39,410 bases of DNA, taken from assembly GCA_031290155.1 (NCBI GenBank), contig JAITOB010000026.1:1-39410 (forward strand), read 5' to 3'. Source of the stretch: Endomicrobium sp. GTDB lineage: Bacteria; Elusimicrobiota; Endomicrobiia; Endomicrobiales; Endomicrobiaceae. A program made the position numbers and the translations under genes. This document shows positions 1 through 39,410 of the stretch, piece by piece. Numbering within the stretch: the stretch's first letter is position 1; each line of letters begins with the position of its first letter. Below the pieces are notes generated by a model. That model had not been told where the DNA came from and did not search any database. It worked only from the letters and a program-made list of their open reading frames with translations.

Positions 1-177
1 ATGATTTGTTTCGTCAGATTTAATTTCTATTTCTTTTTCTTCTGTAAGCTCTTTTATAATATCTGCAAATCTTTTTGCAGGAATCGTAATCCCTCCTTCT
101 TCTATTATCTCCCCGTTAAGAAAATAAATTACAAAATTGTCAAAATTCGTGTGTACCAGTATAATTTTATTTTTTTA
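1..177 (-). pseudogene. dnaN: DNA polymerase III beta clamp (DnaN-like) fragment, 5'-truncated, runs off left edge
   Basis: Read on the minus strand from about 177 down to base 1, one open frame contains EEGGITIPAKRFADIIKEL followed by an acidic stretch and the residues SDETN. This is the pattern of the first domain of the sliding clamp, where an EEG-x-ITIPAKRF-DIIKELP segment precedes the first long helix. The expected 50 or so N-terminal residues are missing: a stop codon (TAA) lies just upstream in frame, and I find no start or continuation in the other frames before the integrase remnant at 299. The rest of the gene lies outside the window, so it may be a dead copy or a clamp gene cut by rearrangement. 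The family call is fairly good; the pseudogene status rests on the missing start. Confidence 0.5.
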
Positions 178-298
178 CACTAAGAAAAACGTCATATATA
201 TGTTTCTAACAATTTACACGTAAAATCAATGTGTTTTTGAACGATCGGAATTGTAAAAATCGTATGTATTTTATGGTTTTTGGTAGATGTTTGATAGA

Positions 299-965
299 CT
301 AAAATTTAAAATTACCTATTTGCGTATCAAAATAGTTTTCCATTAGATGACTGTAATATTTCTCTGTAATACTTACCGAATAATGTCCTAATATTTTTGA
401 AAGTTCATATATATTCTTTATGTTTCAGTAAATAGTGGGCTGAGAACGTATGCCTGAGACAGTGAGGACGATAGCTGCGGAAACCTAATTTTTTGATTTT
501 CTGCTTGCGTTTTTTAGCTGTTCTAAATATTTCTGAAGATACGGAGGCATTTTTAGTATTCGGAATTTACGGTTTTTGGTTCTGAAATTTGTACTGTTAT
601 CTTCTGGCTTTATGCTTTCAATTTTTATTGTGTCTTTTTCAAAATCCACAAATTCCCAAACAATACTTAATATTTCTGATATTCTTGCTCCGATATAAAA
701 CCCTATGACATTAATTGTTTTCCATATCCCATTCTACAAGTTTGTTGCCAACATTTTTAAGTGTGGTGAGTTTGCGCTTCACCGTTGTATTCGCATTGCC
801 TTTTTTTGCGCGGAAGTAACCGAGATAATTATTTTCTATTATATCCCAGTAGACATTTTTTGTCTAAACCTATCCCGCCTCCTCTGTTTTTATCTTCTTC
901 ATACTTTCCTAATTCTATATCTGCAAGTTTATTATTTTTAGATGAGCGGATTCATTTTTTTATAC
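299..965 (-). pseudogene. Phage-type tyrosine integrase/recombinase, frameshifted
   Basis: Three minus-strand frames join into one tyrosine recombinase. From about 965 to 705 lies a core-binding (SAM-like) N-terminal domain with KNVGNKLVEWDMENN. From about 705 to 490 the catalytic domain starts with IGARISEIL, which carries the first catalytic Arg. Then HCLRHTFSAHYLLK gives the His-x-x-Arg box, and after another shift LGHYSVSITEKYYSHL gives the second His and the Tyr nucleophile, ending at the stop at 299. At least three frameshifts or stops separate the parts, so no full enzyme can be made. It is not the housekeeping Xer gene, which is intact at 34921. The remnant most likely marks a former integrative element; no att site is evident. 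Confidence 0.8.
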
Positions 966-1483
966 TTATATAATGGTTTGCCTTCCGATTGCTTGTCAAT
1001 TAACTTTCATTTATCCTTTAATTAACATTGTTAAAAAACCTATCGCTGCAATAATTATATGTACAATAAAAATAAATGTAAAACAACCGCAGCCATATTC
1101 GCCAAAAAAAAGTAAAAAATAAAATAATCAAAATTACCCAGAACATATATTGCCCCTTTACTTTTTATTTTTGACCATCTATCCCGTAACCGTCATTACG
1201 ATAAATTGAATATCTGCTTCTCAAGGGTATATAATTTTTGTATTCAATATATTAAAAGATACTGTTTTATATCAATTGGCATCATAGATGAATTGAAAAA
1301 CAAGTAGACGGACGAGATAATCAATAAACTTTGTTTTTATTTTTATATTTATGGTATCATAGTGTGTTCGGTATTATCAAATATTTAGAGTAACAAAACT
1401 AGACTTTTTAATTTTTGAAAATTTTCTAGATAAATTTAATTTTATTTAACAATGTTTATTTTTTTAAGGTTACGGAATACTAA
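966..1483. other. 518-bp stretch without a supportable gene
   Basis: No convincing gene is present. On the minus strand near 1010-1160 there are short hydrophobic frames (one contains a run resembling a transmembrane helix ending LTMLIKG) that could be the remains of a small membrane protein, but they are split and I cannot name a family. The last 150 bases are very AT-rich and should hold the dnaQ promoter. A possible -10 (TATCAT, near 1355) lacks a good -35 partner. The ribosome-binding region before the ATG at 1484 is poor, the nearest purine run being AAGG at 1466-1469. Confidence 0.4.
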
Positions 1484-2107
1484 ATGAAATATACGTTTAA
1501 TAATATAAAACCGCTTTCTACAAAATCGCCTGATAATTTGGTTTTTTTAGACATTGAAACTACAGGCCTTGATCCTGTAAAAGGCGCAAAAATAGTTGAA
1601 ATTGCAATGCTTAAACTGCGCAACGGAACTGAAGAGAGATATGAAAGTCTTGTAAACCCTGGCCAGCTGATACCTTTAGTCTGCTCTAGAATCCACTCTA
1701 TTTACGATATTACTGTAAGAGATGCTCCGTCTTTTAACGATATTGCAAAGGATGTGATTTCTTTTATAGGAAACAATACCGTTGTATGTCACAACGCTCC
1801 TTTTGATTTATTTTTTGTTCATAAGGAACTCTATCAGGCTGGAATAACTGTGAAGTATATTTTTTATATAGATACTTTAAAACTCGCAAGACAATATTTC
1901 AATTTCGATTCAAATAGACTTAGCAGCATAGCAGACGGTATAGGTATTGAAGTGAAATTAAGCCACAGAGCTATGGCAGACGTTTTAACGATGTTTTCGG
2001 TTGCAAAATATATATTTGCAAATATGTATAGAAAAGGCATAGATATTATAGGACCTTCGCTATATGAATATAATCCTGCTTTGTCTGCTATCCCCCATAG
2101 TTTCTAA
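1484..2107 (+). CDS. dnaQ: DnaQ-like 3'-5' exonuclease (DEDDh family, Pol III epsilon type)
   Basis: A 207-residue protein with all three exonuclease boxes: Exo I DIETTGL (Asp23, Glu25), Exo II CHNAPFDL (Asp108) and Exo III HRAMAD (His161, Asp166). The His in Exo III puts it in the DEDDh group, together with the epsilon proofreading subunit and the exonuclease domain of PolC. Length fits a stand-alone exonuclease with no polymerase, UvrC-like or helicase fusion. It probably removes 3'-terminal nucleotides from DNA for proofreading or repair; an RNA-processing role like that of RNase T cannot be excluded from sequence. Its last 48 bases overlap the 3' end of the convergent htpX pseudogene. All catalytic residues are present, so it is taken as functional although the surroundings are decaying. 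Confidence 0.85.
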   Translation: MKYTFNNIKPLSTKSPDNLVFLDIETTGLDPVKGAKIVEIAMLKLRNGTEERYESLVNPGQLIPLVCSRIHSIYDITVRDAPSFNDIAKDVISFIGNNTVVCHNAPFDLFFVHKELYQAGITVKYIFYIDTLKLARQYFNFDSNRLSSIADGIGIEVKLSHRAMADVLTMFSVAKYIFANMYRKGIDIIGPSLYEYNPALSAIPHSF

Positions 2108-3057
2108 TGCTTTTATTCTTTCTTCAATAGCCTTGTTTGGCGGAAATCCTGAAATTTTTGAAAAAAGAGTTTTGTTTGTTTTTCAGCAGAGGACTTGCAA
2201 TACATCTCGGCGCAATAGTTTTTTTGTCGTTTAACCGCTGAACTGTGGAATTGCGTGAAATCTTTTTAAAGCATTTATAAGTCCCTGAGAATTTCTTGTT
2301 ATCAAAGCGGCGGTTGCGTCAGCTTGAAATTTTCTTGTACGCGATACCGCAAATTTAATAAGTGCAGCTGACAAATATCTGTATATGTAGAAAGCTCCTG
2401 CAAAAGCAAATAAAAATAGTCGCGTTGTATTATTTTTAGAATTTTTTGTTCTTGCCGTTAATGCGTAACGCAACAGTAATTTCGCTGCGATAGTCGCAAA
2501 ACCTATGCATACGATCATTATAAGCATAAGTCTTAATTCCTGATTCCTGTTTTCTATATGCGCCATAACGCCCTCAAGTTCTGTTTTTTCAAGAGTGTTA
2601 ATAATGCCCCTTTGTTAAAACTATATAAGAATGTTTTGGGTTTCTTCCGGTGTTGCAAAAGCGTTTAACGCATCGTCATTTATTACATAAACTTTTGGGG
2701 TAGGAAGTCCTGCCGTTATAGCTGTATTTTCAACAATACGTATTATTTCGAGAGCGTTTTTAACTGTAAACTCAACTCCCGCGGCTGACAGGATAAAGCT
2801 TTGCCCTGCAGAATAACTTATTAAAATCCATAAAATTGCTATAACTGACACAATCGGCAGCACTTCTGCGGCCAATTGATTTGCAGCGTAAGTGCTGATG
2901 TATAGCTGCAAGGCTGGCCGTTGAATGTTCCTATAATACTCGCTAGTAGAATTACGACGTAAACTATTGCCGTTAGGCTTATAGGAAATAAAATCATAAG
3001 CCATACAGTTTTTCTGGAATTTGAATCGATAAAATCATAAATTGTCGTATTTGGCAT
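2060..3057 (-). pseudogene. htpX: HtpX-like membrane M48 zinc metalloprotease, frameshifted and active site deleted
   Basis: Pieces in several frames rebuild an HtpX-family protease. The N-terminus has IDSNSRKTVWLMILFPISLT and a first membrane helix (from 3057). A middle part carries ENTAITAGLPTPKVYVINDD and LNAFATPEETQ (about 2780-2630). The C-terminal part carries AVSRTRKFQADATAALITR (about 2340) and FPPNKAIEERIKALE (to 2060). Frames change near 2900, 2600 and 2230. The catalytic HExxH helix, normally GVMAHELAHIENR, reads GVMAHIENR: four residues including the catalytic Glu and one zinc-binding His are absent. The start overlaps the stop of lemA as TAATG, so lemA and htpX formed one transcription unit behind the sulfatase gene. 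It cannot encode an active protease. Confidence 0.9.
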
Positions 3058-3632
3058 TAGAATGAAACTTTAACGGGTTTTTTTGCTTCCTGTTCATTTT
3101 CATCAAATTTAAAGAAATCATGTTTTATAAAACCGAACATATTGCCTATGATATTGCTTGGAAACAATTCAAGTTTTGTATTTATTGCAAGAACATTTGA
3201 ATTATAAAATCTGCAGCTTGCCTGTATTTTATTTTCAGTATCCGTTAGTTCTCTCTGAAGTTCTAAAAAATTTCCATTTGCTTTTAGATTAGGGTAATTT
3301 TCAGATAATGCAAAAAGATATTTTCAAGGTTCCAGACAATGCATTTTCAGTTTGAGATTTATTTGCAATGCCGCCTGTTATTCTGCATAGCGTCGTTTCT
3401 TGCTTTTATGACGTCATTGAGAGTATTTTTCCGTGAGCGGCGTAACCTCCTCCCCCCCCTGACAGTCTCAACAAGATTAAGTATTAAATCATAATGTCGC
3501 TTCATCTGCACTTCAATATCGCTCCAGGCTTTTTACTCTGTTTTTAAGTTTTATAAGGTTGTTGTAGATTGAAAGAATATACAATCCTGTAATAATAATT
3601 AACGATATACTAACCATAAATGCTGTTGACAT
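3057..3632 (-). pseudogene. lemA: LemA family protein, frameshifted
   Basis: Starts at ATG 3632 after a GAGGAAG ribosome site, 12 bases behind the sulfatase gene. It encodes an N-terminal membrane anchor, then NNLIKLKNRVK, then in other frames AWSDIEVQMKRHYDL, VIKARND, SENYPNLKANGNFLELQ, ELTDTENKI and FPSNIIGNMFGF, all LemA hallmarks in the right order. At least four frameshifts separate them. One pair lies around an 8-base C tract (3452-3459, G on the coding strand): the conserved GYAAH stretch falls into another frame and returns to the original one a few codons later. LemA is a membrane-anchored coiled-coil protein of unclear role that commonly neighbours HtpX-type proteases. Both members of the pair are dead here. 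Confidence 0.9.
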
Positions 3633-3644
3633 AATTCTTCCTCG

Positions 3645-5633
3645 TTATTTTTGATTTAAATACATATCAGATACTGAAAGCATTGTTTTATAATATTCAA
3701 GCATTATTTTGTGTTCCTGAGTTTCATGTGTTTTATAAAGAGTTTTAGTCTTTGCGTCAAAATTAAAATACAGTATGCCTTCTGTTTCAATATTATACGA
3801 AATAGCTTTGTTGTCCGACAAGATGAGACCCTCGCTGTTAAATGCTATATGTTTTTTTGTATTGTCCAGAAGACTTGTGCCCGCAGCTGTGTATCCTTGC
3901 TTAGAAAGCGATAGATCGTATAAAGTAGGCATTATATCGATATGACTTGCTGCAAGATTTGTGTTAATTTCTTTTTTTAGATTTTTGGGCACGTATATAT
4001 ACATAGGCACGGCATATCTTTTAAATAAATTTTCAGGAGTTGATACGTTAAACTCTCTTAAATTATGATCGCCGGTTATTACGACAATGGTGTTTTCTGC
4101 AAGCCCTGAGTTCTTTACCGCTCTTAAAAATTTCGCCGCTTCCCTGTTTGCAAACTGGTAAGTTTCAAAAATTTTTTTGCCGTATTTTTTTTCATTAGGC
4201 ATCATCTGCAGAATTTCTTTTGGAATTTCAAGTTTTAAAGGTTTATAATACGGCGGCGTTTTATAAGGCGGATGCGTGGCTGTTGACATTGCATAAATAA
4301 ATTTAGGAACCCCGTAATTATTTTTAAGTTCTCTCAAAACAATTTCAAAAAATTGTCCATCATTTATACCCCATTCATGCCTGTATTTATTTTTTATTGA
4401 CCCTTCTCCGTAAATTTCGTCAAAACCCTGAACTTTTAAAAATCCTTCGATTCCGCGCCACGCAAGGCTTCCGCCGTATACTAGTTTTGTCAGGTATCCT
4501 GATTTTTTATAAGGCAGGACTATAGAGCTTGAAAAATTATTAAAAGCTTTTGGGGTCTGCGTAATTTGAATAGAAAAAGGTCTTTGAGGCATATTCAATA
4601 CCGTGGATTCCAGACAGTGTATTGTTATTCTTCCTGCAGCTAAAAAATTGTAGAGTACGGTATCTTCATCAAAATGCTGTTTTAATTCTCCCAGTACATC
4701 AAAGTTATCATTGTTATATAAAATAGGCAGTTCGCCGAAACTTTCTAAAATAATTAATACAACGTTTGGTTTTATTTTTTCGGCTGTCGCATTTTCAATT
4801 GAAACTTTATTGAGTATTGAAAGATTAACGCCACGCTTGTTAATTTTAAGTTTTTCTGCAATATCAAATTTATCATTACTTTGTTCTATTTTTGCCTGAA
4901 CCGCATCCGTAAGCGCATACAGGCTTGTTATAGGAATATCGTTTATAAAAGAGTTTGGAGATATCTGGGTATAAAATTTCCCTAGAGGGAACATTAATAT
5001 CGTTCCGCGCGCAAGGAGGAATGTTAAAAAGGGAACAAGAATAATTATAAATATTTTAAGAAAAATATTAAGCAAAGAAGTATCTATAATACAATTGTTG
5101 GCAGCTAGTTTTTTTGCAGTTGATGAAACAAATTTGTATATAACAAAACTTGAAAATATCAGAATAAGCAAAGCTATGGGGAAACGCCAGTCGCGTATTA
5201 TTGTTTTTATTAAAGAATAAGTATCGTCTGCAAAAAAATCAAAAAATAAAATATTTATATGTTCGCTGAAATATGTGTAAAATCCAAAGTCCACTGCGTT
5301 TATCGATACGATAACAGTAAAAACAATCCAATAATAAATTTTAATAAAGAAAACAGTTTTTTTAAACAATTTTAAATTTCTTATAATTAAAAAAACAGTA
5401 AAAATAATTATAACTAAAGCATTTATATATGCAAGCATTGAAAGGTCAAATCTCATACCTAGTAAAAATGCTTTAAAAATATAGCCGTAAAAGCCTTTCA
5501 ATGAAGAAATATTTTTAAAATAAAAGAAAAAGAATATCCTGTAAATTGTTGTTGCAGCAAATGCCGCAGTATTTAAGGGTATTATTTTAAGCAGACAGTC
5601 AAAGTATTTTTCAAAATTAAATGCTTTTCTCAT
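3645..5633 (-). CDS. LTA synthase / MdoB-type membrane sulfatase-fold phosphoglycerol transferase
   Basis: A 662-residue protein with about five hydrophobic segments in residues 1-220 followed by an extracytoplasmic sulfatase-fold domain. Residues matching the LTA synthase catalytic centre are present: metal-binding Glu297 in VVLIILESFG, nucleophilic Thr337 in AAGRITIHCLEST, and the metal-binding pair Asp522-His523 in VVITGDHN. STATHPPY (about 450-457) is also typical. Enzymes of this family move a phosphoglycerol or phosphoethanolamine group from a phospholipid to a periplasmic glycan or lipid; the acceptor cannot be told here, and in a probably diderm cell MdoB-like osmoregulated-glycan or other envelope modification is more likely than lipoteichoic acid. 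First gene of an operon whose next two members (lemA, htpX) are pseudogenes. No frameshift or missing key residue is seen. Confidence 0.8.
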   Translation of the reverse strand: MRKAFNFEKYFDCLLKIIPLNTAAFAATTIYRIFFFFYFKNISSLKGFYGYIFKAFLLGMRFDLSMLAYINALVIIIFTVFLIIRNLKLFKKTVFFIKIYYWIVFTVIVSINAVDFGFYTYFSEHINILFFDFFADDTYSLIKTIIRDWRFPIALLILIFSSFVIYKFVSSTAKKLAANNCIIDTSLLNIFLKIFIIILVPFLTFLLARGTILMFPLGKFYTQISPNSFINDIPITSLYALTDAVQAKIEQSNDKFDIAEKLKINKRGVNLSILNKVSIENATAEKIKPNVVLIILESFGELPILYNNDNFDVLGELKQHFDEDTVLYNFLAAGRITIHCLESTVLNMPQRPFSIQITQTPKAFNNFSSSIVLPYKKSGYLTKLVYGGSLAWRGIEGFLKVQGFDEIYGEGSIKNKYRHEWGINDGQFFEIVLRELKNNYGVPKFIYAMSTATHPPYKTPPYYKPLKLEIPKEILQMMPNEKKYGKKIFETYQFANREAAKFLRAVKNSGLAENTIVVITGDHNLREFNVSTPENLFKRYAVPMYIYVPKNLKKEINTNLAASHIDIMPTLYDLSLSKQGYTAAGTSLLDNTKKHIAFNSEGLILSDNKAISYNIETEGILYFNFDAKTKTLYKTHETQEHKIMLEYYKTMLSVSDMYLNQK

Positions 5634-5701
5634 ATCATAATCATAAATAATAAAATGCGGACCGCACCGGGATGCTTATATTTTTTATATTTTACATTAA
5701 T

Positions 5702-5730
5702 TTGACTTTTTTATATTTAACGGCTATAAT
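5702..5730 (+). promoter_or_regulatory. Distal sigma70-type promoter upstream of purC
   Basis: TTGACT at 5702-5707 and TATAAT at 5725-5730 are separated by 17 bases, one mismatch from the full consensus. It points toward purC, 250 bases away. Predicted from the motif alone. Confidence 0.5.
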
Positions 5731-5906
5731 TTTAACAGGGTATTTTTATACAATCCACTGAAATACGTTGTATTTGTTAAATCATCTCTTAAAATTTTTC
5801 AAAATTTGTAAGTACATTTAAAGCAATATTTAAATTTTATATTTTCAAGAAATTAAGCGCTGCTTTCTTCTTTTCCTGCATTTGCTTTGGTTATATTTTT
5901 CTAGAA

Positions 5907-5936
5907 TTTTAAGAATTCTTAAAAAAGTGATATAAT
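5907..5936 (+). promoter_or_regulatory. Proximal purC promoter candidate with palindromic operator
   Basis: A TATAAT -10 box lies at 5931-5936, about 45 bases before the purC ATG, with only a weak -35. Immediately upstream, 5907-5924 is a perfect 18-bp palindrome, TTTTAAGAATTCTTAAAA, covering the place where the -35 and spacer would be. A repressor or activator bound there would directly control purine synthesis. In such AT-rich DNA a chance palindrome is possible, so this is a candidate only. A ribosome site AAAGGA at 5967-5972 precedes the purC start. Confidence 0.4.
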
Positions 5937-5980
5937 TTTAAGTATATAAATTGTACAAAGTTTTTTAAAGGAAAATAAAA

Positions 5981-6859
5981 ATGAGCAATCGCGAAGGCAA
6001 TATAGATCTTCCTTTAATTCACGAGGGAAAAGTTAGAGACGTTTACGATTTAGGGCAAAGCTATTTAATTGTAGCTTCTGATAGAATTTCCGCTTTTGAT
6101 TATGTCATTCCTACCATAATTCCGGATAAAGGTAAAATTCTCCATAAACTTTCAATGTTTTGGTTTGATTTTGTTCAAGGCACAATGCCAAATCATATTA
6201 TAACCGGCAGCTTTGATAGTTTTCCTACAATGCTGAAAAAATATGAATATCTGCGCGACAGGTCTATGATAGTAAAAAAAACTAACAGAGTTGATATGGA
6301 GTGTATCGTTAGAGGATATCTTGCCGGGTCAGGGTGGCAAGAGTATAAAAAATCACAGACAGTTTGCGGTATAAAATTATCTGAAGGTCTTAAAGAGTCC
6401 TCAAAGCTGCCCGGAGCTATTTTTACTCCGTCAAGTAAAGAAGAAGGCGGAAAGCACGATGAAAATATTTCTTTTGAAGAAATGCTAAAAAGAGTGGGAC
6501 AAGATACTTCCGAAAGTTTACGGAGAAATTCTCTTAGATTGTATGAAAAGGTAAGCGGATATTCTATTTCAAGAGGAATAATACTTGCAGATACAAAACT
6601 GGAATTTGGTTTCTACGACAGTCAATTGATATTAATAGATGAAATTTTTACTCCGGATTCGTCAAGATTTTGGGAAGCTGGTAAGTATGAAGAAGGCAAA
6701 CCTCAGGACAGTTTAGATAAACAATATGTGAGAGATTATCTTGAGCATATAAAATGGGATAAATCGTCACCGGCCCCGGAACTTCCTAAAGATGTTGTTG
6801 AAAAAACTATGGAAAAATATATCGATGCTTATGAGAAACTGACTGGGAGAAAGTTTTGA
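5981..6859 (+). CDS. purC: Phosphoribosylaminoimidazole-succinocarboxamide synthase (SAICAR synthetase)
   Basis: The 292-residue enzyme joins CAIR and aspartate with ATP to give SAICAR in de novo purine synthesis. The N-terminal nucleotide-binding loop HEGKVRDVYD is at residues 14-23, the DRISAFD segment follows at 34-40, the substrate region VDMECIVRGYLAGSGW at about 104-119, and ILADTKLEFG at 201-210. Length is close to the longer (yeast-like) form of about 300 residues rather than the short 240-residue bacterial form. The ATG follows AAAGGA by 8 bases. It opens the purine operon; its TGA overlaps the ATG of the next gene by one base. Nothing is broken. Purine synthesis kept in a shrinking genome suggests that the host does not fully supply purines or that nucleotides are supplied to it. 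Confidence 0.95.
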   Translation: MSNREGNIDLPLIHEGKVRDVYDLGQSYLIVASDRISAFDYVIPTIIPDKGKILHKLSMFWFDFVQGTMPNHIITGSFDSFPTMLKKYEYLRDRSMIVKKTNRVDMECIVRGYLAGSGWQEYKKSQTVCGIKLSEGLKESSKLPGAIFTPSSKEEGGKHDENISFEEMLKRVGQDTSESLRRNSLRLYEKVSGYSISRGIILADTKLEFGFYDSQLILIDEIFTPDSSRFWEAGKYEEGKPQDSLDKQYVRDYLEHIKWDKSSPAPELPKDVVEKTMEKYIDAYEKLTGRKF

Positions 6860-7350
6860 TGTTTAAGATAGAAATTCTTATGAAAAAGGGCTATAAAAAT
6901 TCACATGGGGAACATATATTGTCCGATATTTGTGGTATCGGCATTAAAAATATAACAAAAGTTGAATATTCGCCGTTATATGTAATTGACGGCGACATAA
7001 GTTCTGTTGAAACTGAAACAATAGCAGCGGAACTGTTAAGTGATAAAATCACTGAGACATATACCGTAAACAGCTGCTCCCAAACGAACTGTGGTCAGTC
7101 ACTGCCGTCAAAACCCGCAATTAATAATTCAATGAACTGCATAGTAGAGGTTTGGTATAAGAAAGGTGTTACCGACACAGTTTCCGGAAGTGTAGTAAAA
7201 GCTGTAAAAGATTTAGGAATTTCAAAGAAAATTGAAGTTAAAACGGGACATAAATATTATTTACACGGTAAAATTTCACAAACAATTTTAAATAAGATAG
7301 TAATAAAATTGCTTGCAAATACATTAATCCAAGAGTACAAAATAAAATGA
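6859..7350 (+). CDS. purS: Tandem PurS-domain protein (FGAM synthase small subunit)
   Basis: The 163-residue protein looks like two PurS folds in a row. The second (about 92-163) has the family pattern VEVWYKKGVTD, then KAVKDLG, K-x-G-HKYYL and a closing ANTLIQEYKI. The first (about 1-70) has the same layout, FKIEILMKKGYKN, then a LSDICGIGIKN turn and ending ITETYTV. PurS is normally about 80 residues and acts as a dimer bridging PurL and PurQ in the FGAM synthase complex, so a covalent tandem would mimic a dimer. A linker with paired Cys residues (about 75-79) joins them. An in-frame TTG lies one codon upstream, but the ATG at 6859 couples better to the purC stop. It sits between purC and purL, overlapping purL by ATGA. 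The call rests on pattern and context because PurS is poorly conserved. Confidence 0.75.
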   Translation: MFKIEILMKKGYKNSHGEHILSDICGIGIKNITKVEYSPLYVIDGDISSVETETIAAELLSDKITETYTVNSCSQTNCGQSLPSKPAINNSMNCIVEVWYKKGVTDTVSGSVVKAVKDLGISKKIEVKTGHKYYLHGKISQTILNKIVIKLLANTLIQEYKIK

Positions 7351-9758
7351 AAAGCGCTGTCAATTGCAAGATTATTGAAATATTAAATTTATCAGATAAT
7401 CAGTTAATTAAATTAAGCAGAAATAATGTTCTTTCATTGTCGATTGAAGAAATGAGAGAGATTCAGAAATATTTCGAAAAGCTTAAAATCAATCCCACCG
7501 ACATTGAAATTGAAACAATAGCTCAGGCGTGGAGCGAACACTGCAAGCATAAAACCCTGACGGGAATAATAGAATACACCGAATATGCGGACGTCCAGAC
7601 AAAAAGAACATACAATAATCTCTTAAAAGAAACTATTTTTAAAGCCACTGTAGAACTAAATAAAAAATGGTGTTTATCTGTATTTAAGGATAATGCCGGA
7701 GTTATTGAATTTGATTCTAAAAATGGAGTTGCTTTTAAAGTTGAAACTCACAATCATCCGTCAGCGCTTGAACCGTACGGAGGTTCTGCAACAGGAATAG
7801 GCGGGGCTATAAGAGATATTTTGGGTGTTGGACTTGGAGCAAAACCTTTAGCTAATACCGATGTATTTTGTTTTGGAGATCCAAATACTAAAGCTTATAA
7901 AATTCCTGAAGGCATGCATCATCCTAAAAGGATAGCAAAAAGCGTTGTATCCGGAGTTAGGGATTATGGAAACAGGATGGGAATACCTACCGTAAACGGG
8001 GCTGTTTATTTTGACGACGGTTATATGGCAAATCCGCTTGTTTACTGCGGGACTATGGGAATAATCCCAAAAAATAAAATAGAAAAAAAAGTTAATTCCG
8101 AAGATTTGATTTTAGTTGTCGGAGGAAGAACAGGCAGAGACGGAATACACGGAGCTACTTTTTCTTCAATTCAGCTTGATCAAGAATCAGACGTAAGCGC
8201 TGTCCAGATAGGAAATCCTATAATTGAAAAAAAAGTATTAGATGCAATGTTAAAGGCAAGAGATTTAAATCTTTACAGAGCGGTTACTGACTGCGGAGCG
8301 GGCGGATTATCCAGCGCTGTGGGTGAACTTGGAGAAAAAACCGGCGTTGTTGTTTATCTGGATAAAGTCCCTTTAAAATACAGCGGGCTTAGTCCGTGGG
8401 AAATATGGATTTCGGAAGCGCAGGAAAGGATGGTTTTTGTTGTTCCTCCAAAAAATAAAAATAGAATTGTTGAAATATTTGAAAAAGAAAATGTTGAAGC
8501 GGTTTTTATCGGAAAATTTACAAGAGATAAAAAACTTACTCTTAAATATAATAATGATGTCATAGCAAGTATGGATATGGAGTTTCTTCATAACGGTGTG
8601 CCTAAACCCACGAGGTATGCTGTTTATAAAATAAAAGAAGAAAAGTTGCAAAAACCGGTTAAAATGAGTGTCGGTGAAATTTCAAAAGCCTTAAAAGCTT
8701 TGCTTTCAGATTTAAATATATGCTCTAAAGAATGGATTATAAGACAATATGACCACGAAGTTCAAGGGCAAACTGTTGTAAAGCCGCTCCAAGGAAATAA
8801 TATTGGGATATCGGGTCCGGGAGATGCCGCTGTTATTTTTCCTTACACTGTAATAAAGGGCACAAAGAAAGGTATTGTTTTGTCTAACGGGTTAAATCCT
8901 CAGTATGGTAAAATAAACACATATAAAATGGCGGCGTCTGTTATAGAGGAATCTTTAAGGAATGCAGCTGCTGTTGGAGCTGATATTGAGAAAGTTGCGG
9001 TGTTAGATAATTTCTGCTGGGGAAATCCCAATAAACCGGAAATTTTAGGAAGCCTTGTGCGCGCGGCGAATGCTTGTTATGATATGTCAAAAGCTTTTGA
9101 CATACCCTTTATATCAGGCAAAGACAGCTTGAATAATGAATATTCTATAGGCGGAAAAAAATATTCAATACCTCCAGCGCTTTTAATATCTGCGGTAGGC
9201 GTTATTGAAGACGTGTCAAAAACTGTTACAATGCCTTTAAAAAATAAAGATAATAAGATATTTCTTATTGGAATTACAAGAAATGAACTCGGCGGTTCTG
9301 TATTTGCCAAAATAAACAATATTAAAGACGGCGTAGTGCCTGACGTGTACCCAAAGGAATCTAAAGATATAATGAAAAAGATTTATAGGGCAATAAATAA
9401 AAATTTAATAGAGTCCTGCCATGATTGTTCTGAGGGCGGGTTTGCAGTTGCGGTTAGCGAAATGGCCTTTGCAGCAGGGAAAGGCGTAGTAATAAATACA
9501 GATGCCGTTAAAACCGAGGATGTTTCTATGAGTCCTGCAGAAATATTATTTTCAGAATCCAACGGCAGATTTATTGTTGAAGTAAAACATAAAAATGAAT
9601 TTAAATTTCAAGAAATTTTTAAAGGCGCGGTTTTTGCAGAAGTTGGTTATGTAGGCGATAATGAAAATATAGTCTTTGAGAGCAAAAAAAATAAAATAAA
9701 AGTAAAAGAAAATGCAGAGAATTTATTAAAAATATGGCAGAGTACTTTAAATTGGTAA
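7347..9758 (+). CDS. purL: Phosphoribosylformylglycinamidine synthase, PurL subunit
   Basis: The 803-residue FGAM synthase synthetase subunit uses ATP and ammonia from PurQ to convert FGAR to FGAM. The WSEHCKHKTL motif is at 62-71, the nucleotide and metal-binding VETHNHPSALEPYGGSATG at 132-150, a second AIRS repeat contains SGPGDAA and SGKDSLNNEY, and a C-terminal DCSEGGFAVA segment completes the duplicated ATP-binding and AIRS C folds. It is longer than the common 740-residue stand-alone PurL but lacks the fused glutaminase domain of the 1300-residue proteobacterial enzyme. That fits the separate PurS and PurQ genes on either side. It overlaps purS by four bases (ATGA). No frameshift was seen along the whole length. 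Confidence 0.95.
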   Translation: MKSAVNCKIIEILNLSDNQLIKLSRNNVLSLSIEEMREIQKYFEKLKINPTDIEIETIAQAWSEHCKHKTLTGIIEYTEYADVQTKRTYNNLLKETIFKATVELNKKWCLSVFKDNAGVIEFDSKNGVAFKVETHNHPSALEPYGGSATGIGGAIRDILGVGLGAKPLANTDVFCFGDPNTKAYKIPEGMHHPKRIAKSVVSGVRDYGNRMGIPTVNGAVYFDDGYMANPLVYCGTMGIIPKNKIEKKVNSEDLILVVGGRTGRDGIHGATFSSIQLDQESDVSAVQIGNPIIEKKVLDAMLKARDLNLYRAVTDCGAGGLSSAVGELGEKTGVVVYLDKVPLKYSGLSPWEIWISEAQERMVFVVPPKNKNRIVEIFEKENVEAVFIGKFTRDKKLTLKYNNDVIASMDMEFLHNGVPKPTRYAVYKIKEEKLQKPVKMSVGEISKALKALLSDLNICSKEWIIRQYDHEVQGQTVVKPLQGNNIGISGPGDAAVIFPYTVIKGTKKGIVLSNGLNPQYGKINTYKMAASVIEESLRNAAAVGADIEKVAVLDNFCWGNPNKPEILGSLVRAANACYDMSKAFDIPFISGKDSLNNEYSIGGKKYSIPPALLISAVGVIEDVSKTVTMPLKNKDNKIFLIGITRNELGGSVFAKINNIKDGVVPDVYPKESKDIMKKIYRAINKNLIESCHDCSEGGFAVAVSEMAFAAGKGVVINTDAVKTEDVSMSPAEILFSESNGRFIVEVKHKNEFKFQEIFKGAVFAEVGYVGDNENIVFESKKNKIKVKENAENLLKIWQSTLNW

Positions 9759-9761
9759 AAT

Positions 9762-10547
9762 ATGAAAAAAGTTAAAGTTTTAATTTTAAGAACTGCAGGA
9801 ACAAACTGCGATTATGAAACACAAGCTGCTTTTGAATTATGCGGTGGATTTGTAGAACGCATACATATTAACGCGCTTATTGAAAAAAAAGATAAAATTT
9901 TTGAATATGATATTTTGGCTTGTCCGGGCGGATTCTCGTATGGCGACGATATAGCTTCCGGTAAAATATTATCAAACGAAGTAAAAAATAAGCTCGGCGA
10001 TAAAGTGAAAAAGTTTGCGTTAAGCGGCAAGCCGATTATCGGAATATGCAACGGATTTCAGGTTTTTGTTAAAATGGGACTGCTTCCCGATCCAAATATT
10101 TTTGAACAGATTTCTACTCTTTCTTATAATGATTCTGATAAGTTTGAATGCCGGTGGGTTTATTTAAAAACCGAAAAGAGAATTAACGGCGAATCTAATT
10201 GTATCTGGACTAAAAAACTGCCTGACATTGTAAGTTTGCCCGTAGCTCACGGCGAGGGAAAGTTTATTCCAAATGATAAAAAGCTTTTAGATGCTTTAAA
10301 TAAAAATAATCAGATTGTTTTTAGATATACTTCAAAAGACGGCGGCAAGCCCGAATATCCTTTAAATCCAAATGGTTCCGTAGAGCAGATAGCCGCAGTA
10401 TCCAACATAAAAGGCAATGTTTTTGGACTTATGCCTCATCCTGAAAGATATGTTTTTACTTTACAGCACCCTGCAAGGGAAGGATTTGATTCAGAGTACG
10501 GCTGGGGGAAAGTCATTTTCCAAAATGCTGTAGATTTTGTAAAGTAA
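9762..10547 (+). CDS. purQ: FGAM synthase glutaminase subunit PurQ
   Basis: The 261-residue class I glutamine amidotransferase supplies ammonia to PurL. The nucleophile Cys96 is in IIGICNGFQ, the oxyanion strand is CPGGFSYGDD (54-63), and the catalytic His226 and Glu228 are in LMPHPER. It is somewhat longer than the 220-230 residues of typical Gram-positive PurQ, the extra residues lying between the Cys and His parts. It follows purL after three bases, so it is translated with it, and ends the purine operon. No obvious terminator hairpin follows before the helicase gene. Confidence 0.95.
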   Translation: MKKVKVLILRTAGTNCDYETQAAFELCGGFVERIHINALIEKKDKIFEYDILACPGGFSYGDDIASGKILSNEVKNKLGDKVKKFALSGKPIIGICNGFQVFVKMGLLPDPNIFEQISTLSYNDSDKFECRWVYLKTEKRINGESNCIWTKKLPDIVSLPVAHGEGKFIPNDKKLLDALNKNNQIVFRYTSKDGGKPEYPLNPNGSVEQIAAVSNIKGNVFGLMPHPERYVFTLQHPAREGFDSEYGWGKVIFQNAVDFVK

Positions 10548-10610
10548 AAACTATATTAACAAAAAATTAACATAATATATATAAATAAAGCAAATATGCA
10601 AAGGAGTAAA

Positions 10611-12230
10611 ATGACAGCATTAAAATTTACAGAATTAAATTTATCAAACGAAATACTTAAGGCAGTCGAAGATTTAGGATTTGAAGAAGCTACGCCTATT
10701 CAAAGTTTGTCAATTCCCAAGATGATGAAGGGGTTAGATATTATCGGGCAAGCTCAAACAGGCACTGGTAAAACAGCGGCTTTTGGTATCCCTGTTTTAG
10801 AAAAAATAAATCAAAAAAATAGAGCTGTTCAGACAATAATTTTATGTCCTACAAGAGAGCTTGCAATACAAGTTGCGGAAGAATTAAAACTTTTTTCAAA
10901 ATATAAAAGAGATGTTAAAATAGTATCGGTTTACGGCGGTCAGCCTATTCAAAGGCAGATAATTGCTCTTTCAAAAGGCGCCCAGATTGTTATAGGAACC
11001 CCCGGCAGAGTTATAGATCATTTGGAGCGTAAAACACTTAAGCTTAATACGGCTTCAATTGTAGTTTTAGACGAAGCAGACGAAATGCTGGATATGGGGT
11101 TTAGAGACGATATAGAATTAATTCTAAAAAATATGTCGGAAGAAAGACAGACTGTCTTTTTTTCAGCCACTATGCCAAAAGAATTTTTATCTCTTGCAAA
11201 AAAATATCAGCATCATCCTGAGATTATAAAGGTTATAAGTGAAAAATTAACCGTTCCTTTAGTTGAGCAGTATTATTTTGATATAAGAGAACATCAAAAA
11301 CTTGAAACGCTTACCAGATGTCTTGATATGTATTCTCCCAGTCTTTCAATTGTCTTTTGCAATACGAAAAAAAGAGTTGACGAAGTAACTTCTTCTCTTC
11401 AAGCAAGGGGTTATTCTGCAGATGCAATCCACGGAGATATAAATCAATCACAAAGAGACAGAGTAATGGCAAAGTTCAAAAGCGGTTCTATAGAGCTTCT
11501 TATAGCTACCGATGTTGCGGCAAGAGGAATAGATGTTGACGATATAGGTATGATTTTTAACTATGATATTCCTAAGGATGATGAGGATTATGTTCACAGG
11601 ATAGGAAGAACGGCTAGAGTAGGGAAAACAGGCAAAGCGTTTAGTTTTGTTTCCGGAAAAGATATCTATAAACTGAGAGATATTCAAAAATATACAAAAG
11701 TAAATATTAAAAGATCTCAAGTCCCGTCTCTTAGAGACGTTGAGAATACAAAAGTAACAATGATGCTTGATAAAGTAAAAGAATCGCTGAAAGAAAAAGA
11801 TGTTGAAAAATATGTAAGAATGGCGGAATCTTTAATTTCTGACGAAACTACTTCGCTAAATATTGCGGCTGTTCTTTTAAAGATGATGTTTGTCTCAGAA
11901 AAGAAAGAACAAGAACAAAGAGCGGATGTATTTACAAATTTAAATGACAGTTATTCGTTTACGGGCGCAAGAGGACGCGGTATGGTCAGACTGTTTATAA
12001 ATATAGGTAAAAAGGATAATGTAAGAGCCGGAGATTTCGTAGGAGCTATTGCGGGTGAAGCAGGAATAAGCGGAAACTTAGTAGGCAATATTAAAATTCT
12101 AGAGTCATTTTCATTCGTAGAAATTCCAAAAGAACATGCTGATAATGTAATTAATGCTTTGCATTCAAGCAATATTAAAGGTAAAAGAGTTTCTGTTGCG
12201 CTTGCAAGAGCGTCAAATCCTGAACAATAA
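10611..12230 (+). CDS. deaD: DEAD-box ATP-dependent RNA helicase with DbpA-type RNA-binding tail
   Basis: The 539-residue protein has the Q motif (PIQSLS), Walker A AQTGTGKT (48-55), PTRELA, TPGRVID, DEAD (154-157), SAT, the domain 2 boxes IVFCNTKK and ATDVAARGID, and HRIGRTAR. The C-terminal 75 residues begin at GRGMVRLFINIGKK and form a DbpA RNA-binding fold, as in DeaD/CsdA, DbpA and related helicases active in ribosome assembly and cold adaptation. It lacks the long basic Arg-rich tail of E. coli DeaD. An ATG 15 bases upstream (10596) is in frame, but AAAGGAG at 10600-10606 sits just before the ATG at 10611, which decides the start. The gene stands alone between the purine operon and the FmdB gene. 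Confidence 0.9.
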   Translation: MTALKFTELNLSNEILKAVEDLGFEEATPIQSLSIPKMMKGLDIIGQAQTGTGKTAAFGIPVLEKINQKNRAVQTIILCPTRELAIQVAEELKLFSKYKRDVKIVSVYGGQPIQRQIIALSKGAQIVIGTPGRVIDHLERKTLKLNTASIVVLDEADEMLDMGFRDDIELILKNMSEERQTVFFSATMPKEFLSLAKKYQHHPEIIKVISEKLTVPLVEQYYFDIREHQKLETLTRCLDMYSPSLSIVFCNTKKRVDEVTSSLQARGYSADAIHGDINQSQRDRVMAKFKSGSIELLIATDVAARGIDVDDIGMIFNYDIPKDDEDYVHRIGRTARVGKTGKAFSFVSGKDIYKLRDIQKYTKVNIKRSQVPSLRDVENTKVTMMLDKVKESLKEKDVEKYVRMAESLISDETTSLNIAAVLLKMMFVSEKKEQEQRADVFTNLNDSYSFTGARGRGMVRLFINIGKKDNVRAGDFVGAIAGEAGISGNLVGNIKILESFSFVEIPKEHADNVINALHSSNIKGKRVSVALARASNPEQ

Positions 12231-12320
12231 TTCGGCGATTTATAGTTTTTTAAATATGTTTTAAAGATGCAATGGTGGTTTGAAAATTAAATTTGATAAT
12301 AAAAGGCAGGAAAAATTTAT

Positions 12321-12551
12321 ATGCCGCTGTTTGAATTTATTTGTAAGAAATGCAGCACAAAATTTGAGACGCTTGTTTTTAATGACGAAAGTATAGTATG
12401 TCCTGTATGTAAAAGTGGTGAAATTGTAAAACAGTTCTCGAGTTTCATATCTAAGACATCATCTTTGTTTAGCTGTCCTTCAGCAGATTGTTGTGTGCCA
12501 GCTTCCGACTGTGAACATAAATGTTCAGGGGGGGGATGTTGTTGTCATTAA
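12321..12551 (+). CDS. FmdB family zinc-ribbon protein with Cys-rich tail
   Basis: The 76-residue protein starts MPLFEFICKKC and has a second CPVC pair, giving the CxxC...CxxC zinc ribbon of the FmdB/CxxC_CxxC_SSSS family, followed by the usual KQFSSFISKTSSLF serine-rich stretch. The last 25 residues are very rich in cysteine (9 Cys, ending GGGCCCH), more than I expect for the family, and may bind another metal. Eight consecutive G (12528-12535) encode the Gly run, a slippage-prone site. AGG at 12305-12307 in AAAGGCAGG may be the ribosome site. Function of the family is not known beyond a suspected regulatory or chaperone-like role. Confidence 0.8.
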   Translation: MPLFEFICKKCSTKFETLVFNDESIVCPVCKSGEIVKQFSSFISKTSSLFSCPSADCCVPASDCEHKCSGGGCCCH

Positions 12552-12749
12552 TAAGTGTTAGACGGGTTATAAGCACATACCGCGTAAATAATAAGACATC
12601 TATCAATATAAAACTAAACACAGCGCCGTAGAGTTTTTTTTTTGTGTTGCCGATTGTTCAGTTAATTTCTTTAGATGTTTAAAGACGTTTAACAACAATT
12701 TTAATTTAATTTAAAATATTAATTAATGTTTTTTCTTTGTAATTGATTA

Positions 12750-13038
12750 TTGGAATTTCTATTTACGACTCTTTTAGCCGCAGTATTTGTTTTACTGGCT
12801 GTATTTATTTATACGCTGCGGTGTGCTGGAGGACTTAAACACAATCAAGATAAATATTTATATGATGTCTTTAATTTTATATGCGGTGGCATTGCTGCCT
12901 TCAGTTTATTTTGCTTTGACTCTTATATTTTTTATTTGCTACGAACTCTCTAGAAAAAGTAATTTTAAAACCATATCTATAAAATTACTTTACTTCATTG
13001 TTATTACAATATTTATACTTCTGCTTAAAAATAATTAA
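12750..13038 (+). pseudogene. Small hydrophobic gene of unknown family, probably frameshifted
   Basis: Two overlapping plus-strand frames both look membrane-like. The first, from a TTG at 12750, has one clear transmembrane helix (TTLLAAVFVLLAVFIYTL) followed by a charged loop. The second, open to 13038, carries two hydrophobic segments ending FIVITIFILLLKNN. Neither alone has an ATG start and a good ribosome site, and switching frames near 12860 would give a sensible three-helix protein of about 95 residues. I do not recognise a family. A terminator-like hairpin follows at 13091. It could also be chance open frames in AT-rich DNA. Confidence 0.3.
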
Positions 13039-13090
13039 CTTTTATAAAAAAGTTGTTGTTGTTTTATAAGTTTAATATAAATAACAAAAG

Positions 13091-13124
13091 CGACAAAAGT
13101 TTTAATTAGAACTTTTGTTTTTTA
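13091..13124 (+). terminator. Rho-independent terminator candidate
   Basis: ACAAAAGTT (13093-13101) pairs with AACTTTTGT (13110-13118) around an eight-base loop and runs into six T. The stem is AT-rich and therefore weak. It lies 50 bases after the small membrane gene. Confidence 0.45.
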
Positions 13125-13170
13125 TAAATAAAGATTAATTGAATTATATGACTATTTTATTTGGCGTATT

Positions 13171-13188
13171 GTATAAAAATTTTTATAC
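13171..13188. repeat. Perfect 18-bp palindrome
   Basis: GTATAAAAATTTTTATAC is its own reverse complement, and TTGGCG occurs on both outer sides (from 13161 and 13191) as a direct repeat. It may be an operator or a remnant of an element end, or chance in AT-rich sequence. Confidence 0.3.
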
Positions 13189-13329
13189 TTTGGCGAATGA
13201 AAAGTTGAAAGATATTTTAGGAAAAATCTTATTTCTTGTATTCCGTAAAATTTTATAATAGATAACACTGAATACTAATAAAATAGAAGATAAAAATTTG
13301 TGATATTTAGTATTATTGAATAATAACAC

Positions 13330-13358
13330 TTGACAAAATATAATAAGATTTATAACAT
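13330..13358 (+). promoter_or_regulatory. Sigma70-type promoter before the HTH pseudogene
   Basis: TTGACA at 13330-13335 is a perfect -35. TAACAT at 13353-13358 lies at 17-base spacing, with TATAAC at 15-base spacing as the alternative -10. The HTH gene starts about 48 bases downstream and the lysine-rich gene follows it. Confidence 0.5.
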
Positions 13359-13405
13359 TTAATTAGAAAGTGAGAATTAATAATAAACAATAATAATGGA
13401 AAATA

Positions 13406-13602
13406 ATGGATATAAAAGAGCTTTCCAGATATTTAGGAATTGGAAAGTCAAAAATATATAATTTAATAAGAATGAAAAAATTCCAGCTTCAAAAATTGGA
13501 AGACAGTGCAGATTCTCTAAAGATGTAGTTGACTGCTGGCTTAGATATAAAATAATTACTAAGAAAGAAGATACATCTAAAGAAAATAAAGGTACGTCTT
13601 AA
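13406..13602 (+). pseudogene. Excisionase-type helix-turn-helix DNA-binding protein, one-base frameshift
   Basis: From ATG 13406 the first frame reads MDIKELSRYLGIGKSKIYNL, a MerR/excisionase-type winged HTH, then IRMKK. One frame over, the sequence continues without a gap as KIPASKIGRQCRF, SKDVVDCWL and a lysine-rich end at 13602. The join lies in an A run (ATGAAAAAATTCC): adding one A restores a 65-residue protein of the usual excisionase-family layout (IPxxKxGRxxRF). A single change in a homopolymer means either a very young pseudogene or a gene rescued by polymerase slippage. Its neighbour downstream is the lysine-rich protein. Confidence 0.75.
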
Positions 13603-13665
13603 AATATAAATTCAATGTCAGATAAATAAAAGTGGTGCATACACTCAATATTAGGAGGTGTTGCA

Positions 13666-13983
13666 ATGGCAGAAAAAATACGTAAAATTGGCGTAAAAAG
13701 AGAATCGGGTTATCTATACTTTATTGATAAACAAGGTGATGTTTCAAGAGCTTTGATGACAAGAGGCGGAAAGAAAGGCGGAAAGCCGTCAAAAGTAGAA
13801 AAAATTGGCGTGAATAAGGAAAAAGGGTATCTTTATTTCATTGATAAGCAGGGCGATATTTCGCGGTCAATTATGAGCAGGGGCGGGAAGAAAAAAATAA
13901 AAAAAACTGTTAAGAAAACAGTAAAAAAAGTCGCAGTTAAAAAAGTTATTAAAAAGTCAGTAAAAAAAGGCAAAAAGAAATGA
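13666..13983 (+). CDS. Small basic protein with two GYLYFIDKQGD repeats and a lysine-rich tail
   Basis: The 105-residue protein has two near-identical repeats of about 35 residues (about 5-38 and 44-76). Each reads KIGV, a short charged link, then GYLYFIDKQGD, S-R-x-x-M and RGGKK. The last 30 residues are almost only Lys and Val (KKTVKKTVKKVAVKK and similar), like the tails of bacterial histone H1-like proteins. Net charge is strongly positive, so nucleic-acid binding is likely. The start is certain: TAGGAGGTG at 13652-13660 is a near-perfect match to the 16S 3' end, six bases before ATG, the strongest ribosome site in the window. A terminator follows. I recall similar GYLYFIDKxGD motifs in small proteins of other bacteria but know no assigned function. 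Its strong expression signals and clean frame amid decay suggest it matters. Confidence 0.75.
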   Translation: MAEKIRKIGVKRESGYLYFIDKQGDVSRALMTRGGKKGGKPSKVEKIGVNKEKGYLYFIDKQGDISRSIMSRGGKKKIKKTVKKTVKKVAVKKVIKKSVKKGKKK

Positions 13984-14000
13984 GTTTAATATAAATTTTT

Positions 14001-14038
14001 TTAAGGCTTCGGCGAAGTAAATACTGAAGCCTTTTTTG
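14001..14038 (+). terminator. Rho-independent terminator of the lysine-rich gene
   Basis: AAGGCTTC (14003-14010) pairs with GAAGCCTT (14026-14033), followed by a run of T to 14037. It sits 20 bases after the stop codon. Confidence 0.75.
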
Positions 14039-14063
14039 TTATTTTAAAATATTTTTATTACAG

Positions 14064-14069
14064 TATAAT
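14064..14069 (+). promoter_or_regulatory. Possible -10 box of the glmU operon
   Basis: TATAAT at 14064-14069, after the preceding terminator and 76 bases before the glmU start, is the best -10 in this gap; no good -35 is visible. Confidence 0.35.
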
Positions 14070-14145
14070 TTAGGGAATATTAGTTTATCGTTACGTATAG
14101 GATGAATGTTATTTATCCTGTATAGGTTGTTTTTTGGATTTGTTA

Positions 14146-15495
14146 ATGAAAAATTTTTCAGCGGTAATACTCGCGGCTGGCGCAGGTACAAGAATGAAAT
14201 CTTCTTTGCCTAAAGTCACGCATAAACTTTCAGGCAAGCCTTTATTAAAATGGGTTATTGATTCTGTTGCTTCTTTAAATCCTGACAATATAGTTATTGT
14301 TCTTAACCGCGATACTGAAGTCTTAGAAGAATCTTTATCCGGGAAGAATATAAGAATTGTTTATCAGGAAAAACTGCTCGGTTCAGCAAATGCTGTAATG
14401 CAGGCAGAAAAAGTTTTAAAAAATTATAAAGACAGTATTTTGGTTTTGAGTGGAGATGTGCCCTTGGTTAGGTCTTCCACTTTATCATCTTTAGTAAAGA
14501 ACAGTAAAACGACAGGCGCTTCAGTTACAGTTTTGGCCGCGCAGGTTGAAAATCCTTTTGGTTACGGAAGAATTATAAGAAACGGTAATTTTTTAGAAAA
14601 AATTGTTGAGGAAAAAGATGCAGCATTTGCTGAAAAGCAAATAAAAGAAATAAATTCAGGTATTTATTGTTTTGATGAGAATCTTTGGAAAGCTCTTTTA
14701 AAAGTAAAGCCTAATAATATAAAAAAAGAGTATTATATAACTGATACAATTTCCATACTTAAGAAAGCCGGCAAAAAAATTTCTTTATTTTTAATAAAGG
14801 ATTCTTATGAAATTAAAGGCATAAACGACAGAACAGAACTTTTACAGGCAGAAAATATATTAAAATATAAAAAAGTAGAAGAGCTTTTAAGCAGCGGTGT
14901 CAGTATTGTAGATGCGAATAATATATATGTATCTTATGATGCAAAAATTGGGTGCGACACTATTATTTATCCCGGTGCTTTTATAGATACGGGCGTTTCA
15001 ATAGGAAAGAATTGTATAATAAAAGGCACAAATTATATAATAAACTCGCAAATAAACGATTCAAGCACCATATTGTATTCTTACATAGAAGGCGCGGTTA
15101 TAGGTAAAAAAGTTAAAATAGGTCCCTTTTCGCATATAAGGCATGGGTCTGTTTTAAAAGAAAATGTTAAAATAGGCAATTTTTCAGAAACAAAAAAAGC
15201 TACAATAGCAAAGAATTCTAAAATTAATCACCTCTCTTATATCGGCGATGCCAAGATTGGAAAAGATGTAAACATAGGTGCAGGTACTATAACATGCAAT
15301 TACGACGGAATAAAAAAACATCAGACGCTTATAGGTGCAAAATCATTTATTGGTTCTAATGTGAATTTTATAGCTCCGGTCAGAATAGGTCAGAATGTTT
15401 TAGTTGCCGCGGGTTCTACTATAACCCGTAATGTTTCATCTGGGAAAATTGTAATCGCAAGAGCAAATCAGGAAGTAAAAAACAAAAAACAGTAA
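14146..15495 (+). CDS. glmU: Bifunctional GlmU: GlcNAc-1-P uridyltransferase / GlcN-1-P acetyltransferase
   Basis: The 449-residue enzyme makes UDP-GlcNAc, the precursor of peptidoglycan and lipid A. The N-terminal uridyltransferase begins SAVILAAGAGTRMKSSLPKV (residues 4-23) and includes the LSGDVPL metal site. The C-terminal half is a left-handed beta helix of hexapeptide repeats (for example KIGPFSHIRHG, KIGNFSET, NIGAGTITCNYDG, NVNFIAPV), with the acetyl-CoA and GlcN-1-P residues of the family. Length is normal. An in-frame TTG lies four codons upstream, but the ATG at 14146 fits the family N-terminus. It heads a same-strand run glmU-prs-rplY-pth. Cell-wall precursor synthesis is therefore retained. 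Confidence 0.95.
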   Translation: MKNFSAVILAAGAGTRMKSSLPKVTHKLSGKPLLKWVIDSVASLNPDNIVIVLNRDTEVLEESLSGKNIRIVYQEKLLGSANAVMQAEKVLKNYKDSILVLSGDVPLVRSSTLSSLVKNSKTTGASVTVLAAQVENPFGYGRIIRNGNFLEKIVEEKDAAFAEKQIKEINSGIYCFDENLWKALLKVKPNNIKKEYYITDTISILKKAGKKISLFLIKDSYEIKGINDRTELLQAENILKYKKVEELLSSGVSIVDANNIYVSYDAKIGCDTIIYPGAFIDTGVSIGKNCIIKGTNYIINSQINDSSTILYSYIEGAVIGKKVKIGPFSHIRHGSVLKENVKIGNFSETKKATIAKNSKINHLSYIGDAKIGKDVNIGAGTITCNYDGIKKHQTLIGAKSFIGSNVNFIAPVRIGQNVLVAAGSTITRNVSSGKIVIARANQEVKNKKQ

Positions 15496-15523
15496 GTAAA
15501 TAATGTAAAGAGGGACGGGCATT

Positions 15524-16456
15524 ATGAAGCTTAATATTATTTCGGGTAATGCTAATATTGAATTATCAAAACAAATTGTAAACAAACTAGGAATTGAATT
15601 AAGCAGAGCAAAAGTTGGACGTTTCAGCGACGGCGAGATTGAGGTTAAAATTGTTGACAATGTACGAGGTTCTGATTGCTATATAGTTCAGCCTACAAAT
15701 TATCCCGTCAATGAAAATTTAATGGAACTTCTAATTATTGCAGATGCGTTAAAAAGGGCCTCTGCAAAGAAAATAATAGCAGTTGTACCTTATTATGGAT
15801 ATGGCAGGCAGGACAGGAAATCTGAACCCAGAGTTCCTATTACGGCAAGACTAGTTGCAAACCTGTTTGCCACCGCAGGAATCACAAGAGTAGTAACAAT
15901 GGATTTACACGCAGGACAAATCCAGGGATTCTTTGATATTCCTATCGATAATCTTTATACTTTACCGGTAATTTTAAGTTATTTTAAAAAAAAGAAATTA
16001 GACGATGTCGTAATTGTTTCACCGGATTCCGGTGGTGTGGAAAGGGCAAGAAGTTTTGCTGAGCATCTTAACGCAGGGTTAGCGATTGCCGATAAAAGAA
16101 GGCCGCATCCCAATGAAGCAGCGGTTATGAATATTATAGGTAAAGTAAAAAATAAAACATGTATAATTTTAGACGATTTGGTTGACACTGCAGGAACTTT
16201 TACAAAAGTTGCCGAGGTTATTAAAGCAAAAGGAGCAAAAAGAGTTTTTGCGGCCGCTTCTCACGGAGTGCTTTCTGGAAATGCCAAACAAAGAATTCAG
16301 GATTCTTGTATAGAAGAACTTGTTATAACAGATTCAATTCCTTTATCGAAAGACGAACATGTGGAAAAAGCAGTGGTTTTAAGTATTGCCCCAATTTTAG
16401 CAGAAGCTATAATTAGGATTTCAAAAGATGAATCAATAAGCGCTCTTTTCTTGTAA
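15524..16456 (+). CDS. prs: Ribose-phosphate pyrophosphokinase (PRPP synthetase)
   Basis: The 310-residue cytosolic enzyme makes PRPP from ribose 5-phosphate and ATP for purines, pyrimidines, His, Trp and NAD. FSDGEIEVKI (34-43) forms the subunit and ATP region, YYGYGRQDRKS (90-100) the ATP loop, VTMDLHAGQIQGFF (124-137) the Mg/ATP signature, KRRPHPNEA the flexible loop, and DDLVDTAGT (217-225) the ribose-5-phosphate/PRPP loop. It starts 28 bases after glmU, behind an AAAGAGGGA ribosome site. The glmU-prs-rplY-pth order is a common bacterial arrangement and agrees with ongoing purine synthesis. Confidence 0.95.
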   Translation: MKLNIISGNANIELSKQIVNKLGIELSRAKVGRFSDGEIEVKIVDNVRGSDCYIVQPTNYPVNENLMELLIIADALKRASAKKIIAVVPYYGYGRQDRKSEPRVPITARLVANLFATAGITRVVTMDLHAGQIQGFFDIPIDNLYTLPVILSYFKKKKLDDVVIVSPDSGGVERARSFAEHLNAGLAIADKRRPHPNEAAVMNIIGKVKNKTCIILDDLVDTAGTFTKVAEVIKAKGAKRVFAAASHGVLSGNAKQRIQDSCIEELVITDSIPLSKDEHVEKAVVLSIAPILAEAIIRISKDESISALFL

Positions 16457-16598
16457 AAGTATAAGAATAATATAATAAATAATATATGATATGACCATAA
16501 CAAACAAAAAAAAACGTATCAATAATGTCTTTGTATTTAGTTGTTCTTATAAAATAATATAAGTATATGTATGGTTATAATAACAATGGGGGATTTCA

Positions 16599-17285
16599 AT
16601 GAAGGAAGTAATTTTGGATGTGGAACTAAGAACTATGGGCTCAAAAGGAAGTCTTGCGAGCTTGAGAAAAGATGGTAAAGTTCCTGCAGTGTTTTATGGA
16701 AAGGATATCAAGCCGGAATCTATAGCTGTAAACTCAAAAACTTTTGTTTCAATAATAGAAACAAATGGAGCAAATGTGATTATAGATTTAAACTTTAAAG
16801 ACGGTAAAAAAGCTGCAATTGTAAAATCATTACAAAGAGATATTTTAACTCAAAATCCTATACATATAGATTTTCGTTCAATTTCACTTGAAGATAAAGT
16901 GGAAGTTTTTGTTCCTATTCACATTGACGGCGTTGCCAGCGGGGTGAAAAATTTCGGCGGCGTTATGGAGTTTATAGTTAGAGAAGTTAAAGTATCAGCT
17001 TTGCCTAAGGACATTCCTCAAAAAGTCAGCATTGATGTAAGCGCATTAGGTATAGGGGACAGAATAACTATTGCGGATTTACCTGAAATAAACGGTGTGC
17101 AATACGTTCAAGATACATCTACGTTGATAGTCCACATTGTATCCGTGTCCGTTGAAGAGGAAAAGCCTGTAGCTGCAGCTGAAGGAACAGAAGCAGCACA
17201 GCCTGAAGTAATAAGTAAAGGCAAGAAAGATAAAGAAGGCGAGGAAGGAACAGCAACGCCTGCAACAGGCGGAGTAAAAAAATAA
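16599..17285 (+). CDS. rplY: 50S ribosomal protein L25, long CTC form
   Basis: The 228-residue protein binds 5S rRNA. The N-terminal L25 domain (about 1-90) has GKVPAVFYGKD and LQRDILTQNPIHIDF. The C-terminal TL5/CTC beta domain (about 95-185) has VPIHIDGVASGVKNFGGV and LPKDIPQKVSIDVSALGIGD. The last 40 residues are an Ala/Glu/Lys-rich low-complexity tail, often seen in this form. The start follows GGGGGA with suitable spacing. It is a usual neighbour of prs and pth. Confidence 0.93.
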   Translation: MKEVILDVELRTMGSKGSLASLRKDGKVPAVFYGKDIKPESIAVNSKTFVSIIETNGANVIIDLNFKDGKKAAIVKSLQRDILTQNPIHIDFRSISLEDKVEVFVPIHIDGVASGVKNFGGVMEFIVREVKVSALPKDIPQKVSIDVSALGIGDRITIADLPEINGVQYVQDTSTLIVHIVSVSVEEEKPVAAAEGTEAAQPEVISKGKKDKEGEEGTATPATGGVKK

Positions 17286-17394
17286 TAGAGCTCTTATAAT
17301 TTTAAATATATCTGTAGTCGTTGTTTTAAAAAGCAGTGATCTTTTAAAAGTAACTTAGATTTAAACTATAATCATAACGGGATTGCTTTAGTTT

Positions 17395-17976
17395 ATGAAT
17401 AAGCAGATGAGTCTTTTTGTAGGGCTTGGTAATCCGGGCCAAAAATATGAAAATACCAGACATAATTTTGGTTTTGTTGTTTTAGATGAAATAGCAGAAT
17501 CAAAACATCTGAAATTTAAAACTTGGGATAATATTGCAGAAATTTCTTTTTATAAGAGTAATAATGGTAAAGTATGGTTTTTAAAGCCAATGACTTTTAT
17601 GAATCTCTCAGGAGATGCAATTTCTTCTTTTGCAAAATATTATAAAATTACAAGTGAAGAAATATTTGTTTTTTACGATGATTTTTCAATACCGCTTGGT
17701 GAATATAAAATAAGAATGTCAGGTTCTTCCGGCGGACATAACGGGATAAATTCTATAATAGAACATATGCATACCGGCGATTTTCCAAGGATGAAGCTTG
17801 GTATAGGGCCTCTTTTGAGGTTTATGAACGCTGCAGATTTTGTATTGTCGCAGTTTTCACAAGAAGATAGAGAAAAGATAAATTTAATAAAAAAAATAAG
17901 TGTCAAAGTTTTTGATGAGATATGCATATCAGGACTTGATAAAACGATATCCAGATTTGCAAATATAAAATTATGA
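17395..17976 (+). CDS. pth: Peptidyl-tRNA hydrolase
   Basis: The 193-residue enzyme frees tRNA from prematurely released peptidyl-tRNA. GLGNPGQKYENTRHNFG holds the catalytic His23. TFMNLSG (Asn70), FYDDFSIPLG (Asp95/96) and GGHNGINS supply the remaining active-site residues. The length is standard. The predicted ATG 17395 has an alternative ATG four codons later. Its stop overlaps the start of the MetV-like gene (ATGA), so the two are translationally coupled. Confidence 0.95.
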   Translation: MNKQMSLFVGLGNPGQKYENTRHNFGFVVLDEIAESKHLKFKTWDNIAEISFYKSNNGKVWFLKPMTFMNLSGDAISSFAKYYKITSEEIFVFYDDFSIPLGEYKIRMSGSSGGHNGINSIIEHMHTGDFPRMKLGIGPLLRFMNAADFVLSQFSQEDREKINLIKKISVKVFDEICISGLDKTISRFANIKL

Positions 17977-18182
17977 TTAAAAAACAGCAAGATGATAAAA
18001 CCTCAAAAATAATGAAATGCTCCAAAGGATTTGTCAACGGACCTTGCGGAAGTTTTGTTAATGGCAAATGTGAAACAGATCAAACTAAAAACTGCATATG
18101 GGTTTTGATTTATGAAAAATTAAAAGAGACCGACCGGTTGAAAAATTTTGTTAATCAATATATACCGCCTAAAAAAAATTAA
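17973..18182 (+). CDS. Small Cys-rich MetV-like (MTHFR C-terminal domain) protein
   Basis: The 69-residue protein has four cysteines in the pattern KCSKGFVNGPCGSFVNGKCE...KNCIWVLIYEKLK, which I recognise as the MTHFR_C/MetV cysteine box found next to or fused to non-E. coli-type methylenetetrahydrofolate reductases. The cysteines probably bind zinc or an Fe-S cluster. MetV is normally about 200 residues, so only the Cys core remains here. The next gene, metF, starts 80 bases later, which makes a MetF-MetV partnership likely. The ATG overlaps the pth stop. Frame and composition are clean, so I take it as functional; the partner role is inferred. Confidence 0.7.
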   Translation: MIKKQQDDKTSKIMKCSKGFVNGPCGSFVNGKCETDQTKNCIWVLIYEKLKETDRLKNFVNQYIPPKKN

Positions 18183-18261
18183 TTATTCATACGTTTTTTT
18201 TGAATAATCTTCAGTATAGTAGAGATAATTGTGATAAACACCACTAAGGGAGATTTAAACG

Positions 18262-19119
18262 TTGAAATTTAAAGAAAAATTAAAATCAAATAAATTTTTG
18301 ATAACAGCGGAATTATTTCCTCCAAAAGGCGTTGACATTTCTTCTTTTTTGCGTAGAGCGGACTGTTTATCTGGAATTGACGCTGTAAATGTTACTGACA
18401 ATCAGAGAGCGTCTATGAGAGTAGGATCTCTGGCTATGAGTAAAATTCTTCTTGAACGCGAGGTAGAGCCTATTTTACAAATTACCACAAGAGATAAAAA
18501 TAGAATTGCGTTGCAGTCTGAATTATTAAGTGCAAGCGTTTTAGGGATAGAGAATGTTTTGCTTTTAAGTGGAGATCATCCGGATACCGGTGAGTATGCC
18601 GGAACAAAAGCGGTGTATGATTTGGACACCATACAACTTATAAAAACTGCAAGACTTTTAGAAACTGGTGTAGATTTAGCAGGAAAAGTGTTGCGCGGCA
18701 GTCCTAAATTCTGTGTCGGCGGAGTTGTAAATCCATCGGCGCAGCCGAGTGATTTACAAGCGTTAATGTTTGAAAAAAAAGTAAAAGCAGGAGCTGAGTT
18801 TTTTCAAACGCAGGCAATTTTTGACGTAAATGCCTATAAGGATTTTTTTAATAAAATAAAAAATCTTAAAATAAAAGTTTTACCCGGCATTATTCTTATT
18901 AAATCTCCTAAATTTGCGCAATTTCTGCAGTCGCTTTCCGGTATAAATATACCGCAGGAAATAAAAGATAGAATATGTTCTGTTTCTGATCCTTTAGCCG
19001 AAGGTATAAAGATATGTTCTGAAACTATTAATGTGCTTCGTTCCTTTGCGGACGGAGTTCATATAATGGCAATTGGCACAGAAGAATATATACCGGAAAT
19101 AATAAAAAATAGTTTATAA
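18262..19119 (+). CDS. metF: 5,10-methylenetetrahydrofolate reductase
   Basis: The 285-residue TIM-barrel protein reduces methylene-THF to methyl-THF for methionine synthesis or a one-carbon pathway. The TAELFPPKGVD start has the FAD-site Glu of the family. DAVNVTDNQRASMR, EPILQITTRDKNR, LLSGDHP and GAEFFQTQAIFD follow in the usual order, then LPGIILIKSP. It resembles the short MetF that works with MetV rather than E. coli MetF. Translation begins at TTG 18262: AGGGAG at 18247-18252 lies nine bases upstream and no ATG fits. The 80-base gap before it contains a weak hairpin (ATTATTCA...TGAATAAT). Confidence 0.9.
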   Translation: MKFKEKLKSNKFLITAELFPPKGVDISSFLRRADCLSGIDAVNVTDNQRASMRVGSLAMSKILLEREVEPILQITTRDKNRIALQSELLSASVLGIENVLLLSGDHPDTGEYAGTKAVYDLDTIQLIKTARLLETGVDLAGKVLRGSPKFCVGGVVNPSAQPSDLQALMFEKKVKAGAEFFQTQAIFDVNAYKDFFNKIKNLKIKVLPGIILIKSPKFAQFLQSLSGINIPQEIKDRICSVSDPLAEGIKICSETINVLRSFADGVHIMAIGTEEYIPEIIKNSL

Positions 19120-19132
19120 TTGGATAGGCGTT

Positions 19133-20054
19133 ATAAAGAATACAGAAAGAATAGCGGTTATTTTATTGATGTTTGTCGTTTTTTCGCAAAGCACTTTTGC
19201 GGCATCTGCATGAACAGCTTTTTTTGTTTCTTAAAAATGCCTCAAAATGCAGTTCAAGCAGCTTTAGCGGGTATGACTGCTTTTTTAGCAACATCGTATC
19301 TTTTTCAGATCCTGCGGCCATGTCTTTTGTTGATAAGTATAATATATCAGCGTCTTATGCTGTGCATTTTCAAAATTCCGGTTACTATTCTTTCAGTTTT
19401 ACTGTGCCTTTATACTTTGCCGAATCTTCGGATAAAATCGGTGTAAAAATTTCTTATCGTAGTTTTGATTATGGGAAAATAGACAGATATGTTGAAAGCG
19501 CAGATGGTGATTACGTGCAAAACGGTATATTTACCGCGTCTGACGCTGTTACGCAAATAAGTTTTGAATATAAATTTTATAAAATTTATCATACGGAGGA
19601 AGTTTTAAATACATATGCCAAGACATAGACGGCAGTAAGCTTGCGGAAATAGGCCGATATGTCTGTTTTATTTTTCTCAAAAGACAATTTTGGTCTGTAA
19701 CTGGCGCGTTTGAAAATATCGGACCGCGTATTAAAGGTTATCCTCTCCCTTCAAGCCTTTATATTTCTTATACGGATATTTTTGTAGATTCCTTTAATTT
19801 TGCGATTGAACTTAAATATTTTACCGACACTGCAATGTGGTTTAAAGCTGCTGTGGAAGTCAATAAAAATAATATGTTTTTTAAGAGGCGGTTACAGCTG
19901 TCCTCTTAATAATGACAATCAGACTTTAGGGGAGTGGTATCAAAGAAATTTAACATTAGGTTTTGGTTTCAATATAAAGCTTATATCGATAAACTATGCA
20001 TGGTTTCCTTTTGGACAGCTTGGCTGCACAAATATATTTTCTTTACAAGCATAG
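19133..20054 (+). pseudogene. PorV/UPF0164-like outer-membrane beta-barrel protein, multiply frameshifted
   Basis: The frames join as follows: a signal peptide (IAVILLMFVVFSQSTFA, about 19145-19196); MPQNAVQAALAGM in another frame; then from 19300 to 19620 DPAAMSFVDKYNISASYAVHF, with SGYYSFSF, VPLYFAESSDKIG and FTASDAVTQISFEYKF; then GYPLPSSLYISYTDIF; and finally NLTLGFGFNIKLISINYAWFPFG to the stop at 20054. This is the layout of PorV-type 14-strand barrel proteins (NPAGLS-like box, then repeated beta strands). At least four frame changes and an in-frame stop right after the signal peptide rule out a product. It lies directly before a broken secreted protease with a sorting domain. Confidence 0.75.
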
Positions 20055-20061
20055 TTAAAAA

Positions 20062-21992
20062 ATGAAAAATATAAACATATTTGTTATCAGATTTTCAAAT
20101 AATATTTTTAAAATATTATTGTTATTAGTTATTGCCGTATTAATTTCTTTTATGCAGGCTAATAGCGCAGATATTTTAAGCGATAGATTAAAAGATTTAG
20201 CATCTTCTTCGGCAGAAACAAATATTAAGGTACTATTCTATCCTATAGATTGGGATTCTGGCAAAATTGATACAAGTTTTTTTAATTTACATAATATAGA
20301 GTATAGGAAGTCAGATAGTTTTATGACAGCTTTTATTCCGGTATATCTTATTAATGAGCTTGCGGACATTCCCGGAGTGAAATATATAGACCTTCCCGCC
20401 GGATCAACCCTATGGAAACTGTAACTGAAGGCAGAGATGCAGTTAATGCAACAAAGTTTTTTGTAAATAATATTGCAGGCGAAGGTGTTAAAATAGCAGT
20501 TATAGATAGCGGATTTGCAGGGTTTGATAAAATTCAAAGGATGGGAGGGAGAACTGCCCCGTCAGCTTATAACTAAAGATTTTACAGTAAAATCTCAGCC
20601 CCCTATCCCTATAAATCCGAACTGGAATCTTCAAATACAGCTCATGGTTCGGCATGTGCGGAAATAATATACGATATAGTTCCGCAGGCAGAAATATATT
20701 TGCTTAAAATAGATGACGAAGCGTCGTTTGAGAATGCATATAAGTACTGCATGGCGGGAAGGGGCTGGCATTAATGTTATAAGCGTTTCAATGGGATTTA
20801 ACGTAAATGATTTTTTTATAGACGGGAGCGAACGATTAGAGCGAATAGTTGATTTAGCTTCTGCAAAAAAATGTTTTATTGGTTATTGCCGTAGGCAATG
20901 AAGCAGAGAAATCTTGGTTTGGCAAATTTAACGATTCAAGAACTGGATTTACAAAGTTTCCTAACGGTAGCGAATTTTTAGATGTTTATCTTCCAATAAA
21001 CTCAAAAATACATTTGATTTGGAACGATTTTAAAAACAGGAATACAGCATACGATATGTATATATTTGATAATAATGATGTACTTGTATGGTCAAGTTCT
21101 TTTACTGCTAACGGGATTAATTTGCCGCATATTGAGTATGTTAAATTCGTAAAAGCCGCGATAGGTCGAGTAATTCTATGGAAATGAAGTTATCGTTTGA
21201 ATCCAATGCTATTAATTTTTCACCAATTTTAAACAATATTGACAAAAATCCAGAATCAAGCTTATGTTCTCCAGGTGACTCAAGAACGGCTTTAACGGTT
21301 GGAGCTGTAAATTAAAATTATTACGATAACGGGCTGTATAGAACCTTTTAGTTCTCGTGGTCCTGTGCGCTCTAATGCTTGGCTGTCATTGCCAGATATG
21401 GATAAATCCGATATTGTTGCTCCTGACAGGGTGTCTACAATATCTTTAGGTTTTAGATCTTTTACAGGAACGTCGGCATTAATGCCTCATGTTGCCGGAG
21501 TTGCCGCTATGCTGCTGAGCCTGAATCCAGCTCTTTCAACAAATACTTCCAATGGCGAGTTTAAAAAACGTATTGTTGATTATATCAAACAAATAATATC
21601 TTCGCCTGATAATATTTACGGCCGCGGGGAACTTTTTCTAAATTCAGATATTATTTCATATGATACTGCAGGTGATTTTGTATGTTATCCAAATCCCACA
21701 AGCGTAAGTAAAAAAGGGTATATAAAAATAACAAATTTACCTTTTTATACCTCTATGATAGATATTGCAGTTTATATGGTTCCGGGGGGGGGGGGGATTT
21801 GTAAGATCTTTTAATGCAGAAGATACAACCGCAATATCTATCAAGAATGACAAGAATGAAATTGAAAGAAGAATGATAAATTGGAATTTAAAAAATCAAA
21901 GCGGAGATCAAGTTGCTCCCGGTATATATTTTGTAATCATAAAAACGCTGCTTGGCGAAAAACACATAAAAAAAATTGTTGTTCAACAATAA
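20062..21992 (+). pseudogene. Secreted subtilisin-family (S8) serine protease with C-terminal sorting-type domain, frameshifted
   Basis: The remains run in order. A signal peptide (20062 on) and propeptide come first. GVKIAVIDSGFAGFDK carries the catalytic Asp, HGSACAEIIYDIVPQAEIYL the catalytic His, and INVISVSMGFNVND and VIAVGNEAEKS follow. TSALMPHVAGVAAMLLSLNP carries the catalytic Ser. The C-terminal module has CYPNPTSVSKKGYIKITNL, a 13-base G tract (21784-21796), then SFNAEDTTAI and GIYFVIIKTLLGEKHIKKIV, like the FlgD-fold/type A sorting domains of type IX secretion substrates. Five or more frameshifts or stops occur. All three catalytic residues can still be found, so decay is recent. 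The preceding gene is a decayed PorV-like protein, a typical type IX component. Confidence 0.85.
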
Positions 21993-22114
21993 ATCAAATA
22001 AACAAAATATCACCGCGTCACTTTTATTTGTAACATAAAAAACAATGAAAGCCATTCGAACTTAAATTCTACGTAGATTGTTATTGCCGAAAAACTTGCA
22101 TTATAGGTTCTGAA

Positions 22115-22577
22115 TCAGTTTACAGAATAAATGCTTTCAACTACAAAAGCGTCTATGCCTATTCCCATTCCGTATAAAGCCCTCCGGTTATAGATTTCCA
22201 TAAACTGCTATTTGACATACACGAGCTGTATCCTAGTTTTTCTGATAAGAAAAAATAATTGTTGCCAAGTCCGTGAAGCGGCGTACGAAGTTTTGCGCAT
22301 AAATAAATAGGGAGAAAAGAAATGTTTCCGGAGTAACTGTTATTTTCAAAGTTTCTGAGAAAATCATAAGTTGCCCCTGCACCTAAAGCAAAAATATTAA
22401 ATAAATACTGGGAATATTCAAATCCGCAGGAGCCGCCTAAATCTGTGCTTGAACCTGACAACGTGCTTGAGACTGGAATCCGGCTTTAATGATAAACTTT
22501 CTGTCATTATTTTCTTTTGCAAAAGTAAGTACGGATATTGTGCAAAGCATAGTTAAAGTTACAACAAATTTTTTCAT
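22115..22577 (-). pseudogene. Small outer-membrane beta-barrel protein, frameshifted
   Basis: From ATG 22577, behind AAAGGGGA, the frame encodes a signal peptide MKKFVVTLTMLCTISVLTFA and FIIKAGF. It then stops near 22467, and the sequence goes on in another frame as SGSSTDLGGSCGFEYSQY, LGAGATYDFLR and ISFLPIYLCAKLRT. The last strand is in a third frame, GIGIDAFVVESIYSVN, ending with the C-terminal pattern of opacity-like barrels. Two frameshifts break it. I cannot assign a function beyond an exported barrel of about 150 residues. Confidence 0.7.
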
Positions 22578-22663
22578 TAGTGTCCCCTTTATAATGTAGA
22601 TCTACAATTACTTATAATCATTTAGTACGGTATAATAAATAAAATAAAAAGTAAATAAAAAGG

Positions 22664-23290
22664 GTGTTGAATCTTTCTCTGATTTATTCTGCAGTGGTTA
22701 ACGGGATAGAAGCGAATATAGTTGAAATTGAAACATATATTCATCTAGAATGCCGGTTTTTCCATTGTGGGGCTTCCTGATGCTTCGATAAAAGAATCTC
22801 GCGACAGAGTAGTAGTCGCCGCTATGAATCCGTGTCCGTGCGGTAATCTTGGACATCGTGAAAAAGAATGTGTTTGCAATCCTTATCAGATAAAAAAATA
22901 TCAAAATAGAATCCCCGGCCTTTAATGGATAGAATTGATCTTCATATTGATATGCCGCCTCTAAAATTTTCCGAACTTTCAACATTTAATGATAATTCTG
23001 AAAGTTCGGCGAATATAAGGAAAAGGGTCATTGAAGCAAGAGAAATCCAAAATGCCAGATTTAAAGAAAGTGGTATATATGCAAACGCTCAGATGCAGTC
23101 AAAAGAAATAAAAAAATATTGTATTTTAGACGATAATGCTTATGAAACGCTTAAAACAGCAATTGAAAAGTTAAATCCTAGCGCGGTCTTATACAAAATT
23201 TTAAAAGTTTCAAGAACAATCGCAGATTTAGCCGGCAGTAATAATTATATAGCCGAAACATTACAGTACAGATTTTTTGATAAATGCTGA
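22664..23290 (+). pseudogene. comM: ComM/YifB-type Mg-chelatase-like AAA ATPase, central domain deleted
   Basis: The N-terminus reads LIYSAVVNGIEANIVEIETY, then GFSIVGLPDASIKESRDRVV in another frame, which is the first 45 residues of the YifB/ComM family. AAMNPCPCGNLGHREKECVC follows without a break. This comes from the C-terminal half of the protein, so the whole Lon-like and AAA Walker A region (about 270 residues) is missing. A one-base loss at 22920 shifts the frame before MDRIDLHIDMPP. The C-terminus (KRVIEARE, KVSRTIADLAGS) then runs to 23290. ComM is a hexameric branch-migration helicase that helps natural transformation. The gene is dead. Confidence 0.88.
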
Positions 23291-23492
23291 AAGAAAATAC
23301 AGAAAATTGAAAATAACGTTAAAGACAACGGCAAAGAAAAAAGAGTAAATACATTTGTACCTGAAGTAAACATACAAATTTACAGTTAAAAAAGTGGATA
23401 TTTGCAAAAGTATAGTTGAAAATAGTTGTTTAATATGTTAAGACAATAATATAGAAAAAGTGCTTTAAAATGTTAATAAAGTAATTAAAACA

Positions 23493-23900
23493 ATGAAGAA
23501 TTATTTAAAAGAATTTGATAAGTTAGTGAATATATTTGCAACTTTGCGTTCAAAAAACGGATGTATGTGGGACAGAGAACAAACGCATGAATCTCTTGTA
23601 AGACACTTATTTTTAGAAGCAGAAGAGGTAAAAAAGGCTGTTGAAAGCAAGGATATGGAAAATCTTGAAGAAGAGCTTGGCGATATTTTGCTTCAGGTTA
23701 TGTTTCATTCTCAAATTGCAAAAGAGAATAAGAATTTTGACATTGCAAAGGTAATAAGAAAGCTAAATAAAAAACTTATTCGCAGACACCCGCATATATT
23801 CGGCAGTTATAAGGTTCAAAATACAAGAGATATTGAAGTTATGTGGGAAAAAATCAAGGCAAAAGAAAAAACCTTGAAAAAATATAAAAGTAAAATATAG
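23493..23900 (+). CDS. mazG: MazG-family nucleotide pyrophosphohydrolase, single domain
   Basis: The 135-residue protein contains GCMWDREQTHESL, the metal-binding EAEEVKKAVE, and LEEELGDILLQVMFHSQIA with the EExxD part. KLIRRHPHIFG and VMWEKIKAKEK are the family end boxes. E. coli MazG has two such domains in 263 residues; this is the single-domain form. It hydrolyses NTPs to NMP and pyrophosphate and is thought to clean damaged nucleotides. The gene is intact although both neighbours are decayed. No clear ribosome site precedes the ATG at 23493. Confidence 0.88.
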   Translation: MKNYLKEFDKLVNIFATLRSKNGCMWDREQTHESLVRHLFLEAEEVKKAVESKDMENLEEELGDILLQVMFHSQIAKENKNFDIAKVIRKLNKKLIRRHPHIFGSYKVQNTRDIEVMWEKIKAKEKTLKKYKSKI

Positions 23901-23915
23901 TTTTGGAGGCAAAGT

Positions 23916-25923
23916 ATGTTAAAAACGATTTTTCAGTTTAGGAAATTAGCCGCGGTTTTTATTTTTGTAATTGCATTAGCAAGTTTGTCTTTTGCAAGCG
24001 AAGCCAATTTGATTGTTCTGAATTTAGCTTCTGTCAGTTTTTTTGAAAATGCGGTTAACGGTAAAATGCTTTTAATGTTTGGTTTTTTTATTTGTGCTTT
24101 TGGTTTGATGTCTGGACTCTACCATTTTTTAAGTATTAAAAATCTTCCAGTTTATAATTCTATGAAATCTATTTCAGAACTTATCTATGAAACGTATAAA
24201 ACGTATCTTGTAACTCAAGGCAAATTTATAATAGTTGTTGCTTGCGACTACAAAATAGTATATTTTGGTTTGTTGCAGCATCATAGGAATTCTAGGCAGT
24301 TACACAGTAGCGTGGTTTGGAATGAGAATTAACACTTTTGCAAATTCAAGGACTGCTTTTGCAAGTTTGAAAGGCAGACCTTTCCCGCTTTATGCAATAT
24401 CGCTTAGAGCAGGTATGAGTAAGAGATGCTTTCGATAAGTATAGAACTGTTTATAATGCTTGTAATTCTGCTTTTTATTCCCTCAGATTTTGCAGACGTG
24501 TTTTATAGGATTTGCAATCGTATAATCTCTGGGTGCGCCTGTCCTTAGAATAGCAGGTGGAATATTTACAAAGATCGCGGATATTGGTTCAGATTTAATG
24601 AAAATTATATTTAATATTAAAGAAGACGATGCGAGGAACCCCGGAGTTATTGCAGGAGATTCCGTAGGACCTACTGCAGATGGTTTTGAAACTTACGGAG
24701 TAACAAGGAGTAGCTTTAATAACATTTATAGTGCTTGCTGTGGATAATCCGGATTTATAGGTTAAATTTTAAGTATGGATTTTCGTAATGCTTTTAATTA
24801 TGCTTTTGTCAAGCGCTATTTCTTATGAATCAATTCTATAATTGCAAAAGTAAGATATTCTGCTTTAAAAAAAATGGATTTTGAAGCCCCTTTAACATCT
24901 CTCGTATGGATAACTTCTATAGTTTCAATAATATTTATTTTTATTGTTTCTAATCTTGTAATCGGCGATTTGGGAGATGGAACTTTTTGGTGGAAACTTT
25001 CGCTTATTATAAGCTGCGGAACAACAGCCGGCGCAATTATTCCTGAGGTTGCAAAGATTTTTACTTCTGTAAAAAGCGATTTTGTACAAAATGTTGTCAC
25101 TTCTTCAAGATACGGTGGGGTGTCGCTTAACGTTTTGCAGGTCTTACGGCTGGAAATTTCAGCGGTATTGCTTATGCGATAAGCTTAAATGGGTCTTGGT
25201 TCAATTATGATATTTTCAACAATAGTTATGCTTACGGAAGGCCTTACAACAGGACTTGAAAATCTCTCTGTGCTGTATGCGCCTTTTCTGTTAGGTTTAA
25301 TTGCAGGTGGAGTGGTTATTTACTGCTTTACCGACGCTTCCAACCATGCTGTAACAAGCGGCGCATATAAAGCCGTAGAGTTCATTAAGAATAATATAAA
25401 GCTTGATGGCAGCGCAGATAGAGCTTCCACTGAAGATTCTAATAAAGTTGTTGCAATATGCACCAGATATGCGCAAAAAGGTATGATAAATCTGTTCCTT
25501 GTTATTTTCTTTACAACTCTTGCTTTTGCATTCGTCGAACCTTACTTTTTTATAGATTATCTTATTTCAATAGCTTTATTCGGTCTTTTTCAAGCGATAT
25601 TTATGGCAATCGCCGGTGACGCATGGGATAATGCAAAGAAATATGTTGAAGTTGATCTGCATGAAAAAGGAACTGAACTTCGCAAGGCTACTGTTGTCGG
25701 AGATACAGTGGGAGATCCGTTTAAAGATACTTCTTCTGCCGCAGTGAATCCTATAATTAAGTTTACAACGCTTTTTGGGCTTCTAGCGCTGGAGCTTGCG
25801 TTAGTACTTGCTACAAAAAGAGCATTAAATACTGCTCTTGCGGGAGTATTTTTTAGCATTGCAGTAATATTTGTAATAAAGTCATTTACTGATATGCAAA
25901 GTAAAGATAAAGAAGTGCAATGA
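23916..25923 (+). pseudogene. hppA: Membrane-bound proton/sodium-translocating pyrophosphatase, frameshifted and catalytic loop deleted
   Basis: Fragments in all three frames match one HppA protein of about 650-700 residues. In order they are: the N-terminal helices from 23916 behind [88 protein letters not shown]-like helices; ISCGTTAGAIIPEVAK; YAPFLLGLIAGG; CFTDASNHAVTSGAYKAVEF; GDAWDNAKKYVEV; and GDTVGDPFKDTSSAAVNP to 25923. The loop between PGVIA and GDSVG lacks about seven residues (expected DCTGDNA or similar), removing pyrophosphate/Mg-binding acids. Six or more frame breaks are present. The last 245 residues (25189 on) are one open frame, but without the rest it cannot work. Confidence 0.93.
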
Positions 25924-26609
25924 ACTTCCTAAGAAATATTTTTGCATTTTTATTAATGCCTGCAGTAGGCACAGCCGGATATGTGCTTATTAAAGATTTT
26001 TTGTGTTTTACAGTTTCAGTTGGGAATAAGTATATTTTGTTTTGGATAGGGCTTTTATGTTATGCGGTATTTCAAATAGTTCTTTATAAACCGATGAAGA
26101 CTTATGTGTTCGGGCATGAGCTTTCTCATGCTTTGGCAGGTATTTTAAGCGGAGCAGGAGTTAAAAAATTCAACGTCAGTAAAAAGTCCGGTAGCGTAGT
26201 TTTGACTAAAGATAATATTTGGATAACTCTTGCTCCGTATTTTTTCCCTGTATATACTTTTGCGCTGACAATAATTTATATTTTTCTCGGGTGGTTTACA
26301 GATATAAAACAGTTTTACGGATATTTCCTTTTTTTTACGGGGTTTTCAATAGCTTTTCATGTTGCCATTACGATATATGTGCTTAATATAGGACAGCCGG
26401 ATTTAAAAGTTTATGGGAAATTTTTCTCCTATATTTTAATTTTTGCAGTAAATATTATAGTATTCGCGTTGCTTGCAGCCTTGGCTTTTCCATACGGAAT
26501 AAATGTAAAAAATATTTTCTTAAAAATGTTCAAAAATATAATAGTTGTTTATAAGTTTATATATATAGGAGCGTTAGATGCATGGTTAGCATTCCAAAAG
26601 ATGAAATAA
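25920..26609 (+). CDS. M50-like integral membrane zinc metalloprotease
   Basis: The 229-residue, mostly hydrophobic protein has about six transmembrane segments. FGHELSHALAGILSG (about 64-78) is an HExxH zinc site inside a membrane segment, and ITLAPYFFPVYTF follows; together these fit the M50B-like site-2 protease superfamily. The usual second motif with a distant Asp is not clear to me, so activity is unproven. Its ATG overlaps the stop of the broken hppA (ATGA), and its 3' end overlaps the next gene by 28 bases, so the three following genes form one unit. It remains open while hppA decayed, which suggests its function does not depend on HppA. Confidence 0.65.
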   Translation: MNFLRNIFAFLLMPAVGTAGYVLIKDFLCFTVSVGNKYILFWIGLLCYAVFQIVLYKPMKTYVFGHELSHALAGILSGAGVKKFNVSKKSGSVVLTKDNIWITLAPYFFPVYTFALTIIYIFLGWFTDIKQFYGYFLFFTGFSIAFHVAITIYVLNIGQPDLKVYGKFFSYILIFAVNIIVFALLAALAFPYGINVKNIFLKMFKNIIVVYKFIYIGALDAWLAFQKMK

Positions 26610-27172
26610 AGAGAAAAGGAGTTCATTTTGCGACTCTTATATATGTTTTTGGATATTGGTATCTCCCCAAGCCCGTAATTGTTTTGGGTCTTGCCGGTCT
26701 AATTGCATTTGTTGCATTCTTTGAATTTTTGAGATTTAAGATTCCTAAACTAAACGATTTTTTTAAAAGTAATTTTAAAGGATATTATAGAGATGAGGAA
26801 GCCGATAAAGTCAGCGGTTTAATCGGTACGTTGTCAGGGGCTTTGGTTACAATACTGATATTTTCAAACAGGTATATGGTGCTTACAAGTTTTCTTTACC
26901 TTGTATTTGGCGATACTGTTGCAGCTTTAGTAGGCAGAAGTTTTGGTAAACATAGAATGATTTTTGCAGGGAAAACTTTGGAAGGCACTCTGGCATGTTT
27001 TGCAGTTTGTTTTCTGACAGGTATTTTTATATTTAACTGGAAGTTTGCATTTATTGGAGCTGCTATAGCGGCTGCAGTTGAGGCAGTACCTTGGAAAATA
27101 AATGACAACTTTTGGATGCAGATACTTAACGCTTGGATTTTAACATTATTGTCAGATATATTGTATGGGTAA
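26582..27172 (+). CDS. SEC59/DGK1/VTE5-type membrane lipid kinase or phosphatidate-cytidylyltransferase-like protein
   Basis: The 196-residue protein has about six membrane helices. EIKRKGVHFATL at the start, VFGDTVAALVGRSFGKHR (about 108-125) and GKTLEGTLACF (about 130-140) followed by an A-x-x-EA-x-PW segment are the marks of the dolichol kinase/phytol kinase/CTP-dependent diacylglycerol kinase family. Substrate is unknown; a polyprenol or diacylglycerol phosphorylated with CTP is the family expectation. AGGAG at 26567-26571 lies 10 bases before ATG 26582, inside the preceding gene. It overlaps the deacetylase gene by 8 bases. Confidence 0.75.
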   Translation: MVSIPKDEIKRKGVHFATLIYVFGYWYLPKPVIVLGLAGLIAFVAFFEFLRFKIPKLNDFFKSNFKGYYRDEEADKVSGLIGTLSGALVTILIFSNRYMVLTSFLYLVFGDTVAALVGRSFGKHRMIFAGKTLEGTLACFAVCFLTGIFIFNWKFAFIGAAIAAAVEAVPWKINDNFWMQILNAWILTLLSDILYG

Positions 27173-27845
27173 AATGAAAAATTTTATTATATTCATATTT
27201 CTCTTTTTTACATCTGTATGTTTTGCACAAATGGAAACATTTTATGCCGACGGTCCTAAAGATGTTAAAAAAATTGCATTGACTTTTGATGATGGTCCCG
27301 GCAAATCCACTGAAGAAATTTTAAAAATATTAAAAGAAAAAAATATTAAAGCTACGTTTTTTATGCTCGGTATAAGAGTGCATAATGATCCTGATACTGC
27401 TAATAAAGTTGCTGCCGGCGGACACGAAATTGCAAATCATACTTATGAACATATAAATTTTTATTCCTATAAAGAAAAAGATAAAATAAAGAAAATAGAA
27501 AAAGAACTTTTACAGGGTGAAAGCATAATAAAACAAGTAACGGGCATTAAGCCTTTTTTACTGCGTTTCCCAAACGGATATTCAAAAAGTGATGCTATAG
27601 AAGTGGCTAGAAAACGCGACTATTATGTAATAAACTGGAGTTTTGGCTGCGATTGGATGAAAATTAGCGCTGAAGGAATGCATGAAAAATATAAAAAAGC
27701 TTTAAAAAACGGAGCAATATTTTTAATGCACGACTTATCTAAAAATGAAAAAATATTATCATTCTTAAGCAATTTCATAGATGAAATTAAAGAATCAGGT
27801 TACGAAATAGTCACTATAAGCGAACTTTTAAATTTTAGTAATTGA
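27165..27845 (+). CDS. Exported polysaccharide deacetylase (NodB domain)
   Basis: A signal peptide (about residues 1-21, ending VCFA before Q) is followed by a carbohydrate esterase 4 domain. KKIALTFDDGPGKSTEEIL holds the catalytic Asp pair, and HEIANHTYEH the H-x3-H metal ligands. LRFPNGYSKSDA, the INWSFGCDW stretch and LMHDLSKN correspond to motifs 3-5, with HD in the last. It would deacetylate GlcNAc in peptidoglycan or another glycan outside the inner membrane. The start may be ATG 27165 or the ATG three codons on (27174). It ends a three-gene overlapping operon that may modify envelope lipid-linked sugars. It is intact, which shows that the wall still matters to the cell. Confidence 0.85.
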   Translation: MGKMKNFIIFIFLFFTSVCFAQMETFYADGPKDVKKIALTFDDGPGKSTEEILKILKEKNIKATFFMLGIRVHNDPDTANKVAAGGHEIANHTYEHINFYSYKEKDKIKKIEKELLQGESIIKQVTGIKPFLLRFPNGYSKSDAIEVARKRDYYVINWSFGCDWMKISAEGMHEKYKKALKNGAIFLMHDLSKNEKILSFLSNFIDEIKESGYEIVTISELLNFSN

Positions 27846-27856
27846 AGGAGCGTTTG

Positions 27857-28140
27857 ATGGCAGATATATTAATTTTATCAGTTCAAAATTGAGAATTCAG
27901 GAAGCATTAAAACTAATTCAGGCTGTATAATTAAAACGCGGCTTGGCATTCATGACAGTTCTGCAAGTTTTTGTTCTGATGCAGGCCTTATAATACTGGA
28001 ACTTTTATCAGAGGGGACAAATCCTGTAGAGAGGCTGTAAAAATCTTATTAAAGAATTAAAGAAAATCAGCGGTGTAAAAGCAAAATTCGTCAATGTACA
28101 GTTCTTTTTCTATGACTTTTACTATATTATAAAATTTTAG
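27857..28140 (+). pseudogene. TM1266-like small ACT-domain protein (hydrogenase-system regulator type), frameshifted
   Basis: GAAGGAG precedes ATG 27857. The frame gives MADILILSVQN and stops. The second frame gives RIQEALKLIQ. The third gives GCIIKTRLGIHDSSASFCSD, then GLIILELLSEGTN. After another stop, LIKELKKISGVKAKFVNV follows. Together these form an 85-residue ACT-like protein of the family often called putative iron-only hydrogenase system regulator. Three or four frame breaks make it non-functional. I know no firm function for the family, and the match is from pattern memory. Confidence 0.55.
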
Positions 28141-28255
28141 GATATTAAAATAAGAATTATTTTAATTATACTTAAATAGATTTTAGAATACTGCAGCTTT
28201 AACAATGAAACAATGAAGGAGTATTCGTATGAAGTATAACAATAATAGCGGTAAA

Positions 28256-28515
28256 TTAGAAATAATACAAACCGCTGGATGGAGCGAATGCTGATTTTAT
28301 GATTTTCTGCCGCTTTTTTGAAGTCACTGCTTCCCGAGGAGTTCCGCTGTAAACAGATTTTCTATATTTTACTTCTAAAAAAATTATTATATTATTTTGT
28401 TTCGCTATTATATCTATTTCCCCAAAAGGCGTTATAAAATTCTATAACCGGTACTGCTTAAATATTTAGCACTTCTTTTTCTTTTTCAAAAACCTATATC
28501 TCTGTTAGTTTTCAT
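28256..28515 (-). pseudogene. yraN: YraN (UPF0102) nuclease-like protein, frameshifted and truncated
   Basis: ATG 28515 overlaps the rnhB stop. The frames give MKTNRDIGF, then AKYLSSTGYRIL, then TPFGEIDIIAKQNNIIIFLEV and KYRKSVYSGTPREAVTSKK, the core of the YraN family (GEID...EVKxR, a PD-(D/E)xK-like site). Frame breaks fall near 28485 and 28440, and the last third is lost after IIKSAFAPSSG. The rnhB-yraN order is widely conserved, which supports the call. Its disappearance fits the general loss of DNA-processing genes here. Confidence 0.85.
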
Positions 28516-29158
28516 TGTGGATTCTTAAATTAAGATTACTTTCAGCGGTAATATTGCTTACTGCAGAGAAAGTAATTCTGTGAATTGGACAATGGCCATA
28601 TTTTTTTAAAATTTCTATGTGCTTTTTTGTTCCATATCCTTTGTGTTTTTCAAATTCATAAACAGGATATTTTTTTGCATATCGAAACATTATTCTGTCT
28701 CTGGCAACTTTTGCAAGTATTGAGGCTGCAGCTATACAAGCGCTTTTTGCGTCGCCTTTTACGATTGTTTCCTGATTAAATGGTAATCCCGGGATTTTTT
28801 GATTGCCGTCTATAAGACACAAGTCTGGCTTTATTTTTAATTTAAGCACGGCTCGCGACATTGCAAGAAATGTTGCTTTTAAAATATTTATTTTATCTAT
28901 GATTTTATTATCAACTGTTTCAATAGCGTAAGCCGATGCTTTTTCTTTTATCATTTCAAAGAGAGCTTCTCTTTTTTTCTCTGATAATTTTTTAGAATCA
29001 TTTAAATCCGGTAATATTAAATCTTTTGGAAATATTACTGCGGCAGCTGCTACCGGACCTGCTAAAGGACCTCGCCCAGCTTCATCAATGCCCGTAAGCG
29101 AACCGAATCCCATGTTATTGTAATACTTATTATCAAAAGAAAATAAATTTAACAGCAT
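28505..29158 (-). CDS. rnhB: Ribonuclease HII
   Basis: The 217-residue enzyme cuts the RNA strand of RNA-DNA hybrids and starts removal of single ribonucleotides from DNA. GIDEAGRGPLAGP (23-35) has catalytic Asp25 and Glu26. LIDGNQ gives the next acid, and KGDAKSACIAAASILAKVARDR contains the last catalytic Asp and the helix around it. YEFEKHKGYGTKKH is the usual closing motif. Length is normal. It follows rplS in the ribosomal/tRNA block and overlaps the start of broken yraN. Confidence 0.95.
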   Translation of the reverse strand: MLLNLFSFDNKYYNNMGFGSLTGIDEAGRGPLAGPVAAAAVIFPKDLILPDLNDSKKLSEKKREALFEMIKEKASAYAIETVDNKIIDKINILKATFLAMSRAVLKLKIKPDLCLIDGNQKIPGLPFNQETIVKGDAKSACIAAASILAKVARDRIMFRYAKKYPVYEFEKHKGYGTKKHIEILKKYGHCPIHRITFSAVSNITAESNLNLRIHNEN

Positions 29159-29267
29159 AGCATTTTACCGTTTAATTCTTTCTGATTATGTCAAAAGATA
29201 ATTTGTCATATATGATAAAAGGAATCAATGTACTAGTTTGCTGTTTCTTGTATCGAGGCAGCTTTTT

Positions 29268-29636
29268 TTAATCCTTTCTAGAATTTCTAGAAGAATCTTC
29301 GGAGATTCTTGCTGCTTTTCCTGACAGATTTCTTAGATAGTAGAGTTTTGCTCTGCGTACTTTTCCGCGTCTTACGACTTGAATTTTATCAATACGCGGT
29401 GAATGTAGGGGGAAAATTCTTTCAATCCCTACTCCAAAAGAAACTTTTCGTATTGTAAAAGTCTCTGAAAGTCCGCTGCCTCTCACACGTATAACCATAC
29501 CTTCAAAAATCTGTATTCTTTCATTCCCGCCTTCAACTACTTTAAAATATACTTTCAACTGATCGCCTGATTTAAAAGTAACTCCCCAGTCCTTTTTTTG
29601 CGCGGCTTGAACTTGATCTAATAATGACAATAACAT
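29268..29636 (-). CDS. rplS: 50S ribosomal protein L19
   Basis: The 122-residue protein starts [20 protein letters not shown] and contains [19 protein letters not shown], then [33 protein letters not shown] and [20 protein letters not shown], the whole L19 fold at the 30S-50S interface. GGAGCAG stands just before the ATG. Its place after trmD is the standard order. Confidence 0.97.
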
Positions 29637-29732
29637 TTCACTGCTCCTTTATAGATACAAAGCTGAATTAACAACATATATTTCTGCACATCGGTTCACT
29701 TATATATTATTTATATTAATATTATTAACAAC

Positions 29733-30446
29733 TTAATTTTGCTTTTTATTTTTCAATAAATCTGGACGGCGCTCTTTTGTTCTTATATATGCTTCTCTTT
29801 GCCGCCACTCGCTGATTTTTTTATGATTTCCGGACAAAAGAACTTCCGGTACTTTATAACCCTTAAATACAGCAGGTCTTGTATAATTCGGATAGTCCAA
29901 CAAATTATTATAAAATGAATCATTTCTTACCGAAGACTCTTCTTTAATAACGCCTGGAAGCATTCTTGCAATACTGTCAATTAAAACCATAGCAGGAATT
30001 TCCCCGCCTGTAAGAACATAGTCGCCTATAGATATTTCTTCGTCAATATAATTAATAATACGCTCGTCAATACCTTCATAATGGCCGCATATAAGAACTA
30101 AATACTTAAATTTTATAATATCTTCTATAACATTATTATTTAGGGTTTTCCCCTGCGGAGACATATATATGACATAAGGCTTTGCATAAGGGTTCTTATA
30201 AAATCTATTCTTCTTTTTTACTCCTGCGCTTTTTATAGCGTCATATAAAGGTTCCGGCTTCATCACCATACCCGATCCACCGCCAAAAGGCCTGTCGTCA
30301 ACTTTCTTATGTTTATCTTTAGAGAAAGACCTTATATCAATCAGGTTAATTTTAAGAATATTTTTTTTTAATGCTTTATTTATCAAACTTTCCGTAAGAG
30401 GACCTTTAAACATTGTCGGAAATATTGTAAGAATATTAATCTTCAT
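29733..30446 (-). CDS. trmD: tRNA (guanine37-N1)-methyltransferase
   Basis: The 237-residue SPOUT methyltransferase adds m1G37 to tRNAs reading CNN codons and prevents frameshifting. It starts MKINILTIFPTMFKGPL. FGGGSGMVMKPEP, YMSPQGKTL, LICGHYEGIDERI and SIGDYVLTGGEIPAM form the knotted SAM site, and a C-terminal domain ends at RRPDLLKN. An in-frame start eight codons upstream exists, but ATG 30446 matches the family N-terminus. It overlaps the end of rimM by 11 bases. Confidence 0.96.
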   Translation of the reverse strand: MKINILTIFPTMFKGPLTESLINKALKKNILKINLIDIRSFSKDKHKKVDDRPFGGGSGMVMKPEPLYDAIKSAGVKKKNRFYKNPYAKPYVIYMSPQGKTLNNNVIEDIIKFKYLVLICGHYEGIDERIINYIDEEISIGDYVLTGGEIPAMVLIDSIARMLPGVIKEESSVRNDSFYNNLLDYPNYTRPAVFKGYKVPEVLLSGNHKKISEWRQREAYIRTKERRPDLLKNKKQN

Positions 30447-30753
30447 ATACAAAATAACCGTTATACTCAAGAATATCGTCTGCTGATTTTACGTGACCGT
30501 AAATATCTTCATAACCTTTAGGCAAAACAACAAAAATCTTTTTTCTTACAGTGTTTACTTCTTTTATTATATTTTTTAATGCGGGAATTAAAACTTCCTC
30601 ATTATAATCTTTCACGACCCAGACATCATTGCTGCCTGTTAATATAACATCAGAAAAAACTCCCAAACGGGTTCCGTGTTGATTGAAAACTTCAAAACCC
30701 AAAATATCTGAGACTTTCCACTTTAAATTTAAATCGCTCTTTTTATATTCCAT
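30436..30753 (-). CDS. rimM: RimM reduced to its PRC-barrel domain
   Basis: The 105-residue protein matches only the C-terminal half of the 16S rRNA maturation factor RimM. KVSDILGFEVFNQHGTRLG, VILTGSNDVWVV, EVLIPALKNIIKEVN and KIFVVLPKGYEDIY are the PRC-barrel strands. The N-terminal RimM domain (about 80 residues, with the KPHGIKGE-like motif) is absent. No room exists for it, because khpA ends four bases before the ATG at 30753. Domain loss appears complete and clean, without a nearby frameshift. It may still bind ribosomal protein S19, since that contact is known to involve the PRC part of RimM, but the rRNA-side function of the N-domain would be missing. The khpA-rimM-trmD position supports the name. 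Confidence 0.8.
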   Translation of the reverse strand: MEYKKSDLNLKWKVSDILGFEVFNQHGTRLGVFSDVILTGSNDVWVVKDYNEEVLIPALKNIIKEVNTVRKKIFVVLPKGYEDIYGHVKSADDILEYNGYFVYED

Positions 30754-30757
30754 TTTC

Positions 30758-30988
30758 TTACTCAACAATTTCAACAGTTACTCTTTTATCTAGTTTTGCG
30801 GAAGCTGAATTTACGATAATTTTTATTGATTTTATGATTCTACCTTCTTTTCCGATAATTTTTCCCCTATCTACATCTGCGACTTTTAATTCTAAAACGG
30901 TAACCTTTTCCCCAGTAACTTCTCTCACTTCTACTTGATCCGGATTGTCAACCAAAGCTTTCGTGATTAAAAGTACTAGACCTTTCAT
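30758..30988 (-). CDS. khpA: KhpA-type single KH-domain RNA-binding protein
   Basis: The 76-residue protein contains VADVDRGKIIGKEGRIIKSIK with the GxxG loop (GKEG, 46-49) of a type II KH domain. Members (YlqC, KhpA) bind RNA broadly and influence cell division and elongation in Gram-positives. Length and position between rpsP and rimM are typical. It is preceded by a GGGAGGTGG run that serves as a strong ribosome site. Confidence 0.92.
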   Translation of the reverse strand: MKGLVLLITKALVDNPDQVEVREVTGEKVTVLELKVADVDRGKIIGKEGRIIKSIKIIVNSASAKLDKRVTVEIVE

Positions 30989-31041
30989 AAATGCCCACCT
31001 CCCCCTGTCCGTAGTATGTATGTCTTTACGTCAGAACCAGA

Positions 31042-31296
31042 CTATTTACTTACTTTTAATTGATTGGTTCTTTTTATTAATGCGGTTACCGTTTCTGAAG
31101 CTTTCGCCCCGGCACTCAGCCAATAATTTATTCTTTCCGTATTAACGTTGAAATTATTATTTTCTGCAATAGGATCGTATTGACCAAGAATTTCAATCGG
31201 CTCTCCGTCTCTTTTTGCTTTTTGATCAACCGCTACAAGTCTGTAATAAGGTCTTTTAGGTTTTCCTTTTCTTTGTAAACGTAATCGAACTGCCAT
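31042..31296 (-). CDS. rpsP: 30S ribosomal protein S16
   Basis: The 84-residue protein starts MAVRLRLQRKGKPKRPYYR and goes on VAVDQKAKRDGEPIEILGQY with INYWLSAGAKASETV, the complete S16 sequence pattern. An in-frame start 21 codons upstream is possible, but GGAGGGAA lies just before ATG 31296, and S16 begins here in all bacteria I know. It heads the rpsP-khpA-rimM-trmD-rplS-rnhB operon. The ffh gene that often precedes it is absent. Confidence 0.97.
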   Translation of the reverse strand: MAVRLRLQRKGKPKRPYYRLVAVDQKAKRDGEPIEILGQYDPIAENNNFNVNTERINYWLSAGAKASETVTALIKRTNQLKVSK

Positions 31297-31366
31297 CTGG
31301 TTCCCTCCGTAGTACGTAGTGCCTTTATAATAAACAAGCGATACAGCAATAGATAACATCTGAATT

Positions 31367-31396
31367 ATTGTATATAACTGAATTATAATTTGTCAA
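31367..31396 (-). promoter_or_regulatory. Sigma70 promoter of the rpsP operon
   Basis: On the minus strand TTGACA (31396-31391) and TACAAT (31372-31367) are separated by 18 bases. It lies about 70 bases before rpsP. Confidence 0.7.
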
Positions 31397-31615
31397 CCTG
31401 TTGCTCTATTCAGCTAGCGTAAATATCAAACTATATAAGCGGACAGTATATTTAAAAATAATATGTCTGCTGACTATTGATGTTTTGATTAAATAATCCT
31501 CTGTATTCTTTTCAGTATAAAATATTTGATATAATAAAATTATATTGTGTATTGCAATTTTAAACTGCATTTTGACCGGTTTTCATTTGCATCATTTAAA
31601 ATCCAATATAAGGTA

Positions 31616-31645
31616 TTGACAAGAAGTATTTTAATTTTATATAAT
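31616..31645 (+). promoter_or_regulatory. Sigma70 promoter of groES-groEL
   Basis: TTGACA at 31616-31621 and TATAAT at 31640-31645 are both perfect, with an 18-base spacer. It is 75 bases before the groES ATG and should give high constitutive expression, which fits the chaperonin overproduction common in endosymbionts. Confidence 0.85.
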
Positions 31646-31719
31646 AAGCAACCGTTAGATGACAGCGCTAAAATAAAAATGTTACAAAAGTAATAAAATA
31701 AAAATAAGGAGGAAGTGAA

Positions 31720-32004
31720 ATGATCAGACCATTAGCTGACAAGATTTTAGTTAGACCTACTGAGACCAAAGAAGTGAAAAAAGGCGGTATTATTATTCCT
31801 GATACTGCAAAGGAGAAACCTCAAGAAGGAGAGATTATCGCTGCAGGAACCGGTAAAAAAGCTGAAGACGGGAAAATAATAGCTTTAGATGTGAAAAAAG
31901 GAGATAAAGTTCTTTTTGGAAAATATTCCGGGACAGAAGTTAAAATTGATGATGTAGAATATCTTATTATGTCTCAGGATGATATTTTGGGTATAATAGA
32001 ATAA
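31720..32004 (+). CDS. groES: Co-chaperonin GroES
   Basis: The 94-residue lid of the GroEL chamber begins [22 protein letters not shown], has the mobile loop [16 protein letters not shown], and [24 protein letters not shown] completes the fold. The AAGGAGG ribosome site is ideal. It is separated from groEL by 32 bases. Confidence 0.97.
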
Positions 32005-32036
32005 TCTAATCAAAAAAAATACAGAGGGAGGAAGTT

Positions 32037-33665
32037 ATGGCAAAGCAGTTGATTTATAATGATGAAGCTCGTAAAGCTATGAAAAGCGGTGTTGATAAAC
32101 TTTCAAATGCTGTAAAAATTACACTCGGACCTAAAGGCAGATATGTAGTTTTAGATAAGAAGTTTGGTTCTCCTACGGTCACAAATGACGGAGTGACAAT
32201 TGCAAAAGAGGTTGAGCTTGAAGATCCCTTTGAAAATATGGGGGCTCAGCTTGTAAAAGAAGTCGCTTCAAAAACCAATGATATTGCAGGGGACGGAACA
32301 ACAACTGCTACGGTTTTGGCGCAATCTCTAATAAATGAAGGAATTAAAAATATTACTGCAGGCGCAAATGCAAATCATATAAAGAGAGGCATTGAAAAAG
32401 CTGTTGCTGCAGTTATTGACGAGATTAAAAAAGTTGCAAAACATGTAAATAATAAAGAAGAAATTGCGCAGATTGCTTCAATTTCAGCAAGCAACAAAGA
32501 AATCGGGAATTTAATTGCTGATGCTATGGAAAAAGTAGGGAAAGACGGGGTTATAACCGTTGAAGAAGGCAAATCCTCAGATACTACTCTTGATGTTGTA
32601 GAAGGTATGCAGTTCGACAGAGGATACAGTTCTCCTTATTTTGTGACGGACACTGAAAGAATGCAAGGGATTCTTGAAGATCCTTATATAATAATTACAG
32701 ATAAAAAAATAAGTTCGATGCAGGAAATACTTCCTTTGCTTGAAAAAGTTGTGCAGACAGGGAGACCTTTTATAATTATTGCAGAAGATATAGAAGGCGA
32801 AGCTCTTGCTACTCTGGTTCTTAATAAAATTCGCGGTACGCTTAAAGTTGTAGCTGTAAAAGCTCCTGGATTTGGCGATAGAAGAAAAGAAATGCTTCAG
32901 GATATAGCAATTCTCACAGGCGGAACAGTGATAACCGAAGAAACCGGTTTGAAACTTGATAAATCCACAATAGACCTTCTTGGACAGGCAAAGAGAATTG
33001 TTGTTGATAAAGAAAATACAACTATAGTTTCAGGACTTGGCGACAAGAAAGAAATAGGAGCAAGAATAACTCAGATTCGTAAACAGATTGAAGATACAAA
33101 ATCAGATTACGATAAAGAAAAACTTCAGGAAAGGCTTGCAAAATTAGTCGGCGGAGTTGCGGTTGTAAATGTAGGAGCGGCAACAGAATCAGAAATGAAA
33201 ACAAAGAAATTTAAAGTTGAAGATGCTTTAAATGCAACAAGAGCAGGCGTTGAAGAAGGTATTGTTGCAGGCGGCGGAGTTGCTCTTCTTAAAGCTCAGG
33301 CTGTTTTAGAAAAAGTTAAAGCTATTGATGTTGATGAAAAGACAGGTATTGAGATTGTTCTTAAAGCTCTTGAAGCTCCTATGAGGATGATAATTGAAAA
33401 TGCAGGGCTTGAAGCTTCTGTTATAGTGGATAAGGTTAAAAATTCAAAGGATGCCTCCTTTGGTTATAATGCGGATACTAATGAGTATGTAGATATGATA
33501 AAGGCAGGCATTGTTGATCCTGCAAAGGTAACAAGAACGGCACTGGAAAATGCCGCTTCAATAGCAGGGCTTATTCTTACGACTGAAACATTGGTAACAG
33601 ACATACCGGAAAAATCTCCAAAACTGCCTATGGGCGGCAGCGGAATGCCTCCAATGGAATATTAA
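32037..33665 (+). CDS. groEL: Chaperonin GroEL
   Basis: The 542-residue chaperonin subunit contains [16 protein letters not shown], the ATP loop [21 protein letters not shown] in the apical domain, [14 protein letters not shown], and [15 protein letters not shown] near the C-terminus. It ends [11 protein letters not shown] instead of the usual GGM repeat tail, so the disordered tail within the cavity is short. It follows GGGAGG. No frameshift or lost ATPase residue is seen, and it ends at a strong terminator. Confidence 0.97.
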
Positions 33666-33690
33666 TTACTTAGGCGTTTATTAAGAAAAA

Positions 33691-33728
33691 AAACAGCTCC
33701 TGAATTTTTTATCAGGAGCTGTTTTTTA
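33691..33728 (+). terminator. Rho-independent terminator of groESL
   Basis: ACAGCTCCTGA (33693-33703) pairs perfectly with TCAGGAGCTGT (33712-33722) around an eight-base loop and is followed by a T run. It starts 26 bases after the groEL stop. Confidence 0.93.
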
Positions 33729-33872
33729 TTTTACTTTTATAATTGAAAAAAGAAAATTAAATCAAAAATATTTTTATAGCTGAAATTGCGGCTGGCTGTT
33801 GAGATTCTTATCGCATATATAATACGAATTACCAGGGAATTATTTTATTCCACCACATTTTGTTATTTCTTT

Positions 33873-34692
33873 CTAAACTTTTATTTTAATGTTGTTTTCA
33901 ATTTTTGCAAAACCTGTTATAGACGGTGTGTACTGAATGTATATTTCAAACTCGTTATTGTTAGAATATATCTTTTTATTGTTGCAGGCAGTGGAATTAT
34001 ATCGCTGTTTTTCTTTCCGCCTATTAAATGAGCGAGATAATGCGCTATGTCTCGTTTGTCCGTTATCATAGTCAACACGGTATTCCCTTCTCTAATTTTT
34101 CTACATATTTGCCGTTAGAATATCCGCTATTTTAACGCCAAGTTTTATAAAACCTAAATCGTATGTAGTAAAAAATGTTTTATTTTGTTTTATATTATAA
34201 TCCGGCAGTTTTTTAAACTGCACTAGATTTAATTCTTCATTTACAATTTCCATTTTAACAATGGCGGGATAGAAAAATGTTGTAATTATAATTGCAATAT
34301 CATCCTTTGACGTTCCTGTAATTTCTTTAATCGCCTGCCGAGTATATAACTTTAAATTCTCTTCAATTTTTTGAGGATAATCTTCCCTTGCGCCCGCGTC
34401 TAAACGTACTGTAAAAATTGTTTTTTCAAAAGAAAACCAGTCCATATTTGCAGATATTTCATATGTAGCAAGATTGTGAGAAAATACTAAACTGAAACGT
34501 AAAATTTCAAATGTTTTTGTATTCGGCGCTATTTGTATTAATCCGTAAATATTTTCTGAAATATCAATTTTATTTTAAATAGATTGATGAATTTAAAAAA
34601 AAGCCTATTATACTTATAACTTTTTCAAAATTATTCTCAGATAATGAAAGCGCCAGTTCTGCTTCGTCTTGGTCACATCCTGTTTCTTCCAT
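33873..34692 (-). pseudogene. Unknown protein with UBA-like N-terminus, frameshifted
   Basis: From ATG 34692 the frame reads MEETGCDQDEAELALSLSEN then NFEKVISIIG, which looks like a three-helix UBA/TS-N domain, and stops near 34595. A second frame carries ENIYGLIQIAPNTKTFEIL and runs on through a 114-residue open part (34445-34101) with KEITGTSKDDIAIIITTFFY and TYDLGFIKLGVKIADIL. A third gives ITDKRDIAHYLAHLIGG, then YIQYTPSITGFAKIENN to the stop at 33873. The whole would be about 260 residues, cytosolic and without membrane segments. I do not recognise a named family. It lies downstream of xer on the same strand. Several breaks make it a pseudogene, although the 114-residue part could survive as a shorter protein. 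Confidence 0.5.
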
Positions 34693-34920
34693 AATTTAAT
34701 TGTAATACGTCCTGTTAATTGGGAAATTGTATCGGTTGTAATTTTTTAATTATTTAAATGAATGTTTAGAATAAAACAAGTTATTATTTTTTCAACGGCT
34801 GAATAAATATAATACGCCGGCTTTTATACAGATTCATAAACGTTACTATAAATGCTAAATATGAATAATTTTAAATCTTTATACTTACGACTTGCGCTGC
34901 TTGTATTAAATGCGATATCA

Positions 34921-35826
34921 TTATTTTCTAGGATGTGCTTTTTTGTAAATTCTTTTCAGACTTTCTATCGTAACGTGGGTATAAATTTGTGTTGTAGAAA
35001 GATTTTTATGTCCCAGCATTTCCTGGACGGTTCTTAAATCGCATCCTCTATCAAGAATATGCGTGGCAAATGTATGCCTTAAAGTATGAGGATTTACTTT
35101 TTTTAAGAGACCTGCCTTGACAAACCATCTGTTTACAATTCTTCTTGCCGTTCTTTGTTCAAGTCTTTCTGCATGGTCGCTTAAGAATACCGGTGATTTT
35201 GCATTATAGGGAAGTCCCAGTCTTTTGCGTTCTCCAATATAATTGTTTATCGCAATCAGACATTTATCTCCCATAGGAACAATTCTTTCTTTGCTGCCTT
35301 TACCTGTTACGGTAACAATGTTTAATGCGGTGTTAATGTCTTTTATATCTAAACTCATCAACTCTCCAATTCTCAAGCCGGAAGAATAAAGAAACTCAAT
35401 AATTGCCTTATCGCGCAGCTTTATACCTTCTAAGCTAAAAAACATTTGCATTTCAGATTCAGTTAAAAATAAAGGAATTTTTTTATCTTTTTTCGGTCCC
35501 AGCGTATTTTCTATAGGACTTTTTGTTAATATATTATTAATCAGCAAAAACTTATAAAAAGTACGAAGAGACGCAAGTTTTCTTGCAATAGTTGCCCTGT
35601 TTAACTTTTTATTATTGAGTTCTTCCATAAATTTTCTTATAAGATATTTGTCAATTTTTGAAAAACTTAAATTTTTTTGCTGTATAAACAATGCAAAATC
35701 GCCTGCATCTTTTATGTAAGCCCTTATAGTATGCGCGGAAAAATTGCGTTCGGCTTTAAGATACTTTTCAAAAGAATCTATTTGGCTTTTGTTTTCTGTT
35801 TCTGTAAATTTGGCGTTTTGATCCAT
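34921..35826 (-). CDS. xerC: XerC/XerD-type tyrosine recombinase
   Basis: The 301-residue protein has an N-terminal core-binding domain (about 15-100) and a catalytic domain with Arg152 (SSGLRIGEL), Lys176 (TGKGSKERIVP), His247 and Arg250 (HTLRHTFATH), His273 (LGHKN) and Tyr282 (IYTHV), all present. It resolves chromosome dimers at dif. Sequence alone does not decide XerC versus XerD; the place after topA favours XerC. An upstream in-frame ATG exists at 35841, but AGGGA stands eight bases before ATG 35826. The gene begins 49 bases inside topA. It is intact, unlike the phage-type integrase at 299. Confidence 0.9.
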   Translation of the reverse strand: MDQNAKFTETENKSQIDSFEKYLKAERNFSAHTIRAYIKDAGDFALFIQQKNLSFSKIDKYLIRKFMEELNNKKLNRATIARKLASLRTFYKFLLINNILTKSPIENTLGPKKDKKIPLFLTESEMQMFFSLEGIKLRDKAIIEFLYSSGLRIGELMSLDIKDINTALNIVTVTGKGSKERIVPMGDKCLIAINNYIGERKRLGLPYNAKSPVFLSDHAERLEQRTARRIVNRWFVKAGLLKKVNPHTLRHTFATHILDRGCDLRTVQEMLGHKNLSTTQIYTHVTIESLKRIYKKAHPRK

Positions 35827-37967
35827 TGTATATCCCTGCATTTAGGAAAAGCAGAACAGGCAAGAAACGGTCCTCTTTTTCCTATTCTTTTAAGCATTTC
35901 TGAACCGCACTTTTCACATTTCATATCCGTATGTTCCGGTTCGGGTTTAATCACCTTATTCCCGTGCTTGTCAATATTATACGTAGTTTTACATTCCGGA
36001 TAATTTTTACATGAGAGATATTGCTTCCCTCTAAACCCGGTTTTTTTAATTAAAGGACTTCCGCACTTCTCACATTTCATATCCGTTTCCCGCGGACCTG
36101 CGGCAGTCTCTCCATTTTTATTTAAAGGTAATATAGTCTTGCATTCCGGATATCCGGAACAGCCCAGAAATTGTCCCGACTTGGATTCTCTTATAATCAT
36201 AAGTTTCCCACAGTTTGGACATACTTCCGAACTTTGCTGCGGCTGTATTTTTTGTCTTTGCAGATTTTTTTCCGCTTCATCTAAATTTTTCTCAAACGGT
36301 CCATAGAAATCTTTTAAAACATTCTGCCACACGACTTTATCTTCTGCAATTTTGTCAAGTTTATCTTCAACATCCGCAGTAAATTCAACGTTAATAATAT
36401 TTCCAAAGTGATTTTTTAAAATGTTGTTTACTACAATACCTAAATTTGTAGGAATAAACTTTTTATCGTCTAGACGCACATATAGTCTGTCTAAAATAGT
36501 TTTAATTGTTGGAGCATAAGTTGACGGTCTTCCTATGCCGTGTTCTTCAAGCGCTTTAATTAAACTTGCTTCATTATAGCGCGGCGGAGGTTCCGTAAAA
36601 TGTTGTTGCGGCAATATCTTCATAAGGTTTAACGGTTCGCCGTTTTTTAAAAGAGGCAGATTTGTTTCTTTTTCTGCATCGTCTATACTATAAACTTTTA
36701 AAAATCCGTCAAAAATCAATGTGCTTCCTGATGCTTTAAACAAATAGTCTTTTGCTGAGACTTCAATTGTCAGCGTATTGTAAACTGCATCTGCCATCTG
36801 ACCTGCTAAAAACCGTTTCCATATTAAATCGTACAATTTAAATTCATCAACGGATAAATGCTGTTTTATACGCAACGGCATTCTATTCGGCGATGTGGGC
36901 CTTATAGCTTCGTGGGCTTCCTGCGCTCCTTTAGTTTTCGTTTTATAAATTCTTGGAGTTTTGGGAAGAAAATTATTACCATAAGAAGATTCTATAAATT
37001 TCGATGTTTCATTTTGAACGCTTTTAGCAATATTTAAAGAATCAGTTCTCATATAAGTTATAAGTCCAACTCTGGCGTTTGCGCCTATATTTATTCCTTC
37101 ATACAATTTCTGCGCGACGGACATTGTTTTTGAAGCCGAAAACCCCAATCTTCTTGAAGCGTCCTGCTGCATTGTTGAAGTTGTATAAGGCGCATAAGGA
37201 GCTCGTTTGCGCTGTCTAGTATCAGCAGATTTAACAATATATTTTGCGCCTTCAAATTCCTTTAATATTTCATCGGACTGCTCTTTATTTTTAATCGCAA
37301 GTTTATCAAACTTAACACCGCTTTTTGAAAAAAGCTGCGCTTTAAAAGCAGAAACTGTATCTTGTCCAATTTTTGACAGTTCCGCCTCAATGGTCCAATA
37401 TTCCATAGGAACAAAACTTTTAATTTCTTCTTCTCTATTGCATATAATCATTACAGCTACGGACTGTACTCTTCCGGCAGAGAGGCCTAACTTTACCTTT
37501 TTCCATAAAAGAGGAGAAAGTTTATATCCTATAAGTCTGTCTAAAATTCTGCGCGTCTGCTGGCTGTTTACAAGACCCATATCCAATTTTCTCGGTTGCT
37601 TTACTGCGCCAAGAATCGCTTCAGGCGTGATTTCGTGGAATGTTATCCTGGAAATTTTAGAAGCTGAAAGTTTTAATGCTTCTTTTAAATGCCATGCAAT
37701 AGCTTCTCCTTCACGGTCAAAATCAGTAGCAAGGTAAATTTTGTCAGATACCTCAGCTTCTTTTTTTAAGCTCGATATAAGCTTTTTTGCTTTTGGCATA
37801 TTTACATATGTAGGTTCAAAGTTATCTTTAATGTCAATACCAAGTTTGCTTTTAGGAAGATCTCTTACATGTCCGTAAGAACTTTTTACTATAAAGTCCT
37901 TTCCTAAAATTTTAGATATTGTTTTTTCTTTAGCAGGGGACTCTACTATAACTAAATATTTTGACAT
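35778..37967 (-). CDS. topA: DNA topoisomerase I
   Basis: The 729-residue type IA topoisomerase relaxes negative supercoils. The Toprim domain starts KYLVIVESPAKEKTI with Glu9 and has DFDREGEA (82-89). The active-site Tyr305 is in GLITYMRTDSL. GIGRPSTYAPT (domain IV) follows. The tail has three four-Cys zinc ribbons (CPNC...GCSGYPEC, CEKC...SCKNYPEC, CEKC...ACSAFPKC). The start at 37967 is set by AGAGGAG before it; an in-frame ATG lies nine codons upstream without a ribosome site. It follows broken dprA and overlaps xer, the usual dprA-topA-xerC order without trmFO between. Confidence 0.96.
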   Translation of the reverse strand: MSKYLVIVESPAKEKTISKILGKDFIVKSSYGHVRDLPKSKLGIDIKDNFEPTYVNMPKAKKLISSLKKEAEVSDKIYLATDFDREGEAIAWHLKEALKLSASKISRITFHEITPEAILGAVKQPRKLDMGLVNSQQTRRILDRLIGYKLSPLLWKKVKLGLSAGRVQSVAVMIICNREEEIKSFVPMEYWTIEAELSKIGQDTVSAFKAQLFSKSGVKFDKLAIKNKEQSDEILKEFEGAKYIVKSADTRQRKRAPYAPYTTSTMQQDASRRLGFSASKTMSVAQKLYEGINIGANARVGLITYMRTDSLNIAKSVQNETSKFIESSYGNNFLPKTPRIYKTKTKGAQEAHEAIRPTSPNRMPLRIKQHLSVDEFKLYDLIWKRFLAGQMADAVYNTLTIEVSAKDYLFKASGSTLIFDGFLKVYSIDDAEKETNLPLLKNGEPLNLMKILPQQHFTEPPPRYNEASLIKALEEHGIGRPSTYAPTIKTILDRLYVRLDDKKFIPTNLGIVVNNILKNHFGNIINVEFTADVEDKLDKIAEDKVVWQNVLKDFYGPFEKNLDEAEKNLQRQKIQPQQSSEVCPNCGKLMIIRESKSGQFLGCSGYPECKTILPLNKNGETAAGPRETDMKCEKCGSPLIKKTGFRGKQYLSCKNYPECKTTYNIDKHGNKVIKPEPEHTDMKCEKCGSEMLKRIGKRGPFLACSAFPKCRDIQWIKTPNLQKQKTKAK

Positions 37968-38001
37968 TATTTTTGCTCCTCTTATCATTTTCAATATACC
38001 C

Positions 38002-39015
38002 TTACATATTTTTGTCCGGAGTTGTTTTTATCAGTCCGTTTGCTTCAAGCTTTAAAAGCGTCAGCGCTATTTCTGAAGTTTCAATGTTTAATTTTTGCGC
38101 AATTAAATCCAGCGGCAATCCATCACTGTCATTTTCTATCAAATTAAGAACTTCTAATTCAAGTTTATCAAGTTTATGCGTATTATCTGTTTTTACAGGT
38201 TTATCTTTAGGAACCCATTCAAGTTGTTTTGCCATATCGTCAGGACCTAACGCAATTAAATTGCCGTTTTGTATAAGTTCATTTGTTCCTTTTGATACTG
38301 TTGAATATATATTGCCGGGAACTGCAAAAACACCTTTTTCGTATTCGGCACAGAATCTTACGGTTATTATTGCTCCGCTTTTAATTACCGCTTCTGTAAG
38401 CAAAATTGCTGTAGAAAATCCCGCAATAATTCTGTTTCTTCTAGAGAAAGTTCCTCTATCCGGTTTTGATGCAAGAGGAAATTCGCTGATGACTGCGCCG
38501 CTGTGTGCAATCTTTTCTTGAAGTTTTGCATTTTCGGGCGGATAATTTACGAGCAGTCCGTTGCCTAGAACTGCTACAGCTCTTGATTTATTTTCTAAGG
38601 CTGTAATATGCGCTTGGGTGTCAACTTCCCTTGCAAGACCTGAAACTATAGTTATTCCTTTTTTACAAAATAAGATGCAACTCCGATGTAACTGTTTTTC
38701 CGTAATTGCTTATTTTTCTTGATCCGACTATTGATATAGAATCAAAGTCTTGTTCTAAAATGCTACCTTAATGTAAAGTACAAGAGGTTTGTCAGTCAAA
38801 TTTTTTAACGGTTTAGGATAGTTTTTATCGTTATAAAGTATAATTTGTATATTGTTCTTTACTGCGTTTTCTAGTTCTTTTTCAACTTCAACAGACTTTA
38901 AAAGCTTTAAGAATTGCCTCCGCATCTTCAAATTTGTCAATCAGTCTAAAAAACCTTACTGTGCCGATGTTTGCTGACAAAATTAGCTTAAATAAAGACA
39001 AATCTTTTCATTCAT
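38002..39015 (-). pseudogene. dprA: DprA/Smf DNA-processing protein, frameshifted
   Basis: The reconstructed order on the minus strand is: MNEKICLYLS; LILSANIGTVRFFRLIDKF; EKELENAVKNNIQIILYNDK; NYPKPLKNLTDKPLVLYIK; ILEQDFDSISIVGSRKISNY; ITIVSGLAREVDTQAH-like; AVLGNGLLVNYPPEN; ISEFPLASKPDRGTFSRRNR; ILLTEAVIKSGAIITVRFCA; and a winged-helix end to 38002. The Rossmann GSRKIS...GLAREVD...FSRRNRIIAG signature is complete but lies in several frames, with breaks near 38985, 38900, 38770 and 38670. DprA loads RecA on incoming single strands in transformation. The gene is dead, although its last 133 residues stay open. Confidence 0.93.
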
Positions 39016-39022
39016 TGCAAAT

Positions 39023-39052
39023 ATTGTAAACAAATTATTAAATTTTTGTCAA
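39023..39052 (-). promoter_or_regulatory. Promoter of the dprA pseudogene
   Basis: On the minus strand TTGACA (39052-39047) and TACAAT (39028-39023) stand 18 bases apart. The -10 box ends only seven bases before the dprA ATG (39015), so the transcript would be nearly leaderless, and no ribosome site is present. Confidence 0.6.
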
Positions 39053-39103
39053 AATATCTTAAAGATGTCACTAAATTAATTATATTTGCAGATCATAGTC
39101 AAT

Positions 39104-39132
39104 TTGACATTGAAACAGCTTTCTGGTACAAT
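39104..39132 (+). promoter_or_regulatory. Promoter of tRNA-Asp
   Basis: TTGACA at 39104-39109, a 17-base spacer and TACAAT at 39127-39132 place the start site about 6-7 bases before the tRNA. Confidence 0.8.
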
Positions 39133-39145
39133 TTCAAAATAAATT

Positions 39146-39221
39146 GGGGATGTGGTGTAGCCTGGTTTAACACACTGCCCTGTCAAGGCAGAGACCGCGG
39201 GTTCAAATCCCGTCGTCCCCG
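39146..39221 (+). tRNA. tRNA-Asp (anticodon GTC)
   Basis: The 76 bases fold into a full cloverleaf. The acceptor GGGGATG pairs with CGTCCCC (one T-G pair), the D stem is GTGT/ACAC, the anticodon stem CTGCC/GGCAG has loop CTGTCAA with GTC at 39182-39184, a five-base variable loop follows, and the T arm is GCGGG-TTCAAAT-CCCGT. The discriminator is G39221, as expected for Asp. CCA is not encoded (GTT follows), so a CCA-adding enzyme must supply it. Confidence 0.95.
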
Positions 39222-39309
39222 TTATTTAAAATTATGTTGCATTGGATAATATTCTATAAACAAGGCTTTGGCTAAACTATGCCATGCAAGTGAGTATACA
39301 TATACTTTT

Positions 39310-39410
39310 AAGTCGCGAAGGATTTAATATAATTAATATAAACCATAAAAAGACGGAACGATATATAAGCAAGAAGGATTATTGTTAAGATTAAAGAAGC
39401 ACAAGAAAAT
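39310..39410 (+). mobile_element. IS3-type transposase (OrfB) fragment, frameshifted, runs off right edge
   Basis: One frame gives LSREGFNI and NHKKTERY, and the next gives IYKQEGLLLRLKKHKK. Together they match the segment of IS3-family OrfB that reads like (L-x-x-x-G-x-x-x-NHKR-x-x-RIYKxEGLxLRxKxxK) ahead of the catalytic core. A one- or two-base shift lies near 39372. Upstream sequence back to the tRNA gives no transposase signal, so the copy is 5'-truncated. The rest is outside the window, and no terminal repeat is visible. Confidence 0.5.

Follow-up and report, generated by a model that had tools for sequence, protein, structure and literature searches.

Probable remains of an SprA-associated, type-IX-like carrier and cargo gene pair in a flagellate endosymbiont of the phylum Elusimicrobiota

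The window analysed here, a stretch of 39,410 nucleotides from Endomicrobium sp. (contig JAITOB010000026.1 of assembly GCA_031290155.1), carries three adjacent decayed genes for envelope or secreted proteins, set among other genes of which several are uninterrupted (Table 1). A preliminary description of the locus had proposed a decayed PorV-like barrel beside a subtilase with a sorting-type C-terminal domain (CTD), and a third decayed outer-membrane barrel next door. Profile searches and comparison with orthologs bore this out: the coordinates proved correct to within a few bases, and the third barrel could be placed on the minus strand.

Table 1. Features of the barrel-subtilase region and its surroundings (positions in the window; breaks counted against the orthologous locus L068 where given).
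Feature	Position	Strand	State
pth	17395..17976	+	uninterrupted; synteny anchor
metF-like gene	18262..19119	+	uninterrupted; synteny anchor
PorV/PorQ-family outer-membrane barrel pseudogene (proposed cargo carrier)	19130..20054	+	profile matches; 6 frame changes and 1 stop against L068 ortholog
S8 subtilase pseudogene with T9SS-type C-terminal domain	20062..21992	+	8 frame changes and 1 stop against L068 ortholog
type-A-like C-terminal sorting domain (CTD) of the subtilase	21647..21992	+	divided between two frames where 13 G stand in a row (21784-21796)
small (~190 aa) predicted outer-membrane barrel pseudogene	about 22055..22577	-	2 frame changes and 1 stop against L068 ortholog
comM/yifB remnant	22666..23290 (ends approximate)	+	lacks 274 of its 506 aa; additional frame changes
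mazG	23493..23900	+	uninterrupted; synteny anchor

The decay appears to be genuine. The nearby rplY, pth, metF-like and mazG genes are all uninterrupted open reading frames, which argues against a general sequencing artefact, although comM and hppA, near the decayed barrel and subtilase genes, are broken as well. When alignment to orthologs was forced, metF-like, rplY and pth each acquired one frame change or stop and mazG none; because all three genes are uninterrupted, we take these single breaks to be artefacts at the alignment ends. It could still be argued that the genes are functional and their frames disrupted only by errors of assembly or sequencing, since one break falls on the run of 13 Gs. 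We find this scarcely credible: besides the intact neighbours, comM is short of 274 codons, the sprA remnant of the same genome (see below) can be detected only from about codon 365 to about codon 1318, and the sprA remnants of other genomes of the genus differ from each other.

The barrel read-through matched the PorQ model NF033711 (2.4e-12) and a piece of it, 19788-20054, matched the PorV_fam model NF033709 (2.8e-5), both below the curated cut-offs. A profile built from the family barrels (A4) recovered it in the window's own genome, G000, at G000:C21:19179-20051 with an E-value of 3.9e-62 and 4 stops. Among five unbroken orthologs scored against NF033709 (cut-off 90 bits), those of L068 (95.8 bits), L073 and L076 exceeded 90 bits while L063 (84.3) and L072 (80) fell below; two further orthologs reached 90 (L022) and 82.2 bits (L026). 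The equivalog model of PorV proper, NF033710, matched the orthologs only weakly, at best with 28.6 bits against a cut-off of 250. The proposed PorV-type barrel thus holds at the level of the family and not for PorV itself; judged from these scores, the window barrel is closer to PorQ and to PorV_fam in general. The predicted fold of an ortholog is a barrel, and the two top Foldseek matches in the PDB were PorV proteins of type IX secretion systems (T9SS): 8gl6_F at 5.4e-12 and 6h3i_F at 1.2e-10. A second structural comparison placed FadL level with PorV (Z 28-29), and a four-row barrel profile found no solved relative in the PDB. PorV_fam matches were obtained in 144 of 159 sampled Elusimicrobiota genomes, above the cut-off in 96, and many of these genomes have numerous paralogs.

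The second pseudogene is an S8 subtilase, its read-through matching PF00082 above cut-off (6.9e-19). The Asp, His and Ser motifs are legible in the window, though in different frames; in four orthologs D161, H205 and S484, presumably the catalytic triad, are invariant. Five same-genus orthologs are open over 648-721 aa and are 47-51% identical, a sixth being cut at a contig end. The evidence for the sorting domain is more graded. The window piece 21762-21992 scored 15.8 bits against TIGR04183 (cut-off 23), and the Pfam Por_Secre_tail model alone found nothing in the window's own genome. A family CTD profile (A5) detected the window domain in both of its frames, with E-values of 2.2e-21 and 4.0e-19. 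The subtilase tail of L068 passed TIGR04183 with 24.6 bits, so that both members of the L068 pair, the nearest named orthologs, exceed curated cut-offs; most orthologs' tails remained under that of TIGR04183 (18.4-22.9 bits for six others tested). The family searches proposed in the preliminary description came out in its favour. In a fold search with an ortholog CTD, the best-ranked structures were the CTDs of PorZ and PorU, and those of PorU, PorZ, NucA and RemZ ranked high; no match reached an E-value of 0.001, and FlgD and other Ig-like domains ranked near. The mirolase of Tannerella forsythia appeared twice: 8ehe ranks third among the solved structures matched by the subtilase profile, and the mirolase CTD structure (8qb1, Z 8.1) is among the best fold matches of the CTD. 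Mirolase is a Bacteroidota protein and a T9SS cargo; the sequence match is limited to the common subtilase core.

Genomes of the same genus, Candidatus Endomicrobiellum, hold unbroken copies of both genes with the barrel next upstream of the subtilase. Leaving out loci cut at that end, an unbroken barrel ortholog of 301-330 aa is next upstream in all 14 named Endomicrobiaceae loci. Such pairs occur throughout the family, including in records named Candidatus Endomicrobium (L072, L073 and L076), and their neighbours are partly conserved: pth immediately precedes the barrel gene in L063, L064, L065, L067 and L069, the metF-like gene lies directly upstream of it in L068 and two genes upstream in L072 and L073, and comM is unbroken in L063-L069. 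Small-barrel frames follow the subtilase on the opposite strand in L068, L074, L075 and L076. The window's minus-strand barrel is 55% identical to the L068 copy (L068:10224-10796) over 173 codons and its read-through weakly matches OMP_TP0733 (0.002); three of the small-barrel frames, when tested, gave no Pfam or NCBIfam match at 0.01. Across the phylum, a PorV_fam place lies no more than 3 kb from 8 of the best 150 CTD places, where about 1.0 is expected (the count rests on the best 150 places of each profile search, not on all matches). All eight neighbours are on the same strand with the PorV_fam gene downstream, opposite to the order in Endomicrobiaceae, where the carrier is upstream.

The preliminary description had suggested searching the genome for sov/sprA and for porK-N remnants. 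The SprA profile TIGR04189 gave matches in 135 of the 159 genomes, including all 104 outside the window's family, and in none of 14 control genomes. All were under the curated cut-off of 200 bits; two whole proteins scored 133.8 and 101.5 bits (3.9e-39 and 2.1e-29). Single-sequence phmmer searches of the PDB found nothing relevant, but an 18-row profile matched, up to an E-value of 1, only SprA of Flavobacterium johnsoniae (6h3i/6h3j, 1.6e-36), over three colinear stretches. The C-terminal Phe is invariant in all 18 rows. The Endomicrobiaceae proteins measure about 1,770 aa, whereas F. johnsoniae SprA (6h3i) has 2,403. One of 1,770 aa is encoded in G061, a single contig of 1,588,979 bases from another genus of the family, which we take, on size alone, to be the free-living E. 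proavitum; on that assumption, a type IX core gene does exist in a free-living relative, contrary to what would have refuted the preliminary description. The sprA gene is flanked by comF in 20 of 25 loci and by an lptF/G-like permease gene in 19 of 25. In the window's own genome a shattered sprA lies in this syntenic place (G000:C25:27739-30534), with uninterrupted lptFG-like genes on one side and a truncated comF on the other. At the level of sequence profiles, the homology of the translocon in the phylum is clear, and the window's own genome retains only a pseudogene. Given SprA in the phylum and this remnant, we set aside the reading in which a plain FadL channel and an FlgD-like Ig domain stand alone, with no export system.

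A tree of 25 SprA rows fits genus, family, order, class and phylum with the minimum possible number of changes. This bears on the idea that the PorV-like barrel and the subtilase are not inherited but came recently, within the termite gut, from Bacteroidota. Gene transfer among flagellate symbionts has been described for the group (PMC11257099). We nevertheless regard a recent acquisition as very improbable in the face of barrel-subtilase pairs across Endomicrobiaceae, their partly conserved neighbours and an SprA tree that follows taxonomy, a judgement whose phylogenetic basis is SprA alone and not the barrel or the subtilase.

The 24 genomes without SprA in the first search comprise 15 of the genus and 9 of the family. 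Thirteen of them were rechecked with the 18-row profile, which added something only in G079, a C-terminal piece where a contig ends. Rechecking the 41 genus genomes with a close SprA returned remnants in G000, G055 and G007; in all, remnants, each different, were found in G055, G137, G007 and G019 besides the window's genome. Full-length SprA is present in 14 of these 41. The 11 unbroken barrels recognized by A4 all belong to these 14 genomes, as do the 11 uninterrupted family-type CTDs recognized by A5 (E 1e-53 or better), nine of them in frames of 562-721 aa. For unbroken barrels the association (11/14 with full-length SprA against 0/27) has a Fisher p of 1.2e-7, a value that ignores phylogeny and genome size. 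There are exceptions: in G023, which is 99% complete and encodes full-length SprA, A4 and A5 recognize no barrel and no CTD; G132 (99%), G155 and G164 have CTD-like and PorV_fam matches with SprA undetectable; and G046 (99%) has PorV_fam matches without SprA.

Searches for the motor, for PorN and for the sortase gave no comparable result. Across the 159 genomes and without a T9SS-positive control genome, the GldM (PorM), GldL (PorL) and GldN (PorN) profiles gave only marginal matches in 3, 5 and 1 genomes, none above cut-off. The PorU profile matched in 97 genomes, again never above cut-off; all 150 places listed lie in its C-terminal CTD part (profile positions 861-1095), through which it also matched 2 of the 14 controls. 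Since only this part matches among the listed places, a true sortase match was rejected. With PorL, PorM and PorN undetected, and the catalytic part of PorU likewise, in searches lacking a positive control, we speak of a T9SS-like system and not of a demonstrated T9SS. Of the type IX secretion first proposed for the locus, the SprA-PorV/Q-CTD type is thus what stands. A complete canonical system might yet be present, with PorK/L/M/N and the sortase too diverged for the profiles used. SprA itself scored under its curated cut-off despite clear homology, so other parts could be missed in the same way, and one GldL match in G069 reached 1.8e-5 (under cut-off). Against this, GldM, GldL and GldN stayed marginal in a set of genomes in which SprA, PorV_fam and CTD-like matches (135, 144 and 97 of 159) are widespread, and we think a complete system unlikely.

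The absence of a detected motor and sortase in the 159 genomes (no positive control) also suits a different function, in which the SprA homolog would serve outer-membrane or lipopolysaccharide biogenesis with the LptF/LptG-like permeases, the barrels being independent FadL-type channels and the CTDs ordinary Ig-like surface modules. The frequent proximity of lptF/G-like genes to sprA and the structural parity of FadL and PorV are compatible with this, as is the reported absence of LptD from all Endomicrobiaceae (PMC11257099). But the homology seen in the PDB points to the SprA translocon and nothing else; PorV-family barrels and CTD proteins occur together with SprA, frequently as gene pairs; and the window's genome keeps its lptFG-like genes open although sprA, the barrel and the cargo have each been disrupted. 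This function therefore seems to us improbable, if less so than a recent acquisition.

The Elusimicrobiota system resembles the T9SS of F. johnsoniae and Porphyromonas gingivalis in its SprA homology and, by profile and fold, in its PorV/PorQ-family barrel and CTD. It differs in belonging to a phylum outside the FCB group, in having many PorV_fam paralogs and paired carrier and cargo genes, and in the undetected PorL, PorM, PorN and catalytic PorU (no positive control). Pairing has a parallel in the type B CTD substrates of F. johnsoniae, whose genes lie beside those of cognate PorP/SprF shuttles (PMC12618676). Here, too, the cargo gene adjoins that of the proposed shuttle (specific pairing is not shown), but the shuttle is of the PorV/PorQ family, the tail is type-A-like, and in Endomicrobiaceae the shuttle is upstream of the cargo. 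Systems lacking some canonical parts are described in PMC7323717: the 'Incertae sedis' class of Bacteroidetes keeps Sov, PorV, PorQ and PorU with PorK-N missing, and PorU, missing in Sphingobacteriia, is not universal. The former resembles Elusimicrobiota in having translocon and PorV/Q without detected PorL/M motor genes, and differs in keeping PorU and in falling within Bacteroidetes as that paper defines them. Poribacteria, according to PMC3909097, have T9SS-type tails without Por structural genes; Elusimicrobiota likewise have tails outside Bacteroidetes, but with an SprA homolog. Type IX secretion is generally assigned to Bacteroidota and possibly other FCB lineages. A 2024 paper states that phyla outside FCB lack T9SS genes (PMC11285876). 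We found no earlier report of T9SS in Elusimicrobiota in open-access full text.

In our view the region probably represents the remains of a carrier-cargo unit of SprA-based, type-IX-like export, inherited from the common ancestor of Elusimicrobiota and now being lost in this flagellate endosymbiont, a member of the genus Candidatus Endomicrobiellum. The direct basis is the homology and fold of carrier and CTD, SprA homology, conserved pairing and synteny, the agreement of the SprA tree with taxonomy, and the decay of all these genes together in the window's genome. The original reading, a carrier beside type IX cargo, inherited outside Bacteroidota and being lost in the host, is supported. 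Actual secretion and carrier-cargo specificity are inferred and, with the canonical PorL/PorM motor, PorN and PorU sortase undetected, so is the energy source. By analogy with the lateral exit of the carrier-cargo complex described for F. johnsoniae SprA-PorV (PMC10994853), in relatives with unbroken genes the subtilase would cross the inner membrane by the Sec route and its C-terminal Ig-like domain would enter the SprA pore. There, the loops of the adjacently encoded PorV/PorQ-family barrel would bind the CTD, and the barrel-cargo complex would leave SprA sideways to the cell surface.

More tentatively, and with slightly less than even confidence, we suggest that Elusimicrobiota run SprA-based export without a PorL/PorM motor, for several cargoes each with an adjacent PorV/Q-family carrier; that the system is old and vertically inherited, so that the SprA translocon predates the FCB group or lies outside it; and that it decayed repeatedly in termite-gut flagellates, where surface export is not needed. 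Homologs of translocon, carrier family and cargo tail across Elusimicrobiota cast in a new light both the age of this export route and the question of which components it cannot do without. With no PorL/M motor detectable, such a lineage would offer a direct way to test what powers SprA transport, and the losses within protist hosts form a natural series, from full-length genes to erased ones.

The window corresponds to contig C21 in a genome of 1.11 Mb (85% complete), and its broken genes lie among uninterrupted neighbours. Aligned to their orthologs in L068, the reference locus of Endomicrobium sp. Po218_bin97, they show six frame changes in the barrel, eight in the subtilase and two in the small barrel, with one stop each. 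Gene order in L068 is that of the window: metF-like gene, barrel, subtilase, a 190-aa barrel on the opposite strand, comM and mazG. Because gene order is shared and the orthologs can be aligned, the stretch 19130-22577 is a syntenic relic rather than a chance resemblance.

Features of the window around the broken stretch
Feature	Position	Strand	State
pth	17395-17976		uninterrupted, before the broken stretch
metF-like gene	18262-19119		uninterrupted, before the broken stretch
PorV/PorQ-family barrel	within 19130-22577	+	broken
subtilase with C-terminal sorting-type domain	within 19130-22577	+	broken
small barrel	within 19130-22577	-	broken
mazG	23493-23900		uninterrupted, after the comM remnant

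Other genes of the window are also damaged. The comM/yifB gene at 22666-23290 is in fragments, with 274 of 506 aa gone; it is unbroken in the related loci L063-L069. Window 23916-25923 holds a broken homolog of hppA (membrane pyrophosphatase), so named by synteny; aligned to the 805-aa ortholog in L064, it has 7 frame changes as well as 3 stops, and loss of this ion pump may bear on the energy supply of the organism. Short ORF pieces at 2231-3004 and 38002-38403 resemble, by eye alone, remnants of zinc-metalloprotease and dprA-like genes. Predicted outer-membrane proteins of about 190 aa adjoin the carrier-cargo pair in relatives (L068:10224-10796, L074:6288-6863, L076:9913-10491, minus strand), and for these three neither Pfam nor NCBIfam gave a match at 0.01.

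The window barrel, read through its breaks, matches PorQ at 2.4e-12. Against the PorV_fam profile (cut-off 90 bits), three of five orthologs score above the cut-off (95.8, 95.7 and 95.3 bits) and two below it (84.3 and 80), and two further orthologs score 90 and 82.2 bits. In a Foldseek search with a predicted model (pLDDT 81), the two best matches were F. johnsoniae PorV of T9SS structures (5.4e-12 and 1.2e-10). A second structural comparison of this model gave PorV Z scores of 28.7 and 28.5, tied with FadL at up to 29.5. Because of this tie, the fold alone cannot tell PorV from FadL; profiles and context separate them.

The subtilase has an S8 catalytic domain and a C-terminal tail. Among the orthologs tested, only the L068 tail exceeds the TIGR04183 cut-off of 23 bits, at 24.6; six other orthologs score 18.4-22.9 and the window's own tail piece 15.8 bits. 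The tail is modelled as an all-beta domain of eight strands (pLDDT 75). Foldseek returned nothing at 0.001 or better for this model: PorZ came first (1.7e-3), closely followed by PorU, the RemA and RemZ C-terminal sorting domains (CTDs) and FlgD. In the second comparison, PorU (Z 9.2) and PorZ (9.1) led, then the mirolase CTD (8.1), NucA (8.0) and RemZ (7.8), with other Ig-like domains interspersed. Such Z values are only modest, and many proteins share this fold; the weight rests on sequence, position and pairing. A 13-G run at 21784-21796, in this low-GC window, coincides with a break in frame within the part that encodes the sorting domain and could mark slippage or a base-calling problem.

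The barrel gene lies directly upstream of the subtilase region in 14 of 14 named Endomicrobiaceae loci uncut at the barrel end (a fifteenth, L066, is cut there and left out). The subtilase is split in L071 and L090, its called start is displaced in L064 and L067, and L069 has a 122-aa subtilase-like piece between the two genes. The decayed PorV-like barrel beside a CTD subtilase, as proposed in the preliminary description, is real.

Among the matches listed for the phylum's genomes, 8 of 150 CTD places lie no more than 3 kb from a PorV_fam place, against about one expected, and in all eight listed pairs PorV_fam is downstream on the same strand. PorV_fam matches are mostly one to six in family f13; outside the family, 12 or more were scored in many genomes, with up to 60 first-look candidates. 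Near sprA, M6-type proteases and PorV_fam barrels occur together in loci L024, L043 and L048; L048 passes the cut-offs (tail 23.6 against 23, barrel 117.1 against 90), and in the other two neither tail nor barrel does. The arrangement resembles the type B substrate and PorP-SprF shuttle pairs of F. johnsoniae (PMC12618676), although the shuttle there is PorP-SprF and in Elusimicrobiota of PorV/Q type. In other Elusimicrobiota, CTD-like tails are also found in open frames of great length (e.g. G138:C12:251615-251908), which reach 17,295 aa and possibly encode giant surface proteins.

The SprA profile TIGR04189 matched 135 of 159 sampled phylum genomes and none of 14 controls; its cut-off of 200 bits was reached by none of the 159. 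Matching frames are mostly 1,700-1,950 aa among the matches listed, with a few shorter where the gene is fragmented or decayed. All 24 genomes without a match belong to the window's genus (15) or family (9), so beyond the family every one of the 104 genomes has a match (7 in the order, 12 in the class, 85 in the phylum). A profile of 18 SprA proteins, searched against the PDB up to E 1, found F. johnsoniae SprA only (1.6e-36, three colinear stretches). Of 25 loci, 20 have comF next to sprA and 19 have an lptF/G-like permease there, some loci ending near sprA. In a tree of 25 of the phylum's sequences, genera fall within families, families within orders and orders within classes, with no more changes than the minimum needed, which is consistent with vertical descent from the phylum's ancestor. 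In Endomicrobiellum genomes G016 and G018, a PorV_fam-like barrel lies directly upstream of sprA (L019:5086-6831, L021:6088-7845), with TPR-like repeats in L019, the only one tested, and no lptFG-like gene was detected in the sprA stretch. Beside comF and sprA, L023:503-3844 (G061) encodes a protein of 1,113 aa that combines Chlamydia-PMP-like repeats with two domains, an autotransporter beta-domain and OmpA.

A search for sov/sprA in the window's own genome found a remnant of about codons 365-1318 with many stops; of the genes on its flanks, those like lptF/lptG are uninterrupted and comF is truncated. Four other genomes (G055, G137, G007, G019) hold differing sprA fragments at the same place, one G019 fragment being on another contig. 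Of the 41 genomes of the genus, 14 have full-length SprA (a stop is reported in G091), 5 keep a remnant, and in 22 no trace was detected. Unbroken barrels (11 genomes) and uninterrupted family-type CTDs (also 11) occur only among those 14, although in G091 and G022 the CTD sits in frames of only 218 and 337 aa. Fisher's test of barrel against full-length SprA gave p 1.2e-7, uncorrected for relatedness or genome size. Exceptions exist: G023 has SprA without barrel or CTD; G022 a CTD and no detected barrel; G013 SprA and barrel with no CTD detected, its subtilase being split and one half reaching the contig end; G134 SprA plus only a broken CTD piece; and G098, G001 and G015 no SprA but CTD pieces that are weak or broken. 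In the family, three genomes assembled in 180-280 contigs (G132, G155 and G164) show CTD-like and PorV_fam matches but none to SprA.

Profile searches for the motor proteins GldL and GldM and for GldN gave only marginal matches (5, 3 and 1 of 159 genomes); no T9SS-positive control genome was included, and missing here means undetected with these models. The PorU profile matched 97 of 159 genomes and 2 of 14 controls. Because all 150 places among the matches listed are confined to its C-terminal domain, we rejected these as sortases and count them as CTD-like domains.

T9SS genes are stated to be absent outside the FCB phyla in the introduction of PMC11285876, and the main text of the Endomicrobiaceae genome paper PMC11257099 lacks the terms secretion, T9SS and SprA. 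Among the matches listed in the open-access full texts, a coverage that is not exhaustive, there was no report of a T9SS in Elusimicrobiota; earlier notice of T9SS-like genes elsewhere is possible, since subscription papers and database annotations were outside the search. Within that literature, Elusimicrobiota is a phylum so far unreported for a T9SS-like set. Its proposed export route is T9SS-like, built on SprA, PorV/Q and CTD, with the motor unidentified and secretion itself inferred. The finding reaches beyond a decaying locus in one genome, to a T9SS-like set in the phylum Elusimicrobiota.
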